NCBI RefSeq assembly: GCF_003097495.1
Contig: NZ_QEOP01000001.1
Location: 744,001 to 808,000 of the forward strand
Direction of reading: 5' to 3'
DNA: 64,000 nucleotides
DNA from: Amnibacterium flavum
GTDB taxonomy: Bacteria > Actinomycetota > Actinomycetes > Actinomycetales > Microbacteriaceae
Shown: piece by piece, positions 1 through 64,000 of the stretch
How positions within the stretch are numbered: the stretch's first letter is position 1
Layout: each line of letters begins with the position of its first letter
Notes under the pieces: generated by a model
Databases searched by the model: none
Told to the model about the DNA's origin: nothing
Seen by the model: only the letters and a program-made list of their open reading frames with translations
Translations under genes and position numbers: made by a program

Positions 1-18
1 GCGCGTCATGATGAGCGC

Positions 19-804
19 GTGGGTGACTTCTTGTATCAGTGGCCGATCTGGCTGTCGCTGCCGATCTTCGTCGCGGGCTTCCTGCTCGTGTCGTGGGGTG
101 TGCTCCTCGTACTGCGCGGTCCCGTTCGTCGCGCGGCGGTCGACTCCCTCGAGTGGGACCGGGTGCTCGGGTATGCCATCACCGCGTACGGCGTCTTCTA
201 CGGCATCCTGCTCGCCCTGGTCGCGGTGTCGGTCTACGAGAACTTCATGCGGGTCGACGAGGCCGTCCTCGCGGAGACGTCGGCCATCGCGACCCTCTTC
301 CGTGATGTCAGCGGATACCCCGACCCCATCGCCGGTCAGCTGATGGATGCGCTCCGCAGCTACACGGAAGGCGTGGTGACCATCGACTTCCCCGCCCAGG
401 CACTCGGGCGGGTGCCGACCGAGGACGACATGCGGGTCCTCGGGCTGCAGGATCTGCTGCTGTCGTTCGAACCCACCACCCCGGGTATGCAGGTGCTCCA
501 CAACAACACCATCGCGGCGTTCAACGACCTGATCCTCGCGCGGCGGACGCGGGTCGATATGACCCACCTCGCGCTGCCGTCGCTGTTCTGGGTCGTCATC
601 GGCATCGGCGCGCTGCTCAATGCGGTCCTCCTCGGGCTCATCGAGGTGAAGCGTGTCCGAGTGCACCTGTTCATGTCCGGCGTGATCGCGGTCTTCGTGG
701 GGCTGCTGATCTTCGTGACGGCTGACATGGACCACCCCTACTCCGGAGAGGTGGCCGTCACGTCCGAGGACTACCAGGACCTGCTCGACGACCTGCTGGA
801 CTGA
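19..804 (+). CDS. DUF4239-like membrane protein (bestrophin-like)
   Basis: About 261 residues from a GTG start; the frame is open to the left window edge, so the true start may lie outside. Two hydrophobic segments near the N-terminus (about residues 12-32 and 50-72) and two near the C-terminus (about 188-208 and 214-236) flank a soluble middle part. This two-plus-two layout and the central helical region with RTRVDM followed by a C-terminal membrane pair resemble the DUF4239 / bestrophin-like family. Function is unknown; an anion channel role is only suggested by fold comparisons for the family. No operon partner is visible; a TetR gene begins 68 bases downstream behind its own operator. Confidence 0.6.
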   Translation: MGDFLYQWPIWLSLPIFVAGFLLVSWGVLLVLRGPVRRAAVDSLEWDRVLGYAITAYGVFYGILLALVAVSVYENFMRVDEAVLAETSAIATLFRDVSGYPDPIAGQLMDALRSYTEGVVTIDFPAQALGRVPTEDDMRVLGLQDLLLSFEPTTPGMQVLHNNTIAAFNDLILARRTRVDMTHLALPSLFWVVIGIGALLNAVLLGLIEVKRVRVHLFMSGVIAVFVGLLIFVTADMDHPYSGEVAVTSEDYQDLLDDLLD

Positions 805-817
805 CACCGCGAGTCGT

Positions 818-844
818 ATTGCACTATGAGACCCATAGTGCAAT
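818..844. promoter_or_regulatory. Perfect palindromic operator for the TetR regulator
   Basis: Two perfect 11-base arms, ATTGCACTATG and CATAGTGCAAT, are separated by five bases. It lies just before the TetR gene and overlaps the earliest possible start codon of that frame, so it is a likely autoregulatory site for the TetR-MFS operon. Binding is inferred. Confidence 0.75.
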
Positions 845-846
845 CA

Positions 847-869
847 TGCACTCTATGAGCGATAGTGCA
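847..869. promoter_or_regulatory. Second, imperfect copy of the TetR operator
   Basis: TGCACT and AGTGCA arms repeat the core of the adjacent perfect palindrome; beyond six bases the symmetry is imperfect. It ends three bases before the chosen TetR start, so a bound repressor would also block translation initiation or promoter escape. Confidence 0.5.
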
Positions 870-872
870 GTT

Positions 873-1502
873 ATGAGCGTGCGCGACCGGCGCATGGAGC
901 AGACCCGTCGCTCGATCACGAACGTCACCCGCGCCATGACAGCGGAGCACGGCCTTCACGGCTTCACCGTCGATCAGGTCTGCGACGAGGTCGGCGTCTC
1001 GCGCCGCACCTTCTTCAACTACTTCCGCACCAAAGAGGACGCGATCGTCGGTGCCGACAATGCCGCGGTCGAGATCGAGGAGGCCGTCGCCTTCCTCGAT
1101 GCCCGTGACGCGGAGCGGGGCGCGACGAGTCCCGTCGACTACCTCGCCGAACTGGCCATCCATCAGGTCTCGGCGATCGGCCTCACCCCTCAGCAGGCCG
1201 CCGGGTTCATCGCGGCGCTCGAGAAGGAGCCGCAGCTGCTCGAACGACTCATGAAGTCGGGGAGCGAGCGCGAGCGCGAACTCACCGGGCTGGTGGCCGC
1301 GCGCGAGGGGTTCGAGCCCGCCGACGTCCGGGCGCAGGCTGCCGTCGCGATAGCCAACTCGGTGATCCGCATCGCGATGGGCAGATTCGTCGCCCCCGGC
1401 AACACCCGATCCTTCGATTCACTCCTGGGCGACGCGCTGGTCGCCGCCCGGGCCGTCTTCCCGCCGGCCGCACCGTCGTCCGCGAACAACCCTGGAGCCT
1501 GA
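873..1502 (+). CDS. TetR family transcriptional regulator of an MFS exporter
   Basis: A 209-residue protein. The N-terminal HTH lies at about residues 31-58, with the family-typical run GVSRRTFFNYFRTKEDAI; the C-terminal ligand-binding half is not recognisable. The frame is open upstream with ATG at 846 and 855 and TTG at 819, but those codons sit inside two palindromic operator copies, so the ATG at 873 is preferred. The stop is followed three bases later by the GTG of the MFS transporter, so the two form one operon. The likely role is drug-responsive repression of its own operon, inferred from the family and the operator. Confidence 0.9.
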   Translation: MSVRDRRMEQTRRSITNVTRAMTAEHGLHGFTVDQVCDEVGVSRRTFFNYFRTKEDAIVGADNAAVEIEEAVAFLDARDAERGATSPVDYLAELAIHQVSAIGLTPQQAAGFIAALEKEPQLLERLMKSGSERERELTGLVAAREGFEPADVRAQAAVAIANSVIRIAMGRFVAPGNTRSFDSLLGDALVAARAVFPPAAPSSANNPGA

Positions 1503-3209
<1,707 letters not shown>

Positions 3210-3242
3210 GCCCGCGGGGCCACCGGATGTCAGGATCATGAG

Positions 3243-3587
3243 ATGACCCAGACTCGCGGCCGCCCCGCGTTCCTGCCCGCCATCCTGTGCGCGACCGCCC
3301 TGATCGCCGGAATATTCGTGCTCGGCAGCGACGGCTACCTGATCGTCCGCTTCGCCGTCGCCATCCTGGCGCTCATCGTGGCGGTCATCGCCATGCAGAA
3401 CACGGCCTGGCCGTGGGCGCTGCCGGCTGTCGCGGTGGCGATCATCTGGAACCCGATCTACCCCTTCGACTTCTCCGGCACGCTATGGGCTGGCGCTCAT
3501 GTCCTGGCCGCCGCCGCGCTGCTGGCCATCGCCCTGCTGTTCCGGGCCCCCGTCGACAGTGCGCCGGCGGTGAGGCGTCGGCGCTGA
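3243..3587 (+). CDS. Small membrane protein, DUF6804-like
   Basis: A 114-residue protein with about four hydrophobic segments, ending in a short basic tail (VRRRR). The central run WPWALPAVAVAIIWNPIYP, where the two proline- and tryptophan-rich stretches bracket a helix, resembles small DUF6804 proteins. It starts 33 bases after the MFS gene and could be cotranscribed with it. No function is known to me. Confidence 0.6.
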   Translation: MTQTRGRPAFLPAILCATALIAGIFVLGSDGYLIVRFAVAILALIVAVIAMQNTAWPWALPAVAVAIIWNPIYPFDFSGTLWAGAHVLAAAALLAIALLFRAPVDSAPAVRRRR

Positions 3588-3626
3588 GCCCTGCGCCGCG
3601 CCTGTCGGCCGTGCCGGCGGGAGCGT

Positions 3627-3974
3627 TCATCGCGTCGGCGAGCCGTTGTTCCGTTCGCTGTCGCTGAGGCGCGCGGTGACCTCTTCGCGGGCGAGGGTCA
3701 GCACCCACGCGAGTGGTTCGCCCGCCCGCGGGTCGTAGCGGCCGGCATTCCGCCAGACCTCGAGGAAGACCGCCTCGGCGATGGACTCGCAGTGCCGGTC
3801 GTCGGCGAGGGATCCCCGCACGAGCGCGAGCACTCGCGGTGCCGTTCGGTCGTAGAACTGCGAGAGGGCCGCCCGGTTGCCGTCCGCGATGAGAACGACC
3901 AGCTGGTCCAGCGGTTGATGGGGGAGGACCCGGCCGGGGACTGGGGCCACTCGCCTCAAGCTAACGCGGATCAC
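3627..3974 (-). CDS. Sigma-70 region-2-only protein (ECF/SigK-like, truncated)
   Basis: A 115-residue protein. From about residue 20 it matches the start of ECF sigma factors of the SigK type: an acidic and basic lead-in, then RAALSQFYDRTAPRVLALVR, then EAVFLEVWRNAGRYDPRAGE and a WVLTLAREE helix. This covers region 2, which binds core polymerase and the -10 element. The frame stops just after region 2 with no linker or region 4, and only 39 bases separate it from the next gene, so region 4 is not present in another frame nearby. It may be a decayed sigma factor or a region-2-only regulator. The N-terminal start is uncertain. Confidence 0.6.
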   Translation of the reverse strand: MIRVSLRRVAPVPGRVLPHQPLDQLVVLIADGNRAALSQFYDRTAPRVLALVRGSLADDRHCESIAEAVFLEVWRNAGRYDPRAGEPLAWVLTLAREEVTARLSDSERNNGSPTR

Positions 3975-4493
3975 TGCTTGCCGATGGGACTACTCGGAGA
4001 ACTCGGGTGAAAACCCTCAGCATTCTCCCCGGGAAAGGCCGCAGCTCGAGTCGACCATTTGCGGTTATCAGCCCAGGGCCGGATCTGCCGATCCGTCCTA
4101 TCACCCCCACTCCGGGGGACAAGACGGGGCTCCCATGAGGGGATCTCTTTTCAGCTGTCCTCAAGGAGGGGGACAATTCTGACCGGTGGTCCACCATTTG
4201 GGGGACATTTGCTGGCGAGGTGGTGACGCGCCCTATATGTTGAAGTCCGAGGTCGGAGCGCATTGCGAGGACTTCACCACCGTCGGACCGAAAGCTACCC
4301 GATGCATCGACATTCCCCCAATGTCGTGCAGGCAGTCGGTCGACCTCGTGGCCAACGTTGAGGCACGCGGGACTACCCACCCCGCACGGACCCGCTCACG
4401 CGGACGGATCTCAGTTGACTGTCGCCGGTGGCGGGCCAAGCCCGCCATCGGCAGAGTCGCGCCGCGAAGCCCTCGAGCCGTGACCGGCCTTCG
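3975..4493. other. 519-base gene-free stretch with repeats and hairpins
   Basis: No convincing gene on either strand. It holds three direct copies of GGGGGACA (4114, 4168, 4200), a GGTGGTCCACC palindrome (4185-4195), an 8-base inverted repeat TGAAGTCC/GGACTTCA (4241-4248 and 4269-4276), and a hairpin with 7-base arms CGACATT/AATGTCG around a CCCCC loop (4308-4326). It could hold an RNA gene or remnants of a lost gene. Confidence 0.4.
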
Positions 4494-4922
4494 TCAGGCG
4501 CCGTTCCTGAGCTTGATGCTCAGGCGTTCGAGTTCCGCGAGCTCCTGCGCGTCGAGCGACTCCGAGAGGCGCTGGCGGATCGACTTCGCGTGCTCGACCG
4601 CCACCTGCCGGTAGATCTCGAAGCCTTCGGGCGTCAGCTGCACGAACGTGCCGCGACCGTCGTTCTCATCCGGCGTCTTCTCGACGAGGCCTCGCGCCGC
4701 CAGTCGATCGACGAGTCGACTGATGCTCGGCTGGGTCAGGAGCACGAGCTGGGTCAGGTCGCGTAGGCGGCAGCGCTGTCCGGGTGCGCGCGAGAGATTG
4801 AACAGCACGTCGTACTCGTTGAGCGAGAGCGTCTTCGGGAATTCCGCCGCCAGTTGGCGCATAACGGCCACCTGTGCTCTGAAGAGCGCTTCCCACGCCG
4901 TCACTGCGGTCGACTTCGCCAT
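4494..4922 (-). CDS. MarR family transcriptional regulator
   Basis: A 142-residue protein of typical MarR length. The winged-helix core runs from about residue 35 to 105, with LSLNEYDVLFNLS, the recognition helix LTQPSISRLVDRLAARGLVEK and the wing DENDGRGTFVQLTPEG. The signal it senses is unknown. It stands alone between two gene-poor stretches; no target gene is adjacent on the same strand, though the lipoprotein gene 250 bases away is divergent. Confidence 0.9.
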   Translation of the reverse strand: MAKSTAVTAWEALFRAQVAVMRQLAAEFPKTLSLNEYDVLFNLSRAPGQRCRLRDLTQLVLLTQPSISRLVDRLAARGLVEKTPDENDGRGTFVQLTPEGFEIYRQVAVEHAKSIRQRLSESLDAQELAELERLSIKLRNGA

Positions 4923-5007
4923 GTTCCTCCTCGGCCGGTGGGCTCAAGAATAGGGCCGACCGGGGGGATGGCGGGAATGCGCTGACGCTGCGGCTCGTGG
5001 CATGATT

Positions 5008-5041
5008 GAGGGCCGGCCGCAGAGGCTGGCGGCCGGCCCTC
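5008..5041. other. Strong orphan hairpin
   Basis: Perfect 13-base arms GAGGGCCGGCCGC and GCGGCCGGCCCTC enclose an 8-base loop. There is no T-run and no recognised gene ends here on either strand, so it does not look like an ordinary terminator of a known gene. Confidence 0.6.
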
Positions 5042-5076
5042 TCCCTTGCACCAAGAGTGTCCTGCAATCACATTCC

Positions 5077-5106
5077 GCGTTAGCTGCCACAGCAAACAAC
5101 TAACGC
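5077..5106. promoter_or_regulatory. Inverted repeat upstream of the lipoprotein gene
   Basis: Seven-base arms GCGTTAG and CTAACGC are separated by 16 bases, just ahead of an AT-rich stretch containing GATATAACG. It may be a regulator site or a hairpin in the leader of the lipoprotein mRNA. Confidence 0.35.
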
Positions 5107-5175
5107 TCTTGAAAGATATAACGGTTTGGTAACGCGCGCCAGTCTTTGGGCGCGATTCTTCCCTGGGAATTCTCC

Positions 5176-6054
5176 GTGACCGATGCTCGTGGGGCAGCCC
5201 GGCCGCTGCGGCTCGCGACTGTCGCGCGTGCCGGGGCCTCGCTCGCGCTAGCCGTCGCCTGGGGAGGGCTCGTCGCGGGGTGCGCGCAGAGCTCCGCGGT
5301 GCTGCCTGGGGACCTACGGGTCGAGGTCCTGCAGAACCGCACCGACTATGCCGCTGGTCGCATGCAGGTACGTGTCATCAACGCATCCGACGAGGACGTC
5401 GTCGTGTCCGAGGTCGCTTACAACGATCCGCGCTTCGAGTCGGATGCTGTCTGGACCGGCGACAGCGAGGTCCGCGGCGGGATCACGCGCGACCTCCCGG
5501 TTCAGATCCCTGTCGCGATCTGCCCGCCCGGTGTCGGGTCCGGCACAGCACGGCTGACGTTCGCAGTGGCGGACCGGGACGGGGTCGCGACGGTCGAGGT
5601 GACCGATCCGCTCGAGATGGTGGGTCGGGTGACGGAGGAGCAGTGTTCCGCTGCGGCCGTCGCATCGGCGGCGGAGGTGGCCTTCGGCGCGAGCGTCGAA
5701 TTCAGCGGCTCAGGGGCCGACGAGGTGGCGCTCGTGCCATTGACCGTTTCCACGATCAGCGATGTCGACGTCACGGTCGACAGTGTCGGGAGCACCGTGC
5801 TGCTGCAACCCGAGGGCGGAGCGGACTCCTGGCCGCTCGATCAGAGGATCCCGGGGGAGTCGACGTCGACGATCGTGCTGCCCGTCGTGCCGGCCCGGTG
5901 CGATCCGCACGCCGTCGCGGAGGACAAGGTGGGTACGCGCTTCCCGCTCACGATGACCGTGGGAGATCAGACGTCCGAGATCACGCTCGTCATGCCGTCC
6001 GAGGTGCGCGCCCTGGTCTTCGAGTACATCGGCCGTCGTTGCGGATCGGCGTGA
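5176..6054 (+). CDS. Secreted lipoprotein of unknown function
   Basis: A 292-residue protein from the GTG at 5176; an earlier TTG at 5146 is also in frame. A hydrophobic N-terminal segment ends in a lipobox, LVAGC, with the lipidated Cys at about residue 36, so it is predicted to be anchored outside the membrane. The mature part alternates short beta-rich stretches and contains paired Cys residues, consistent with two Ig-like or similar domains. I do not recognise the family. The stop is 15 bases from the end of the convergent winged-helix gene. Confidence 0.75.
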   Translation: MTDARGAARPLRLATVARAGASLALAVAWGGLVAGCAQSSAVLPGDLRVEVLQNRTDYAAGRMQVRVINASDEDVVVSEVAYNDPRFESDAVWTGDSEVRGGITRDLPVQIPVAICPPGVGSGTARLTFAVADRDGVATVEVTDPLEMVGRVTEEQCSAAAVASAAEVAFGASVEFSGSGADEVALVPLTVSTISDVDVTVDSVGSTVLLQPEGGADSWPLDQRIPGESTSTIVLPVVPARCDPHAVAEDKVGTRFPLTMTVGDQTSEITLVMPSEVRALVFEYIGRRCGSA

Positions 6055-6069
6055 CGGCGACCGCGGGGA

Positions 6070-6810
6070 TCAGAAGCGGTCGGGGCTCGGAGCTCCGTGC
6101 GAGTGGCGCACGATGACGTCGGCATGGCGGTCGAACCGGTAACCGGCTCCACGGACCGTGCGAACGATCGCCTGGTACGAACCCAGCTTCGAGCGCAGGC
6201 GGCGCACGTGCACGTCGATCGTGCGCGAATTCGGTGCCTCCTCGTCGCCGGCGCCCCAGAGCGCGGAGATAATCTCGGAGCGGTCGATGGTGCGCCCTTC
6301 GCGAAGCACCAGGTACTGGAGGAGTTCGAACTCCTTGAAGGTGAGAGGGGCCACCTCGCCGCCGAGTGTCACGTGCTTGCGCGAGATATCGATGACGACG
6401 CCCTCGGCCGAGCCGGCCAGAACCTCCTCTTCGGCGCCCCGCCGCCCGGCGAGAGCGGCGGGCTCCTGGAGCGCGAGCCGGACGACCTCGACATCCCGAC
6501 CACCCGAGCGTGCGCGGGCGAGGGCGACGGCGGCATGCGTCTCGGCTGAGGGGACGAGTTCGGCGGTCAGTGCGCGGAGCGCGCGGACGAGGGTGGGGAG
6601 GTCGATGCCGGCAGCGGCCGCCTTCGCCTCGTCGACGCCGACGTAGAGAGCGAAGCCGCGGGCCTCGGTGCCCTCGGGAACCGCGTGCAGCTTGGCGGGA
6701 GCGTCCGCCGTCGTCACGGGACGGAGAGGGGCGACGGGCCGGTCGACCTGACGGTCGGCGAGGGTGGGACGGCGAGTGGTGGTGGCGAGATCGAGCTGGA
6801 GAAGCGACAT
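6070..6810 (-). CDS. Winged-helix (OmpR/PhoB-type) regulator lacking a receiver domain
   Basis: The ATG at 6810 is chosen over one 45 bases upstream, giving 246 residues. The C-terminal part, about residues 145-230, is an OmpR/PhoB-type winged helix: LTFKEFELLQYLVLREGR, NSRTIDVHVRRLRSKLG and VRTVRGAGYRF. The N-terminal part is not a CheY-like receiver: it lacks the acidic pair and phospho-Asp context, and instead has a Pro/Arg-rich lead followed by a short alpha/beta stretch (GFALYVGVDEAKAAAAG onward). No histidine kinase is adjacent. It may sense a signal other than phosphorylation through this unassigned domain. Confidence 0.8.
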   Translation of the reverse strand: MSLLQLDLATTTRRPTLADRQVDRPVAPLRPVTTADAPAKLHAVPEGTEARGFALYVGVDEAKAAAAGIDLPTLVRALRALTAELVPSAETHAAVALARARSGGRDVEVVRLALQEPAALAGRRGAEEEVLAGSAEGVVIDISRKHVTLGGEVAPLTFKEFELLQYLVLREGRTIDRSEIISALWGAGDEEAPNSRTIDVHVRRLRSKLGSYQAIVRTVRGAGYRFDRHADVIVRHSHGAPSPDRF

Positions 6811-7071
6811 TGTCGGAGAAGACCTTCGATGAGGGTGCTCAAAGATGAGCGGCACGGCCAGCCGTGCGAGAAGCGAATGCGGGAGCGCGTCGATCAGAGG
6901 ATCGACGGGGAGTCCTGCCGACCAGTCGGCTTCGAGGGGTACGACCTCGGCGCTGGTGGAGCTGTGGACTCGGCGGGTAGAAGGCTCAGCGGCACATTCG
7001 ACACGACATCGCGCAGCCGGCCATCATGCCGGCGGATCCGGAGGCCTCGAGGGAGGTCAGGATGCGCGAAT

Positions 7072-7114
7072 AGTGAGACATGGGGTCGATTTTGTCCTAC
7101 GAAAGTGAGACATG
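7072..7114. repeat. Paired AGTGAGACATG direct repeats, possible IS remnant
   Basis: AGTGAGACATG occurs at 7072-7082 and again at 7104-7114, exactly 32 bases apart, around a TTTTGTCCTACGAA core that is AT-rich for this chromosome. Transposon ends in actinobacteria often carry such short repeats, but no transposase is present, so this is at most a scar. Confidence 0.35.
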
Positions 7115-7147
7115 TCAACATTTCCGTTCGATCAGAACGGCGAGTCG

Positions 7148-7191
7148 CCCGATTCGGGCAGTGTTCGACCGCGAGAACTGCCCGAAACGGG
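7148..7191 (-). terminator. upp: Twin hairpins after upp
   Basis: CCCGATTCGGG (7148-7158) and CCCGAAACGGG (7181-7191) are two short palindromes, each followed by CAG. They also pair with each other through TTCGGGCAG/CTGCCCGAA. They lie 12 bases past the upp stop on the minus strand. There is no T-run, so termination is inferred from position only. Confidence 0.4.
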
Positions 7192-7202
7192 CAGCTCGTG
7201 GA

Positions 7203-7838
7203 TCAGGAGACGGTGCCGTAAAGGCGGTCGCCCGCGTCGCCCAGTCCCGGGACGATGTAGCCGTGCTCGTTGAGGCGCTCGTCGAGTGCTCCGAGCACGA
7301 TCGACACGTTCCGGCCGTCGATGGCGCGCTCGATGGCGGCGACACCCTCGGGAGCGGCGAGCAGGCAGATGGCGGTCACGTCCACCGCGCCGCGATCGAA
7401 CAGGTACTCGATCGCCGCGAGCAGGGATCCGCCCGTCGCCAGCATCGGGTCGAGTACGAAGCACTGCCGGTTCGACAGGTCGTCGGGCAGGCGTTCCGCG
7501 TAGACCGACGGTTCGAGTGTCGTCTCGTCGCGGACCATGCCCAGGAAGCCGACCTCTGCGCTCGGCAGGAGCTTGACCATTCCGTCGAGCATGCCGAGTC
7601 CGGCGCGGAGAATGGGCACCACCAGCGGTTTGGGATCGCTGATCGCGAGGCCGGTCGTCACCGCGACGGGGGTCTCTATCTCGACGGTGTTGGTGCGAAC
7701 CCCCCGCGTGGCCTCGTAGGCGAGCAGCGTGACGAGCTCCTCCGTGAGGTTGCGGAACGTCGCCGAGGGCGTCGTCTTGTCACGCAGGACCGTGAGCTTG
7801 TGGGTGATCAGGGGATGGTCGGCCACATGCACTCGCAT
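7203..7838 (-). CDS. upp: Uracil phosphoribosyltransferase
   Basis: A 211-residue protein of the usual Upp length. It joins uracil and PRPP to make UMP in pyrimidine salvage in the cytosol. The N-terminus [20 protein letters not shown] and the PRPP-binding loop [12 protein letters not shown] are characteristic, as is the C-terminal uracil-binding stretch [15 protein letters not shown]. It is divergent from tadA, whose start is 44 bases away, an arrangement common in related actinobacteria. Confidence 0.97.
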
Positions 7839-7882
7839 AGGGTCAATCTAATGGTCTCGAGCCGACGAGGAGCACCGAGGGC

Positions 7883-8344
7883 GTGAGCGAGCAGACGAAC
7901 GTGCGGTCCTGGATGGCCGAGGCGCTGGCTGAGGCCCGCGCTGCGCTGGCGACCGGCGATGTCCCGGTCGGGGCGGTCGTCGTCGACGAGAGCGGCGTCG
8001 TGATCGCGCGAGGACGCAATGAGCGCGAGGCGACGGGAGATCCGACGGCTCATGCCGAGGTCGTGGCGCTCAGGGCGGCCGCGGCTCTGCGAGGCGATTG
8101 GAATCTCGCCTCCTGCATCCTCGTCGTCACCCTCGAACCGTGCGCGATGTGCGCGGGCGCGGCGCTCGCGTCACGCGTGGGTCGCGTCGTCTACGGGGCA
8201 TGGGACGACAAGGCCGGCGCGGTCGGGTCGGTCTACGACCTGCTGCGGGATCGGCGGCTGCCGCACCGGGTCGAGGTGGTCGCCGGTGTCGACGCCGACC
8301 TGAGCTCGGCGATGCTGCGGCAGTTCTTCGACGACCGGAGGTAG
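7883..8344 (+). CDS. tadA: tRNA-specific adenosine deaminase
   Basis: A 153-residue protein starting at GTG. It converts adenosine to inosine at the wobble position of tRNA-Arg. The zinc-site motifs are both present: HAE at about residues 57-59 with catalytic Glu59, and PCAMC at about 86-90. The spacing and length fit bacterial TadA rather than a nucleoside or cytidine deaminase. It is divergent from upp and convergent with a small unknown gene. Confidence 0.95.
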   Translation: MSEQTNVRSWMAEALAEARAALATGDVPVGAVVVDESGVVIARGRNEREATGDPTAHAEVVALRAAAALRGDWNLASCILVVTLEPCAMCAGAALASRVGRVVYGAWDDKAGAVGSVYDLLRDRRLPHRVEVVAGVDADLSSAMLRQFFDDRR

Positions 8345-8362
8345 CCCGACCGCCTGCCCGGG

Positions 8363-8659
8363 TCAGTCGAGGGCGCGGATGACGATGGTCTCGGTGGGGG
8401 TCGCCGAGTCCGCGGCGATGTCGGGCTCGACGAAGACCGCTTCGACACGGCTGTCGGCCTTGCGGACCGCGTGGTCCACTTCGCCGATGGTGAGGACGAC
8501 CTCGGTGAGCCGCAGGAGCGGCGAGAGGCCGACGCGTGCGACGACGACGAGCCCGCCGTCCGCCCGCTCGAGTGCGTGGAGCGCCGACACCCCCTTCACG
8601 AGTCCGACCGCGTGGATTGCGGCGTCGATTGCGCTGAGATCTGGCGAGTGAGTGGACAT
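8363..8659 (-). CDS. Small protein resembling a CDF-transporter C-terminal domain
   Basis: The ATG at 8659, preceded by a GGAG ribosome site, gives 98 residues; a longer reading to 8737 is less likely because it would run into proC. The run VKGVSALHALERADGGLVVVARV followed by a helix and EAVFVEPDIA suggests the beta-alpha-beta fold of the cytoplasmic metal-sensing domain of cation diffusion facilitators. No membrane segment is present, so it would be a free-standing version. The metal-binding His residues usual for that domain are few. The family assignment is tentative. Confidence 0.55.
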   Translation of the reverse strand: MSTHSPDLSAIDAAIHAVGLVKGVSALHALERADGGLVVVARVGLSPLLRLTEVVLTIGEVDHAVRKADSRVEAVFVEPDIAADSATPTETIVIRALD

Positions 8660-8704
8660 CGAGGGAGCTCCGAACGACTGGTGGCCCAATCCTAAGATGG
8701 GCGC

Positions 8705-9556
8705 GTGCAAGATTCCCCGGACGTTTCGCTGCCCCACGTGGCCATTCTCGGAGCCGGCTCGATGGGGGGAGCGATCCTCGCAGGGCTCACCGCCCCCGGC
8801 GTCTCGGTGGATTCCGGCATCGCCGTCACGACTCGCTCGCGCTCATCAGCGGAGCGCGTCACGGCCGACGGCGTGACGGTTCTGACCACAGACGATGATG
8901 CCGACGCCAACCGCGCTGCGGTGCGTGGTGCGAAAGTCGTCGTGCTCGCCGTCAAGCCCGTCGGCATCGCAGCCCTGGCCTCCGAGATCGCAGACGCCCT
9001 CGACTCGGATGCGATCGTCGTGAGCGTCGCCGCCGGTATCCCCACCTCCCGCATCGAGGCCGAGCTCCCCGCCGGAACCGCTGTCGTTCGCGCGATGCCG
9101 AACACTCCGGCGACGATCGGTCTGGGAGTGACGGGCCTGAGCGCCGGCAGTGCGGTCGAACCCGGTGCGCTCGAGCTGGTGGAGCGCGTCTTCTCGACGA
9201 TGGGTGCCGTCCACGTGATCGACGAGGACCGGCAGGACGCGCTCACCTCTGTGTCGGGTTCGGGCCCGGCCTACGTCTTCTACTTCATCGAGCAGCTGGC
9301 CGCGGCCGCTCGGGCGCGGGGGCTCGACCCCGAGCTGGCGGACGCGCTCGCCCGCGAGACCGTGCACGGGGCGGCGGCGCTCGCCGCGTCCTCGGATCTC
9401 GATGCCGCGGAGTTGCGGCGCAGGGTGACCAGCCCGAACGGCACGACCGAGCGCGGGGTCGCGGTCCTCGAGGCGCGGGATCTGGCGTCGACTCTCGACG
9501 CCGCGACGGCGGCCGCAGCGGCTCGCTCGGCGGAGATCACCGCCTCCCTGTCCTGA
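8705..9556 (+). CDS. proC: Pyrroline-5-carboxylate reductase
   Basis: A 283-residue protein from GTG. It reduces pyrroline-5-carboxylate with NAD(P)H to proline, the last step of proline synthesis. The Rossmann motif GAGSMGGAI is at about residues 16-24. The signature AVKP, the MPNTPATIG loop and the dimer-domain stretch SVSGSGPAYVFYFIEQL are all present, as is TSPNGTTERGV near the C-terminus. Its stop lies within a palindrome shared with the convergent potassium gene. Confidence 0.97.
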   Translation: MQDSPDVSLPHVAILGAGSMGGAILAGLTAPGVSVDSGIAVTTRSRSSAERVTADGVTVLTTDDDADANRAAVRGAKVVVLAVKPVGIAALASEIADALDSDAIVVSVAAGIPTSRIEAELPAGTAVVRAMPNTPATIGLGVTGLSAGSAVEPGALELVERVFSTMGAVHVIDEDRQDALTSVSGSGPAYVFYFIEQLAAAARARGLDPELADALARETVHGAAALAASSDLDAAELRRRVTSPNGTTERGVAVLEARDLASTLDAATAAAAARSAEITASLS

Positions 9557-9611
9557 CCCGCCGCGGTCCCGACCTGCCCAGCCCTGACCTGAGTCCGCGG
9601 GGCGCGGGTCA
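9554..9611. terminator. Palindrome spanning two convergent stop codons
   Basis: TGACCCGC (9554-9561) and GCGGGTCA (9604-9611) are perfect complements that begin and end exactly at the stops of proC and ktrA; a further CCGCGG pair lies inside. It may act as a two-way terminator, although no T-run is present. Confidence 0.4.
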
Positions 9612-10277
9612 GATGAGGGAGGCGAAGCGTTCGATGTCCGCTGCGGCGCCCGAGACGATGATGAGGTCGTGGTTCGACACGACTGTGTCGGCCGTGGCGT
9701 AGGTGAACGGCTTGCCCGGGGACTTGACGCCGACGACGGTGATCTTGAACTTGCGGCGCACATCCGACTGGGTGAGCGACAGACCGCGGATCGGCTTCGG
9801 CGGATACATCTTGACGAGCGCGAAGTCGTCGTCGAACTGGATGTAGTCGAGCATGCGGCCGGACACGAGGTGGGCGACGCGCTCGCCCGCCTCTGCCTCG
9901 GGGTAGATCACGTGGTTGGCGCCGATGCGCTCGAGGATCTTGCCGTGCGACTGGGAGATCGCCTTCGCCCAGATCTGGGGGATCTTGAGGTCGACGAGAT
10001 TGGCGGTGATCAGCACGCTGGCCTCGATAGAGGACCCCACGGCCACCACCGCGACCGAGAAGTCCTCAGCACCGAGCTGGCGAAGCGCATCGATGCTCCG
10101 CGCATCGGCCTGAACGGCATGCGTCACACGCTCCGACCACTTCTGCACGAGCAGAGCGCTTTCGTCGATGGCGAGAACCTCGCGGTCGAGGCGATCGAGC
10201 TGACCGGCAGTGGCTGCCCCGAACCGACCCAGACCGATGACGAGCACGGGCGCGTTGTGCGGAATCCGGTCAACCAA
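9609..10277 (-). CDS. ktrA: Potassium uptake gating subunit, KtrA/TrkA type
   Basis: A 222-residue protein: an N-terminal RCK Rossmann domain with the nucleotide motif GLGRFG at about residues 15-20 and acidic E/D after the second strand (VLAIDE), then a C-terminal RCK-C domain from about residue 140. A single RCK unit of this size matches KtrA, the cytoplasmic ring that gates a KtrB channel. The start is TTG at 10277, overlapping the stop of the channel gene by 8 bases, so translation is coupled. Confidence 0.92.
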   Translation of the reverse strand: MVDRIPHNAPVLVIGLGRFGAATAGQLDRLDREVLAIDESALLVQKWSERVTHAVQADARSIDALRQLGAEDFSVAVVAVGSSIEASVLITANLVDLKIPQIWAKAISQSHGKILERIGANHVIYPEAEAGERVAHLVSGRMLDYIQFDDDFALVKMYPPKPIRGLSLTQSDVRRKFKITVVGVKSPGKPFTYATADTVVSNHDLIIVSGAAADIERFASLI

Positions 10278-11694
10278 CGATCGGCCTCTCCTCGGCGCGG
10301 GTGAACAGCTGTCTACGCTGGCTCGCTGCCAGGGCCGCGGCGAGTGTCACTGTACCAATGCGGCCCATGAACATGGTTCCGGAGAGCACGTACTTGCCGG
10401 GGTCCTCGAGCGTCGCGGTGAATCCGCTCGACAGGCCCGAGGTGCCGAAGGCCGAGATGACGTCGAAGAGGACGGCGTCGAGGTTCGCGTCCTTCTGCAG
10501 CTGCAGCAGGATGATGCAGCTCAGTGCGACCGTCGTCGCGCCCCACAGCACGACGCTGACCGCGAGTCGCAGCACGTCTCCCGGGATCTTCCGTTCGAAC
10601 GCCTCCATCGACGCGTTGCCGCGCGCCTCCGCGAACGCCGCGATGAACAGGATGGCGATCGTCGTCACCTTGATGCCGCCGGCGGTCGACGCCGATCCGC
10701 CGCCGATGAACATGAGCATGTCCGTGACCAGCATGCTCGAATGGTTGAGATCCCCGGTGTCGAAGGTCGAGAAGCCGCCCGATCGTGTCATGACCGAGAG
10801 GAACAGCGACTGGAACGCAAGTTCGCCGACACCCTTGCCGCCGATCGAGCGCTCGTTGCCCGCCTCGAGCGCCATGTACGCCACGGCGCCGAGGATGAAA
10901 AGAATCGTCGTAGTCGTGAGGGTGAGCTTGACGTGCAACGACCATCGGCGCGGTCTCGCGAGATTCCGGCTCAGGGCGTAGATCACAGGAAAGCCCAGAC
11001 CGCCGAGGACCACACCGATCATGAGCAGAGAGAGGAAGTAGACGTCGCCCGCATAAGGAGCGAGGCCCGCTTGCGAAAAGACGAATCCGGTGTTGGTGAA
11101 TGCCATCGCCGAGTAATAAGCGGAGTCACGAAGCGCGACTCCGAACTCGACGCCCTCGACGAGGAATCGGGGGAGCATCAGGAGCGCGATCACCACTTCG
11201 ATGACGAGCATGCTGACGGCAACCGTTGCCAGGAGACCGCCCACCTCGCCGAGGCGGGACGCCGGGCTATTGCCCTGACCGCCCCGCTGGAGCGCCATCG
11301 GGTTGACGTCGCCGGCCGCCAGGAGCCGCTGTCGCAGGCCGAGGCGACGCGAGACGACGAGTCCCATCACCGATGCGAGGGTGAGGACCCCCACCGCCCC
11401 CAATTGCGTCGCAAGGACGATGATCACCTGTCCCAGAGGCGACCAGTAGGTTGCCATGTCCACGGTGACCAGGCCCGTCACGCAGATGGCCGAGGTGGCG
11501 GTGAACAACGCGTCGGCGAGGTCGGCGACCCGGCCGGAGGTCGTCATGGCGGGCAGCGACAGCAATGAGGTGAACAGGGCTATCAGACCGACGAAGATGA
11601 CGATCGCGAAGCGGGCGGGAGTGCGGGAGGCGAGGTAGCTGAAACCGTCGCGCAGGCGTTCGCCGAACGGTCGCGTTTCGACGCGCAGCGCCAT
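10270..11694 (-). CDS. ktrB: Potassium transporter membrane subunit, TrkH/KtrB family
   Basis: The frame runs far upstream, but the ATG at 11694 has a strong GAGGAGGA ribosome site and removes a non-hydrophobic extension, giving 474 residues. Four pore repeats can be seen through their selectivity-filter Gly motifs: CVTGLVT, TNTGFVF, RSGGFST and GTSGLSS. It forms the K+ pore in the membrane and pairs with the downstream KtrA gating protein. Located divergently from an ArsR-type regulator gene. Confidence 0.93.
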   Translation of the reverse strand: MALRVETRPFGERLRDGFSYLASRTPARFAIVIFVGLIALFTSLLSLPAMTTSGRVADLADALFTATSAICVTGLVTVDMATYWSPLGQVIIVLATQLGAVGVLTLASVMGLVVSRRLGLRQRLLAAGDVNPMALQRGGQGNSPASRLGEVGGLLATVAVSMLVIEVVIALLMLPRFLVEGVEFGVALRDSAYYSAMAFTNTGFVFSQAGLAPYAGDVYFLSLLMIGVVLGGLGFPVIYALSRNLARPRRWSLHVKLTLTTTTILFILGAVAYMALEAGNERSIGGKGVGELAFQSLFLSVMTRSGGFSTFDTGDLNHSSMLVTDMLMFIGGGSASTAGGIKVTTIAILFIAAFAEARGNASMEAFERKIPGDVLRLAVSVVLWGATTVALSCIILLQLQKDANLDAVLFDVISAFGTSGLSSGFTATLEDPGKYVLSGTMFMGRIGTVTLAAALAASQRRQLFTRAEERPIVG

Positions 11695-11781
11695 GTCTCC
11701 TCCTCGCGCTTGACATGCTAGGCGGACGCTTCCCGAAATCGATGCTGTGCGGGGATGGTCCGGCGCCCTAACCTTGCACAC

Positions 11782-12225
11782 ATGGCGGACATCTTCGACG
11801 TCATTGCCGACGCGACCAGGCGCGATTTGCTGCGCGCGCTCCTCGAGCGCTATCTCGAGGGCCCCGACGCGCCCCACGGGGGTGAGATGAGCGTCGGCGA
11901 ACTCGTCGTCGCCATGGGCCTCAGCCAGCCGACGGTCTCGAAGCACCTCAAGGTGCTGCGCGACATCCAGCTCGTGACGGTCAGGGATCAGGGGCAGCAC
12001 CGGTTCTACCGGCTCGACTACTCCCCACTCGAGACGGTGGAGGACTGGCTGCTGCCGTTCCTCAGCGCCGATTACGACGGGATGGGGGCGGACGACGCGC
12101 CCCCCGCGGTGCTCGGAGCGGGTCCGCGGCTCGTGGCGTCGCGCATCGGTGCCGCATCCGGTGCCGTCGTCTACGCTGCAGCAGGCTTCGCGTCGCGACT
12201 CCGCTCGGGCCGCGGCAGCGACTGA
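11782..12225 (+). CDS. ArsR-type HTH regulator
   Basis: The start is taken as the ATG at 11782 (MADIFDVIADATRRDLLRA), giving 147 residues; nine extra codons upstream lack support. The N-terminal 90 residues form an ArsR winged helix: MSVGELVVAMGLSQPTVSKHLKVLRD and a short wing. Metal-binding Cys residues are absent. The C-terminal tail is Ala/Gly-rich and weakly hydrophobic (GAASGAVVYAAAGFASRL), unusual for ArsR. It is divergent from the potassium genes; whether it controls them is unknown. Confidence 0.85.
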   Translation: MADIFDVIADATRRDLLRALLERYLEGPDAPHGGEMSVGELVVAMGLSQPTVSKHLKVLRDIQLVTVRDQGQHRFYRLDYSPLETVEDWLLPFLSADYDGMGADDAPPAVLGAGPRLVASRIGAASGAVVYAAAGFASRLRSGRGSD

Positions 12226-12230
12226 CGATC

Positions 12231-12259
12231 TTTACAGCTGTCACATCAGCACCTAGAGT
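12231..12259 (+). promoter_or_regulatory. Promoter for the BldC-like HTH gene
   Basis: TTTACA and TAGAGT are separated by 17 bases, close to sigma-A consensus, and lie about 70 bases ahead of the HTH start codon. Confidence 0.5.
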
Positions 12260-12327
12260 GACCATGCTGCACAGGGGCGCGGCATCATTTGCCGAGCGCG
12301 CAGGATTCGAGATCGGGGAGGTCAGGC

Positions 12328-12516
12328 ATGTCACTCGCAGACGCCCGATTCCTCACCGTCGCCGAGGTCGCCGACATGATGCGCGTGTCGCGCATGACGG
12401 TCTATCGTCTCGTTCACTCAGGTGAGCTCCCGGCGATCCGTTTCGGCCGGTCCTTCCGGGTGCCCGAGTCGGCTGTCGAAGCGGCCATCGAGAACCACGT
12501 CGCCGAACTCGGCTGA
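12328..12516 (+). CDS. Excisionase/BldC-type DNA-binding protein
   Basis: A 62-residue protein; the ATG at 12328 has GGGAGG upstream. It is almost all one MerR-like winged helix: LTVAEVADMMRVSRMTVYRLVHSG then IRFGRSFRVPESAVEA. This matches the BldC/excisionase-like HTH proteins found throughout actinobacteria, usually next to the bS22 gene, as here. In this setting it is a chromosomal regulator, not a phage excisionase; no integrase is nearby. Targets are unknown. Confidence 0.9.
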   Translation: MSLADARFLTVAEVADMMRVSRMTVYRLVHSGELPAIRFGRSFRVPESAVEAAIENHVAELG

Positions 12517-12605
12517 CCCGCCGGCTGCGTCAGCTGAGCGCCCGCTCCACCGAACTCGCCAGTCACGGCTCGTGCCGGTAGACTGCGGGGGCACGTTTTC
12601 CGAGG

Positions 12606-12633
12606 TCTGTACTGACCCGGTTGTCCGTACAGA
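12606..12633 (+). promoter_or_regulatory. Inverted repeat in the bS22 leader
   Basis: TCTGTAC and GTACAGA are perfect arms separated by 14 bases, ending 19 bases before the bS22 start. A hairpin here could affect ribosome access or be a protein site in the promoter. Confidence 0.4.
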
Positions 12634-12652
12634 TCATCAGTGAGGTTTCCCT

Positions 12653-12751
12653 ATGGGTTCAGTCATCAAGAAGCGCCGCAAGCGCATGGCCAAGAAGAAG
12701 CACCGCAAGCTGCTCCGCAAGACGCGCCACCAGCGTCGCAACAAGAAGTAG
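12653..12751 (+). CDS. 30S ribosomal protein bS22
   Basis: A 32-residue protein, mostly Lys and Arg, starting MGSVIKKRRKRMAKKKHRK and ending RNKK. This is the small actinobacterial ribosomal protein bS22 (AURKAIP1/COX24 family), found at the decoding region of the small subunit in mycobacterial structures. It is too short for usual ORF cut-offs. A perfect intrinsic terminator follows 21 bases after the stop, so it may be made as its own short mRNA or with the upstream HTH gene. Confidence 0.95.
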   Translation: MGSVIKKRRKRMAKKKHRKLLRKTRHQRRNKK

Positions 12752-12772
12752 ACGAGCCAGCTCGAGTGCGAG

Positions 12773-12799
12773 ACGCCGGACCATCTGGTCCGGCGTTTT
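12773..12799 (+). terminator. Intrinsic terminator after bS22
   Basis: Perfect 11-base arms ACGCCGGACCA and TGGTCCGGCGT enclose a two-base TC turn and are followed by TTT. Confidence 0.85.
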
Positions 12800-12855
12800 C
12801 CATGTCCGCCGCAGTTCGCAGTGGGTGGTCGGGAGCGCGATCTAGGCTGAACGGC

Positions 12856-13113
12856 GTGACTGCTCTCACTCTGTACGGCAAGGCCGACTGCCACCTCTGC
12901 GAGGTCGCCAAGGAGATCGTCGAGACCGTTGTGGCCGACCTGCCCGAAGGGGCGGTCGACGTCACCGAGGTCGACATCCTGACCGATCCCCAGCTGATGG
13001 AGCAGTACGGCGAGAAGATCCCGGTCGTCCTGATCGACGGCAATCTGCATGCTTTCTGGCGAGTGGACTCGTCGCGACTGCGGTCAGCTCTCACGGCCGC
13101 CAGCGCCGTCTGA
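12856..13113 (+). CDS. Glutaredoxin-family thiol protein
   Basis: Taking GTG at 12856 gives 85 residues; the open frame further upstream overlaps the bS22 gene and is not coding. The active-site CHLC lies at about residues 12-15 in LYGKADCHLCEVAK, followed by a thioredoxin-fold layout with the cis-Pro in KIPVVLIDG. It resembles the small glutaredoxin-like proteins of actinobacteria, which may reduce protein disulfides. It stands between two intrinsic terminators, so it is likely transcribed alone. Confidence 0.88.
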   Translation: MTALTLYGKADCHLCEVAKEIVETVVADLPEGAVDVTEVDILTDPQLMEQYGEKIPVVLIDGNLHAFWRVDSSRLRSALTAASAV

Positions 13114-13123
13114 CGGCTGAGAC

Positions 13124-13157
13124 AGAAGGGCCCCGAGCGCTGCTCGGGGCCCTTCTT
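13124..13157. terminator. Two-way intrinsic terminator between convergent genes
   Basis: Perfect 15-base arms AGAAGGGCCCCGAGC and GCTCGGGGCCCTTCT enclose a three-base loop. It serves the glutaredoxin gene on plus and plausibly the surface-protein gene on minus. Confidence 0.85.
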
Positions 13158-13176
13158 CCGTGCTGCGTCCTGCCTG

Positions 13177-14688
13177 TCAGGCGGTGCGCTTGCGGCGGCG
13201 AACCACGCTCACCGTGGTCAGCGCGGCTCCACCGACGAGCAGTGCCCCGGCGATCGCGAGGAATGGCGTCGTGTCGGCTCCCGTCGCCGCCAGGGCCGCG
13301 CCGGTGCCCTCGGGCCCGTCGAAGGACAGGTAGAGCAGCGTTCCATTGGCCGCCACAGTGATGTAAGCGACATCCGTGATCGGCGATCCATCGGGGCGGA
13401 TTCCGGTCAGCGTGATGCTGTGCCGTCCGGGCTCGACGTTGGCGGGGAGCTGCGCGAGCTGGAAGAAGTTGCCGCCGGCGTCGGCGACACCCGTCGCCAG
13501 AGTGACGGGCTCGGAACGCATGACCGCGGTCCAGGCCGAGTTCGGCTGGAGCCCGCCACCGGTGAGCTGCACGGTTGCACCCCCGACCGGCTGACCGAGG
13601 TCGAGGTCCAGCGCGAGGTCGAGGCCCGTGCCGTTGATCGTCACGGTCGAGCGGATGTTGTCGATCAGGAGTTCAGCGCCCGCGGCCCCACCCCAGCTGT
13701 AGTCGTACGATCCCGCGACGAAGACGAACCGGTAGTCGCCCGGGGTCGTGAGATTCACCGAGGCCGTCGTCCAGGCCTGGGACTCGCCGGTCGAGTCGAG
13801 GACCTCGGTCTGCTCGCAGGTCGCCACGTTCAGGACGTAGCCGAGCACGTGGTAGTCGTCCGACACCGCTGCGGCCATCCAGTCCAGCGAGATCGTGCGC
13901 GCGTTGCTCACCGTGAAGACGTCGCTGTAGACAGCGGGGCCGTGGGCGACGTAGCCGTCCTCGTTGGAATCGAAGTCGCTCGACAGCTTGAGCGCCTTGT
14001 TCCCGTTCTCGAGGGGGAGGTACTCGTCAGTGGCGTAGTCGTAGTACTCGTCGGTGATGGTGGTCTCGAACCCAGGGGTGTCATCCCAGAAGTCGGCGTC
14101 GTCCGGCCCGGGGACGTTGTCCTGGCGAACGGAGGGGTCGGGCACCGTGGAGAAGAGGGGCTCGACCTCGTCCTCGATGAACTCCTCGATCGCCCACGTG
14201 CCGTTGTCGAGCTCGTCGGTCTCCCAGATGGCGTAGTCGCGGTTGCCGTCGTTGAGGTAGAAATCGATGTCGGTCTCGCCATCGCCGTCGGTGAACTCGC
14301 CGTAGTGCACGGCCCAGGCGCCGGCGGTGTTCGGGGCGACCATGTCTCCGTTCGCGTCGACCCAGATCTGCACGTTCGTGTCGGGGTGGAGGACCACCTC
14401 GTCGACATCGACGGTCACGGTCCCGAGAACTCCCTCCGCCTCCGACTCGTAGTCACGCAGGGTCGTGTAGTCGCTCGTGTCCTGCGCGACGCAACCGGCG
14501 ATCGTGGTGGCGCCGAGGTCGATCAGCTGGTTCATGCTCGTCCACCCGGTGATCGTCGTCGAGTCGACGTCGTCGACCTGGAAGTCGCCGTTGGCGATCA
14601 CGCTGGGAGCTGCCGCCGCGCTGAGCGCGGGCAGCAGGACGAGCGCGCCGGTGATGGCACCGACTGCGATGGCACGACGTTTGAACAC
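13177..14688 (-). CDS. Sortase-anchored (LAATG) acidic surface protein
   Basis: From GTG at 14688, preceded by a GGGGG ribosome site, 503 residues. A signal peptide (KRRAIAVGAITGALVLLP, then AAAA) opens the protein. The mature N-terminus has VIANGDFQ and TGW, typical of carbohydrate-binding-like jelly-roll modules; a long Asp/Glu-rich region follows, about residues 90-260, then a second beta-rich module. The C-terminus has LAATG at about 466-470, a hydrophobic helix and RRRKR: a class E sortase signal. It is thus covalently attached to the cell wall. Function is unknown; adhesion or calcium binding would fit the acidity. Confidence 0.8.
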   Translation of the reverse strand: MFKRRAIAVGAITGALVLLPALSAAAAPSVIANGDFQVDDVDSTTITGWTSMNQLIDLGATTIAGCVAQDTSDYTTLRDYESEAEGVLGTVTVDVDEVVLHPDTNVQIWVDANGDMVAPNTAGAWAVHYGEFTDGDGETDIDFYLNDGNRDYAIWETDELDNGTWAIEEFIEDEVEPLFSTVPDPSVRQDNVPGPDDADFWDDTPGFETTITDEYYDYATDEYLPLENGNKALKLSSDFDSNEDGYVAHGPAVYSDVFTVSNARTISLDWMAAAVSDDYHVLGYVLNVATCEQTEVLDSTGESQAWTTASVNLTTPGDYRFVFVAGSYDYSWGGAAGAELLIDNIRSTVTINGTGLDLALDLDLGQPVGGATVQLTGGGLQPNSAWTAVMRSEPVTLATGVADAGGNFFQLAQLPANVEPGRHSITLTGIRPDGSPITDVAYITVAANGTLLYLSFDGPEGTGAALAATGADTTPFLAIAGALLVGGAALTTVSVVRRRKRTA

Positions 14689-14820
14689 ATATCCCCCTGG
14701 TCTGAGCGGCGCGGGCTCTGCGCCGCCGGTCAACCTATTGAGGAGGAATGGTCATACTTTTCGGACACGCCGTGATCGCCCAGATCTACCTGACAGGTGT
14801 GCCACTGGGGGCGCGGACTA

Positions 14821-16128
14821 CTACGGGAGAAGGCGGTTCGGTCCCCGGAACAGATATGTGGTCTCGCGGATACTCGGCAGGTGCAGCATCAGCATGAGCA
14901 CGCGGCCCAGCCCCATTCCGAAGCCGCCGTGCGAGGGCACGCCGTAACGGAAGAAGTCGAGGTAGGTGGCCAGCTCTTCGGTGTCGAGACCTTTGTCGCG
15001 GGCCTGCGCCTCGAGCACCTCGACGCGATGTTCGCGCTGCGCTCCCGTCGAGATCTCGGTGCCGTTGTAGATGAGGTCGTAGCTGTTCGTGAGACCCGCG
15101 TCGTCGTCATGGCGGCGGTGGTAGAACGGCCGGATGCTCGTCGCGTAGTCGGTGAGGAAGACGAAGTCGGACCCGTAGGTCTCCTTGACGTAGGCCGAGA
15201 TCTGACGCTCGCCCTCCGGGTCCATGTCGTCGTCCGCGCGAGGGACGACGTAACCGCGGTCGGCGACGATCTGCTTCGCCTCGGCGAGCGGGATGCGAGG
15301 GAAGGGGGTCGATGGCACTTCGATGTCGATGTCGAAGAGCGCCTTGATCTCATCCCCGTGCTTCTCCTTGACGGCCGTGAAGCCGGCGACGAGGAGCTCC
15401 TCGTGCATCCGCATGACGTCCTCGTGGCTGTCGACCCAGCTGATCTCGGCGTCGACGCTCGTGAACTCCGTCGCGTGACGCGCGGTGAACGACGGGTCGG
15501 CGCGGAAGGCGGGGCCGATCTCGAAGATCTTGCCGAAGCCCGAGGCCTGCGCCATCTGCTTGAAGTGCTGGGGACTCTGAGCCAGGTAGGCCGTCGTCTC
15601 GAAGTAGGGGACCTGGAACAGTTCGGCGCGCGACTCGGACGGCGAGGCCATGAGCTTGGGCGTGTGGATCTCGACGAAGTCGTGCTCGACCCACCAGGTG
15701 CGCAGCGCGTGCTCGAACGTGGTCTGCACCCGGAACACGAGGTTCAGCTCGGGGCGGCGGAGGTCGAGGAAGCGCCAATCGAGGCGCTTGTCGATGCTGC
15801 TGTCCTCGGCGATGGGGTTCTCGGGCAGTGCCTTGCCGACGACCTCGAACGTCTCGATCTTGACCTCGATGCCGCCGAGCTTGACGCGCTCGTCGTGCTT
15901 CAGCTCGCCGCTCACACGGACGAAGCTGCCGAGGGTCAGCTCGGAGATGGTCGACGAGATCTCGTCGTCGCCCTCCGGCCGCGGACGGACCAGCTGGACC
16001 GATCCCGATTCGTCGCGAAGGATGACGAACTGCACCTTCTTCTGATCGCGGATGGTCTCGACCCATCCGGCGACGGTGACCTGGCCGTCGGCCAGGTCGG
16101 GGAGCTGCTTGATCAGGGTGCGGGTCAC
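14821..16128 (-). CDS. aspS: Aspartyl-tRNA synthetase, archaeal type (probably non-discriminating)
   Basis: About 435 residues from GTG at 16128; a TTG nine bases upstream is also in frame. It charges tRNA-Asp, and probably tRNA-Asn, with aspartate. The N-terminal OB fold (VTVAGWVETIRDQKKVQFVIL) and class II core are present: motif 2 with FRADPSFTARHATEF and motif 3 with GGFGMGLGRVLM. The length and absence of the bacterial GAD insertion (bacterial AspRS is about 590 residues) place it with archaeal-type enzymes. If non-discriminating, GatCAB must convert Asp-tRNA-Asn elsewhere in the genome. Confidence 0.93.
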   Translation of the reverse strand: MTRTLIKQLPDLADGQVTVAGWVETIRDQKKVQFVILRDESGSVQLVRPRPEGDDEISSTISELTLGSFVRVSGELKHDERVKLGGIEVKIETFEVVGKALPENPIAEDSSIDKRLDWRFLDLRRPELNLVFRVQTTFEHALRTWWVEHDFVEIHTPKLMASPSESRAELFQVPYFETTAYLAQSPQHFKQMAQASGFGKIFEIGPAFRADPSFTARHATEFTSVDAEISWVDSHEDVMRMHEELLVAGFTAVKEKHGDEIKALFDIDIEVPSTPFPRIPLAEAKQIVADRGYVVPRADDDMDPEGERQISAYVKETYGSDFVFLTDYATSIRPFYHRRHDDDAGLTNSYDLIYNGTEISTGAQREHRVEVLEAQARDKGLDTEELATYLDFFRYGVPSHGGFGMGLGRVLMLMLHLPSIRETTYLFRGPNRLLP

Positions 16129-16186
16129 GGCGAACAAGCTTACGCGGCTGGGAGATGAGCCCTTCTACAGTTCGTAGACTTGCCGG

Positions 16187-16825
16187 GTGTCCGCCAGCGC
16201 CATCCACCTCGTCCGCCACGGCGAGGTCTTCAATCCCACGGGTGTGCTCTACGGACGCATCGAGGGTTTCGGCCTGTCCGAGCTCGGCACCCGCATGGCG
16301 GCGAAGTCGGCTGAGTCGTTCGCCGGCCGGGATGTCCGCCGCATCGTCGCCTCCCCGCTGCAGCGCACACGCGAGTCGGCGGCGCCGTGGTCGACGGGCT
16401 TCGGGCTCGATGTCGACATCGACGAGCGGATCATCGAACCGTGGAACAGGTTCGAGGGCACCAAGGTGCGGTTCGGTCCCGGCGTCCTCGGCAAGCCCGA
16501 GGTGTGGCAGTGGGTCCGCAACCCGTTCCTCCCGAGCTGGGGCGAACCGTACGTGGAGATCGCGAACCGCATGATGGCGGCCATCGACGAGGCCTACGAG
16601 TCGGTGGACGGCGGCGAGGTCGTGCTCGTGTCGCACCAGCTGCCGATCTGGATGGTGCACCGCCACCTCGCAGCGGAGCGGCTCTACCACGACCCCCGTC
16701 GTCGTCGATGCTCGCTCTCGAGCATCACCTCGCTCACCAAGCGCGACGGCACCTTCGTCGAGACCGGCTACAGCAACCCGGCCGCCTCCCTCGCGATCGC
16801 CGCCACCGACACGGGTGCCGTATGA
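16187..16825 (+). CDS. Histidine phosphatase superfamily protein
   Basis: A 212-residue protein from GTG. The branch-1 signature IHLVRHGEVFNPTG carries the catalytic His in RHG near residue 9; the second His is in VLVSHQLP at about residue 151. The family covers phosphoglycerate mutases and many small-molecule phosphatases; the substrate is not evident. Its stop overlaps the ATG of the thioredoxin-like lipoprotein (ATGA), so it heads the cytochrome c maturation operon. Its role there is unclear. Confidence 0.9.
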   Translation: MSASAIHLVRHGEVFNPTGVLYGRIEGFGLSELGTRMAAKSAESFAGRDVRRIVASPLQRTRESAAPWSTGFGLDVDIDERIIEPWNRFEGTKVRFGPGVLGKPEVWQWVRNPFLPSWGEPYVEIANRMMAAIDEAYESVDGGEVVLVSHQLPIWMVHRHLAAERLYHDPRRRRCSLSSITSLTKRDGTFVETGYSNPAASLAIAATDTGAV

Positions 16826-17418
16826 GACGTTCAGCCTCCGCCCGCATCGTCGCCGTCGCGGCCGCCCTCCTCCTTCTCGCGGGATGCTCCAGCGATCCGC
16901 TCGCCGACCAGTACCGCGAGGGGAGCGGCAAGGACTACATCGCGGGCGATGGCACCGTCGAGACGTACTCCGGGGCCTCGCGCGGCGAGCCCGTGTCCTT
17001 CGGCGGCGAGACCGACGACGGCTCGGAGTTCAGTTCCGACGACGCGCTCGGCGAGGTGGTCGTCGTGAACTTCTGGTACGCCCAGTGCCCGCCCTGCCGT
17101 GCCGAGGCGGCCGACCTCCAGTCGCTCAGCGACGAGTTCGAGCCCGACGGCGTCCAGTTCGTCGGGGTCAACACCCGCGATGAGGCCGGCACGGCGCAGG
17201 CCTTCGCGAAGCAGTTCGGGGTGACCTACCCGTCGGTCCTCGACTACAAGGAGGCCGGGGTGCAGCTCGCGTTCAGCAGCAGCATTCCGCCGAACGCCGT
17301 GCCGACGACCCTCGTCCTCGACCGTCAGGGCCGTGTCGCCGCCCGCATCCTCGGCCAGGTGACCGAGCCGACGACCCTCGAGACGATCATCCGCGAGACC
17401 GCCGCCGAGACCGACTGA
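16822..17418 (+). CDS. ResA/TlpA-like thioredoxin lipoprotein for cytochrome c maturation
   Basis: A 198-residue protein. The signal peptide ends in the lipobox LLAGC with lipidated Cys at about residue 22, so it is held at the outer face of the membrane. The thioredoxin domain has the active site WYAQCPPCRAE, Cys89 and Cys92, followed by the cis-Pro stretch AVPTTLVLDRQG. In system II it passes electrons from CcdA to the Cys pair of apocytochrome c so heme can be attached. It overlaps the phosphatase gene upstream and CcdA downstream, showing tight operon coupling. Confidence 0.95.
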   Translation: MRRSASARIVAVAAALLLLAGCSSDPLADQYREGSGKDYIAGDGTVETYSGASRGEPVSFGGETDDGSEFSSDDALGEVVVVNFWYAQCPPCRAEAADLQSLSDEFEPDGVQFVGVNTRDEAGTAQAFAKQFGVTYPSVLDYKEAGVQLAFSSSIPPNAVPTTLVLDRQGRVAARILGQVTEPTTLETIIRETAAETD

Positions 17419-18170
17419 TGGGCGGCATCAACGACATCGTCAGCGGCCCGCTCCTCCTCGGCCTCCCCGTCGCACTCCTCGCGGGCCTCGTCTCGTTCGC
17501 GTCGCCCTGCGTCCTGCCCCTCGTCCCCGGCTACCTCGCCTACGTGAGCGGTTTCACCGACGGCGTCGCACCCGCCGATCGCCAGGCGCGCGATCGTCGC
17601 CGGGTCGTCATCGGCGCCGCCCTCTTCGTTCTGGGCTTCGCCGTCGTCTTCGTCATCTTCGGCATCGCCTTCGGGGCCGCGGGATTCTGGTTGGTCCGCT
17701 GGCGCGACCTGATCACCCGGGTCGCCGGCATCGTGGTCATCATCATGGGCATCGTCTTCGCGGGGCGGCTCGGCGTCTTCCAGCGGACGATCAAACCCGG
17801 ATGGCGTCCGCTCACCGGCCTGATCGGCGCTCCCGTCCTGGGTGCGGTCTTCGCCGTGGGATGGACCCCGTGCATCGGCCCGACCCTCGCGACCATCCTC
17901 AGCCTCAGCTTCGGCGGCGGATCGCCGGTCCAGGGCGCCGCGCTCGGCCTCGCCTACGCCGTCGGGTTGGGCCTGCCGTTCGTCGTCGTCGCCCTCGGGC
18001 TGGCCTGGGCCGCCGGCGCCGTCGGCTGGCTCCGCCGCCACATGCGCGTCATCAATCTCATCGGGGGACTCCTGCTCATCGTCATCGGCGTTCTGATGGT
18101 CGCCGGCGTCTGGAACGCCTGGATGCTGCAGCTCGGGGCGGTGATGGGCTCCTATGTCACGGCGCTCTGA
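17418..18170 (+). CDS. ccdA: Thiol-disulfide interchange membrane protein CcdA
   Basis: A 250-residue protein with six hydrophobic helices. The two redox Cys are placed as in CcdA: SFASPCVLPLVPGYL (Cys about 31) in helix 1 and GWTPCIGPTL (Cys about 152) in helix 4. It carries electrons from cytosolic thioredoxin across the membrane to the ResA-like lipoprotein encoded immediately before. Start and stop codons overlap the neighbouring genes on both sides; the overlap with resB is 17 bases. Confidence 0.95.
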   Translation: MGGINDIVSGPLLLGLPVALLAGLVSFASPCVLPLVPGYLAYVSGFTDGVAPADRQARDRRRVVIGAALFVLGFAVVFVIFGIAFGAAGFWLVRWRDLITRVAGIVVIIMGIVFAGRLGVFQRTIKPGWRPLTGLIGAPVLGAVFAVGWTPCIGPTLATILSLSFGGGSPVQGAALGLAYAVGLGLPFVVVALGLAWAAGAVGWLRRHMRVINLIGGLLLIVIGVLMVAGVWNAWMLQLGAVMGSYVTAL

Positions 18171-19875
18171 CCGGGGGGACGCGACGGACGCCTCCGCCGA
18201 TCCGCTGCGGCCCGCCGACGCCCTGCCGTCAGGGGCCGATCGCGGGGTCGCGGACTCCGACCTGCGACCAAGCGACCACATCGAGGGCGCCGACGCCGCC
18301 ATCGGCGGTCCGAAGCTCGGCTTCGTCGGATCGCTGCGCTTCGCCTGGCGGCAGCTGACGAGCATGCGGACCGCGCTGTTCCTCCTCCTCCTGCTCGCGA
18401 TCGCCGCGGTGCCCGGTTCTCTCGTCCCGCAGCGGTCCTCCGACCCGAACGGCGTCAGTCAGTACGCGCAGAGCAACCCCGACCTCTTCCCGATCATCGA
18501 CTGGTTCCAGGGCTTCGATGTCTACACGTCGGTGTGGTTCTCGGCGATCTACCTCCTCCTCTTCGTCTCGCTCATCGGCTGCGTCCTGCCCCGCGCGAAC
18601 CATCACTGGAAGGCGATGCGCGCCAAGCCGCCGCGCACCCCCGGGCGGCTGGAGCGCCTCGAGCACTTCGAGAGCCGCGACACCGACGGCGTCGACGTCG
18701 AGGCGACTCTCGCGAGTGCGCAGCGGCTCCTCCGATCGCGGCGCTACCGCACGGCCCGCTACGGCGACTCGATCTCCGCTGAGCGCGGCTATCTGCGCGA
18801 GACCGGCAACCTCGTCTTCCACATCTCGCTCGTCGGGATCCTCGCCGCCGTCGCCGTCGGCGGAAGCCTCGGCTACAGCGGCAACAAGGTCGTCGTCGAG
18901 GGCGAGCCGTTCGTCAACTACATCGGCGGATACGACTCCTTCAACCGTGGTCGGCTCGTGGGCGACGACTCGCTCGTGCCCTACCGGATCGGCCTCGACG
19001 AGCTCGACGTCACCTACGAGACGGAGAACCAGAACGCCGTCGGCGCGCCCCTCGACTACACCGCCGCGGTCACCGTGACCGAACCCGACGGGTCGAGTCG
19101 CGACGCGACGATCAAGGTCAACGAGCCGCTGCGCGAGGACGGAACGGACGTCTACCTGCTCGGCAACGGGTACGCCCCTCGCGTCACGGTGCGGGACCCG
19201 GACGGGAACACCGTCTTCTCGGGATCCGTGCCGTTCCTGCCGCAGGACTCCTTCCTCACCTCCCTCGGCATCATCAAGGTGCCCGACGGCCTCGCCGAAC
19301 AGATCGGGATGATCGGGTTCTTCTACCCGACGCCGCGGCAGCTCGACAGCGGGGCGTTCGCGTCGTCGTTCCCCGATCTGAACGACCCGCTCCTCACCTT
19401 CAGCGTCTACACCGGGGACCTCGGTCTCGACGAGGGGGTACCGAAGTCGGTCTACGAGCTGAACACCGAGGGTCTCGACGAGGTCGCCGGACCGAACGCG
19501 GACGTCGCCGGACTCCAGCTCCGCGAGGGGGACACGGTCGACCTGCCGAACGGGCTCGGAACCGTCAGCTTCGACGGCGTGAGCCGATTCGGTTCGCTCG
19601 AGATCCACCACGATCCGGCCCGCACCTGGGTCCTGGTCTTCGCCATCCTCGTGCTCGCCGGTCTGCTGACCTCGCTCTTCATCCCGCGGCGACGACTCTG
19701 GGTCAAGGTCGTGCGCCGGGGCGACGGCTCGCTCGAACTGCAGTACGCCGGTCTCGCCAGAAGCGACGATCCACGACTCGGCGAGGCGGTGACCGACCTG
19801 GCCGACGCGCATGCCGGTCCCCGCGCGGATCCGGGTGCGGACGCCGGTCAGCACGGCTCGCGCGGCACGACGTAG
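18154..19875 (+). CDS. resB: Cytochrome c biogenesis protein ResB
   Basis: A 573-residue protein with a hydrophilic N-terminal 70 residues, then four membrane helices and a large extracytoplasmic domain between helices 3 and 4. The first helix region reads TALFLLLLLAIAAVPGSLVPQ, typical of ResB/Ccs1, and the domain before the last helix ends GSLEIHHDPARTWVLVFAI. It forms the heme-handling and ligation complex with CcsA, encoded 9 bases downstream. The start at 18154 lies within ccdA, so translation is probably coupled. Confidence 0.95.
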   Translation: MSRRSDRGDATDASADPLRPADALPSGADRGVADSDLRPSDHIEGADAAIGGPKLGFVGSLRFAWRQLTSMRTALFLLLLLAIAAVPGSLVPQRSSDPNGVSQYAQSNPDLFPIIDWFQGFDVYTSVWFSAIYLLLFVSLIGCVLPRANHHWKAMRAKPPRTPGRLERLEHFESRDTDGVDVEATLASAQRLLRSRRYRTARYGDSISAERGYLRETGNLVFHISLVGILAAVAVGGSLGYSGNKVVVEGEPFVNYIGGYDSFNRGRLVGDDSLVPYRIGLDELDVTYETENQNAVGAPLDYTAAVTVTEPDGSSRDATIKVNEPLREDGTDVYLLGNGYAPRVTVRDPDGNTVFSGSVPFLPQDSFLTSLGIIKVPDGLAEQIGMIGFFYPTPRQLDSGAFASSFPDLNDPLLTFSVYTGDLGLDEGVPKSVYELNTEGLDEVAGPNADVAGLQLREGDTVDLPNGLGTVSFDGVSRFGSLEIHHDPARTWVLVFAILVLAGLLTSLFIPRRRLWVKVVRRGDGSLELQYAGLARSDDPRLGEAVTDLADAHAGPRADPGADAGQHGSRGTT

Positions 19876-19884
19876 GCTTACCGC

Positions 19885-20871
19885 GTGACGCAGGCCCTCG
19901 ACCAACTCTCGGCAGTCCTTCTCTTCTCGGCGATGGGCGTCTACGCCCTCGCCTTCATCGCGTTCACTCTCGACCTCGCCCGTCGTTCCGCACGGGTCGG
20001 CGACACAGTGGTGTCCGGGGCCGAGCGCGTCGCCGCGGCCCGCTCGGGCGCCGCGAACGGCTACGTCACGACCAAAGAGCGCTCGACCGCGACGATCGGC
20101 CGCAGCGACGGCGCCACCCGCGAATCGGTGAGCCTGCGCATCGGCGTGGTCCTCGCGATCATCGGCTGGGTACTGCACCTCGTCGCCACCGTCCTCCGCG
20201 GTGTCGCCGGCGGCCGCGTGCCGTGGGCCAACATGTACGAGTTCTCGATGACCGGCACCCTGATCATCATGGGCGTCTTCCTCGTCGCTCTCGTCCGCCG
20301 CGACCTCCGCTTCCTCGGTGCCATCGTGACCGGGCTCGTCCTCATCATGCTCGGCATCACCACCGTCGGCTTCCGCGTCGACGTGGTGCCGCTGCCGCCC
20401 GCTCTCCAGTCCTACTGGCTCGTCATCCACGTGATGGTCGCGATCCTCGGAACCGCGTTCTTCACCCTCGGTGCCGCGATCTCGGTCGTGCAGCTGCTGC
20501 AGACCCGACGTGAGGCGGGAGCCGCTCCGGTGAAGTTCCGGCTCCCCGGTGCCATCCCCGGTCCCGTTGCGCTGGAGAACACCGCGTACCGCGTGATCGT
20601 CGTCGGCTTCGTCTTCTGGACGTTCACCCTCATCGCCGGTGCCATCTGGGCCGAGCACGCCTGGGGCCGCTACTGGGGCTGGGACACCAAAGAGGTCTGG
20701 ACCTTCATCATCTGGGTCATCTTCGCCGGCTACATCCACGCTCGGGCGACCAAGGGCTGGCGGGGGTCGCGGTCCGCGTGGCTCGCGATCATCGGATTCG
20801 CGGCCGTGATGTTCAACTTCGGCGTCGTCAACGTCTTCTTCAAGGGTCTGCACGCGTACTCGGGCCTGTGA
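19885..20871 (+). CDS. ccsA: Cytochrome c synthetase subunit CcsA/ResC
   Basis: A 328-residue protein from GTG with about eight membrane helices. The heme-binding WWD motif is present as WGRYWGWDTKE at about residues 260-270. Conserved His residues lie in helices before and after it (about 98, 182 and 285). With ResB it moves heme outward and attaches it to apocytochrome c. The variable loop near residues 40-82 is unusually hydrophilic. It is the last gene of the cytochrome maturation operon. Confidence 0.95.
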   Translation: MTQALDQLSAVLLFSAMGVYALAFIAFTLDLARRSARVGDTVVSGAERVAAARSGAANGYVTTKERSTATIGRSDGATRESVSLRIGVVLAIIGWVLHLVATVLRGVAGGRVPWANMYEFSMTGTLIIMGVFLVALVRRDLRFLGAIVTGLVLIMLGITTVGFRVDVVPLPPALQSYWLVIHVMVAILGTAFFTLGAAISVVQLLQTRREAGAAPVKFRLPGAIPGPVALENTAYRVIVVGFVFWTFTLIAGAIWAEHAWGRYWGWDTKEVWTFIIWVIFAGYIHARATKGWRGSRSAWLAIIGFAAVMFNFGVVNVFFKGLHAYSGL

Positions 20872-20911
20872 TCCGCGGACTCCGAGACCCTGGAGCCAGG
20901 CCTCGGTGGAA

Positions 20912-21805
20912 TCAGAGGGTGTAGTACCCCGCCTCGAGGTCCTCGAGCAGGGTCGGATGCGTCGGCGTCCAGCCCAGCAGCTCCCGTGTCGCCGCATTCG
21001 ACGCGGGTAGGTCGGATCCGAAGAACCGGCCGAGCCAGCCGAAGTGCTCATCGGCCTGCTCCGGCGGAACGCTCACGGCGGGGATTCCCAGCTGACGGCC
21101 GATGGCCTCGGCGATCTCCCGCGTCGGAACACCCTCCTCCGCGGTCACATGCAGCACCGAGCCCGCCGGCGCGTTCTCGAAGCCGAGGCGTACCGCGCGG
21201 GCCGCGTCCAGTCGGTGGACGGCGGGCCAGCGCCCCGAGCCGTCACCGACGTATCCCGAGACGCCCCTCGAACGCGCGATACCTACCAGCTCGGCCACGA
21301 AGCCGTGGTCTCCCTCTCCGTGCACGGTCGGTGCGAACCGCGAGCTGATGGAGCGGACGCCCCGATCGGCGAAGGAGAGCGCAAGACCCTCGCTGCCGCC
21401 GCGCGGGCTGTCCGGACCCGATGCCTCGGGACGGTCGGTCTCGATCGCCGGCCGCCTGACGGCGAATCCCGCGAGCCCTGCGGCGATCAGCAGCGGACGA
21501 TCCGACCCCCGCAAGACCTCGCCGAACGCATCGACGACCGCCCTCTCCGTGCGCCCCGCCCCGGCGTAGTCGGAGAAGTCGTGGTTGAAGCCGAGGTGCA
21601 CCACGCCGTCGGATTCCTCCGCGCCCGCCCGCAGACCATCGAGGTCGTCGAGACTCCCGCGCCGCACGGACGCGCCGAGCGTGTCGATGATCGAGGCCGC
21701 CCTGTCGGATCGGGCGAGGCCGGTGACCGAATGTCCCCGGCCGATGAGTTCTGCGACGACGGCGGAGCCGATCCAACCTGATGCGCCGGTGACGAATACC
21801 TGCAT
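20912..21805 (-). CDS. NAD-dependent epimerase/oxidoreductase (extended SDR)
   Basis: A 297-residue protein opening with the Rossmann motif VTGASGWIGSAVV, about residues 4-16. The layout fits extended or atypical SDR proteins of the NAD-dependent epimerase family; the catalytic Tyr-Lys pair is not clear, as in many atypical members. It is divergent from a TetR gene, with two palindromes in between, so it is probably the TetR target. Substrate unknown. Confidence 0.88.
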   Translation of the reverse strand: MQVFVTGASGWIGSAVVAELIGRGHSVTGLARSDRAASIIDTLGASVRRGSLDDLDGLRAGAEESDGVVHLGFNHDFSDYAGAGRTERAVVDAFGEVLRGSDRPLLIAAGLAGFAVRRPAIETDRPEASGPDSPRGGSEGLALSFADRGVRSISSRFAPTVHGEGDHGFVAELVGIARSRGVSGYVGDGSGRWPAVHRLDAARAVRLGFENAPAGSVLHVTAEEGVPTREIAEAIGRQLGIPAVSVPPEQADEHFGWLGRFFGSDLPASNAATRELLGWTPTHPTLLEDLEAGYYTL

Positions 21806-21850
21806 TGCACTGCCTTCCGATTACCCGAACGAACGGGTCGCGATCGACGG

Positions 21851-21869
21851 CATGTCAGTCGCTGACATG
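21851..21869. promoter_or_regulatory. TetR operator, copy 1
   Basis: CATGTCAG and CTGACATG are perfect 8-base arms around TCG, located between the divergent SDR and TetR genes. Confidence 0.75.
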
Positions 21870-21884
21870 CAAGCTAGCACACTC

Positions 21885-21901
21885 ATGTCAGCGTCTGACA
21901 T
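21885..21901. promoter_or_regulatory. TetR operator, copy 2
   Basis: ATGTCAG and CTGACAT around CGT repeat the same palindrome as copy 1. The centres are 33 bases apart, about three helical turns, so dimers would bind on one face of the DNA. It ends 15 bases before the TetR start. Confidence 0.75.
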
Positions 21902-21916
21902 CACTACACTCGAGAC

Positions 21917-22483
21917 ATGAGCCGCTGGGAGCCCGATGCGCGCGGCCGTCTGACCCAGGCGGCCTTCACGCTGTACGCCGAACGCGGCTACGAGCAGACG
22001 ACGGTGACCGAGATCGCCGAAAGCGCGGGGGTCACCGAGCGCACGTTCTTCCGCTACTTCGCTGACAAGCGCGAGGTGCTCTTCAACGGCTCGGCCGAGC
22101 TGATCGACATGGCCGTCCGGGCCGTCGAGTCCGCGCCGGCGGGCAGCGCGCCGATCGACCTCGTCGGAGCTGCGGTCGAAGCCGCCGCGGCGCTGCTGCA
22201 GCTGAGACGCGAGCATGCGCGTGCCCGGCAGGCCCTCATCGACGCCAACCCGAGTCTTCAGGAGCGCGAACTGTTCAAGATGGCCACGCTCAGCGCTGCG
22301 GTGGCCGACGCCGTTGCAGCTCGCGGTGTCCCGCCGGTCGCCGCGACGCTGGCGGCGGGAGCCGGGACCTCGGTGTTCAGCGCCGCGTTCGCGCGCTGGA
22401 TCGCCGACGACGAGACCCGCGATTACCCCGCGGTCGTGCGGGACTCGATGCAGGAGCTCCGCCAGCTGATGGCCGCGAGCTGA
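21917..22483 (+). CDS. TetR family transcriptional regulator
   Basis: A 188-residue protein. The HTH spans about residues 30-57: TTVTEIAESAGVTERTFFRYFADKREVL, a textbook TetR recognition region. The C-terminal domain resembles AcrR/TetR_C proteins. It is divergently transcribed from the SDR oxidoreductase, and twin CATGTCAG palindromes lie in the shared control region, consistent with repression of both genes. The inducing ligand is unknown. Confidence 0.92.
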   Translation: MSRWEPDARGRLTQAAFTLYAERGYEQTTVTEIAESAGVTERTFFRYFADKREVLFNGSAELIDMAVRAVESAPAGSAPIDLVGAAVEAAAALLQLRREHARARQALIDANPSLQERELFKMATLSAAVADAVAARGVPPVAATLAAGAGTSVFSAAFARWIADDETRDYPAVVRDSMQELRQLMAAS

Positions 22484-22495
22484 CTCGCCCGACCG

Positions 22496-23473
22496 TCAGT
22501 CGAGTAATTCGAGGCAGCGCCGAAGGCGTGCGATCCACCAGTCGGTCCGTTCCGGATTCGCCGTCCAGGTGGCGAGCAGCTCGGGGTCGACCTCGACTCG
22601 ACGGACGTCGATGCCGCCGTCGTGAGGCAGCAGCGGTTCGCGGCTCACATCCGCCGCGAGGAGAGCACCGGTACCCAGCCCGCAGTCGTATGCCAGTTCT
22701 GGAATGGCAGCGGCCAGATGCGCTCCCATCGACAGTCCGACCGACGTGTCGAGGGCGCTCGAGACGACGGCGGGAAGGCCGATGCGCTCGATGAGCGACA
22801 GCGCATTCCGGATCCCCCCGAGCGGTGCGGCCTTCACGATCACGAGGTCGGCGGAGTCCAGCACCTCGACGGTGTCGAGATCGTCCGACTTGCGGAGCCC
22901 CTCGTCCGCCGCGACGGAGATGTCGAGGTAGGCGATCCGCCGACGCAGCTCGGTCAGCTCCTCGACGCTCTCGCACGGCTGCTCCAGATACTCGAGGTCG
23001 TACGGCGCGAAAGCGTGCACCGCGTGCTCGGCTTCGTCGAGGTTCCAGACCCCGTTGGCGTCGACGCGGATGCGACCCTCAGGGCCGAGCAGACGTCGAA
23101 CCTCGGCGACGCGGGCCACATCGTCGTCGATCGAGGTGCCCCCGGCCCCCACCTTGACCTTGGCGGTTCGGACACCAGGGAAGCCCGCGAGGATGCTCTC
23201 GACCAGCTCAGCCGGGATCGCCGGGATCGTCGCATTGACCCGGATGAAGTCCCGTCGGATCGGCGGAGTCTCCTGCCAGCCGAACTCGACCGCGGCGCGC
23301 AGCCACCGGGACGACTCCTCGTCGTCGTACTCGACGAAGGGCGAGAACTCCGTCCAGCCGAAGGGACCGCGGAACAGCATCGCCTCGCGCGAGACGAGCC
23401 CGCGGAACGGCACTCGCAAGGGGAGGTCGACGACATGGGCGTCTTCGAGCACATCATCGATGTCAGGAGTCAT
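22496..23473 (-). CDS. menC: o-Succinylbenzoate synthase
   Basis: The frame extends over 1.2 kb further upstream, but the ATG at 23473 gives 325 residues, normal for MenC. It dehydrates SHCHC to o-succinylbenzoate in menaquinone synthesis. The enolase-superfamily barrel shows the catalytic Lys in RTAKVKVG, the metal ligands in RVDANGVW, LEYLEQP and AADEG, and the second Lys in LVIVKAAPLGG. It is divergent from menB, 117 bases away; the two are the left edge of the menaquinone locus. Confidence 0.95.
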   Translation of the reverse strand: MTPDIDDVLEDAHVVDLPLRVPFRGLVSREAMLFRGPFGWTEFSPFVEYDDEESSRWLRAAVEFGWQETPPIRRDFIRVNATIPAIPAELVESILAGFPGVRTAKVKVGAGGTSIDDDVARVAEVRRLLGPEGRIRVDANGVWNLDEAEHAVHAFAPYDLEYLEQPCESVEELTELRRRIAYLDISVAADEGLRKSDDLDTVEVLDSADLVIVKAAPLGGIRNALSLIERIGLPAVVSSALDTSVGLSMGAHLAAAIPELAYDCGLGTGALLAADVSREPLLPHDGGIDVRRVEVDPELLATWTANPERTDWWIARLRRCLELLD

Positions 23474-23590
23474 GGGTCGATCATGGCCTGGTGGAGGTGA
23501 CGACGGGCCACGAATCGGCCCGTCGGCCTCTCGGGACCAGCCCCGCGGCCTCACGGCGTCCGCCGGAGCACGGAAGAATAGGCTGACCCC

Positions 23591-24472
23591 ATGGCCGTCT
23601 CTGAGCTCTTCGATCCCGCTGCCTGGCAGGAAAGCCCCGGATTCGCGGGCGAGGACATCACGTACCACCGCTCGCTCGACGGCACGATCGTGCGCATCGC
23701 GTTCAATCGGCCAGAGGTGCGCAACGCCTTCAGGCCGTCGACCGTCGATGAGCTCTACCGCGCTCTCGACGACGCACGGCAGGATCCGAAGGTCGGCGTC
23801 GTCCTGCTCACCGGCAACGGTCCGAGCCCGAAGGACGGAGGCTGGGCCTTCTGCAGCGGCGGCGACCAGCGCATCCGAGGGCGTGACGGCTACCAGTACG
23901 AGGGCGGCGGGGCCGCGACCGGGCGGCTGCACATCCTCGAGGTGCAGCGACTCATCCGCTTCATGCCCAAGATCGTGATCGCGGTCGTCCCCGGATGGGC
24001 CGCCGGCGGAGGGCACTCGCTCCACGTCGTGTGCGACCTGACGATCGCGAGCGCCGAGCATGCGAGGTTCAAGCAGACCGACGCCGACGTCGGATCGTTC
24101 GACGCGGGATACGGCAGCGCCTACTTCGCGCGTCAGGTCGGGCAGAAGTTCGCCCGCGAGGTCTTCTTCCTCGCCCGCGAGTACAGCGCCGAGCGCGCCC
24201 TCGAAACGGGAGCGATCAATGCCGTCGTCCCGCACGCCGAACTCGAGCGCGAAGCGATCGACTGGGCTCGCACCATCCTCAGCAAGTCGCCCACTGCGAT
24301 CCGGATGCTCAAGTTCGCCTTCAACGCGGTGGACGACGGACTCGTCGGTCAGCAGGTCTTCGCCGGCGAGGCCACCCGGCTGGCCTACGGCACGGACGAG
24401 GCAGTCGAGGGCCGGGATGCGTTCCTCGAGAAGCGCGACCCCGACTGGTCGCCCTACCCCTGGCACTTCTGA
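23591..24472 (+). CDS. menB: 1,4-Dihydroxy-2-naphthoyl-CoA synthase
   Basis: A 293-residue crotonase-fold enzyme that closes the second ring of the naphthoquinone from o-succinylbenzoyl-CoA. Family marks include FNRPEVRNAFRPSTVDEL, the oxyanion loop FCSGGDQRIRG and the MenB-specific QTDADVGSFDAGYGSAYFAR stretch. The C-terminus ends DWSPYPWHF, typical of MenB. The next gene, menE, begins seven bases after the stop. Confidence 0.97.
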   Translation: MAVSELFDPAAWQESPGFAGEDITYHRSLDGTIVRIAFNRPEVRNAFRPSTVDELYRALDDARQDPKVGVVLLTGNGPSPKDGGWAFCSGGDQRIRGRDGYQYEGGGAATGRLHILEVQRLIRFMPKIVIAVVPGWAAGGGHSLHVVCDLTIASAEHARFKQTDADVGSFDAGYGSAYFARQVGQKFAREVFFLAREYSAERALETGAINAVVPHAELEREAIDWARTILSKSPTAIRMLKFAFNAVDDGLVGQQVFAGEATRLAYGTDEAVEGRDAFLEKRDPDWSPYPWHF

Positions 24473-24479
24473 CCCGACG

Positions 24480-26036
24480 ATGAGACCGCTCGTCGCGATC
24501 CCGGCCGACCCCGTCCGGCTGCTTCCCGCGCTCCGGGCGGCGCTGTCGGGCGACGGTCCCGCGCTGCTCCCGGTCGCGCTCGGCGCCGCTTCGCCGGTGA
24601 TGCTCCCCTCAGAGGTGCCCAAGAGGGTCGCGGTCGTGGTCGAGACCTCCGGAAGCTCGGGCGCACCCAAGCGCGTCGCCCTGTCGGCCGACGCGCTGCT
24701 GGCGTCGGCGGGGATGACCGAGGGAGCCATCGGCGGACCCGGCCGATGGCTGCTCGCTCTGCCCGTGCACTACATCGCGGGGATACAGGTCCTCGTCCGC
24801 AGCATCGTCTCGGGTATCGATCCGGTGATGGTCGATCCCGGATCCGACCCCGCGGCCTTCGCGGAAGCGCTCGCCGGGTTCGGACGCGAGCGCCGGTACA
24901 CCTCGCTCGTCCCGACCCAGCTCGAGCGGCTCGTCGCAGCCGCCGAGGCCGATCCGTCGCTCGTCCGCACGTGGGGGTCGCTCGACACCGTCCTCGTCGG
25001 CGGTCAGCGCACGCCCGCCACCCTGTTCGCTCGAGCGCAGTCCGTCGGACTCCCGGTCGTGCGCACCTACGGCTCATCGGAGACCTCCGGGGGATGCATC
25101 TACGACGGCGTCCCGCTCGGTTCGACCGAGGTCAGGATCGAGGAGGGCGAGGTCTGGCTCTCGACACCGTCGCTCGCGGAGGGCTACCTCGGGGATGAGG
25201 CCCGGACAGCCGAGGCGTTCGTCGTCGCCGACGGCCGCCGCTGGTACCGCACCGCCGATGCCGGGACGATCGACGACGGGCGTCTCGTCGTCACCGGACG
25301 ACGCGACGACGTGGTGATCTCGGGCGGCGAGAAGATCTCGCTCGGTCTCGTCGAGCAGGTCGTCCGTGAACTGCGGGGCCACGAGGGCGCCGTGGTCGTC
25401 GGAGCCGCCGACGAGCGGTGGGGAGAGGTGCCGGTCGTCGTGACGACAGGGTCCGCCGATCTCGAATCGGTCAGGTCGAGTGTCGGAGAGCGTCTCGGTC
25501 GGGCCGCGGCACCCGCGCGCATCGTCACGGTGCCGGTGATGCCCCTGCTCTCGAGCGGGAAGCCGGATCGCGTGGCCGCCCGCCGCCTCGCGGCCCCGCA
25601 GGAGACGACCCGCTCGATCGTGCGGGTGGCCGCCGTGCTGGTGACCGATCCGGACGGCCGTACGCTCCTCGTCCGCAAACAGGGGAGCGGGGTCTTCATG
25701 CAGCCGGGTGGCAAGCCCGAGCCGGGCGAGGCGGCGGCCGCCGCTGCGGTGCGCGAGCTGGAGGAGGAGACGGGGATCGTCGTCGCGGAGAGCGATCTGG
25801 TCCCGCTCGGGGAGTTTCGGGCCGAGGCGGCCAATGAGCCGGGTCATGACGTCGTGGCCGACGCCTTCGCCATCGAGGTGCCGGCCGGTGCGATCGAACC
25901 CCGCGCCGAGATCGCCGACGCGGTGTGGGTGACGCGCGCCGACGCCGAGCTGCTTCCGCTCGCTCCCCTGACCGCCGTGCACCTGCTGCCGATCCTGACC
26001 GACCGGCATCCCGGATCCGCGGCGCGCGACGAATAG
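24480..26036 (+). CDS. menE: o-Succinylbenzoate-CoA ligase fused to a Nudix hydrolase domain
   Basis: A 518-residue protein from ATG at 24480. Residues 1-372 are a short acyl-CoA/AMP ligase like MenE: the P-loop ETSGSSGAPKR (about 55-65), TYGSSETSGG (about 197-206), the adenylate Asp in YRTADAG and the catalytic Lys at about 361 in LSSGKPDR. Residues 376-518 form a Nudix domain whose box fits exactly: Gly411, Glu417, Arg425-Glu426, Glu429-Glu430, Gly432. The frame is continuous with no frameshift and no good internal start. MenE makes o-succinylbenzoyl-CoA; the Nudix substrate is unknown. It sits between menB and menA. Confidence 0.9.
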   Translation: MRPLVAIPADPVRLLPALRAALSGDGPALLPVALGAASPVMLPSEVPKRVAVVVETSGSSGAPKRVALSADALLASAGMTEGAIGGPGRWLLALPVHYIAGIQVLVRSIVSGIDPVMVDPGSDPAAFAEALAGFGRERRYTSLVPTQLERLVAAAEADPSLVRTWGSLDTVLVGGQRTPATLFARAQSVGLPVVRTYGSSETSGGCIYDGVPLGSTEVRIEEGEVWLSTPSLAEGYLGDEARTAEAFVVADGRRWYRTADAGTIDDGRLVVTGRRDDVVISGGEKISLGLVEQVVRELRGHEGAVVVGAADERWGEVPVVVTTGSADLESVRSSVGERLGRAAAPARIVTVPVMPLLSSGKPDRVAARRLAAPQETTRSIVRVAAVLVTDPDGRTLLVRKQGSGVFMQPGGKPEPGEAAAAAAVRELEEETGIVVAESDLVPLGEFRAEAANEPGHDVVADAFAIEVPAGAIEPRAEIADAVWVTRADAELLPLAPLTAVHLLPILTDRHPGSAARDE

Positions 26037-26045
26037 GATTCTGCG

Positions 26046-27026
26046 GTGCCCAAGAGCAAGAAACGACCCGCGAAGAAGCAGCAGCACCATCATCACGGCC
26101 CCGTCGCGGGCACGAGGAGCAAGTCGGGCGGCAGCCCGGTCCACGTGCGCAGAGCTCGGGCACGCGATTGGATCGCCGCCGCGCGTCCGCGCACGCTGAC
26201 GCTCGCCATCGCCCCGGTCGCACTCGGCACCGGTGCCGCCTACGCGGCCGGTGGATTCGTCTTCCACGAGTACCGCATCCCGCTGGCGCTCGCGGTGGCG
26301 GTGCTCCTGCAGATCGGCGTGAACTACGCCAACGACTACTCCGACGGCATCCGCGGCACCGACCTGCATCGCGTCGGCCCCGCGCGCCTCACCGCGTCAG
26401 GCGCCGCGAAGCCGCGCACCGTCCTCACGGTCGCCCTCGTCTTCTTCGGCCTCGCCGCTCTCGCGGGGCTCGCACTCGTCATCATCAGTCAGATCTGGTG
26501 GCTGCTCGCCGTCGGGGCCGTTGCGATCGTCGCCGCCTGGTTCTACACCGGCGGCAAGAAGCCCTACGGCTACGCGGGCCTCGGCGAGATCGCCGTCTTC
26601 GTCTTCTTCGGCCTCGTCGCCACCGTCGGTACGACCTACGTGCAGATCGAGCAGGTGCCGACCGAATCGTGGCTGTCGGGCATCGCCATCGGATCGCTCG
26701 CCTGCGCCGTGCTGGTCGTCAACAACCTGCGCGACATCGAGCAGGACCGTCTCGCCGGCAAGAAAACGCTCAGCGTCCGGATCGGCGCGCGCTGGTCGAA
26801 GATCCTCTTCTGCGTGCTGCTCGCGATCCCGTTCGTGATCCTCGGCTTCTTCGCGATCTTCTACCCGCTGGCGCTGCTGGTCTTCTTCGGGCTGCTGCTC
26901 GCCATCCCGGCCGGACTGATCGCCGTCACAGCGAAGACAGCGCGCGAACTGGTGCTCGTCCTCACGTTGACGAGTCTGCTCGCACTTCTCTACGGTCTGG
27001 GTCTCGCGGCCGCGTTCATCTTCTGA
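26046..27026 (+). CDS. menA: 1,4-Dihydroxy-2-naphthoate polyprenyltransferase
   Basis: A 326-residue membrane protein from GTG, with a basic, His-rich N-terminal tail of about 45 residues before the first helix. It attaches the polyprenyl chain to dihydroxynaphthoate, forming demethylmenaquinone. Both Asp-rich prenyl-diphosphate sites are seen: NYANDYSDGIRGTD and NNLRDIEQDRLAGKKTL. About eight to nine helices fit the UbiA family. The gene starts nine bases after the menE fusion and overlaps the convergent DUF4229 gene by 11 bases. Confidence 0.95.
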   Translation: MPKSKKRPAKKQQHHHHGPVAGTRSKSGGSPVHVRRARARDWIAAARPRTLTLAIAPVALGTGAAYAAGGFVFHEYRIPLALAVAVLLQIGVNYANDYSDGIRGTDLHRVGPARLTASGAAKPRTVLTVALVFFGLAALAGLALVIISQIWWLLAVGAVAIVAAWFYTGGKKPYGYAGLGEIAVFVFFGLVATVGTTYVQIEQVPTESWLSGIAIGSLACAVLVVNNLRDIEQDRLAGKKTLSVRIGARWSKILFCVLLAIPFVILGFFAIFYPLALLVFFGLLLAIPAGLIAVTAKTARELVLVLTLTSLLALLYGLGLAAAFIF

Positions 27027-27324
27027 GATCGTCGCCCGCGGCGGGCGCATCTCCGACTGCGGCGTCCTCGACGGCGTCGTCGGAGTCGGCCGACCGCGGG
27101 ACCGCCCCGCTGCGGACCGTCGCGATCTGCTCGGAGATCACCGCACGCGGCTTGCTGAGGAAGATGTAGGAGACGCAGAACGCGATCACCGCAGCGATGA
27201 TCGTCGAGATCCACGGTTCGATCGGCAGGACGATCAGGAGCACGGTCAGCACGACGGCGAAGATCCCGAGGCGGATCAGGGTGTACCAGACCAGAGTCCA
27301 GCGGCTGCGAGGTCGAGGTTCCAC
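27016..27324 (-). CDS. DUF4229 membrane protein
   Basis: A 102-residue protein from GTG at 27324. Two hydrophobic helices (about residues 10-31 and 34-52, IRLGIFAVVLTVLLIVLP and then IIAAVIAFCVSYIFL) are followed by SKPR and an acidic, Ala/Asp-rich tail. This arrangement matches DUF4229, a small actinobacterial family seen beside men genes. The 3' end overlaps that of menA on the other strand. Function unknown. Confidence 0.7.
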   Translation of the reverse strand: MEPRPRSRWTLVWYTLIRLGIFAVVLTVLLIVLPIEPWISTIIAAVIAFCVSYIFLSKPRAVISEQIATVRSGAVPRSADSDDAVEDAAVGDAPAAGDDLRR

Positions 27325-27388
27325 GCCGAACAGTGTAGGTCGCCACCGCGGGGCGTTCCCCCAGTCGGCCTCGTCTATCGTTGTCCCC

Positions 27389-27784
27389 ATGGCGCGGTTC
27401 TGGGTCGTCGCTGCGGTCGTCGCGGTGGCCTTCATGGTGTACTCGCTGGTCGACTGCGCGATGACGGACAAGGCGCGAGTCCGCGGGCCGCGCAAGGGCG
27501 TCTGGCTGCTGCTCATCCTCGTCCTCCCCGTCATCGGTGCGGTCCTCTGGTTCGTCATCGGCCGCGGACGACCCACCAAGACCACGGGTCGTGCGCCGCT
27601 TCGTCCGGTCGCTCCCGACGACGATCCGGCCTTCCTCGCCCGGCTCGCGCGCGACGCCGATCAGGAGGAGCGGATCCGTCGACTCGAGGAGGAGCTCTCC
27701 GCGCTCGAGTCCGACCCCGACGCGGACCCCGACGGCAAAGACGGTACAGACGGCACTGGCGGCGCCGGTCGCCGCGATGGCTGA
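27389..27784 (+). CDS. PLDc_N-domain small membrane protein
   Basis: A 131-residue protein. Two hydrophobic segments (about residues 3-22 and 38-56) flank a short loop with DCAMTDKARVRGPRKGVW, as in the phospholipase D N-terminal-like domain family; no HKD catalytic motif is present. The C-terminal half is charged and likely helical, with EERIRRLEEELSALE suggesting a coiled coil. It overlaps the menD start by eight bases and so is translated with it. Role in the locus unknown. Confidence 0.75.
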   Translation: MARFWVVAAVVAVAFMVYSLVDCAMTDKARVRGPRKGVWLLLILVLPVIGAVLWFVIGRGRPTKTTGRAPLRPVAPDDDPAFLARLARDADQEERIRRLEEELSALESDPDADPDGKDGTDGTGGAGRRDG

Positions 27785-29474
27785 GGCCACCGGCCCGGCG
27801 AGCGAGTTCGCCAGCGCATTCATCCGCCGCCTGGCCGCACGAGGGGTCCGGCATATCGTCGTCAGTCCGGGCTCGCGCTCACAGGCACTCGCGCTCGCCG
27901 CGGCTCGCGCTCACGCCGACGGCCTCATCCGGATCCACGTGCGCATCGACGAGCGCTCGGCGGGCTTCCTCGCGCTGGGATTGAGCCGATCCGCGCGCAC
28001 CCCGGTCGCCATCGTCACCACTTCGGGAACCGCGGTCGCCAACCTGCATCCGGCGATGCTCGAGGCCTGGCATTCCGGCGACCCGCTGATCGCGGTGACC
28101 GCTGATCGACCCGCCTCGTTGCGCGGGCGCGGTGCCAACCAGACCACCACCCAACCCGAGATATTCGGTCCTGCCGCGACCTGGCAGCTCGATGTCGTGC
28201 CCCCGACCGGCGCCGACGACGAACTCGAGATCGCGCGGCGGGTGGCCGACGATGCGGTCACCGCCGCCATGATCGGGGCGATCCGCCCGTCGCCGGTCCA
28301 CGTGAACCTGCAGTTCACGGAGCCGCTGTCGGGGCCGGTGACCCCGCTGCCCGACGATGCCGCCCCGTTCGATATCAGCGCCTCCTTCGGGCCGCCCCTC
28401 CGGGTCGAGCGCGGCCTGCGAACCGTCGTGATCGCCGGCACGGGGGCGGGGCCCGTCGCGGAGCAGTTCGCGCGATCGGCGGGTTGGCCCCTGCTCGCCG
28501 AGGTCACCAGCAGTGCCCGCTTCGGGCCGAATCTGGTCCGCGCCTACCGTCAGGTGCTGTCCGGAAGCGGGCTCGCCGACGAGGTCGAGCGGGTGGTCGT
28601 CTTCGGCCGGCCGAACCTGAGTCGCGAGGTGCCCGCCCTGCTGGCACGGCCCGGGATTGAGACGATCCTGGTGCGTTCATCCGGTGCCGAGCAGTTCGAT
28701 CCCACCGGCTCGGCGATCCAGGTCGACGCTGCAGAGGCCCCGGAGGCGCCCGATGACTCCGCCGTCGCCGCACGCGAGAAGGACTGGCTGGACGCCTGGT
28801 ACTTCACCGGCCGACAGCTCGCCGAGGACGACGACGAACCGGCCTGGATCGGGGGCAGCGGGGTGTCCACCGCGGCCGAACGGAGCAGGCTGGTGCGGGC
28901 CGAGCTCAGCGCGGTGCGCTCAGCGGTTTCGCGGCGGGCCCTCGTCGACGCGGTGTGGCGGGCGACGTGGCCGCACGACCGGCTCTGGTTCGCCGCATCC
29001 CGGTTGGTCCGGGTCGCGGATGCTGCGGTGCCGGGTAAGAAGATCGCGGTGCAGGCCAGCCGCGGTCTCGCCGGCATCGACGGCACGATCTCGTCGGCCT
29101 TCGGTTTCGCGCTCGCGGCGGCGGACGACCCTCGCGGGGCGGCCGGCACGACGAGGGTGCTCCTCGGGGATCTGGCTTTCCTGCACGACGTCGGCGGGCT
29201 GCTGCTCCCGCCTGGCGAATCCCGCCCGCGGATCCAGCTCGTCGTCGGCAACGACGGGGGCGGGTCCATCTTCGACGGTCTCGAGGTGGCGGCGGATGCC
29301 GATCCAGACGCGTTCGACCGAGTGATGTACACGCCTCACTCCGTCGATATCGAGGGCATCGCCGGCGCGTACGGGTGGGAGTTCACGCGCGCGGCGACCC
29401 GCGGAGACCTCGACCGCGCGCTCACGGCGCCCGCGATGGGACCGAGCGTCGTGGAAGTCCCGCTCGACCGCTGA
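27777..29474 (+). CDS. menD: SEPHCHC synthase
   Basis: A 565-residue thiamine-diphosphate enzyme joining isochorismate and 2-oxoglutarate, the first committed step of menaquinone synthesis. The N-terminal signature HIVVSPGSRSQALALAA and Glu in IDERSAGFLALG are typical; the thiamine site is around GTISSAFGFALAA and LGDLAFLHD with VVGNDGGGSIFDGLE. The ATG at 27777 overlaps the previous gene. Its last 24 codons are repeated, with six base changes, 1,254 bases downstream, suggesting an insertion at its 3' end. Confidence 0.96.
   Translation: MAEATGPASEFASAFIRRLAARGVRHIVVSPGSRSQALALAAARAHADGLIRIHVRIDERSAGFLALGLSRSARTPVAIVTTSGTAVANLHPAMLEAWHSGDPLIAVTADRPASLRGRGANQTTTQPEIFGPAATWQLDVVPPTGADDELEIARRVADDAVTAAMIGAIRPSPVHVNLQFTEPLSGPVTPLPDDAAPFDISASFGPPLRVERGLRTVVIAGTGAGPVAEQFARSAGWPLLAEVTSSARFGPNLVRAYRQVLSGSGLADEVERVVVFGRPNLSREVPALLARPGIETILVRSSGAEQFDPTGSAIQVDAAEAPEAPDDSAVAAREKDWLDAWYFTGRQLAEDDDEPAWIGGSGVSTAAERSRLVRAELSAVRSAVSRRALVDAVWRATWPHDRLWFAASRLVRVADAAVPGKKIAVQASRGLAGIDGTISSAFGFALAAADDPRGAAGTTRVLLGDLAFLHDVGGLLLPPGESRPRIQLVVGNDGGGSIFDGLEVAADADPDAFDRVMYTPHSVDIEGIAGAYGWEFTRAATRGDLDRALTAPAMGPSVVEVPLDR
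29403..29474 (+). repeat. menD: menD 3' tail, copy 1 (in menD)
   Basis: The last 24 codons of menD including the stop. The peptide starts GDLDRALTAPAMGPS. It matches copy 2 at 30657-30728 in 66 of 72 positions; all but one change leave the protein unaltered, as expected from two diverged menD alleles. Confidence 0.85.
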
Positions 29475-29701
29475 CCCGGTGGGTCCATCCGGGGCGGGTG
29501 CGAGCGATGCGCGCCCGCGCGGCGGCGGTGTGTTGGATGACGAGGCTCCCGCTCCTGCAGCCGCAGTGAAGACCGACCTACAAGACGACGAGCAATCCGT
29601 CAAGCCCATGCGGGCGGAGGGGTCGCTGTACGTACGATCGGACCGTCGCCGGTGGAGGTGATCCGGTGCCGGCGATGCCGACCGAGCGAGGGAGAGCGAA
29701 G

Positions 29702-29796
29702 ATGGCAACCCAGGTGCGCACGGCGCTTCTCGTTCGTCTGAAGTCGAAGAAGTCGATGTCGTCACCGAGCAGCAGCCGACTCAGGGGAGCTGCGGG
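29702..29796 (+). pseudogene. Remnant of an antibiotic-biosynthesis-monooxygenase-like gene
   Basis: After a GAGGGAGA ribosome site, ATG begins MATQVRTALLVRLK, which resembles the start of ABM/quinol monooxygenase-like proteins of about 100 residues. The frame then changes: VEEVDVVTEQQP in another frame resembles the usual end of such proteins. The middle, about 70 residues, would be missing. The open 32-codon frame ends at 29800, sharing ATGA with the aldo/keto reductase. The similarity is from memory and short, so confidence is limited. Confidence 0.35.
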
Positions 29797-30645
29797 ATGA
29801 CCGCGATGGAGCACCGCCCCTTCGGTCGCCTTCCTGTGGACGTCTCCGTCATCGGGCAGGGCACCTGGTACATCGACGCCGCGCACCGACCGACGGCCGT
29901 CGATTCTCTGCGCCACGGGATCGACAGCGGCATGATGCACATCGATACCGCCGAGATGTACGGCGACGCCGAGCTGGTGGTCGGCGAGGCCATCGCCGGA
30001 CGGCGGGATGAGGTCTTCCTCGTTTCGAAGGTTCTACCGAGCAACGCCTCGCGTGCCGGAGTGGTGGCGGCGTGCGAGCGCACGCTGACGCGCTTGGGCA
30101 CCGACAGGCTGGACTGCTACCTCTTGCATTGGCGCGGTTCCTACCCACTGGAGGAGACTTTCGCCGGCTTCGAGCAGCTGCGCGAGCAGGGCAAGATCCG
30201 GTCGTGGGGCGTGAGCAACTTCGACGTCGACGATCTGGAGGAAGCCTGGAGGTCGGGCGGGGAGGGGCGCCTCGCCTGCAATCAGGTGCTCTATCACCTG
30301 AAGGAGCGCGCGATCGAGCACGCCGTGCTCCCGTGGTGCGAGCGGCGTGGCGTCGCCGTCGTCGCGTACAGCCCCTTCGGGCACGACGACTTCCCCGGAC
30401 CGCGGACGCCGGGTGGCCGAGTGCTGGAGGAGATCGCGGCGGATCACGGCGCGAGTGCCCGGCAGGTGGCCTTGCGCTTCCTCGTGCGCCGGCCGGGTGT
30501 CTTCGCCATCCCGAAGGCGTCGACCGCTGCGCATGCCGACGAGAATGCTGGCGCGGGCTCGCTGCGACTCAGTGCCGCGGAGTGCGACCGGATCAGTGCC
30601 GCGTTCCCTCGTGGCGCTCGCCCACGCCGGCTGCCCATGCTGTGA
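29797..30645 (+). CDS. Aldo/keto reductase
   Basis: A 282-residue NADPH-dependent oxidoreductase with a TIM-barrel layout. The catalytic tetrad is visible: Asp in HIDTAEMYG with Tyr, Lys in VFLVSKVLP and His in CYLLHWRG. The NADP-binding C-terminus has VFAIPKAST. Substrate not predictable. It is the only intact gene of the islet between two menD tails, so it was probably acquired with the islet. Confidence 0.92.
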   Translation: MTAMEHRPFGRLPVDVSVIGQGTWYIDAAHRPTAVDSLRHGIDSGMMHIDTAEMYGDAELVVGEAIAGRRDEVFLVSKVLPSNASRAGVVAACERTLTRLGTDRLDCYLLHWRGSYPLEETFAGFEQLREQGKIRSWGVSNFDVDDLEEAWRSGGEGRLACNQVLYHLKERAIEHAVLPWCERRGVAVVAYSPFGHDDFPGPRTPGGRVLEEIAADHGASARQVALRFLVRRPGVFAIPKASTAAHADENAGAGSLRLSAAECDRISAAFPRGARPRRLPML

Positions 30646-30656
30646 TCTCGACCAGC

Positions 30657-30728
30657 GGCGACCTCGATCGTGCGCTCGCGGCGCCTGCGATGGGACCGAG
30701 TGTCGTGGAAGTCCCGCTCGACCGCTGA
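30657..30728 (+). repeat. menD 3' tail, copy 2 (right end of islet)
   Basis: A 72-base copy of the end of menD: the peptide GDLDRALAAPAMGPS and the stop are retained, but no upstream menD reading frame is attached. Base changes relative to copy 1 are mostly C/T at third positions. Confidence 0.85.
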
Positions 30729-30820
30729 GCGGCTGTCCCGTCGAGCGAGGCGGGGCGGGGTCCGACCGAACAGGATCCGCAATTTCCCGTGACCCCGAGG
30801 ATCCAGCCCCTCGCGGCCTG

Positions 30821-31081
30821 CGTTGGAAAGAACTCCTCCTGCTCTCTTTCGCCACCAGCGTCGACGCGCTCGCAGTCGGGATCTCCTTCGCCTTCCTCGA
30901 AGTGAACTTCTGGGGGGCGGTCGCACTGATCGGGCTGACCAGCCTCGTCCTCTCAGCGGCCGCGGTGGCGATCGGCCATCGGGTCGGTGCCAGTTTCCAG
31001 CGCCCAGCCGAACTGGCTGGCGGAGTCGTGCTGATCTTTATCGGTCTGCAGGTACTTCTCGAGCATCTCGGGGTCTGGTGA
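30821..31081 (+). pseudogene. mntP: C-terminal half of manganese efflux pump MntP
   Basis: About 86 codons matching the second half of MntP (usually about 190 residues): ATSVDALAVGISFAFLEVN, then the closing helix with GGVVLIFIGLQVLLEHLG. The first three helices are absent and the region upstream has no start codon in frame with homology. The break lies 92 bases beyond the second menD tail, so the event that placed the islet probably deleted the 5' half. It is not expected to be functional. Confidence 0.75.
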
Positions 31082-31160
31082 TCGCAGCCGATCGGTGTGG
31101 CGGCGCCCCGATCGGGGCGCCGTCTGCCTAACCTGTGCTTTCACAGCCAGGGGGGCATCC

Positions 31161-31274
31161 ATGCACGCGAACGACATCTTCGGGATCACCGTGATGGTCC
31201 TCGCCTCGGTCGGCGTCGTCGCGGGGCTCGTCCGCCAGTTCGGCGCACAGCTCGCTCGACGCCGCAGCCGTTGA
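31161..31274 (+). CDS. Small single-helix membrane protein
   Basis: A 37-residue peptide with an AGGGGGGC ribosome site seven bases upstream of ATG. It starts MHANDIFG, has one hydrophobic helix (ITVMVLASVGVVAGLV) and a positively charged end (RRRSR). No family is recognised; the arrangement and ribosome site favour a real gene, but its size leaves doubt. Confidence 0.45.
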   Translation: MHANDIFGITVMVLASVGVVAGLVRQFGAQLARRRSR

Positions 31275-31293
31275 CAGGGCTTCCACTCGAAGG

Positions 31294-32583
31294 TCAGTGA
31301 CCGGCGGCGCGCTGCGGGACCGATCCGCTCCCGTCCTCGGCTGCATCGTCAGACCCACCGACCTCGGTCTCGAGTCGCTGCAGCTCGGCCTGAGCGCGGG
31401 CGGCGAACGAGCGCAGATCTGCCACGTCCGTCGCCGACGGGTTCTTGGACAGCGGATGCATGAGGCAGAAGCTGCCGATCGTCTCTCCGCTCGATGAGAG
31501 CAGGGGAATTCCGGCGTAGAACTCCATGTGGGTGAGGTCGATGAGCGGATTCGCGTTGAAGCGGTCGTCGCGGGACGTCTTCGGAACGACGAGCGGTTCC
31601 GACGCATCGATGACCGTCGCGCAGTGCGTCAGCTCCAGGGGAACGGTCAGCGGCATCTCCCGTCCGCCGTGGCCGACGTAGCGGATCCGATCCCCGTCGG
31701 CCAGCGAGACGCTGGCGATGCGCACGCCGAAGCGCTCGCGTGCCTCCGCGGTGATGCGCTCGATCTCGGTGAGGCGGCGCGCCTCCTCGAGCTCGGCGGC
31801 GCGGAGCAGTCCGCGCCAGCCGTTCGGATCGACGTCGATCGCGACGGAGTGCAGGGCGGGGTCGATTTCCGGGTCCCCTTCGAGTACTCGGGAAACCGGT
31901 CCTCCCTCGAGCGCTGCGATCACGGAACCCGCCCACCTCCGGTACATCAGCGGGGACCCGTAGCGCCTCGCCGCGTCGATGACCGGTGCGCCGAGCTCGA
32001 AGAAGTCGACATCGTCGAATCGTTCGGCGATCGCCCGGGCCGATCCGCTCAGACGGCGTGCGTGCGTCTCGGCGATGGAGCCGAGCGGGCTGTCATAGGC
32101 CGGAACCGATCGAACGGGCTGGATCCCGGCGAGGGCGATCCGGACACCGGGTCGCGTCCCCGACCTGAGGTGCTCAACCAGCGCGAGCAGGTCCCGCTCC
32201 CAGCGGGGGAGCCTCGTCAACCGGACCGCGTCGTTCATGCCGACGACGACCGCGACGGAGTCGTACGTGCTGAGATCGGTGGCGCCGAGCCACGGGACGG
32301 CAGCGGCGATGTTCATGATCTCGTCCCCGACGTAGTCGACACGGGCGCCCCTCGAGTTGCGCCGGGCCAGCTCCCCGGCGAGCCCTCCTGCCAGCGCGAG
32401 GGTGTGGGATGCGACGCCCCAGCCGTGGCAGGGGCCGTTCCCCACCAGCAGAACACGGGCAGCCGATTCGTCGCCGATGGCGACGCTCGGGGGAGTGCGC
32501 GGCCGGGGCACGTCGCTGCCCTTGGACAGCTGATAAGCGTAGAAGAGCTTCATCAGCGGACGGAGGGCTTCGTATCTTGCCAC
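31294..32583 (-). CDS. SGNH-like domain without nucleophile, fused to GAF
   Basis: A 429-residue protein. Residues about 40-230 resemble an SGNH/GDSL hydrolase: GNGPCHGWGV (48-57) stands where block I GDSxxxGxG is expected, and VVVGMNDAVRL holds the block III GxND. The block I Ser is Gly here, and the block V His is not visible (MYRRWAGSV). Residues about 262-405 form a GAF domain ending FYAGIPLLSSSGETIGSFCLMHPL. The pairing suggests a ligand-sensing protein rather than an esterase. No kinase or cyclase domain follows. A GAF-less relative lies at 39717. Confidence 0.7.
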   Translation of the reverse strand: MARYEALRPLMKLFYAYQLSKGSDVPRPRTPPSVAIGDESAARVLLVGNGPCHGWGVASHTLALAGGLAGELARRNSRGARVDYVGDEIMNIAAAVPWLGATDLSTYDSVAVVVGMNDAVRLTRLPRWERDLLALVEHLRSGTRPGVRIALAGIQPVRSVPAYDSPLGSIAETHARRLSGSARAIAERFDDVDFFELGAPVIDAARRYGSPLMYRRWAGSVIAALEGGPVSRVLEGDPEIDPALHSVAIDVDPNGWRGLLRAAELEEARRLTEIERITAEARERFGVRIASVSLADGDRIRYVGHGGREMPLTVPLELTHCATVIDASEPLVVPKTSRDDRFNANPLIDLTHMEFYAGIPLLSSSGETIGSFCLMHPLSKNPSATDVADLRSFAARAQAELQRLETEVGGSDDAAEDGSGSVPQRAAGH

Positions 32584-32707
32584 GTCACCAGTCCTTCGCT
32601 CAGTGGTGGACCCGGTGGTCTACGCAGTGAACGTAAGTGATCGTTCTTCATTCGAAGGGATGACATGCCGGACCGCGGACCTGAGGATCTGCCCGACGAG
32701 CCGCCCG

Positions 32708-33955
32708 TCAGTCGAAGGCGTCGACGACCGGACGGAACTTCATGGCCGTCTCGGCGAGCTCCGAGGCGGGCACGGATCCGGCGACGATCCCCGCGCCCGC
32801 GTAGGCGGTCAGCGTCCCGACGTCGACCTGCGCGCAACGGAGCGCGACCGCCCACTCGCCGTTGCCCTCCTCGTCGATCCAGCCGACCGGACCGGCATAG
32901 CGTCCACGATCGAACGGTTCCAGCTCGTCGATGATCGAGATCGCGGCGGCGGTCGGACTGCCCGCGACGGCAGCCGTCGGATGCGCGGCGTCGATGAGGT
33001 CGATCGAGTTGGAACTGTCCGCCAGACAGCCTTCGACATCGCTTGCGAGGTGCCAGAGATTCGGCAGCTTGAGAGCGAACGGGATCTCGCTCGCCACGAG
33101 CGACGACGTGTGCGGGGCGAACGCGCGGAGAACGCTGCGGACCGCGAAGCCGTGCTCGTCACGATCCTTCTCGCTCGTCACCAGTGCGAGGGCGGCGGCG
33201 GTGTCCTCAGCAGCGGTCGCACCGCGCGCGGTGCTCCCCGCCAGGACCCGTGCCTGCAGAGTGCCCGAGGCGACACGGACCAGCATCTCGGGGCTCGACC
33301 CGATCAGTCCGTCGACGGCGAAGGTCCAGCAATCGGGGTAGCCCATGGCGAGCTTCGCGAGCGGACCGCGCAGGTCGGCCCCCGGTGAGATGGGTGAGAC
33401 GAGATCGCGGGCGAGGACGACCTTCTCGACCTCACCCGCCTCGATGCGGCCGATGGCGTCGGCGACGGCGGATCGGTAGGCGTCGGCGCTCATCGCGCCG
33501 GGCGTGAAGCTCAGCGCCAGGTCGGAGTCATCGACGGGCGTCGCGGTCGCGGTCGCCTCGTCGGTCCCGTCGGCGGGGTCGATCGTCGTCACCCAGGTGC
33601 GGCCCCCACGGGAACCGACGACGATGCGAGGCACGATCAGTGTGCTGGTGCGGGAGGAGGACGGCGAGAAGGCGAAGGCGGCGAAGGCGACGAGACCGGT
33701 GCCGGGCAGGGAGACCGGGTCGGTCACCGTTGATGCGGCGACGGTCTCGCGCCACAGGGTCGCGGCCCGAGTGAAGCGATCCGGTCCGCTGAACTCCCAG
33801 CGCAGCGCTTCACCCCATCCGACGAAGCCCTCGCCGCGGCGGATCCAGACCAGCGGATGTGTCGATGACGTGTGCTGAAGCAGATGCTCCGCTACCGCGG
33901 GGGAGTCGACTTCGACGGTCACCGCTCTGAGCGCGAGGGCTGTGACCGTGTTCAC
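32708..33955 (-). CDS. menF: Isochorismate synthase
   Basis: A 415-residue chorismate-binding enzyme making isochorismate, the entry to menaquinone synthesis. The catalytic lysine region KVVLARDLVSP, the PTAAVAGSPTAAA loop and the final GRYAGPVGWIDEEGNGEWA block with acidic metal ligands are characteristic. No pyruvate-lyase domain is attached. It is divergent from menG, 105 bases away. The start is GTG at 33955. Confidence 0.94.
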   Translation of the reverse strand: MNTVTALALRAVTVEVDSPAVAEHLLQHTSSTHPLVWIRRGEGFVGWGEALRWEFSGPDRFTRAATLWRETVAASTVTDPVSLPGTGLVAFAAFAFSPSSSRTSTLIVPRIVVGSRGGRTWVTTIDPADGTDEATATATPVDDSDLALSFTPGAMSADAYRSAVADAIGRIEAGEVEKVVLARDLVSPISPGADLRGPLAKLAMGYPDCWTFAVDGLIGSSPEMLVRVASGTLQARVLAGSTARGATAAEDTAAALALVTSEKDRDEHGFAVRSVLRAFAPHTSSLVASEIPFALKLPNLWHLASDVEGCLADSSNSIDLIDAAHPTAAVAGSPTAAAISIIDELEPFDRGRYAGPVGWIDEEGNGEWAVALRCAQVDVGTLTAYAGAGIVAGSVPASELAETAMKFRPVVDAFD

Positions 33956-34060
33956 GTTCCGAGCCTAAGCCCGCTTCCCGGGCGTTCCTCCCAGTCGCGC
34001 GCCAGCCCGCGTGCGGCCGCAGCCCAGTCGGCTCCAATGGTTGAGCCCTAGAATCGTGGG

Positions 34061-34774
34061 GTGAACACCGCGGATCTGGGCAAGCGCGCCTCCGAAGTGG
34101 CCGCGATGTTCGACCAGGTGTCGTCTCGCTACGACCGCACGAACGCCATCCTGTCCGTCGGCAACGACAGCCTGTGGCGAGCGGCCACGACCCGCGCGGT
34201 CGCCCCCAAGCCCGGCGAGCGCATCCTCGACCTCGCCGCCGGGACCGGCACCTCGAGCGCAGCGCTCGCAGCGTCAGGAGCCCACGTCGTCGCCGCCGAC
34301 TTCTCCGACGGCATGCTCGAGGTCGGACGTCGTCGTCACGCGGGCAACCCGCTGCTCGAATTCGTGCACGCTGACGCGCTCGATCTGCCCTTCGCCGACG
34401 ACGAGTTCGACGCCGTGACCATCTCATTCGGGCTCCGCAACGTCGAAGACCCGCACCGGGCACTCGCCGAACTGTTCAGGGTCACCGCTCCCGGTGGTCG
34501 CATCGTGGTCTGCGAATTCTCGACTCCGACGTCGGCATTCCTCCGCGCCGGGCACCGCGTCTACCTCCGCACCGCGATGCCTCTCCTCTCCAAGTTCTCG
34601 AGCTCGAACGCACCGGCCTACGACTACCTCGGCGATTCGATCCTGGAATGGGCCGATCAGCCGACTCTCGCCGAATGGATACGCGAGGCCGGCTACGAGC
34701 AGGTCGCCTACCGCAACCTCACGGCCGGGGTCGTCGCCCTCCACCGCGGTCACAAGGCAGCGAGAGTCGCATGA
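34061..34774 (+). CDS. menG: Demethylmenaquinone methyltransferase
   Basis: A 237-residue SAM-dependent methyltransferase from GTG (MenG/UbiE family). It performs the last step of menaquinone synthesis. Marks include YDRTNAILSVGNDSLWR, the SAM site ILDLAAGTGTSS and FGLRNVEDPHRALAE, with the C-terminal GVVALHRGHK. Its stop overlaps the ATG of the polyprenyl diphosphate synthase, consistent with joint production of ring methylation and side chain. Confidence 0.95.
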   Translation: MNTADLGKRASEVAAMFDQVSSRYDRTNAILSVGNDSLWRAATTRAVAPKPGERILDLAAGTGTSSAALAASGAHVVAADFSDGMLEVGRRRHAGNPLLEFVHADALDLPFADDEFDAVTISFGLRNVEDPHRALAELFRVTAPGGRIVVCEFSTPTSAFLRAGHRVYLRTAMPLLSKFSSSNAPAYDYLGDSILEWADQPTLAEWIREAGYEQVAYRNLTAGVVALHRGHKAARVA

Positions 34775-35826
34775 GCCCCGCGGTCACGCGCCGGAGCAAG
34801 GCGCTCTCATCCCAGCTCGGCCTCACCGAGCGCATCTTCTCGAGCGCCGCCGACAGAGCGATGGCGGCAGCTGTCGAGGACGGACTGACGCTCGTCGAGG
34901 ACGGGCTCCTGCGCGAGCTGGAGTTCGCCGACACGATCGCCGATGCGACGTCCCGGTACCTGTTCGCCGCCGGCGGCAAGAGGGTGCGCCCCATGCTCAC
35001 CCTCCTCACCGCTCAGCTCGGCGAGGGCGCCAACCCCGATGTGCTCGTCGCAGCTCAGGCGATCGAGATCACGCACCTGGCCTCGCTGTATCACGACGAC
35101 GTCATGGACGAGGCGGAGCAGCGCCGCGGCGTTCCGAGCGCTCAGGCCGTCTGGGGCAACTCCGTCGCCATCCTCACCGGTGACCTCCTCTTCGCCCGTG
35201 CCAGCAAGCTCGTCGCCTCGCTGGGCGAACGCGCGATCCTGCTGCAGGCCGAGACCTTCGAGCGTCTGGTTCTCGGCCAGCTGCACGAGACGGCCGGCCC
35301 GCAGGAGGGCGAGGATCCGATCGCGCACTACATCAACGTGCTCGCGGGCAAGACCGGCTCCCTTATCGCGGCTGCAGCACAAATGGGCGTCGTCTTCAGC
35401 AACGCGCCCCAGCCCTACGAAGAGGCCGTCGTCCTCTTCGGAGAGCGGATCGGGATCGCCTTCCAGCTCGTCGACGATGTCATCGACCTCTCGCCGAGCG
35501 CCGACGAGACCGGCAAGATCGCCGGCACCGACCTCCGTGCCGGTGTGCCCACCCTCCCTCTGCTGTACCTTCGCCGTCGCGCCGTCGACGACCCCGCCGA
35601 CGCCGAGCTGCTCGAACGTCTCGAGCGGGGGATCGCCGGTGGCGACCCCCTCGACCTCGAGAAGGCCATCGAGGACCTGCGTCGCAACGATGTGACCGCG
35701 ACGACCATCGCCGAGGCTCACCGCTGGGCGGCATCCGCCGTCGCGGCGCTCGCTCCGCTGCCCGACGGCGGCGTGAAGAAGGCGCTCATCCGGTTCGCCG
35801 ACGTCATGGTCGAGCGCTCCGCCTGA
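34771..35826 (+). CDS. Long-chain polyprenyl diphosphate synthase
   Basis: A 351-residue trans-prenyltransferase from ATG at 34771. It extends FPP or GGPP with IPP to the side chain of menaquinone. The first Asp-rich motif is seen in SLYHDDVMDEAEQRRG and the second in FQLVDDVIDLS; GGKRVRPML and GKTGSLIAAAA are also typical. Location directly after menG points to menaquinone side-chain synthesis, as with HepT/HexPS enzymes. Chain length is not readable with confidence. Confidence 0.94.
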   Translation: MSPAVTRRSKALSSQLGLTERIFSSAADRAMAAAVEDGLTLVEDGLLRELEFADTIADATSRYLFAAGGKRVRPMLTLLTAQLGEGANPDVLVAAQAIEITHLASLYHDDVMDEAEQRRGVPSAQAVWGNSVAILTGDLLFARASKLVASLGERAILLQAETFERLVLGQLHETAGPQEGEDPIAHYINVLAGKTGSLIAAAAQMGVVFSNAPQPYEEAVVLFGERIGIAFQLVDDVIDLSPSADETGKIAGTDLRAGVPTLPLLYLRRRAVDDPADAELLERLERGIAGGDPLDLEKAIEDLRRNDVTATTIAEAHRWAASAVAALAPLPDGGVKKALIRFADVMVERSA

Positions 35827-35852
35827 CCACCCCGAAGTAAGGAACCTCTCGC

Positions 35853-37202
35853 ATGACCAAGCTCCGGCTGGCCATCGTCGGCGCGGGCCCGGCGGGCATC
35901 TACGCCGCCGATCTCGCGATCAAGGCCGAGAAGGCCTTCGACGTCTCGATCGACCTGTTCGAACGCCTCCCCGCTCCCTACGGACTCGTCCGGTACGGAG
36001 TCGCCCCCGACCACCCGCGGATCAAGGGCATCATCTCCGCGCTCCGCGACGTGCTCGATCGCGGTGACATCCGGTTCTTCGGCAACGTGAACTACGGCAC
36101 CGACATCACTCTTGACGACCTCAAGAAGCACTACAACGCGGTGATCTTCTCGACCGGATCGATCTCCGACGCACCTCTCGAGGTCGCCGGCATCGACCTC
36201 GAGGGCTCCTACGGCGCCGCCGACTTCGTCAGCTGGTACGACGGCCACCCCGACGTGCCCCGCACCTGGCCCCTCGAGGCCAAGGAGGTCGCGGTCATCG
36301 GCGTCGGCAACGTGGCTCTCGACGCGGCGCGGATGCTCATCAAGCACCCCGACGACCTGCTTCCGACCGAGATCCCCGAGAACGTCTACGAGGGGCTGAA
36401 GGCGTCGCCCATCACCGACGTGCACGTCTTCGGCCGTCGCGGGCCCGCCCAGGTGAAGTTCACGCCCCTCGAGCTGCGCGAGCTCGGTGAGATGAACGAC
36501 GTCGACATGATCGTCCACGACGAGGACTTCGACTACGACGAGGCGTCGAAGACGGCCATCGCCACCAACAAGCAGGTCTTCGTCATCGACAAGGTGCTGA
36601 ACCAGTGGCGTCAGCGCGAGACCGGCTCTGCGAGCCGCCGCCTGCATCTGCACTTCTACGCGAAGCCGCTCGAGTTCGTCGGGGACGGCAAGGTCGAGGC
36701 GATCCGTTGGGAGCGCACCGAGCCCGACGGCGAGGGCGGCGTGCGCGGCACCGGCGAGATCCGCGAGCAGGCGGTGCAGGCCGTCTACCGTGCCGTCGGC
36801 TACTTCGGCTCACCGCTCCCCGAGCTGCCCTTCGACGAGAAGCGGGGCGTGATCCCCAACCGCGAGGGTCAGGTCATCGACGACAACGACGAGCCCCTCA
36901 ACGGCATCTACGCGACGGGCTGGATCAAGCGTGGTCCCGTCGGCCTGATCGGGCACACCAAGAGCGATGCCATGGAGACGATCGGTCACGTGCTGACCGA
37001 CCAGGGCAACTGGTGGACCCCCTCCGAGCCCGACGAGGAGGCCATCGTCGCTCTGCTCGAGTCCCGCGGCGTCGAGTACACGACCGTCGACGGCTGGCAC
37101 CGTCTCGACGCCCACGAGCTCGCGCTCGGCGAGCAGGTCGGCCGTACCCGCATCAAGGTCGTCCCGCGCGACGAGATGACGAGCATCTCCCGCTCCGCCT
37201 GA
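35853..37202 (+). CDS. fprA: Ferredoxin/flavodoxin-NADP reductase, FprA type
   Basis: A 449-residue FAD-dependent protein of adrenodoxin-reductase type. The FAD Rossmann motif is VGAGPAGIYAADL at the N-terminus; the NADPH motif is VIGVGNVALDAARML. It moves electrons between NADPH and ferredoxin. Contains YGLVRYGVAPDHPRIKG and GWIKRGPVGLIGHTK, both family marks. It lies 26 bases after the prenyl synthase gene and could be cotranscribed. It ends before a GC-rich terminator. Confidence 0.93.
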   Translation: MTKLRLAIVGAGPAGIYAADLAIKAEKAFDVSIDLFERLPAPYGLVRYGVAPDHPRIKGIISALRDVLDRGDIRFFGNVNYGTDITLDDLKKHYNAVIFSTGSISDAPLEVAGIDLEGSYGAADFVSWYDGHPDVPRTWPLEAKEVAVIGVGNVALDAARMLIKHPDDLLPTEIPENVYEGLKASPITDVHVFGRRGPAQVKFTPLELRELGEMNDVDMIVHDEDFDYDEASKTAIATNKQVFVIDKVLNQWRQRETGSASRRLHLHFYAKPLEFVGDGKVEAIRWERTEPDGEGGVRGTGEIREQAVQAVYRAVGYFGSPLPELPFDEKRGVIPNREGQVIDDNDEPLNGIYATGWIKRGPVGLIGHTKSDAMETIGHVLTDQGNWWTPSEPDEEAIVALLESRGVEYTTVDGWHRLDAHELALGEQVGRTRIKVVPRDEMTSISRSA

Positions 37203-37230
37203 CCGAGGTCTCATCCCTCGGGCGGCGGAT

Positions 37231-37258
37231 GCCCCTTCCCCCGCTCGCAAGGGGCTTT
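37231..37258 (+). terminator. Intrinsic terminator after fprA
   Basis: GCCCCTT and AAGGGGC arms around an 11-base loop, followed by TTT, 28 bases after the fprA stop. Confidence 0.65.
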
Positions 37259-37368
37259 CGGCAAGCGGGTCGCAGAAGATCGAAGCCGGACCGGCGGGGA
37301 GTCGAGCAGACCGCGCATTGGAGACCCGATTCCCACCACGGGCCTCGACGCGGGTGTACGTTGCGGAG

Positions 37369-38367
37369 ATGGAGCCGATCCGAGTAGGGCTGGTGGCCGA
37401 TCCGGCGTCGCCCACTCAGGTGGCGCGCCGGATGACCGACCTCGTTCCACCCAGCGGAGCTGACGCCGATGTCTGGGACGTCGAGCTGGTGAGCGAGCCG
37501 TTCACGCTCGGGTCCGAGGATGTCGACATCGCCTTAGCCCGGCTGCGGGTGCACGCCGATCGCAACAACTGGGACCTCGTCATCGGGGTGACCGAGCTCC
37601 CCCTCCGCAACGATGACGGCCGCTATCTGCTGGCCGCGATCGACCCCATGAGACAGGCGGCCGTTCTCTCCTTGCCCGCGCTCGGCGGGTTCAGGGTGCA
37701 GTCCCGCGCACGGCACGCAGTGCGAGGGCTCGTCGACGGCATGGCCGAGCCGAGTGCTCCCGAGGAACGGCGGCTGCCTCTCCCCGGTATCAGTGCGCGG
37801 GGTCGGGTACTCATGGGCATGGTGATCGCCAACCGTCCGTGGCTGCTGGCGGCGGGGCTGAAGTCCGCTCTGGTCGCGGCCCTGGCGACCGGTGCGGTGG
37901 CGACGATCGAGCCGACGGTGTGGCTGCTCGCCTACACCCTCTCGGGATGGCGCCTCGCGGCGGTGACCGTCGTCTCGATCGCGGTCGTCATCGCATGGAT
38001 CGTGATCGACGGACGACTGTGGGACCACCCCGACGACGATTCCCCCCAGGCTCGCGAGAGATCGCGTCTCTACAACACCTCGACGCTGCTGACCCTGACC
38101 ATCGGCGTCATGATCTGCTACGTCGCGCTCTATCTGGTGAATCTCGCCTGGGCGCTCTTCGTCCTCGATCCGGAGACGATGAGCGACTCCGTCGGTGCAC
38201 CCCTCGGCTACGGCGGCCTCTTCGTGCTGGCCTGGTTCGTCGCATCGGCGGCGACGCTCGGCGGTGCACTCGGCACGGGCCTGGAGTCGGACGATGCAAT
38301 CCGTGCAGCCGCCTATTCCAAGCGCGAAGAGGAGCGCCGAGCCCGTCTGGCGGCCGAGCCCGTGTAG
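37369..38367 (+). CDS. Membrane protein with a soluble N-terminal domain, unknown
   Basis: The ATG at 37369 gives 332 residues. The first 150 or so are soluble with an alternating beta/alpha pattern (IRVGLVADPASP, WDLVIGVTELPL), followed by about four hydrophobic helices between residues 165 and 295 and a charged helical tail (KREEERRARLAAEP). I do not recognise the family. It stands alone between a terminator and a convergent AraC gene. Confidence 0.65.
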   Translation: MEPIRVGLVADPASPTQVARRMTDLVPPSGADADVWDVELVSEPFTLGSEDVDIALARLRVHADRNNWDLVIGVTELPLRNDDGRYLLAAIDPMRQAAVLSLPALGGFRVQSRARHAVRGLVDGMAEPSAPEERRLPLPGISARGRVLMGMVIANRPWLLAAGLKSALVAALATGAVATIEPTVWLLAYTLSGWRLAAVTVVSIAVVIAWIVIDGRLWDHPDDDSPQARERSRLYNTSTLLTLTIGVMICYVALYLVNLAWALFVLDPETMSDSVGAPLGYGGLFVLAWFVASAATLGGALGTGLESDDAIRAAAYSKREEERRARLAAEPV

Positions 38368-38479
38368 GTGGCCGCGGCTCCGACGGGGTGTCGCCGGTGC
38401 GACCGGAGGAGCGGGTTCGACCCACTCGCCTGGTGCCGGATCGCGCCTCATGGCGCACGAACCGAGGTCGCGGCGTCGC

Positions 38480-39478
38480 TCAGCTCGTCGGGGGACGTGC
38501 GGACCGCATCGTGTCCGACGGGCGCTCGGCGTATTTGCGGCGATAGGCGGCCGCGAACCTTCCGAGATGCGCGAACCCCCATCGGGCTGCCACCTCGGTC
38601 ACATTGACCGAGCCCGCGACCGCGGTCAGTTCCGCATGCACCCTCTCGAGCCGGAGCTCCCGCAGGTAGGTCATCGGCGTGGTGTCGAGAGAGCGTCGGA
38701 AGCTCTCCTGCAGGCTGCGCACGCTCACCGAGACCTCCGACGCCAGTTCCGTGGTGCTCCATGAGCGGCCCGGATCGCTCCGCAGGAGTTCGAGCGCGGC
38801 GGAGAGGGGCCGAGACCCTGCTGTCGGGGTGGGATAGGCCAGGGCGGCCGAGTGGTTGTGCGGTTGCGCGAAGAGGAGGCTGTGCAGCAGCACCTGCTCC
38901 AAGCGCTGCGCCGCGAGAGGGTGTGCGAGCAGTCCGGCTTCGAGATCGGAAGCCTCATCGATCATCTGCAGTGCCTGCATCATGGCCCGCGCGCCCGCCG
39001 TGGTGAGATCGATCTCCCCGTTGAACTCGAGCGGCCGTGAGAGCTCCCGGCCGAGCAGGTTCTGCAGTTCGAGCTGCAGCTGTTCGCGCGAGATCATGAG
39101 CGAGAGTTGCGCGAAGCCGTCTTCGGATTCGATCTGGACCGGGCGGCCGGGCATGAAGATCCCGGCCGTGTGACGGGTGCCCTGGATCGGAGAGCCGAGG
39201 CCCGCTCGCATGGTGGCGCGGCCTCCCGTCGGGATGTCGACGTGATAATTCTCGGCCTCGGCAGTCGCGATGCGGACTGCTGAACGGAACCTCATGTAAC
39301 CGCAGGTGATGCGGCCCAGTACGAGGGCGTTGAGCTGCATCTCGAATGCGTCCGACGACGGCGCCGAGGGGAAGTCGACGGGGAGGAAGACGTCGCTGAG
39401 CGCCTGCCGAGCGTGATCGACGTCACGGCTGAACGCGACGGGATGCGTCGCGAACATCCCTCCTGTTTTCGTCCCCAT
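38480..39478 (-). CDS. AraC family transcriptional regulator
   Basis: A 332-residue protein: an N-terminal AraC_binding_2-like domain, about residues 30-200, and a C-terminal double HTH (WSTTELASEVSVSVRSLQESFRR, then the second HTH with VNVTEVAARWGFAHLGRFAAAYRRKYAERPS). This class often controls catabolic or oxidoreductase genes. No obvious target is adjacent; the nearest divergent gene is the SGNH-like gene 238 bases away. Confidence 0.93.
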   Translation of the reverse strand: MGTKTGGMFATHPVAFSRDVDHARQALSDVFLPVDFPSAPSSDAFEMQLNALVLGRITCGYMRFRSAVRIATAEAENYHVDIPTGGRATMRAGLGSPIQGTRHTAGIFMPGRPVQIESEDGFAQLSLMISREQLQLELQNLLGRELSRPLEFNGEIDLTTAGARAMMQALQMIDEASDLEAGLLAHPLAAQRLEQVLLHSLLFAQPHNHSAALAYPTPTAGSRPLSAALELLRSDPGRSWSTTELASEVSVSVRSLQESFRRSLDTTPMTYLRELRLERVHAELTAVAGSVNVTEVAARWGFAHLGRFAAAYRRKYAERPSDTMRSARPPTS

Positions 39479-39716
39479 TCGGTGATCTTAGGCGTCGCCG
39501 GGGGCTGCGGGCGCCCGTCATCCGCGCAGATCGGATGCAGCGCCGCGTCAAGTGGATATCGCGCGCCCCGGGCTCGCCCATACCGTTGGACCCCGCCGAG
39601 GCACCCCGCCGCAGGACTGACCTCGAACAAGCAGGGGCGTAGCTCTCGCCTCCGGCACTCACGGCCGTTTACGGCAACTATGGAAGGGCGACAGCGATGG
39701 TTCCGAGGAGCGTGAG

Positions 39717-40502
39717 GTGCACCACTTGGGGGCGCCCACCGCTGATCGCGGCGTCGACGGTCGGGCGGTCAAGGTCCCGAAGGTGAGGCCCGATCTCCGT
39801 CTCCTGTTCGCGCGTCCCGACGTCGTGCTGGGGCCGATTTTCTGGACTCTGTTCAGAGCGAGAACGCAGGACGAGCGCGAATGGTTCTACCCCAAGGGGC
39901 CGCCCGTCATCAGCACCGGCGGGGATGATCCGGTCCAGATCCTGGTCATCGGCGACGGGCCCGCTGCGGGGTGCGGTGTGTCGATCCACGAACTGGGCAT
40001 CGCCGGCTTCCTGGCGCGGTACGTCGCAACCGACGAGCGGCGGGGTGTCGTCGTCACCGTCAGTGCCGAGCCCGCGGCGTCAGCCCGATCGACCCTCGGC
40101 GGCCTCCAGGACATCGACCTCGACCGATACGACGCGATCGTTCTCATGCTCGCCACGACGGACGCCTTCTGTCTGACCAGCCGGCGCAGCTGGCGGCGCA
40201 GCATGACGGGCCTGGTGCAGGCGTTGGCGTCGTCGAACGCCCCGTCGGTGTTCGTGACCGGCGCCGCCAGCATGCAGTTGACGAGATCGATCTCGCCGTT
40301 CGTCCGAGGTCTCACCGGTCGCCACGCGCGACTGCTCAACTTCGAGACCCGCCGGATCTGCACCCGGTTCGGCGTGCCGATGATCCCGCTGAGCGCGGTG
40401 AACGACCTCAACTCCCGCACCTACGCGCAGTGGGGTCGCCGGATCGCGTCGCACGTCTGTCGAGCGCTTGACGGTCAGGGGGCGGCAGGCCGGGTCCCGT
40501 GA
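39717..40502 (+). CDS. Divergent SGNH-like protein (pseudoenzyme candidate)
   Basis: 261 residues from GTG at 39717 with a GAGGAG ribosome site. It is related in plan to the SGNH part of the protein at 31294: GDGPAAGCGV (79-88) replaces the usual GDSxxxGxG, again with Gly for the nucleophilic Ser; the block III region is ATTD rather than GxND; and the end has YAQWGRRIASHV as in the other copy. The N-terminal 60 residues contain PDLRLLFARPDVV, not found elsewhere. Probably no hydrolase activity. The role is unknown. Confidence 0.6.
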   Translation: MHHLGAPTADRGVDGRAVKVPKVRPDLRLLFARPDVVLGPIFWTLFRARTQDEREWFYPKGPPVISTGGDDPVQILVIGDGPAAGCGVSIHELGIAGFLARYVATDERRGVVVTVSAEPAASARSTLGGLQDIDLDRYDAIVLMLATTDAFCLTSRRSWRRSMTGLVQALASSNAPSVFVTGAASMQLTRSISPFVRGLTGRHARLLNFETRRICTRFGVPMIPLSAVNDLNSRTYAQWGRRIASHVCRALDGQGAAGRVP

Positions 40503-40514
40503 CCGAGAGGAGGT

Positions 40515-41978
40515 CTACTGCAGCGCGGAGGTGAGACGGGCGAGGTTGTCGAGCACCTCGCTGCGCAGCGGCTGCTTCTCCCACTCCTCGAGGGTGAGCT
40601 GGCGGCTGCGCTCCCGGTAGCCCTGCTCGACGGCGCGCATGTCGCGCACGAAGGAGCGTCCGCGAACCATCAGCGACACCTCCATGTTCAGCAGGAACGA
40701 GCGGATGTCCATGTTGCTCGACCCCATGACGGCGACGTCGTCGTCGATGGTGAAGTGCTTCGCGTGCAGGATGTACGGGGCCTCGTACATCCAGATGACG
40801 ACTCCGGCCTTCAGCAGCTCCTCGTAATAGGAGCGCTGCGCGTGGTAGACGAGAGCCTGATCGCCGATCTCGGAGACGAACAGCTGCACCTCGATGCCGC
40901 GCTGGACGGCCGTGGTGATCGCCATCAGCATCGAGTCGTCGGGCACGAAGTACGGCGACGTGATGATGATGCGTTCCTGCGCGTAGTAGAGGAGCGCGTC
41001 GAACAGACGCAGGTTGTTCTCGCCGTCGAATCCGGGACCGCTCGGGACGATCTGGCAGTCGAGCAGGTTGTCGTCGGCATCGTCGGTGATCGGCTCGGTC
41101 TCGCGGACCAGCAGTTCACCCGTCTCGCTGTACCAGTCGGTGATGAAGATGGCGTTCAGACCTGCGACGATCGGCCCGGTGAGCCGTGTCATCAAGTCCT
41201 GCCACTTGAGCCCGCGCCGCAGGTTGCCCCGTTTGTTGTAACTGCGGTCCACCATGTTCTGCGACCCCATGAAGCCCACATTGCCGTCGACGACGAGCAG
41301 CTTGCGGTGATTGCGCAGGTCGGGGCGCTGGTACTTGCCCTTCAGCGGCTGCACCGGCAGGAGCAGGTTCCAGTTGATGTCGGCCTTGGTGAGGAACCGC
41401 TTGGTGCGGCCGTACCCGGGTGAGCGCAACGAGGCCACATGGTCGAGCAGGACGCGAACGACGACGCCGCGTTTGCGCGCCTCGGCCAGAGCCTCGAAGA
41501 AGGGCCGCGTCGTGTCGTCGAGCGACAGGATGTAGAACTGGGCGTGCACGTATCTCTTGGCCCGCGTCACCGCGGCGGTCATCTCCGCGATCGACAGCTC
41601 GTAGTCGCCCAGCAGCTTGGCTCGGTTGCCGCCGACGAGCGGCATGGCGCCCAGATTGCGGTTCAGCTCGACCACCGAAGCCAGCCACTGCGGCCAGGTG
41701 TGATCCTGCGAGACCCGCTCGATGCCCTCCGTCGTGTCGACGATGAACTCGTTGATCTCGCGCTGCTTCTCTCGTCGCGCCTTCGGAAGGCTGGGACTGC
41801 CGATCAGCAGGAACAGCAGCACCCCGAGGTAGGGGACGAAGAAGACGAACAGCAGCCAGGCCGTCGCGGAACTCGGCTTCCTGTTGCGCGGGATCACGAT
41901 GATCGCGGTCACGCGGATCGCGAAGTCGAGGACCAGGAGGAAGATCCCGAACCACAGCGTGAAGGTGGCCCGATCCAT
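40515..41978 (-). CDS. cls: Cardiolipin synthase
   Basis: A 487-residue phospholipase D superfamily protein with two N-terminal membrane helices. Both HKD motifs are present: HRKLLVVDGNVGFMGSQN and HAKHFTIDDDVAVMGSSN. It joins two phosphatidylglycerols, or PG with CDP-DAG, into cardiolipin at the membrane. Length and the FFVPYLGVLLFLLIGSP loop are usual for bacterial Cls. It ends 12 bases from the convergent SGNH-like gene. Confidence 0.95.
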   Translation of the reverse strand: MDRATFTLWFGIFLLVLDFAIRVTAIIVIPRNRKPSSATAWLLFVFFVPYLGVLLFLLIGSPSLPKARREKQREINEFIVDTTEGIERVSQDHTWPQWLASVVELNRNLGAMPLVGGNRAKLLGDYELSIAEMTAAVTRAKRYVHAQFYILSLDDTTRPFFEALAEARKRGVVVRVLLDHVASLRSPGYGRTKRFLTKADINWNLLLPVQPLKGKYQRPDLRNHRKLLVVDGNVGFMGSQNMVDRSYNKRGNLRRGLKWQDLMTRLTGPIVAGLNAIFITDWYSETGELLVRETEPITDDADDNLLDCQIVPSGPGFDGENNLRLFDALLYYAQERIIITSPYFVPDDSMLMAITTAVQRGIEVQLFVSEIGDQALVYHAQRSYYEELLKAGVVIWMYEAPYILHAKHFTIDDDVAVMGSSNMDIRSFLLNMEVSLMVRGRSFVRDMRAVEQGYRERSRQLTLEEWEKQPLRSEVLDNLARLTSALQ

Positions 41979-42066
41979 AGCGGAATCCTAGCGAGCGGCC
42001 CGCCCGCGACCGCGGAGGCGACGCAGTGTCAGCGCGGCGTCGTCGCCTGCACCCGTCGCCGGGGGA

Positions 42067-42555
42067 TCAGCGGAAGTTGACGAACTGCAGATCGACGTCG
42101 AGATCGGCGCCCTTCAGGAGCGCGATCGTCTCCTGCAGGTCGTCGCGGCTCTTCGACTGCACACGCAGTTCGTCGCCCTGGATCTGACTCTTCACACTCT
42201 TCGGGCCCTCGTCGCGGATGATCTTGCCGATCTTCTTGGCGTGCTCCTGATCGATCCCGTCCTTGATCGTGACGACCAGGCGGAACTCCTTGCCGCTCGG
42301 CTGCGCGTCGCCCGATTCGAGGCTCTTGAGCGAGATCCCGCGCTTGATCATCTTCGACTGGAACACATCGAGCACGGCCTTCGCGCGCTCATCCGAGTTC
42401 GCCTTGATCAGAACCGTCTCGCCGCTCCACTCGATCGAGGCGCCCGTGCCCTTGAAGTCGTATCGCTGCTCGACCTCTTTGCGCGCCTGGTTGAGTGCGT
42501 TGTCGGCCTCCTGGTGGTCGACCTTGCTCACGATGTCGAACGAAGAATCTGCCAT
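42067..42555 (-). CDS. YajQ family nucleotide-binding protein
   Basis: A 162-residue protein from ATG at 42555. The opening [26 protein letters not shown] and the C-terminal [17 protein letters not shown] and VDLQFVNFR are characteristic of the YajQ family. Family members bind nucleotides, and in some bacteria cyclic-di-GMP. It is conserved and usually single; no operon partner appears. Confidence 0.95.
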
Positions 42556-42669
42556 GCCACCCATGGTAGTCAGGCCACGCGATCCCGATTTCGTGGAGGA
42601 CCTGTGAGCCCTTATCCTTGACCTTGCGCCTCCGGACAGACGACTGCGCGTCTCTGGTCGGAGCAGCAT

Positions 42670-42751
42670 GGCGAGTTACCCAAGCGGCCAAAGGGATCTG
42701 ACTGTAAATCAGACTGCTCAGCATTCGGGGGTTCGAATCCCTCACTCGCCA
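42670..42751 (+). tRNA. tRNA-Tyr (GTA)
   Basis: Acceptor arms GGCGAGT and ACTCGCC, a long variable arm as in class II tRNA, T-loop GTTCGAATC and anticodon GTA in the loop CTGTAAA. The CCA end is not encoded. Confidence 0.95.
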
Positions 42752-42756
42752 CAGCT

Positions 42757-42787
42757 CAGAAGGGCCGTCCGTCGGGCGGCCCTTCTG
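42757..42787 (+). terminator. Terminator after tRNA-Tyr
   Basis: CAGAAGGGCCGTCC pairs with GGGCGGCCCTTCTG with one G-U wobble. A strong GC hairpin with weak T content follows the tRNA by five bases. Confidence 0.75.
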
Positions 42788-42881
42788 CGTTGCTGGTCCG
42801 ATACCGCAGGCGAGTCAGCCGGCCGAGGGTCCTCGGTCGGCCGCTGACGACGGGTCGCGAAGCGGGTCGCCCACGGGCGAT

Positions 42882-43604
42882 CTACGAGGCCTCGTACGCC
42901 GTGATCACGCGATCGAGCCACTCGGACAGCAGCCCACGCTCACTCGCGCTCAAGCCGGGTAGCGCGTGCGCGATCGCCCGGAAGGCGATGGTCGTCGTCG
43001 CCGGGCCGGTGTCGGTGATCTCCCGTTCATCCGTGATGATCTGCGCCAGGACGCCGTCGAGCGCCGCTTCTGCGAGGCCCGCGTCGCGCTGCCCGGCAGG
43101 TGCGGTCAGCAGAGTCGTGACGACGCCGACACCGGCGGCCTGGAAGAGCTCCACTGCGCGTCGCTCCGATACTTTGAGTCGCCCGGCGACGGCCACGCGG
43201 TGGATGCGGGCCTCCAGGACGGCCTTGCCCATGCCGGCCGCCGGTGAGTTCGCCACCCGTGCTGGGTCACTGAGCAGCCGGAAGAGGGCGGGATTGGTGA
43301 GGCCGAAGTCCACCTGCGTCCGCCAGCCGGCACGAAGATCCTCGACGGGGTCCGTGTTCGCCGCTTCGGCCTCGTCGACGACCGCGGCTTTCATTGCCAC
43401 GTGAGTCGCCATCACGTGCTCGGCGACGGCTTCCAGCAGCCCGTCCTTGTCCTGGAACAGCCGGTAGATGGCGGGGGCTTGCACACCGGCCTCCTGCGCC
43501 ACTCCGCGCGTGGTCACGGCGGCCGGTCCCTGCTCCCGGAGGAGGCGTGCCGCGACTTCGATGATGCGAGTGCGGTTGTCGGGCGGAACTCCGAGATCGG
43601 TCAC
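42882..43604 (-). CDS. TetR family transcriptional regulator
   Basis: A 240-residue protein from GTG. N-terminal HTH: PAAVTTRGVAQEAGVQAPAI then YRLFQDKDGLLEAVAEH, about residues 23-60. The C-terminal domain is longer than usual and unassigned. It is divergent from a NmrA-like oxidoreductase, 103 bases away, with GATAAC/GTTATC palindrome between them. It probably controls that gene and itself. Confidence 0.92.
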   Translation of the reverse strand: MTDLGVPPDNRTRIIEVAARLLREQGPAAVTTRGVAQEAGVQAPAIYRLFQDKDGLLEAVAEHVMATHVAMKAAVVDEAEAANTDPVEDLRAGWRTQVDFGLTNPALFRLLSDPARVANSPAAGMGKAVLEARIHRVAVAGRLKVSERRAVELFQAAGVGVVTTLLTAPAGQRDAGLAEAALDGVLAQIITDEREITDTGPATTTIAFRAIAHALPGLSASERGLLSEWLDRVITAYEAS

Positions 43605-43613
43605 GGATCAACG

Positions 43614-43633
43614 ATAACTCTCGATTGTTATCA
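43614..43633. promoter_or_regulatory. Likely TetR operator
   Basis: GATAAC and GTTATC arms separated by eight bases lie just beyond the TetR start. A second GTTATC occurs 38 bases on (CGTTATCAGTGATATC) but is not clearly palindromic. Confidence 0.5.
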
Positions 43634-43707
43634 CCGCGGTTCCAGTGTTACCGTTCAAGCGTTATCAGTGATATCCGTTGCTGGCACTCCTCCTCGAAAG
43701 GTCAATC

Positions 43708-44580
43708 ATGATCATCGTCACCGGCGCCACGGGCGTCCTCAACGGCGCCACCGTCGACCACCTGCTGCGCTCCCTGCCGGCGTCCGAGCTGGCCGTCGTC
43801 GCCCGCGACGCGGCGAAGGCGGCGCGCTTCGCGGAGCAAGGAGTGGAGGTTCGAACGGGCGATTACGCCGATCCCGGGTCGCTTCCGGCTGCCTTCGCCG
43901 GCGCCGATCAGCTGCTCCTCGTCTCGTCCAGCGACCCGCGAGCCGATGCTGTCGCACTGCACCGGAACGCCGTCGACGCCGCAGCGATCGCGGGAGTCGG
44001 GCGAATCCTGTACACGAGTCACCAAGGTGCCGCCGCAGACACCCCCTTCGGCCCCGGCCGCGATCACTTCGCGACCGAAGGCATTCTCGCCGAATCGGGG
44101 GTTCCGTGGACGTCCCTGCGAAACGGCTTCTACGCCCACAGCCTGGGCTGGTTCCTCGGCGAGTGGCGGGAGACCGGCGTGATCCAAGTCCCCGTGGACG
44201 GGGCGGTGTCATGGACCGCTCGAGATGACGCGGCAGAGGCGGCAGCGCAGATCATCCTCGCGGACGGCGCATACGACGGCCCGACTACGCTCACCGCGCG
44301 GGGAGCTCCCACATTCGCCGACATCGCGACGACTGCTTCCGAACTCATCGGTCGCACGGTCGAGCTCCAGGTGCTGGGGGAGGACGAATGGATCGCCAGT
44401 CAGATCGCGGCGGGGCAGCCCGAGTTCATGGCGCGCTTCTCACTGGGCATGTATCAGGCTGCCGCGGCCGGATTCTTCGAGGGAACCGATCCGCTCCTGA
44501 GTGAACTGCTCGGACGCGAGCCGCGCACCGTTCAGGACCTGCTCGGCTCGCCCATCTCAGCTCCGGCCGCTCAAAGCTGA
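43708..44580 (+). CDS. NAD(P)H-binding oxidoreductase, NmrA-like
   Basis: The ATG at 43708 gives 290 residues (MIIVTGATGVLNGATVD). The usual TGATGxxG Rossmann motif is close to intact, with V-L-N-G in place of the usual G-N-x-G. Atypical SDR features: DQLLLVSSSDPRADA and YTSHQGAA; no YxxxK. Family members may bind quinones or sense NADP ratios. It is divergent from a TetR regulator and likely its target; it converges with the BLUF gene, overlapping it by 10 bases. Confidence 0.88.
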   Translation: MIIVTGATGVLNGATVDHLLRSLPASELAVVARDAAKAARFAEQGVEVRTGDYADPGSLPAAFAGADQLLLVSSSDPRADAVALHRNAVDAAAIAGVGRILYTSHQGAAADTPFGPGRDHFATEGILAESGVPWTSLRNGFYAHSLGWFLGEWRETGVIQVPVDGAVSWTARDDAAEAAAQIILADGAYDGPTTLTARGAPTFADIATTASELIGRTVELQVLGEDEWIASQIAAGQPEFMARFSLGMYQAAAAGFFEGTDPLLSELLGREPRTVQDLLGSPISAPAAQS

Positions 44581-45566
44581 GCGCCGGCGGAGCGGGAGGC
44601 GAACCAGCGGCTCAGTTGATCCAGGGCGCCTCGAGTCCCCGGCTCGGCGTCTGCGTCCGAGAGATCCGCGAACGAGTCGCGGTACCCCGGGATGTCGGCG
44701 GCCGCGTGCTCCGACAGCTTCTCGAAGCCCATCGACCACGCCGGGAAGAGGCGACCGGGGATCTCCTCGTCGAGAAGGATCGTGAACGAGGTGTGGCGCG
44801 GATCGGCGGCGATGATGTCGATCCGTTGCCGGAGCACCTGCTCGGGGCCTTCGAGGTACTGCAGGAACCGGCCGTCGCGATGCAACAGGACCCCGGTGAG
44901 GCCGAGTCTCGAGTTGTTGCGCCGACTGACCGTGAGGAGCTCGAGCAGGTCGTCGTCGCTGAGGTCCTGCACGGCACGGCTCGAGTAGATCACCGAGCTC
45001 AGACCCTGTTGCGGCGTGACCGCGGGTGCCTCCGGGGAGCCGGGCAGGTGGAACGGCGACATGGCCGGCTCGGAGAAACCCGGCCTCTCGTAGGACTCGA
45101 ACACGGAGACCGGAAGGCGGTCGGGAGCGATGAGCCGTGCGCTGAGCGCATGGGATGAGGTCAGCTGCGGACCGGACACGCGCTCCGCGCCCGCAGCCTC
45201 GAGACGCGCGACCGTCGTGACGGGGTCGGGTGAGCGGAAAGAAAGGCGCACTCGGGGGGCCGCGGGGTCCGATAGCTCGGTCGGCCCCACCGCCCCGCCC
45301 TCAGGTCCAGGGAGTTCGGGATGCACGAGCTCGATGAATGCGGTCCCGACCTCGAGCAGGAGCTGGCCCTGGTCCTCCGTCGCATACCCGGCGGCTACCT
45401 TCAGGCCGAGCGCGCGCTGGTAGAAGCGCACGGCGACGTCCCAGTCCTCGCACTCGATCACGATGCGCAGCTCGTCGACGACCGATGTCGGAGAGTCATC
45501 GTCGAGTTCCGCGTGACCGTGTGCGAGGTCGTCGGTGGAGGGGCCGGGTGCGTCGGGGGGAGTCAT
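44571..45566 (-). CDS. VOC-BLUF fusion: blue-light receptor with glyoxalase-like domain
   Basis: A 331-residue protein. Residues about 31-160 form a VOC/glyoxalase-like domain (FYQRALGLKVAAGY). Residues about 188-283 are a BLUF domain, which binds FAD and senses blue light. All key positions match the AppA spacing: Tyr194, Asn218, Gln236, Trp277 and Met279 (Tyr21, Asn45, Gln63, Trp104, Met106 there). The C-terminal 45 residues are a hydrophilic cap. The combination of a VOC and a BLUF domain is unusual. It converges with the NmrA-like gene. VOC substrate and output are unknown. Confidence 0.9.
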   Translation of the reverse strand: MTPPDAPGPSTDDLAHGHAELDDDSPTSVVDELRIVIECEDWDVAVRFYQRALGLKVAAGYATEDQGQLLLEVGTAFIELVHPELPGPEGGAVGPTELSDPAAPRVRLSFRSPDPVTTVARLEAAGAERVSGPQLTSSHALSARLIAPDRLPVSVFESYERPGFSEPAMSPFHLPGSPEAPAVTPQQGLSSVIYSSRAVQDLSDDDLLELLTVSRRNNSRLGLTGVLLHRDGRFLQYLEGPEQVLRQRIDIIAADPRHTSFTILLDEEIPGRLFPAWSMGFEKLSEHAAADIPGYRDSFADLSDADAEPGTRGALDQLSRWFASRSAGAQL

Positions 45567-45728
45567 AGGTAAAATCCAACTCCAGACGCCTGGGACATTC
45601 CTCTACCCGGGCGGGTTCCGCTGGGGCCGTCGCTCACGACTGTCGGGCGAGGGGGGGGACGGCTCAGCTGCTCCGCGTGCGCCCCACCCGCTCGCGCCCG
45701 CCCCGCTCGTGGGTCGCGCTACGGATTG

Positions 45729-46571
45729 ATGCGGTTGACTGTGCGCATGGTGTCTCCCACTGCCGGACTCGACGAACTGCTCATGATCGCGCGCGACACT
45801 GCGCTCGCCGCCGGTGCGCTGGCGCTCCAGCGACGTCACGAGGGCGTGGAGGTCGCGGACACCAAGTCCACGCCCATCGACATCGTCACCCGCGCGGACC
45901 GCGAGACCGAGCAGCTCATCCGGTCTCTGCTCGCCGACGCCCGCCCGAACGACGGGTTCCTCGGAGAAGAGTCGGGCGCGGAGCTCGGAACGAGCGGACT
46001 CACCTGGATCGTCGACCCCATCGACGGCACCGTGAACTACCTCTACGGCTTCCCCGCCTGGGCGGTCAGCATCGCCGTCGTCGAGGGCGACCCCGAACCC
46101 GAGACCTGGACAGCCCAAGCGGGCGCCGTCGTCAACCCGCCCACCTCCGAGATCTTCACCGCGGCACGGGGTGGCGGGGCCTGGCAGGGCGACCGGCGCA
46201 TCCACGCCAACAGCGGCGTCGAACTCGACCGCGCACTCGTCGGAACGGGTTTCGGCTACAGCATCCCCGAGCGTGAGCCCCAGATCGCCCTCGTCGGCGA
46301 AGTCCTGCGCAGGGCACGCGACGTCCGGCGGATGGGCGCCGCCGCTCTCGACCTGTGCAGCGTCGCCAACGGACGCCTCGACGCCTACTACGAGCGGGGT
46401 CTCAAGCACTGGGATATGGCGGCGGGTGCCCTCATCGCGCAGGAGGCCGGAGCACTGGTCACAGGGCTCAACGGCACAGCCGGGGGCAACGACTATCTGG
46501 TGGCCGCGAACCCCGGACTCGCCCACGAACTGCTCGATCTGATCCGGACCACCGGCGCCCCCGACTCCTGA
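45729..46571 (+). CDS. Inositol-monophosphatase-family protein
   Basis: About 280 residues from ATG at 45729 (a later ATG at 45747 also fits). The metal-binding motifs are all present: GEESG near residue 80, WIVDPIDGTVNY near 98-109 and HWDMAAG near 227-233. The family includes inositol monophosphatase, histidinol phosphatase and related sugar-phosphatases; the motif set does not separate these. It sits 160 bases from the BLUF gene on the opposite strand. Confidence 0.92.
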   Translation: MRLTVRMVSPTAGLDELLMIARDTALAAGALALQRRHEGVEVADTKSTPIDIVTRADRETEQLIRSLLADARPNDGFLGEESGAELGTSGLTWIVDPIDGTVNYLYGFPAWAVSIAVVEGDPEPETWTAQAGAVVNPPTSEIFTAARGGGAWQGDRRIHANSGVELDRALVGTGFGYSIPEREPQIALVGEVLRRARDVRRMGAAALDLCSVANGRLDAYYERGLKHWDMAAGALIAQEAGALVTGLNGTAGGNDYLVAANPGLAHELLDLIRTTGAPDS

Positions 46572-46670
46572 GAATCGTCGCCCGCGGCTGGCATTTGCTG
46601 TCGCAAGCACGTAACTTGGCTTGTCTGGTCGATACAACCGCATCGTCTCGACCCGCAGCAATCGCGTCGC

Positions 46671-47657
46671 GTGGAGTGCCACAAGCCCTTCCGGCGCACG
46701 ATCCTGGAGCAACACGAGCACTTGGCGTTTCCTCACAATCCACACACCCCGCGCGGCTTCCAGCCCAGCGATGACGACGCGACAGCCGTCCCCCAGGCCC
46801 TGACCCGACGCGAGATGCGCGAGGGGCAGTCGCGCCGACGGCCCGGAGGAATCCCCAAGCGGCCGAGTCCGAGCGTGACGGGGATTCCCGCCTCCCGAGC
46901 AGCCCGACGCATCCAGGCCGAGGCTGTACGCCGACCGCTGCCACCGCGCCGCCGACGGTTCGTCGGCCCCATCGCCACGTTCGCCACCATGCTGACCGTC
47001 GCCGCGATGACCGTCGTGACCTCGGTCCCCGCCAACGCGCTCCTGACCGCCGACGACCTCCAGCAGGGCAACCTCGGAACCGTCCAGGCGCGCGGAAGCC
47101 AGACTCTGACGAGTGCCGGAGCCCAGGCGGCCGACGCCACCATCTCGCGCGACTCGTACGCGGTGACCGACGCCGAGGAGAACGCGCTCGCCAGCCGGTT
47201 CGGCAACGTCGGCACTTTCACCAACAACCCGGATGCCCCGATCCAGTGGCCGTTCGCCGTGGGTGTTCCCATCTCGTCCGGTTACGGGTACCGTCCCGAT
47301 CAGCCGGCGGGTGCCAAGCCGTTCCACGAGGGAACCGACTTCAACCCGGGCGCAGGCGCGCCGATCCAGTCGATCGCCGCGGGAGTGGTCCGGCAGGTCG
47401 TCGAGTCCGATTCCGGCCTCGGCGTGCATGTCGTCATCGAGCATGAGATCGACGGCCAGACCATGACGAGCACGTACGCTCACATGCAGTTCGGATCCGT
47501 GGCCGTCTCAGAGGGCCAGACCATCGATGTCGGCGACCGGATCGGCCTGGTCGGCAGCACCGGGCAGGCGACCGGACCGCATCTGCACCTCGAGATCCAC
47601 ATGGCCGACGGCACCGCCGTCGACCCGTACCTCTGGCTGGTCGCGCACGCCGGGTGA
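46671..47657 (+). CDS. M23 family peptidase, membrane-anchored
   Basis: 328 residues from GTG at 46671. The long N-terminal tail (about 105 residues) is cytoplasmic and rich in Arg/Pro; a single membrane helix (IATFATMLTVAAMTVVTSVP) follows. The C-terminal M23 peptidase fold has GYGYRPDQ, HEGTDFNPG and GPHLHLEIH, the zinc and catalytic site (HxxxD, HxH). It probably cuts or remodels peptidoglycan outside the cell. A shorter paralogue is 73 bases downstream; the two share WPFA-GVP and YWDxx-like segments. Confidence 0.9.
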   Translation: MECHKPFRRTILEQHEHLAFPHNPHTPRGFQPSDDDATAVPQALTRREMREGQSRRRPGGIPKRPSPSVTGIPASRAARRIQAEAVRRPLPPRRRRFVGPIATFATMLTVAAMTVVTSVPANALLTADDLQQGNLGTVQARGSQTLTSAGAQAADATISRDSYAVTDAEENALASRFGNVGTFTNNPDAPIQWPFAVGVPISSGYGYRPDQPAGAKPFHEGTDFNPGAGAPIQSIAAGVVRQVVESDSGLGVHVVIEHEIDGQTMTSTYAHMQFGSVAVSEGQTIDVGDRIGLVGSTGQATGPHLHLEIHMADGTAVDPYLWLVAHAG

Positions 47658-47730
47658 CCTCGCGCCTCGCCGTCGACCCGATGGGTGGCGCTGAGGGCGC
47701 GACCTATGCTGAACTCGCGAGAACGCGACC

Positions 47731-48588
47731 ATGAATCAGCATCCAACTCCCGGCACCCGACGCGAGCTCATCGAGTCAGAGCGTCTCCGCAGCGGCGCCC
47801 GGATCCGGCCGTCCGCAGCGGCGGTGATGCGGGTTTCACCGTTGTCGCGAGCATCCCGGCCGCCTGCGCCTCCTGCGAAGCGGGCTCCCCGCCGGCGCAT
47901 CCTCGCTCCGCTGACGATGCTGTTCGTGGCGGCGGTGACGATCGTCACCACGATTCCGGTCAACTCGCTCCTGACACCGGCCGACATCGCGACGGCGAAC
48001 GCCCCCGAGTCGATCGTGTCGAGACTGCCCCCGCAGGAACTGGGCGAGATCAGCGGCGGTGCCGACATCCCCATCAGCCGGGATGACTACTCGGTGACCT
48101 CGCTGCGGCAGCAGCTCCTCGCGCAGAGCGCGGGCCGGCCCACCCAGTTCGTCAACAACTCCACCGCCCCCATCCAGTGGCCGTTCGCCGCGGGTGTGCC
48201 GATGTCCGATCAGTTCGGCCCCCGAGTGCTCTGCGACACCTGCGGGGTGACCATGCACCGCGGGGTCGACTTCCTCCCCGGCCGGGGCGCGCCGATCCAG
48301 ATCATCGCCGATGGCGTCGTCCGCTACATCGAGGAGTCGGACGACGGCCTCGGCGTCCACGTCATCATCGACCATCAGATCGACGGGCAGCTCGTCTCCT
48401 CCGTGTACTGCCATATGGAGTTCGGATCGGTGGCTGTCTCGCAGGGCGAGACCGTCAAGGTAGGTCAGCTCGTGGGCACCGTAGGTGACACCGGCTTCGC
48501 GTTCGGGCCGCATCTGCATTTCGAGATCCGCCTGAACGGCACGGAGAACGTCGATCCCGTGGCGTGGCTCAACGAGCACGCCGGCTGA
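47731..48588 (+). CDS. M23 family peptidase, paralogue of the preceding gene
   Basis: A 285-residue protein with the same plan: about 55 basic N-terminal residues, a membrane helix (LTMLFVAAVTIVTTIPVNS), a linker, then the M23 domain. The zinc-site motifs are HRGVDFLPG and GPHLHFEIR. It differs from its neighbour by a CDTCG pair just before the first motif and a shorter tail. The two genes form an in-line tandem duplicate that has diverged. Confidence 0.9.
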   Translation: MNQHPTPGTRRELIESERLRSGARIRPSAAAVMRVSPLSRASRPPAPPAKRAPRRRILAPLTMLFVAAVTIVTTIPVNSLLTPADIATANAPESIVSRLPPQELGEISGGADIPISRDDYSVTSLRQQLLAQSAGRPTQFVNNSTAPIQWPFAAGVPMSDQFGPRVLCDTCGVTMHRGVDFLPGRGAPIQIIADGVVRYIEESDDGLGVHVIIDHQIDGQLVSSVYCHMEFGSVAVSQGETVKVGQLVGTVGDTGFAFGPHLHFEIRLNGTENVDPVAWLNEHAG

Positions 48589-48618
48589 GACCGCGCCGCG
48601 CCGGTCAGGTCCGAGGCG

Positions 48619-50400
48619 TCACTCCGTGCGGAGCCACACGGTGGTGTCGGGCGGCAGGGTAGCCCCGTCGAGCGCCTCGCTGCTGAGGAGGACCTCGCCG
48701 ATCGGCAGTTCCACCGGGATCTCGCCGACGTTGGCGATCACCGTGACGCCGGCGTTGACGAACGCGACGACCGAGTCGCCGAATCCGCCGAGCCAGCTCA
48801 GTGCTCCCGTTCCGAGACCGCTCGCGACGCGCTCCGCGAGTGCTGCCCGGTAGAGCTCGAGCGTCGAGCCAGGCACTCCCGCCTGGGCGTCGCGCGCGAG
48901 CTCGGACCATTCGCCGGGTTGTGGCAGCCAGCTGGCCCCGGTGGGGCTGAAGCCGTACGCGGGGGCGTCGGACTCCCACGGGATCGGGACGCGGCAGCCG
49001 TCGCGCCCGTACTTCTCGCCGCCGGTGCGTCGGAAGGTGGGGTCCTCGCGGGCCTCGTCGGGCAGGTCGACCACTTCGGGAAGGCCGAGCTCTTCGCCCT
49101 GGTAGAGGTAGGCGCTGCCGGGAAGCGCGAGCATGAGGGTGGTCGCCGCGCGAGCGCGGCGGAGGCCCAGCTCGGGGATCGGTTGCCCCGCGCTGCGGGG
49201 CCCGACACCGGCGCCCTGCGGGTTGGGGGCGGTGAGGGCGAGGCGCGATGCGTGGCGCACGACGTCGTGGTTGGAGAGCACCCAGGTGCTCGGTGCCCCG
49301 ACGCTGGAGAAGGCGGCGATGGAGTCGTCGACGACCTTGCGGATCGCGGGAGCCGACCAGGGGGTCTCGAGGTAGGTGAAGTTGAACGCCTGGTCCATCT
49401 CATCGGACCGCACCCAGAGCGCCAGTTTGGCGAGGGGGTCGACCCACGCTTCCGCGCACAGCACGCGGTCGCCCTCGTATTCGTCGAGCACGCTGCGCCA
49501 CTCGCGGAAGATCGCGTGCACGCCGTCCTGTGCCCAGTACGGCGGGGTGTCGGGCTGCGTGATCGCTTCGCTCTCGAGGCCGGGGGAGAGGCTCACTCCA
49601 CCGGCGCCTCCCATAGATCCGGCGCCTTCGGCAGGCGTCCAGTCGGGGAGGCCTTCGGCTTTGACCATTCCGTGGGCGACGTCGACACGGAAGCCGTCGA
49701 CGCCCCGGTCGAGCCAGAAGCGCAGGACGTCGATGAACTGCTCGTGCACCCACCGGTTGGACCAGTCGAGGTCGGGTTGGCTGCTGTCGAACAGGTGGAG
49801 GTACCACTGGCCGGGGGTGCCGTCCGCTTCGGTGACGCGGGTCCACGCGTCGCCGCCGAACACCGACTCCCAGTTGTTGGGCGGCAGATCGCCGCCGGGG
49901 CCTCGGCCGTCCCGGAAGATGTAGCGGGCGCGCTCGGCGCTGCCGGGTGCCGCGGCGAGGGCTTCTTTGAACCAGACGTGGTCGTCGGAGCTGTGGTTGG
50001 GGACCAGGTCGACGATGACGCGGAGTTCGAGCTCGTGCGCTTTGTGCAGCATCGTGTCGAAGTCGTCGAGCGTGCCGAAGAGCGGGTCGATGTCGCGGTA
50101 GTCGGCCACGTCGTATCCCGCATCGTTCTGCGGCGACCGATAGAACGGGGAGAGCCAGATCGCGTCGATCCCGAGATCGGCGAGGGAGTCCAGTCGTGCG
50201 GTGACGCCGGCGAGATCACCGATCCCGTCTCCGTCGGAGTCCGCGAAGGACCGAGGGTAGATCTGATAGATGACGGCGGACCGCCACCATTCGTCGGCGG
50301 GGCGCGTGGCGACGAGTTCGGTGTCGTCGTCGATCTCCGTCGGGCGGGAGTCTTCGGGGGCGCCGGGGTCGAGTGGTGCGCTGTCGATCGTCACCGTCAC
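48619..50400 (-). CDS. Alpha-glucosidase, GH13
   Basis: A 593-residue protein from GTG. It cuts alpha-glucosidic bonds of short glucans or trehalose-type sugars. The GH13 motifs are WRSAVIYQIYPRSFADSDGDG, DLVPNHSS, the nucleophile Asp in GFRVDVAHGM, acid/base Glu in CAEAWV and SNHD. The gene is longer than average because of an N-terminal 35-residue extension. No sugar transporter is adjacent. Oligo-1,6-glucosidase or general alpha-glucosidase fits; exact specificity not readable. Confidence 0.92.
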   Translation of the reverse strand: MTVTIDSAPLDPGAPEDSRPTEIDDDTELVATRPADEWWRSAVIYQIYPRSFADSDGDGIGDLAGVTARLDSLADLGIDAIWLSPFYRSPQNDAGYDVADYRDIDPLFGTLDDFDTMLHKAHELELRVIVDLVPNHSSDDHVWFKEALAAAPGSAERARYIFRDGRGPGGDLPPNNWESVFGGDAWTRVTEADGTPGQWYLHLFDSSQPDLDWSNRWVHEQFIDVLRFWLDRGVDGFRVDVAHGMVKAEGLPDWTPAEGAGSMGGAGGVSLSPGLESEAITQPDTPPYWAQDGVHAIFREWRSVLDEYEGDRVLCAEAWVDPLAKLALWVRSDEMDQAFNFTYLETPWSAPAIRKVVDDSIAAFSSVGAPSTWVLSNHDVVRHASRLALTAPNPQGAGVGPRSAGQPIPELGLRRARAATTLMLALPGSAYLYQGEELGLPEVVDLPDEAREDPTFRRTGGEKYGRDGCRVPIPWESDAPAYGFSPTGASWLPQPGEWSELARDAQAGVPGSTLELYRAALAERVASGLGTGALSWLGGFGDSVVAFVNAGVTVIANVGEIPVELPIGEVLLSSEALDGATLPPDTTVWLRTE

Positions 50401-50527
50401 ACCCTACTGACGGCAACCGGGACACTCCTGTCGCCATGTGACGGTGCCGCTTCGAGTCCGGGCGCGGTGAGGTGCTACTCTCTTCTGGTGCCGCAGGGGC
50501 CCGGGGATCCGGTGCCGTCTGCAGATC

Positions 50528-50599
<72 letters not shown>

Positions 50600-50632
50600 C
50601 TGGTTCTCCCTCTTTCGACGGGATAGCCTCGC

Positions 50633-50706
50633 GGCGGGGTAGCTCAGGTGGTTAGAGCACACGGCTCATAATCGTGGTGTCGCGGGTTCGAGTCCCGCCC
50701 TCGCTA
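50633..50706 (+). tRNA. tRNA-Met (CAT)
   Basis: GGCGGGG pairs with CCTCGCT using two G-U pairs; the loop CTCATAA carries the CAT anticodon. The absence of the three G-C pairs in the anticodon stem argues for elongator rather than initiator. Confidence 0.92.
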
Positions 50707-50716
50707 CAACGCAAAC

Positions 50717-50738
50717 AGGCCCCGTCAGGGGCCTTTTT
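50717..50738 (+). terminator. Intrinsic terminator after the tRNA pair
   Basis: AGGCCCC and GGGGCCT around GTCA, followed by TTTT; ends the Thr-Met tRNA transcript. Confidence 0.85.
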
Positions 50739-50753
50739 GCGTTGTCCCGAGGA

Positions 50754-50795
50754 CGGATCGAGAAGCCGCCCACGCGGATCGAGAAGCCGCCCGCG
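50754..50795. repeat. Two tandem 21-base repeats
   Basis: Two copies of a 21-base unit starting CGGATCGAGAAGCCGCCC, differing at one base, lie between the tRNA terminator and a small secreted-protein gene. Confidence 0.85.
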
Positions 50796-50932
50796 CGGTG
50801 GGCGGTTCGCGAAGGCCATCGTCGGGCTCGGTACCCGAGGGCTTCTCATGATGGTCGCTTCGCTGGCGTGTCGGCTGTCGTGAGCCATACGGTTCGGGCA
50901 TTCCCCGTCACCGTCAGGAAGCAGGCATCCTC

Positions 50933-51415
50933 ATGGCTCGTCCCCGCAGAATTCTCCTCACGGCTCTGGCCGCGATCGGGCTGCTGGTCGCCAGTGCATC
51001 GATCGCGGTCGTGACCTCGGCGCCGGCGGCCGAGGCCGCCACGATCAAGCCCGGCAACGGCTACTACGGCGGCTTCAATCCCGATAACCCGGGCGCGAGC
51101 CAGTGCGTCTACGGGGACCGGTACACGACGGAGGTGCTCGGGATCCTCGATTACGGCCTGCTGGGGACCCCGGCCTCGTTCCCGGGCTTGGACGGCTCGC
51201 TCACGCAGGTCTGCCACTTCCAGCTGCCGTACACCGCGAAGCCGATCACGAAGCCGGTCACCACGCCGACGGTCTGCTCGAAGTTCGACCACGACCCCAC
51301 CAGGGAGGAGTGGGACAAGTGGCAGTTCACCCCGCCCCAGGCCGCGGTCGCGTCGGTCCAGTACGCCGACCGCACAGTCGTGCTCACCTGCTACTTCCCG
51401 GCCGGAACCTACTAG
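50933..51415 (+). CDS. Small secreted protein, unknown
   Basis: A 160-residue protein with a clear signal peptide: RRILLTALAAIGLLVASAS followed by an AEA-A cleavage context near residue 35. The mature part has four Cys that could form two disulfides and a Pro/Thr-rich linker (TAKPITKPVTTPT) before WDKWQF. The family is not recognised. It is probably exported to the wall or medium. It has its own gap on either side and no clear operon partner. Confidence 0.7.
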   Translation: MARPRRILLTALAAIGLLVASASIAVVTSAPAAEAATIKPGNGYYGGFNPDNPGASQCVYGDRYTTEVLGILDYGLLGTPASFPGLDGSLTQVCHFQLPYTAKPITKPVTTPTVCSKFDHDPTREEWDKWQFTPPQAAVASVQYADRTVVLTCYFPAGTY

Positions 51416-51633
51416 CCGCAGAGTGATCTGCTGCCGCTGGCAGGGCTGAACCCGGGCGGGTCGAGCCGCGGATGGGCCGCACGCGCTCTGTCGAGCGTGC
51501 GCGAAGGAGGCGCGTGCATGTAGGGCACACGTGGGTGTGAGACCGTTGCCGCATGCCTGCTGCGGCGCCGATCCCGTCCTGATCGACGGCGAGGCATCCC
51601 TCCCACCCTGGGGCCAACGAGGAGATGCTCGAC

Positions 51634-54195
51634 ATGACGGAGATCGACCCTTTCGCGGAGTCCCCGGGACTACAGCGCGTCACCGTGCGCGGGGCGCGGG
51701 AACACAATCTGCGATCGATCGACGTCGACATCCCGCGGGATGCACTCGTCGCGTTCACCGGGGTGTCCGGGTCGGGGAAGAGCTCGCTCGCCTTCGGCAC
51801 CATCTACGGCGAGGCGCAGCGCCGGTTCTTCGAGTCGGTCGCCCCGTATGCGCGCCGGCTGATCGATCAGGTGGGCGTCCCCGACGTCGACTCGATCGAC
51901 GGTCTCCCGCCCGCCGTCGCCCTGCCGCAGCGTCGATCGGGCGGCACCGCCCGTTCGAGCGTGGGGAGCGCGACGACGGTCGCCAACGTGCTGCGCATGC
52001 TGTACTCCCGCATCGGGACGTACCCGCCCGGCGCGCCCATGCTGTTCGCCGAGGACTTCTCCACGAACACCGTGCAGGGCGCATGCCCGACCTGCCACGG
52101 TCTCGGTCGCGTCTACGACGTGCCGCTGGAGCTGATGGTGCCCGACGACTCGCTCTCGATCCGCGAGCGGGCCCTCGCGGCCTGGCCGACGGCCTGGCAC
52201 GGAAAGCAGCTGCAGGACAGCCTCATCTCCCTGGGCTACGACATCGACGTGCCGTGGCGCGATCTGCCCGCCGACAAGCGGGACTGGGTGCTGTACACGC
52301 AGGAGTCGCCGCAGGTGCCGATCTTCACCGATCGCTCGCCGAAAGAGGTGCGCAAGGCCGTCGCCGCCGGTGTGGAACCGCGGTACATGAGCACGTTCCT
52401 GGGCGTCAAGAGATATGTCATGGACACGTTCGCGGGCTCGAAGAGCGCACGCATGCGCGAGAAGGCCGCGGGTTTCATGGTGAGCGTGCGATGCCCCTCA
52501 TGCGGCGGCAAGCGATTGAAGCCCGAAGCTCTCGCCGTGACGTTCGAGGGCGCCGACATCACCGAGGTATCGGCGATGCCGCTCGACGATGTCGTCCGAC
52601 TGATGGAGAAGGTCCTCGCGCCCGGGTGGGGCGCATCGGCGCCGCACGAACTCCCTCCCGAGAAGCGTCTGGCCGCGCAGCGTCTCGTGACCGAGCTGCT
52701 CGGACGACTGGCGCCGATCACCGACCTCGGCCTCGGCTATCTCAGCCTCGACCGGACGACGTCGACCCTGTCGTCCGGCGAGCTGCAGCGCATGCGACTG
52801 GCGACGCAGGTGCTCTCGCGTCTCTTCGGTGTCGTGTTCGTGCTGGACGAACCGTCCGCAGGGCTCCACCCCGCCGATACCGAAGCCCTGCTGCGGATCC
52901 TCCGGAGCCTCAGAGACTCCGGCAACACCGTCTACTACGTCGAGCACTCCCTCGACGTGATCCGCGCAGCTGACTGGATCGTCGACATCGGTCCCGGCGC
53001 GGGCGCCGACGGTGGCACCGTCGTCTACTCGGGCGAGATCGACGGCCTGCGCGATGTCGAGAAGTCGGCTACACGGCGCTACCTCTTCGACGGCTCAGGC
53101 GGGGAACCCAGGGAGAAGCGCGCGCGTCGCTCCGGCGATGCCCGGTTGACGCTCGAGGACGTCAGGCGCAACAACCTGGCGGACGTCTCGGTGTCCTTCC
53201 CTCTCGGCGCCTTCACCGCCATCACGGGGGTGTCCGGATCCGGCAAGTCGACGCTCATCAACCACGGCATCCCCGACCTCCTGCGGGCCGACCTCGCCAG
53301 CCGCACCGATGAGGTCGACGACGAATCCGAGCCGCTCGCGCAGGACCCCCTCGACGCCGAGGCGCCGGTTGCGACGACGGGTCGGGCGTCAGGACCCGCG
53401 GATCGGGTTCGTCGGGTCGTGCAGGTGACGCAGAAGCCGATCGGACGGACGCCCCGATCGAACGTGGCGACCTACACCGGTGTGTTCGATCGAATCCGCA
53501 GCCGGTTCGCTGCGACTCCGGAGGCGCGGCGGCGCCGATACGGCGCGAGCCGGTTCTCCTTCAACGTCGCCAGTGGCCGGTGCCCCGTCTGCAAGGGCGA
53601 GGGCATGATCGAGGTCGAGCTGCTGTTCCTGCCGACGGTCCACGCCCCCTGCACCGCCTGCGGGGGAACCCGGTACAACCAGGAGACGCTCGAGATCCGG
53701 TTGAACGGCAAGACCATCGCCGACGTGCTCGCGCTGAGTGTTACCAGCGCGCGAGCATTCTTCGAGGAGGACGCCGAGATCGTGCAGCACCTCGATGCGC
53801 TGCTCGACGTCGGGCTCGGCTACATCTCGCTGGGCCAGTCGGCGACGGAGCTCTCCGGCGGAGAGGCGCAGCGCGTGAAACTGGCGTCGGAGCTGCGCCG
53901 CGCCCCGCGAGGTGACACGCTCTACCTCCTCGACGAGCCCACCTCCGGCCTGCACCCCGCCGACTCCGATCGTCTGATCGGTCACCTGCAGCGTCTCGTC
54001 GATGGCGGCAACACCGTGATCGTCGTCGAGCACGACATGCGCGTCGTCGCCGAAGTCGACTGGGTGATCGACCTCGGACCCGGAGCGGGAGACGCGGGAG
54101 GACAGGTCGTCGCCGCTGGAACACCGGAGGAGGTCGCCGGCCGCGCAGAGAGTCGAACGGCTCCGTTCCTCCAGGCTGCGCTGGCGCGACGATAG
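51634..54195 (+). CDS. UvrA2-like ABC ATPase (excinuclease-like)
   Basis: The ATG at 51634 is preferred since its AGGAG lies nine bases upstream; the one at 51625 sits directly on that ribosome site. 853 residues, shorter than the usual 940-960 of UvrA. Two ATPase halves: Walker A GVSGSGKSSLAFGTIYGEAQ and GVSGSGKSTLINHG; ABC signatures LSSGELQRMRLATQ and LSGGEAQRVKLASE. Zinc-binding CPTCHGLG with CPSCGG and CPVCKGEG with CTACGG are present. UvrA2 proteins are linked to DNA-intercalating drug resistance. Function in repair is inferred. Confidence 0.9.
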   Translation: MTEIDPFAESPGLQRVTVRGAREHNLRSIDVDIPRDALVAFTGVSGSGKSSLAFGTIYGEAQRRFFESVAPYARRLIDQVGVPDVDSIDGLPPAVALPQRRSGGTARSSVGSATTVANVLRMLYSRIGTYPPGAPMLFAEDFSTNTVQGACPTCHGLGRVYDVPLELMVPDDSLSIRERALAAWPTAWHGKQLQDSLISLGYDIDVPWRDLPADKRDWVLYTQESPQVPIFTDRSPKEVRKAVAAGVEPRYMSTFLGVKRYVMDTFAGSKSARMREKAAGFMVSVRCPSCGGKRLKPEALAVTFEGADITEVSAMPLDDVVRLMEKVLAPGWGASAPHELPPEKRLAAQRLVTELLGRLAPITDLGLGYLSLDRTTSTLSSGELQRMRLATQVLSRLFGVVFVLDEPSAGLHPADTEALLRILRSLRDSGNTVYYVEHSLDVIRAADWIVDIGPGAGADGGTVVYSGEIDGLRDVEKSATRRYLFDGSGGEPREKRARRSGDARLTLEDVRRNNLADVSVSFPLGAFTAITGVSGSGKSTLINHGIPDLLRADLASRTDEVDDESEPLAQDPLDAEAPVATTGRASGPADRVRRVVQVTQKPIGRTPRSNVATYTGVFDRIRSRFAATPEARRRRYGASRFSFNVASGRCPVCKGEGMIEVELLFLPTVHAPCTACGGTRYNQETLEIRLNGKTIADVLALSVTSARAFFEEDAEIVQHLDALLDVGLGYISLGQSATELSGGEAQRVKLASELRRAPRGDTLYLLDEPTSGLHPADSDRLIGHLQRLVDGGNTVIVVEHDMRVVAEVDWVIDLGPGAGDAGGQVVAAGTPEEVAGRAESRTAPFLQAALARR

Positions 54196-54320
54196 CCCCG
54201 GCGGTAGCACCTGTGGAGGCCCCGTCGGTGTGCCCGCAGAGTCGAGGCGCACCTCGCGAGGTCCGAGGATAAGGGGGCTGAGCGAGCGCGCGGACGATCC
54301 GATGGCTGACGCCGGTCGCA

Positions 54321-54809
54321 TCACCGGGTCTGCTGCCAGCCCTCCTCAGCACGTATCGCGTGGGTGATCCGACGGGTGATCTCGCGCAGCTGTCGGGTTT
54401 GAGCCCGGGTGAGGACTCCCAGGACCAACCGCTGGACGGTGTCGACGTGACCCGGGGTCGCCTCCCCGTATTTCACGGCGCCGAGCTCGGTGAGGATCGC
54501 CAGGGTCGAACGGCCGTCTGCTGGATCGGGGGTTCGGCGGAGCCATCCCCGACTCTCGAGCCGCGACGCGGCGCGCGAAAGCCGCGAGAGCGAGCTGTTG
54601 GCGTAGTCGGCGAGCACGCTCATGCGCAGGGCGCGCTCGGGGGCGGCGGCAAGAGCGAACAGGATCCCGTATTCGAAGTGCGTGAGTCCGGAGTCGCGCA
54701 GGAGCTGGGCGTCGAGTGCGGGCGGCAGCCATTCCAGAAGGGTGGCGAGGCCCGCCCAGGTCTCGAGGTCTTCGCCCTCGAGAGCAGAGGTCCGATCGCG
54801 GTCCGGCAT
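54321..54809 (-). CDS. MarR family transcriptional regulator
   Basis: A 162-residue protein from ATG at 54809 (MPDRDRTSALEGEDLETW). Winged-helix core about residues 50-115: LTHFEYGILFALAAAPERALR, the recognition helix NSSLSRLSRAASRLESRGWL and the wing PDPADGRSTLAILTELG. It is divergent from an SDR gene with two 18-base repeats in the intergenic DNA, so it likely represses both. Confidence 0.92.
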   Translation of the reverse strand: MPDRDRTSALEGEDLETWAGLATLLEWLPPALDAQLLRDSGLTHFEYGILFALAAAPERALRMSVLADYANSSLSRLSRAASRLESRGWLRRTPDPADGRSTLAILTELGAVKYGEATPGHVDTVQRLVLGVLTRAQTRQLREITRRITHAIRAEEGWQQTR

Positions 54810-54853
54810 GGGGGAAGGGTATCCGACGGTCGGCCTGAGTTCGTGCCCATTTG

Positions 54854-54871
54854 ACTTGACCAGGAAAGTAA
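54854..54871. promoter_or_regulatory. MarR site, copy 1
   Basis: ACTTGACCAGGAAAGTAA, an 18-base element repeated as ACTTGACTGAGCAAGTAA at 54886; positions shared are ACTTGAC...G.AAGTAA. Confidence 0.6.
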
Positions 54872-54885
54872 CCAACGATGGATTC

Positions 54886-54903
54886 ACTTGACTGAGCAAG
54901 TAA
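54886..54903. promoter_or_regulatory. MarR site, copy 2
   Basis: This copy has ACTTG/CAAGT palindromic arms around six bases. Start-to-start distance from copy 1 is 32 bases, about three turns of DNA. It ends 22 bases before the SDR start. Confidence 0.6.
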
Positions 54904-54925
54904 AAAAGCGGCGGAAAGGCACAAG

Positions 54926-55717
54926 ATGGATCTGCGTTTGACAGGCAAGAAGGCGTTCGTGAGCGGTTCGACGCAGGGCATCGGCTACGCGATCGCCAGG
55001 GCGCTCCTCCGAGAGGGGGTCTCGGTCGTGATCAACGGACGCGATGCGGATCGCCTTGAGATCGCCGTCCGCAAGCTGGAGGCGGAGGTGCCTGGCACGG
55101 CGGTCTCGGGGCTCGCAGCCGACTTCGGCGACCCCACACAGGTGGAGGCGCTCCTGAGTTCACTGGGTCGGGTCGACATCCTCGTCAACAACGTCGGCCT
55201 GTTCGAGGTGGCCCCGTTCGGGAGCATCGACGATGACGATTGGCGACGATACTTCGACGTCAACGTCATGAGCGGGGTCCGACTGGCGCGCCATGCCCTC
55301 CCCGCGATGATCGACGCCGGATGGGGGCGGATCATCTTCATCGGCAGCGAGTCGGGTGTCAACGTCCCCGCCGAGATGACCCACTACGGGGTGACCAAGG
55401 CGGGAATGCTCGCCCTCGGCAACGGACTGGCCAAGCTGACCCGGGGCACCGGGGTCACGGTCAATTCGATCCTCGGCGGCCCCACCTATTCGGATGGCGT
55501 GGAGCGCGCGGTGACGCAGATGGCGCGAGGCCAAGGAGTTGACGCGTCGGAGCTGAAGGCGGCCATCATCGGAAGCAATAGGACCTCCCTTCTCGAGAGG
55601 TTCATCGAGCCCCACGAGATCGCCAGCCTCGCCGTGTACCTCGCCAGCCCCGTCTCGTCCGCGACCAACGGGGCGGCGTTGCGAGCCGACGGGGGAGTGT
55701 TGACGTCGGTCCTCTAA
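54926..55717 (+). CDS. Short-chain dehydrogenase/reductase
   Basis: A 263-residue classical SDR: cofactor site SGSTQGIGYAIA near residue 15, NNVG near 91, the catalytic Ser in IFIGSESG and Tyr-Lys in HYGVTKAG, all in order. The C-terminus closes with an SSATNGAALRADGG cap, a mark of the family. Substrate unknown; oxidation or reduction of a small carbonyl compound is likely. Control by the divergent MarR protein is inferred from the twin sites. Confidence 0.93.
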   Translation: MDLRLTGKKAFVSGSTQGIGYAIARALLREGVSVVINGRDADRLEIAVRKLEAEVPGTAVSGLAADFGDPTQVEALLSSLGRVDILVNNVGLFEVAPFGSIDDDDWRRYFDVNVMSGVRLARHALPAMIDAGWGRIIFIGSESGVNVPAEMTHYGVTKAGMLALGNGLAKLTRGTGVTVNSILGGPTYSDGVERAVTQMARGQGVDASELKAAIIGSNRTSLLERFIEPHEIASLAVYLASPVSSATNGAALRADGGVLTSVL

Positions 55718-55798
55718 CGGGTAGCGAGCCCAGGGGCAGCTATTGCGAAACGAAGCATCAGGTGACGCATCCGCTTCCGATTGATTGCCTGCTGGGTT

Positions 55799-55821
55799 GA
55801 TCGGATGTCGTCGATCCGATC
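55799..55821. promoter_or_regulatory. Inverted repeat upstream of a small gene
   Basis: GATCGGAT and ATCCGATC are perfect 8-base arms around seven bases, about 110 bases before the small gene at 55930. Either an operator or the hairpin ending the SDR transcript. Confidence 0.5.
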
Positions 55822-55929
55822 ATGGGTGCGAGAAATCGGGGATGAAGCCGTTAATCGGCTGAGTGAGGCACGTCATCAGCAACAGAACGGAGATAGTTAG
55901 ACTGCCTAGTGAAGTCCGAAGGAGAAGTG

Positions 55930-56121
55930 ATGACCGCGACCGAAGCCGTTCCTCCCGCCCCCGCTCCTCTGAGGGCTCAGTACAAGGTCGATTCCGTCAG
56001 CGGATGGCTCACGATGACCTCCGGATTGCGCCGCCGCGGACCGCGTCGAACGCGCAAGGGCTCCCCGGTGTCGGCTGTACAGATCGACCCCAAGACCGGA
56101 CGGGTCGCCGACTTCGACTGA
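55930..56121 (+). CDS. Small basic protein, unknown
   Basis: 63 residues from ATG at 55930 with a GGAG ribosome site; a GTG at 55909 is also in frame. It has a Pro/Ala-rich start, then YKVDSVSGWLTMTSGLRRRG, an Arg/Lys run and DPKTGRVADFD. No membrane segment and no recognised family. The codon use is typical of the chromosome. Convergent with the GT4 gene, 47 bases away. Confidence 0.5.
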   Translation: MTATEAVPPAPAPLRAQYKVDSVSGWLTMTSGLRRRGPRRTRKGSPVSAVQIDPKTGRVADFD

Positions 56122-56168
56122 CGGCGGGGCTCATCCCCGGCCTCTCGGAAGCGGGAGCCCTCTGCGGC

Positions 56169-57896
56169 TCAGCTCTCGACGCTGAACGGTGTCCGGACCG
56201 TTTTGGCTCCGACGGTGCTCTCGAGGTGTGCGGCGATCCGGGTTCCGACGAGAAGCTCGGATGCGTCGGACGGGAGCGGTGCTCGCACCCGCCAGACCCC
56301 GTGGCGCAGGGTACGCCGAACCGCCCCGATGATCCGCAGCTCGACGGGCGCATCGACACCGTGGATCGCGATGGCCGCGCTGACCTCGGCTGGTGAGACA
56401 TCCACCCCGCGCAGCCGGAGGTCGACTTCGACTTCGCGACCACGCCGCACAGTGGCCCCGACGATCTCGACCTTGTGCTTCTTGCCCGCGGGAGGGACGC
56501 GGTCGCGCGCCCGCTCGAAGACCCCGGCCCAGAGCCCGACGATCGACTCGTCGCTGAAGGCGGCAGCCGCCCGGGCGGCCGCCTCCCTCATCGGGGCGAG
56601 CTCTTCCGCCGACGCGGCGGCGATCGACCGCATCCGATCCGACAGACCGGCGACGTCGCCAGGAGCGAGCAGGAACCCCGTCTCGCCGTCCGCGACGATG
56701 TCGGCCGGACCGTACGGGATGTCGTAGGCGAGGGGAATGCAGCCGCGCGCCATTCCCTCCGCCAGAACAAGGGGGAATCCCTCGGTCGTGCTCGTGAGGG
56801 TGAAGAAGGAGGCCTCGGCGAAGTGCTCGGCTGCCCCGGCATCGAAACCGTGGATCGTCACGGCCGACTGAAGGCCGTTCGATCCGATGGCGTCGACGAG
56901 TCGGGGCACCGAGGGGCCGTCCCCGTAGACGTCGAGCACCGCCTCGCTGCCGACCGCCCGGGCCCGGCCCAGGGCTTCGACGGCGTGATCGACGCGCTTG
57001 CGCTCATCGACGCTGCCCACAACGACCCCGGCGCGTGGGTCGCGATCGAGGCGGGGAGCCGCGGAAGGCAGCCCGGTCGAGTTCGGGACCACCTCGAGCC
57101 GATCGCCGAGGGAGAACATCGTGTCGAGATCGTCGCGCTGACGCTCCGACAGGGCGACGATCGCATCGAAGCCGGCGATCTGGGCGAGGGCCTCCCGTCG
57201 CGACGCCTTGACGACGTCCCATGGCCGGTGCTCCCCGGCGAGGTGCGAGCTGTGCAAAAGGTGGATGCGCGCGACCCGCGGGTTCGAGTACCCGGCGACG
57301 ATCGGCGCTGCCGTCTTGCTGTCGACGATGAAGAAGGAGTCGTGATCGCCGACGACGAGATCCAGCCACGCCCGGTAGGCGGCGCGCGCCCCGGTGAAGC
57401 CCACGACAGGCTGCCCGTCCGCGTTGCAGAGGACGAGGGAACGTCCGCCCGCCCTGCCCGGCTGGTCGACGTCCCGTCGGTCGCTGAGCGCGAGCGACCC
57501 ATCGGCACGGTGCCGGTCGATCTGCAGAACGGCGCCCGCCGAGTCGGTGCGACGCAGCGTGCGCCCGTCGCCCGGCAGCGGGGAGAACCCCTCGAGCGCT
57601 TTCTTCTTCGCTCCTCGCAGAGACGGGAGTTCGGTGGTCTCGGTCAGCTCGTCCCAGAAGTTGCGGAGGCGCACTCCGTCGATGAGCCGACCGTCGCCGC
57701 GCAGGACCGCGTTGACGGTCGCGTAGTCATCGCGGACGTCGAAGGTCAGAACGTCGACCGGGGAGGAGGCGAGGGTCGCGAACGCTCGCGAGCGACGCAG
57801 CATCGCGCTGGTCATACCGCCGAACTCGGTGCTCACGCCCCAGGTGAGGGCGAACTGCCGACCGTGGGGGAGGAGCGCCTCGTGATCTCCCGTCAC
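56169..57896 (-). CDS. Glycosyltransferase family 4, TagE-like
   Basis: A 575-residue protein from GTG. The N-terminal half holds the acceptor side, including LTWGVSTEFGGMTSAMLRRS; the donor half has the GT4 signature HFAEASFFTLTSTTEGFPLVLAEGMARG with the two Glu of the EX7E motif. About 100 further residues at the C-terminus (from KKHKVEIVGATVRR) form a beta-rich module. The layout resembles poly(glycerol-phosphate) alpha-glucosyltransferases of teichoic acid synthesis. Acceptor not proven; no teichoic acid genes in the window. Confidence 0.88.
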   Translation of the reverse strand: MTGDHEALLPHGRQFALTWGVSTEFGGMTSAMLRRSRAFATLASSPVDVLTFDVRDDYATVNAVLRGDGRLIDGVRLRNFWDELTETTELPSLRGAKKKALEGFSPLPGDGRTLRRTDSAGAVLQIDRHRADGSLALSDRRDVDQPGRAGGRSLVLCNADGQPVVGFTGARAAYRAWLDLVVGDHDSFFIVDSKTAAPIVAGYSNPRVARIHLLHSSHLAGEHRPWDVVKASRREALAQIAGFDAIVALSERQRDDLDTMFSLGDRLEVVPNSTGLPSAAPRLDRDPRAGVVVGSVDERKRVDHAVEALGRARAVGSEAVLDVYGDGPSVPRLVDAIGSNGLQSAVTIHGFDAGAAEHFAEASFFTLTSTTEGFPLVLAEGMARGCIPLAYDIPYGPADIVADGETGFLLAPGDVAGLSDRMRSIAAASAEELAPMREAAARAAAAFSDESIVGLWAGVFERARDRVPPAGKKHKVEIVGATVRRGREVEVDLRLRGVDVSPAEVSAAIAIHGVDAPVELRIIGAVRRTLRHGVWRVRAPLPSDASELLVGTRIAAHLESTVGAKTVRTPFSVES

Positions 57897-58057
57897 GGTT
57901 CGCCTCCCCGGGGCAGCCTGAGCGGCGCCCGATCGAGGAGCGTCGACGCGAAATGCTAGGCGCCCCCGCCTGAACGCGGGATGTGCCTCCGCGCCTCTGC
58001 GGAGCAGGGATGGGGTGGCGCGTCCGAGCCCTCACCCACCGTCCGTAGACTGGACGT

Positions 58058-58504
58058 GTGGCAGTGAATCCGGCGATCCAAGGGCGGGTCTACCCGCCGA
58101 GTGCGCCCTACCTCGTCGGCCGCGAGAAGGTGCGCGAGTTCGCTCGCGCCGTCTTCGCGACCGACCCCATCTCATTCGACCCCGATGTCGCCGTCGCGGC
58201 GGGCTACCGAGACGTCGTCGCTCCGCCCACCTTCGGCGTCCTCCTCCAGGAACACGCCCTCAAGCAGGTGATCAACGACGAAGAGGCCGGCATCGATTTC
58301 ACCCGCGTGGTCCACGGCGACCAGCGCTTCCGCTTCACCCGTCCGATCGTCGCGGGCGACGAGCTCACGGCGATCCTCACGGTCACGAGCGTCAAGAGCA
58401 TCGGTGGACACTCGATGGTCACCGCCGACACGGCGATCAGCGACGGCGCCGGTGATCACGTGGTCACCGCGACCTCCACCATCGTCGTCAGGGGCGACGA
58501 ATGA
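58058..58504 (+). CDS. MaoC/HadA-like (R)-hydratase subunit
   Basis: A 148-residue protein from GTG. It matches FAS1-like or HadA N-terminal hotdog subunits: GRVYPPSAPYLVGREKVREFARAV and PPTFGVLLQEHAL, without the Asp-His catalytic pair expected in the partner. The partner gene follows with ATGA overlap, so the two make a heterodimeric 3-hydroxyacyl dehydratase like HadAB. In non-mycolate actinobacteria the substrate is uncertain. Confidence 0.9.
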   Translation: MAVNPAIQGRVYPPSAPYLVGREKVREFARAVFATDPISFDPDVAVAAGYRDVVAPPTFGVLLQEHALKQVINDEEAGIDFTRVVHGDQRFRFTRPIVAGDELTAILTVTSVKSIGGHSMVTADTAISDGAGDHVVTATSTIVVRGDE

Positions 58505-58923
58505 GCCCGCGCATCTCCGAGTTGAGCGTCGGCGACGTCGTCTCCGAGCGCACGGTCGAGGTCAGCCGCGACTCCCTGGTCCGCTACGCAGGGGCCTCGG
58601 GCGACTTCAACCCCATCCACTATCGCGATGACGTCGCGGGCTCGGTCGGGCTCCCCGGTGTCCTCGCCCACGGGATGCTCACCATGGGCATCGCCGCCGA
58701 GGCCGCGATCGACTGGGCGGGTGGCGCCCACCGGGTGCGCGACTACCAGGTGCGGTTCACGCGCCCCGTCGTCGTCGACCCCGAAACCGGGGCGACCCTC
58801 GAAGTCATCGGCAAGATCGGTGCGCTCGACACCGAAGCAGGCACCGCGCGGATCGACCTCACCGTCCGTTTCGGCGGCGAGACCGTTCTCGGCAGGGCGC
58901 AAGCCGTCGTCTCGGTGGACTGA
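58501..58923 (+). CDS. MaoC/HadB-like dehydratase, catalytic subunit
   Basis: A 140-residue hotdog protein. The catalytic run YAGASGDFNPIHYRDDVAGSVGLPGVLAHGM holds Asp and His of the MaoC hydratase-2 motif, and continues with AHGMLTMGIAAEAAIDW. It pairs with the HadA-like subunit encoded just before. It dehydrates (R)-3-hydroxyacyl thioesters. MurB follows five bases later; this gene order recurs in actinobacteria. Confidence 0.93.
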   Translation: MSPRISELSVGDVVSERTVEVSRDSLVRYAGASGDFNPIHYRDDVAGSVGLPGVLAHGMLTMGIAAEAAIDWAGGAHRVRDYQVRFTRPVVVDPETGATLEVIGKIGALDTEAGTARIDLTVRFGGETVLGRAQAVVSVD

Positions 58924-58927
58924 CCTC

Positions 58928-60103
58928 ATGTCCGAGCGGCTCCTCTCCGAGCTGACCACGCTCCGCGTCGGCGGTCCGGCGGAGGTGGTCGACCTCTCGA
59001 CCGAGGCTGACATCATCGCCGCAGCGCTCGAGGTGTGGGGGTCCGGCGACGACTGGATGGTTCTCGGCGGCGGATCGAACGTCGTCGTCTCCGACGACGG
59101 TTTCGAGGGGACAGTGCTCCGGACCGTGTCCCGCGGCATCGAGGTGCTGCCCCCCGCGGTGCGCACATCGAGCATCCCGTTGGTCGCTCACCGGGAGACG
59201 GCCCGTGTCGACCGCGAGGTGTCGCCCGCCGAATCGACCGTTCGCATCCGGGTGCAGGCGGGGCACCCCTGGGACGACCTCGTCGCGGAGACGGTCGAGC
59301 GCGGCTGGTCGGGTCTCGAGGCGCTCTCGGGGATCCCCGGCAGCACCGGCGCATCCCCCGTCCAGAACATCGGCGCCTACGGCCAGGAGCTCGCGGCCAC
59401 GCTGCACGCCGTCGACTTCCTGGATTACCTGACGGGCGAGGTCGTTCGTCTGCCCGCCTCCCAGCTCGGCCTCGGCTACCGCACGTCGACAATCAAGCAA
59501 GGCCGCCAGGGCATCGTGACCGCCGTCGAGTTCACTCTGGGGGCGCACGAGGGAACCGCCCTCAGTCACCCGCTCGGCTACGCGCAGTTGGCGCAGGCGC
59601 TCGGCGCCAAACTCGGCGACCGGGTGCCGATCGGCGTGCTGCGCGACGCGGTCCTCGAACTGCGCCGCAGCAAAGGCATGGTGCTGAGCGCCGACGACCC
59701 CGACTCTGTCAGTGCCGGATCCTTCTTCACCAACCCGGTCGTCTCGGAGCGCTTCGCGCGGACCATGCCCGCCGACGCGCCCCGCTGGCCGACGGGCGAG
59801 AGGCAGCCCGACGTCGTCGCGCCCCTCGGTGTGGAACTGCCCGCACCGGCCCCCGGGGAGCGCGATTACCGGGTCAAGCTGAGTGCCGCGTGGCTCATCG
59901 AGCACGCGGGCATCTCGCGCGGATTCCGCCTCACGGGCTCCCGGGCGGCGATCTCGTCGAAGCACAGCCTCGCCATCGTCAATACGGGAGGCGCCAGCGC
60001 GACTGAGATCCTCGAGCTCGCTCGATACGTGCGGGCGCTCGTCCAGGTCGAGTTCGGGGTGCTCCTGCAGCCCGAACCGGTGCTGGTCGGCTCGACGATC
60101 TGA
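58928..60103 (+). CDS. murB: UDP-N-acetylenolpyruvoylglucosamine reductase
   Basis: 391 residues from ATG at 58928. It reduces the enolpyruvyl group on UDP-GlcNAc with NADPH, giving UDP-MurNAc for peptidoglycan. The FAD domain has LRVGGPAEVV, LGGGSNVVVSDDGF and GIPGSTGASPVQNIGAYGQE; the proton-donor Ser is in SAGSFFTNP. About 35 residues lie between the SNVVVS loop and the next strand (VLPPAVRTSSIP..., to about residue 100), longer than usual. Cytosolic. Confidence 0.95.
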   Translation: MSERLLSELTTLRVGGPAEVVDLSTEADIIAAALEVWGSGDDWMVLGGGSNVVVSDDGFEGTVLRTVSRGIEVLPPAVRTSSIPLVAHRETARVDREVSPAESTVRIRVQAGHPWDDLVAETVERGWSGLEALSGIPGSTGASPVQNIGAYGQELAATLHAVDFLDYLTGEVVRLPASQLGLGYRTSTIKQGRQGIVTAVEFTLGAHEGTALSHPLGYAQLAQALGAKLGDRVPIGVLRDAVLELRRSKGMVLSADDPDSVSAGSFFTNPVVSERFARTMPADAPRWPTGERQPDVVAPLGVELPAPAPGERDYRVKLSAAWLIEHAGISRGFRLTGSRAAISSKHSLAIVNTGGASATEILELARYVRALVQVEFGVLLQPEPVLVGSTI

Positions 60104-60119
60104 ACGGAGCCGGTCCGCG

Positions 60120-61709
60120 TCAGGTGACGCGGATCAGCGTCCGCTGGAGACCGCTCGACCCGTTCGGCGCGATCGAGGCGCGCTCCTCGGTCTGGACCGT
60201 CCCGTTCACGTCGGTTGCGCGAACGGCTACGTAGTGCGTGCCCGTCTCGGCCTGCCAGTCGATGACCCACTGGACCCAGGTCGCCCCGTTCACGGGCGTC
60301 GACATGGTGGCGGGCTGCCAGTCGCCGTCGTCGATCTGCACCTCGACGGCGCCGACTCCGACGGGCTGCGCCCACGCCATGCCGGCGATCTTCGCTGGGC
60401 CGGCGGCGAGCGCCTTGTCGATGCGAGGGGTGTCGATGCGGGAGGAGAGCTTGATCGGTGCCTCGGCGCTGTAGCCGCGGGGAGTCCAGTACGCCTCGTC
60501 CTTCGCGAACGTCGTCACGGTCAGGCCGGAGAGCCATTTGGTCGCCGACACGTAGCCGTAGAGGCCGGGGACGAGCATGCGGACGGGGAAGCCGTGCTCG
60601 AGCGGGAGCGGCTCGCCGTTCATGGCGACAGCGAGGATCGCGTCGAGATCGGGGTCGGTCAGCGCCGAGATCGGCGTGCTGGCGGTGAAGCCGTCGACGC
60701 TGCGGGACAGCACCATGTCGGCACTCGAATCCGGAGAGGCGAGAGCGAGCACATCCCGGATGGGGATGCCCTGCCAGACCGCGTTGCCGAGCAGGCTTCC
60801 GCCGACCTCGTTCGACACGCAGGTGAGGGTGATCATGTACTCGTCGAGTCCCATGGCGACCAGGTCGTCGAACGTGAGTGTGACGGTCTCGCCGACCATC
60901 CCGTCGATGGTGAGGGTCCAGGTCTCGGGGTCCACCGAGGGCACGGTGAGAGCCGTGTCCACGCGGTAGAAGTCCTTGTTGGCGGTCACGAGCGAGCTGA
61001 GCCCCTCGACGTCGAGCTCGGCGCCGTCCGGAAGCGTCACCCGGCTCGCGGGTTCCGGCAGTTTGAGAGCGTCTCGCACCTTGCCGATCGATGAGGTGGC
61101 GACGCTCACGAGGCGTGCGCCGACGCCGACGACCAGCGATGCGGCGCCGGCGATCACGGTGAGTCGCAGGAATCCGCGGCGGCCGACGGCTTTCGCGGGA
61201 GCAGCCGACCCTGCTCCGGTCGCTACGGCAGGCGCCGTGCTGTCGCGCCAGGTCCGCAACCGGGGGATGAGGAGGGACAGCAGCACGATTCCGACGACGG
61301 CACCGAGCACCGAGGGGATCGCGACGAGCGGACTGGCTCCGGCACGGGTCACGGTCGCTGCGATCGCGACGACGCCGGCGAGACCGATGATCACGGCACC
61401 GAATGGGCGGCGGATGTACTCGACGACGCCGGCGACGGCGGCGGCGATGACGACCGCGATGGCGAGGCTGAGAAGCAGGAAGAGCTTGTCGTTCGCGCCG
61501 AAGACCTCGATCGCGAATTCCTTCGCCCAGCGGGGCACGATGTCGATCACGAACGAGCCGACCGCGAGGATGGGGCTGGCTCCGGATCCGACCAGCAGCG
61601 CGACGAGCTCGGCGACCGCGAGGAAGGCACCGGCGCTCACGACCCCCGCGAGTGCGGCCCAAGGCCAGAACCTCCGGGTCTTGCGCTTCGTGCCCTTTGC
61701 CTCAGCCAC
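60120..61709 (-). CDS. Membrane-anchored sulfite-oxidase-type molybdoenzyme
   Basis: 529 residues from GTG with a GAGGAG ribosome site. The first 150 residues form about five hydrophobic helices. A twin-arginine-like motif GRRGFLRLTVIAGAA lies internally at about residues 176-190, followed by a further helix. The C-terminal half is a molybdopterin domain: Cys297 in ITLTCVSNEVGG is the expected molybdenum ligand, and the later GVGAVEVQIDDGDWQ stretch is the dimerisation domain. Oxidised substrate unknown. Convergent with murB, 16 bases away. Confidence 0.9.
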   Translation of the reverse strand: MAEAKGTKRKTRRFWPWAALAGVVSAGAFLAVAELVALLVGSGASPILAVGSFVIDIVPRWAKEFAIEVFGANDKLFLLLSLAIAVVIAAAVAGVVEYIRRPFGAVIIGLAGVVAIAATVTRAGASPLVAIPSVLGAVVGIVLLSLLIPRLRTWRDSTAPAVATGAGSAAPAKAVGRRGFLRLTVIAGAASLVVGVGARLVSVATSSIGKVRDALKLPEPASRVTLPDGAELDVEGLSSLVTANKDFYRVDTALTVPSVDPETWTLTIDGMVGETVTLTFDDLVAMGLDEYMITLTCVSNEVGGSLLGNAVWQGIPIRDVLALASPDSSADMVLSRSVDGFTASTPISALTDPDLDAILAVAMNGEPLPLEHGFPVRMLVPGLYGYVSATKWLSGLTVTTFAKDEAYWTPRGYSAEAPIKLSSRIDTPRIDKALAAGPAKIAGMAWAQPVGVGAVEVQIDDGDWQPATMSTPVNGATWVQWVIDWQAETGTHYVAVRATDVNGTVQTEERASIAPNGSSGLQRTLIRVT

Positions 61710-61849
61710 CGGTACTCCTCTGTGATCGCTCGACGCACGGGTTCGCGCTGGAGCTGTAGAAGGTGTTCGTCAGCGATGGTGTGCGCGGATTGGGCGCGAG
61801 GGGGCAGGGCGCGCCGCGCGGGGGCGCAGATTGGCGGGGGATCGGTAGC

Positions 61850-62713
61850 TCAGGCGTCCTTGCGGTTCCAGCGGAAGGTCAGGAGGCTCACGATGGTCCC
61901 CCCGATCAGCCACGCCACGAGGACGAGGACGGTGGTACCGACATCCCACGTGCCTCCGGGCTCGGCGGCGGCGAAGTTCTCGGGGAGCAGTGCCGAGCGC
62001 ATTCCCTGCGCGATCCACTTGAGCGGGAAGACCGATGCGAACGTCTGCAGCCAGTCGGGGAGGACGGAGAACTGGATGTAGACGCCGGAGACGAACTGGA
62101 GGACCAGGAGGATCGGCACGATGACCGCGGATGCGCTCTTCCCGGTACGGGGAACGCGCGACAGGGCGATGCCCAACGCTGCGGACGTGGCGATTCCCAG
62201 CAGGTACACCCAGCCGAATCGGGCCCAGTGCTCGGCGTCGCCGGGCAGCTCCACCCCGAAGACGAGCCTCGCGACGAGGAAGAGAAGCAGGAGCTGCAGG
62301 ATCGAGGTGACGAGCACCTGGCCGAACTTGCCGAGGAAGTAGGAGAGGACAGGGAGAGGGGATCCCGCCAGTCGCTTCAGCGTCCCGTCCGACCGCTCGG
62401 TCGCGATATCGACGGCGAGGTTCTGGATCCCGCTCAAGAGCACACCCGCCGCCGCCATGCCCGGAAGGTAGTAGGCGGCCATGCTGATCCCGCCGGTGCC
62501 GTCGGGTCCTGCACCGACGTCACCGCTCGATCCGAACGCCACCGCGAAGATCACGAAGATCACGGTGGGGAAGAGGAAGGTGAAGAAGAGCGAGTCACCC
62601 TGCCGGAAGTAGCTTCGCGTCTCGTACACGGCGCGACCCGCGCCGAGCCGGAGGATCCTGCCGGGGCCGCCGAGCGTGCGGGTCGTGGTCGTCGTCGATC
62701 GGATGGCGGTCAC
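61850..62713 (-). CDS. ABC-2 type transporter permease
   Basis: 287 residues from GTG at 62713; the frame continues upstream inside the ATPase gene and is not coding there. Six hydrophobic helices with the ABC-2 core: FFTFLFPTVIFVIFAVAFG, the LAVDIATERSDGTLKRL connector and the final helix ending FRWNRKDA. It exports an unknown compound with the ATPase encoded directly before it; the two genes overlap by four bases. Confidence 0.92.
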   Translation of the reverse strand: MTAIRSTTTTTRTLGGPGRILRLGAGRAVYETRSYFRQGDSLFFTFLFPTVIFVIFAVAFGSSGDVGAGPDGTGGISMAAYYLPGMAAAGVLLSGIQNLAVDIATERSDGTLKRLAGSPLPVLSYFLGKFGQVLVTSILQLLLLFLVARLVFGVELPGDAEHWARFGWVYLLGIATSAALGIALSRVPRTGKSASAVIVPILLVLQFVSGVYIQFSVLPDWLQTFASVFPLKWIAQGMRSALLPENFAAAEPGGTWDVGTTVLVLVAWLIGGTIVSLLTFRWNRKDA

Positions 62714-63585
62714 AGGGAGTTCCGTTCCTTCTCGTCGGCCTGGACGAGTTCGAGGTAGATGTCCTCCAGGCTCGGCCGGACGATCTCGAGGTCGCGCGGC
62801 TCCCCGCCGGAGGCGGCGACGAGGTCGGCGACGAACGCGGCGGGAGTCTCCGTCCGCTGCTCGTGAGGTCCGTCGACGTCCCGCCACCGCACGAGCGGGA
62901 TCCTGGCCTCATCGCCCCCGAGCCCGTCGATCCGTCCCAGCGCCACCATCCGGCCGCCCGCGATGACCGCGGCCCGATCGCTCAGCTGCGCCGCCTCGTC
63001 GAGATAGTGGGTCGTCAGGAGGATCGTCGTCCCCTCCCGCTGGAGCGACCGGATCAGATCCCAGAACTGGTGGCGGGCCTCGGGATCGAATCCGGTGGTC
63101 GGTTCGTCGAGGAACAGCAGTTCCGGGCGCCCGATCACACCCAGTGCGACGTCGACGCGTCGGCGCTGACCACCGGACAGCGAGCGGATGAGGGTCTTGG
63201 CCTTCTCCTCGAGTCCGACCGCGCGGATCACCTCGTCGACGTTGCGGGGGTCGGGGTAGAAGCTCGCGAAGTGGCTGAGCTGCTCGTGGACGGTCACGTT
63301 GCCGGGCTCGCCGGTGCTCTGCAGCACGATGCCGAGTCGCGCCTTCCAGTCGATCCCGCCGTGGGTGGGATCGGTGCCCAGCACGGTCGCGTCGCCGGCG
63401 GTCCGATCGCGGAAGCCCTCGAGGATCTCGATGGTCGTCGACTTGCCGGCCCCGTTGGGTCCGAGCAGCGCGAAGGTCTCTCCGGGTGCGATGTCGAACG
63501 TGACCCCGCGGAGCGCTTCCACCTCGCCGTAGTGCTTGGTGAGTCCCGCGACGGAGACGACGGGCGCGCTGGCGGATTCGGTCAT
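62710..63585 (-). CDS. ABC transporter ATP-binding protein
   Basis: 291 residues from ATG at 63585. It powers the downstream permease. Walker A GPNGAGKSTTIEIL, signature RSLSGGQRRRVDVALG, Walker B LLFLDEPTTGFD and the switch His in TTHYLDEA are all intact. The C-terminal third carries the extra domain common to drug-exporter ATPases (DrrA type). It is divergent from another ABC ATPase gene at 63781. Confidence 0.95.
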   Translation of the reverse strand: MTESASAPVVSVAGLTKHYGEVEALRGVTFDIAPGETFALLGPNGAGKSTTIEILEGFRDRTAGDATVLGTDPTHGGIDWKARLGIVLQSTGEPGNVTVHEQLSHFASFYPDPRNVDEVIRAVGLEEKAKTLIRSLSGGQRRRVDVALGVIGRPELLFLDEPTTGFDPEARHQFWDLIRSLQREGTTILLTTHYLDEAAQLSDRAAVIAGGRMVALGRIDGLGGDEARIPLVRWRDVDGPHEQRTETPAAFVADLVAASGGEPRDLEIVRPSLEDIYLELVQADEKERNSL

Positions 63586-63712
63586 CGACCCATCGTGCCG
63601 TCCCCGGCCGTCCGCCGACAGTGTCGGCGCCGCGAAATCTCGACATCGGGCCCATCCGATGGGTTGATCGTGGCGACTCGCCGGATGCGGCTCTCCTGAC
63701 ATCCCGGAGATG

Positions 63713-63741
63713 TTGACACTGTGAACCGGCGCACAGACAAT
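63713..63741 (+). promoter_or_regulatory. Promoter of the second ABC ATPase
   Basis: TTGACA and GACAAT are separated by 17 bases, a near-consensus sigma-A promoter, 40 bases ahead of the GTG start. Confidence 0.7.
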
Positions 63742-63780
63742 GGCACCCTGTGGCCCGTCGCGGCCCGCTGGGAGGACTTA

Positions 63781-64000
63781 GTGGCGATCATCGAGGCTCG
63801 TGCACTGGCGCGCACGTTCACCGGCAGGAAAGGGCGTGAGAAGACCGAGGTCGTCGCGGTCGCGGGCGTCGACCTCTCGGTCGACGAGGGCGAGATCGTC
63901 GGATTCCTCGGACCCAATGGTGCGGGCAAGACGACGACGCTCCGCATGCTGACCACCCTCCTACGTCCCACCTCGGGCACCGCGACGGTCGCGGGATTCG
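63781..64000 (+). CDS. ABC transporter ATP-binding protein (partial, runs off window)
   Basis: From GTG at 63781, with GGGAGGACTTA before it, 73 residues are visible. The opening, with [20 protein letters not shown] and then [16 protein letters not shown], is the start of a DrrA-type ATPase; the frame is open at the right edge, so the signature and Walker B lie outside. It is the divergent partner of the export pair at 61850-63585. Confidence 0.9.

Follow-up and report, generated by a model that had tools for sequence, protein, structure and literature searches.

A diverged second menD tail in a patchwork of acquired DNA behind menD of Amnibacterium flavum

Results

Genes and gene remnants between menD and menF

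The window analyzed here is a 64,000-nucleotide stretch of the Amnibacterium flavum genome (G000; 3.57 Mb in 13 contigs), and the comparison set consisted of eight congeners (among them G001, G002, and G004 to G008), none of them from the same species. A complete menD gene encoding a protein of 564 amino acids lies on the plus strand (27780..29474; PF02776, E 1.3e-20) and is matched in all eight congeners, mostly at 56-69% amino acid identity. The matches to menD in G001 and G006 are in pieces, and in G001 menD, menF, and ubiE are each matched in at least two pieces, which looks like frameshifts, perhaps from sequencing. The last 75 bases of menD (29400-29474), referred to here as tail 1, are followed on the same strand by a probable native 3' flank of the gene (29475..29495) and then by a stretch (29496..29594) that probably holds the left end of an insert and that lies outside both the flank match and the match to reductase-bearing genomes described below. 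Farther downstream on the plus strand are the remnant of a 102-amino acid open reading frame (ORF) with its upstream region (29595..29800), an intact gene for a 282-amino acid aldo/keto reductase (29797..30645, with an alternative start at 29806), a second menD tail that has neither start nor body (tail 2; 30649..30728) and was delimited from the direct repeat and the codon comparison, and the 3' half of mntP (30781..31081, with sure homology from 30815), which covers positions 66-152 of the 152 positions of PF02659.

A perfect G+C-rich palindrome that resembles a terminator follows the mntP half (31101..31122). Beyond it are a small plus-strand ORF of 37 amino acids that is native to the menD-menF spacer (31161..31274), a lineage-specific minus-strand gene for a 429-amino acid protein with a GDSL-like hydrolase and a GAF domain (31294..32583; PF01590, E 2.2e-11; PF13472 below the cut-off), and the isochorismate synthase gene menF (32708..33955, minus strand), which is the native convergent neighbor. 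Additions to the initial annotation of this DNA are the mntP fragment that follows tail 2, the interrupted ORF ahead of the reductase gene, and the lineage-specific gene.

Two copies of the menD end

The initial annotation had reported that the last 24 codons of menD recur 1,254 bases downstream, with 66 of 72 bases matching and mostly silent differences, and this description proved exact. The full direct repeat (29395-29481 and 30649-30735) is 87 nucleotides long and 89% identical at a spacing of 1,254 bases, and it exceeds in length every other direct repeat found in the 64 kb window (at least 50 nucleotides, seed 16). Tails 1 and 2 differ at six positions in the last 24 codons, stop codon included, five of these differences being silent; at seven positions in the last 75 bases (68/75 agree); and at eight positions in the last 27 codons, where the five silent differences are all at third positions and two of the three replacements are at the left edge. 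The two copies are identical over the 27 bases that end with the stop codon and diverge directly after it. Elsewhere in the window, on either strand, ungapped alignment with the 75-base tail gives at best 42/75 matching positions, so the repeat is not due to chance. Tail 2 is the sole extra match to the menD tail in the organism's own genome (G000:C1:774648-774725), starts 3 bases past the reductase stop codon, and covers no more of MenD than its final 25 or 26 residues. The window holds a second diverged direct repeat (47217-47275 and 48148-48206; 59 nucleotides, 80% identical, spacing 931), which perhaps reflects neighboring paralogues.

The uninterrupted site and the extent of the insert

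A single menD tail is present in all eight congeners, a second tail is present in none, and a convergent menF is located 188-679 bases past menD in every one of them. Relative to the eight congeners, therefore, DNA has been inserted behind menD, as the initial annotation had proposed for the segment with the reductase gene; the old duplication that it had offered as the alternative, which would show as two equally spaced tails throughout the genus, finds no counterpart among these genomes. According to a further prediction of the annotation, strains lacking the reductase would have one tail only, with the downstream flank right behind it. The single tail was found throughout, although the second part of the prediction holds only if the flank is taken to be the small ORF at 31161. 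The menD-menF spacer contains a small ORF of 35-44 amino acids in seven of the eight congeners, with 31161-31274 as its counterpart in the window, and in each of these seven the homology was equaled by 0 of 500 shuffles; the small ORF was not found in G008. By eye, it encodes a hydrophobic stretch and a basic end, and it has no family in Pfam or NCBIfam. The 80 bases preceding it match the spacer of G001 (1/300 shuffles as good) and have no clear match in the other seven congeners.

Since the small ORF lies to the right of mntP in the window, the insert is located between menD and the small ORF. It extends from about 29500 to about 31120, past tail 2, and measures approximately 1.6 kb. The islet as originally drawn, from one tail to the other (29403-30728), is thus only part of the insert. 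The left end is probably within 29496-29594, and neither end is fixed to a single base. The GDSL/GAF gene (31294-32583) is absent at this place in all eight congeners, and its nearest relatives, at about 43-50% amino acid identity, are elsewhere. This lineage therefore has two additions, the menD-to-small-ORF stretch (about 29500-31120) and the GDSL/GAF gene. The latter has a further homologue in the same genome (C2:1121018) and matches in 161 of 299 family genomes, many of which have several.

The reductase and its broken partner ORF

The aldo/keto reductase gene that had been reported between the two tails is intact, and its product matches PF00248 over the full length (positions 2-288 of 291, E 1.2e-54). 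The best solved relatives are 4xap_A and 4pmj_A (E 1.3e-74). The motifs HIDTAEMYG, VSKVLP, and LLHWRG are in place at residues 48, 76, and 109, and they bear the Asp, Tyr, Lys, and His of the catalytic tetrad of the family. The protein is presumably a soluble NAD(P)H-dependent carbonyl reductase, as predicted from its family. A comparison with the reductase of G304 revealed 53 silent and 27 replacement codons among 278, which indicates that the gene has been kept as a protein. The reductase is likely the only part of the insert that works, and menD is undamaged.

Relatives that are 87.2-88.7% identical to the reductase were found in only four of 397 other Microbacteriaceae genomes when two candidates were scored per genome. 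The carriers (G304, G383, G333, and G019) comprise three genomes of genus g46 and one of genus g12. In three carriers the reductase gene and menD are on different contigs, and in the remaining one they are about 0.8 Mb apart. The congeners have short weak matches (4/8) or none (4/8). This patchy distribution points to horizontal transfer and agrees with the earlier view of the reductase gene as acquired DNA. A class-wide search at E 1e-100 gave no match among 344 other genomes, in a sparse sample in which the four known carriers were also unmatched.

In all four carriers, the reductase gene is preceded by a match to the partner ORF. The full 102-amino acid ORF is present in G304, G333, and G019, and its start region is repeated in G383. 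In the window, 29595-29746 matches G304 at 80%, after which the alignment jumps 222 bases in G304; approximately 226 bases have been deleted from inside the ORF and the frame is broken (ATG at 29702, stop at 29800). The 102-amino acid protein has no match in Pfam or NCBIfam.

When 29475-32707 was compared with plasmid records, 37 matched, and the 20 best of these 37 are all in the reductase gene. The best match (77.8% over 838 bases) is to Methylobacterium radiotolerans pMRAD01, and relatives of approximately 77-78% identity are carried on Methylobacterium and Methylorubrum plasmids. Two phage records match short stretches of the reductase gene. On pMRAD01 the reductase relative is flanked by uvrA and a gene for a CDC48 ATPase. 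We rejected a phage or plasmid origin, given that among the matches listed all are in the reductase gene and that no context is common with pMRAD01.

The flanks of the two tails

Anchored at the stop codon and compared with G005, which is the nearest congener, the flank of tail 1 scored 22, with only 3/1475 random TGA flanks as good, whereas the flank of tail 2 scored 6, with 486/1475 as good. The match to G005 spans about 20 bases. When the anchored comparison was extended to all eight congeners, the flank of tail 1 was matched by 1/400 random flanks for G005, 3/400 for G006, and 11/400 for G004, and the best values for the flank of tail 2 were 12/400 for G006 and 26/400 for G007. In unanchored comparisons, the flank of tail 1 was not significantly similar to that of G005 (33/300 shuffles as good; 24/300 for G001), and the flank of tail 2 was ahead of that of tail 1 for G006 (4 versus 130 of 300), G001 (11 versus 24), and G008 (16 versus 205). 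The flank of tail 2 may therefore be menD-like too.

The close relationship of G005, which no other congener equals, and the start of the match right at the stop codon are our main grounds for taking tail 1, with moderate confidence, to be probably the native menD end and tail 2 to be an extra piece. This is the reverse of the replacement reading in the initial annotation, in which the incoming DNA had replaced the native tail with its own allele. A recombination switch inside menD was also considered and rejected, as identity to G005 ranges from 48 to 87% per 25 codons with no clear step at the tail.

The mntP half

The truncated mntP begins within about 50 bases of tail 2. It is 77% identical to the genome's own full-length mntP, which is 120 kb away on the same contig, and 79% identical to the mntP of G008. 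An alignment of 264 bases has 61 differences between the mntP half and the former, 56 between the mntP half and the latter, and 41 between the former and the latter; the mntP half diverges more from both than they do from each other and thus branches outside both. Third-position G+C is 77.3% in the mntP half versus 88.9% in the organism's own mntP. We found mntP near menD in none of the eight congeners and in none of 80 named menD loci within the stretches examined, some of whose flanks are far below 6 kb. Tail 1 agrees with the corresponding bases of G008 at 52/75 positions and with those of the eight congeners at 50 to 59 of 75. Tail 2 and the mntP half are therefore at different depths of divergence, and one donor at one distance hardly fits both. 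For this reason, and since mntP was not near menD elsewhere, we rejected the idea that tail 2 and mntP arrived as one donor segment.

Discussion

How did a second menD tail come to lie among these genes and fragments? We lean modestly toward a composite islet of approximately 1.6 kb (roughly 29500-31120) that was put together between menD and the small ORF by two or more events of illegitimate recombination, in part perhaps aided by homology. In the order of events that we infer, tail 1 would be the native menD end, with its native flank retained. Another member of the family would be the direct or indirect source of the reductase gene together with the partner ORF upstream of it, and this ORF would later have been destroyed by an internal deletion. 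Tail 2 would be a non-coding scrap of a menD end, either from a very close relative or copied from the organism's own gene, whose junction is no more than a few bases from the reductase stop codon, and the mntP half would have come from a more distant source.

Several features of the locus bear on the mechanism. A search of the whole genome for tyrosine recombinases (PF00589) revealed only two, at C2:1372637 and C1:1451965, and none near the islet (C1:773-775 kb). Repeats with a length of 10 bases or more form 11 direct and 21 inverted pairs between 29440 and 31180; none of these pairs joins the region of the left end (29496-29594) to that of the right end (31082-31125), and transposon ends were therefore rejected. 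At the junction between the reductase gene and tail 2, a few bases are shared with the reductase flank of G383 (TCGACC) and, less closely, with those of G304 and G333 (TCGGCC), not with that of G019. The lack of a nearby tyrosine recombinase and of end repeats, together with the broken ORF, the truncated mntP, and the few shared junction bases, fits illegitimate or homology-facilitated illegitimate recombination, and a site-specific element at the menD end is unlikely.

One variant of the composite-islet reading, which we regard as possible if doubtful, is that the organism's own menD end was duplicated as filler DNA during break repair and then drifted. Tail 1 is the closest relative of tail 2 that was found, and at the five differing sites where at least six of the eight congeners have one of the two bases, tail 2 is the odd one at four and tail 1 at one. 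Tail 2 also has replacements at two positions that are invariant in the eight congeners, and four of the changes from tail 1 to tail 2 are C to T; a copy that drifts without coding should look like this. The silent lean of the differences speaks against such copying, since it suggests that the two copies parted while both were coding, in other words that tail 2 is a menD end from a close relative. Five silent differences out of six in the last 24 codons have a probability of 0.02 under random placement of the same changes, and five third positions out of eight differences over all 27 codons have a probability of 0.09. At codon 3, too, the base of the congeners is in tail 2 and not in tail 1. 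The data on the origin of tail 2 are too few for a choice between a relative's menD end and an own copy.

Integration at the menD end, or recombination across it, would give tail 1 and tail 2 opposite roles: tail 1 would have come with the reductase gene, and tail 2 and mntP would be what is left of the old native end. The same arrangement would result if a circle with a stretch resembling the menD tail had entered by one crossover. We consider this explanation unlikely. The identity of the last 27 bases and the divergence right after the stop codon do resemble attachment cores, the silent lean in the last 24 codons is in keeping with it, and the flank of tail 2 is weakly like those of G006, G007, G001, and G008 in one or other test. 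However, in the anchored comparison it is the flank of tail 1, and not that of tail 2, that matches G005, and tail 2 has replacements at two positions where the base is identical in all eight congeners. No tyrosine integrase was found close by, and mntP was not found near menD in the eight congeners or in the stretches of the 80 named loci.

It is also conceivable, though rather unlikely, that the junction between the convergent menD and menF serves as a landing site in the family. Tail 2 would then be the scar of a donor menD end that acted as an anchor, and later rounds would have left the reductase gene, the menD scrap, and the mntP scrap in series. That tail 2 is the remnant of a second, complete menD from a relative's DNA, trimmed by deletion to its tail, is improbable: the silent lean and the other losses in the islet (the partner ORF and mntP) would suit it, but the repeat begins at 30649 with no menD body before it, and the deletion must have ended 3 bases past the reductase stop codon by luck or selection.

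Integrative elements that insert at the 3' ends of genes leave two copies of the gene end around the added DNA. The menD locus likewise has two gene-end copies around added DNA and an identical 27-base core, although such a core at both ends is also expected of any duplication of the menD end. Unlike those elements, the islet has no tyrosine integrase near it, a foreign fragment follows the second copy, and the insert extends beyond that copy.

Small variable segments between bacterial genomes offer another comparison. According to one study, these segments are not explained by site-specific recombination or transposition, and homologous or illegitimate recombination was invoked; 10-18% are flanked by repeats, most of which (66-94%) are under 30 bases (PMC2884548). 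The islet resembles the segments described there in being a short insert, but its repeat is 87 bases long, is diverged, and only seemingly brackets the insert. Homology-facilitated illegitimate recombination (HFIR) has been proposed for the T6SS immunity arrays of Vibrio cholerae (PMC5361080). Those arrays share with the islet new DNA behind a conserved gene and an orphaned 3' end downstream of the newcomer; here, by contrast, the orphan comprises 80 bases from a housekeeping gene that is also present as an intact full copy, and a foreign gene fragment follows the orphan. Foreign DNA at one site that is absent in relatives, which serves as a criterion for HFIR, is what we observed, with all eight congeners lacking the insert. 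Among the titles listed in our search of the literature on such insertion mechanisms and on Naasia, none is on this locus, which is not proof of absence in print.

Of 80 named loci, 40 have a menF match downstream of menD, at distances to the next such match that vary widely (9 to 5,716 bases); two of these 40 pairs are on the same strand and are perhaps paralogues. The menD-menF spacer may be a place that gathers genes, and the case described here would carry more weight if the same spot had collected cargo repeatedly in other species.

The islet behind menD is an ordinary horizontally acquired patchwork, and an untidier one than was first proposed, in which the double tail probably does not delimit the insert but arose as a by-product. 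A repeat that resembles a clean integration footprint can thus belong to a patchwork without bracketing the insert, and it is comparison of the flanks, not of the repeats, that decides which copy is old.
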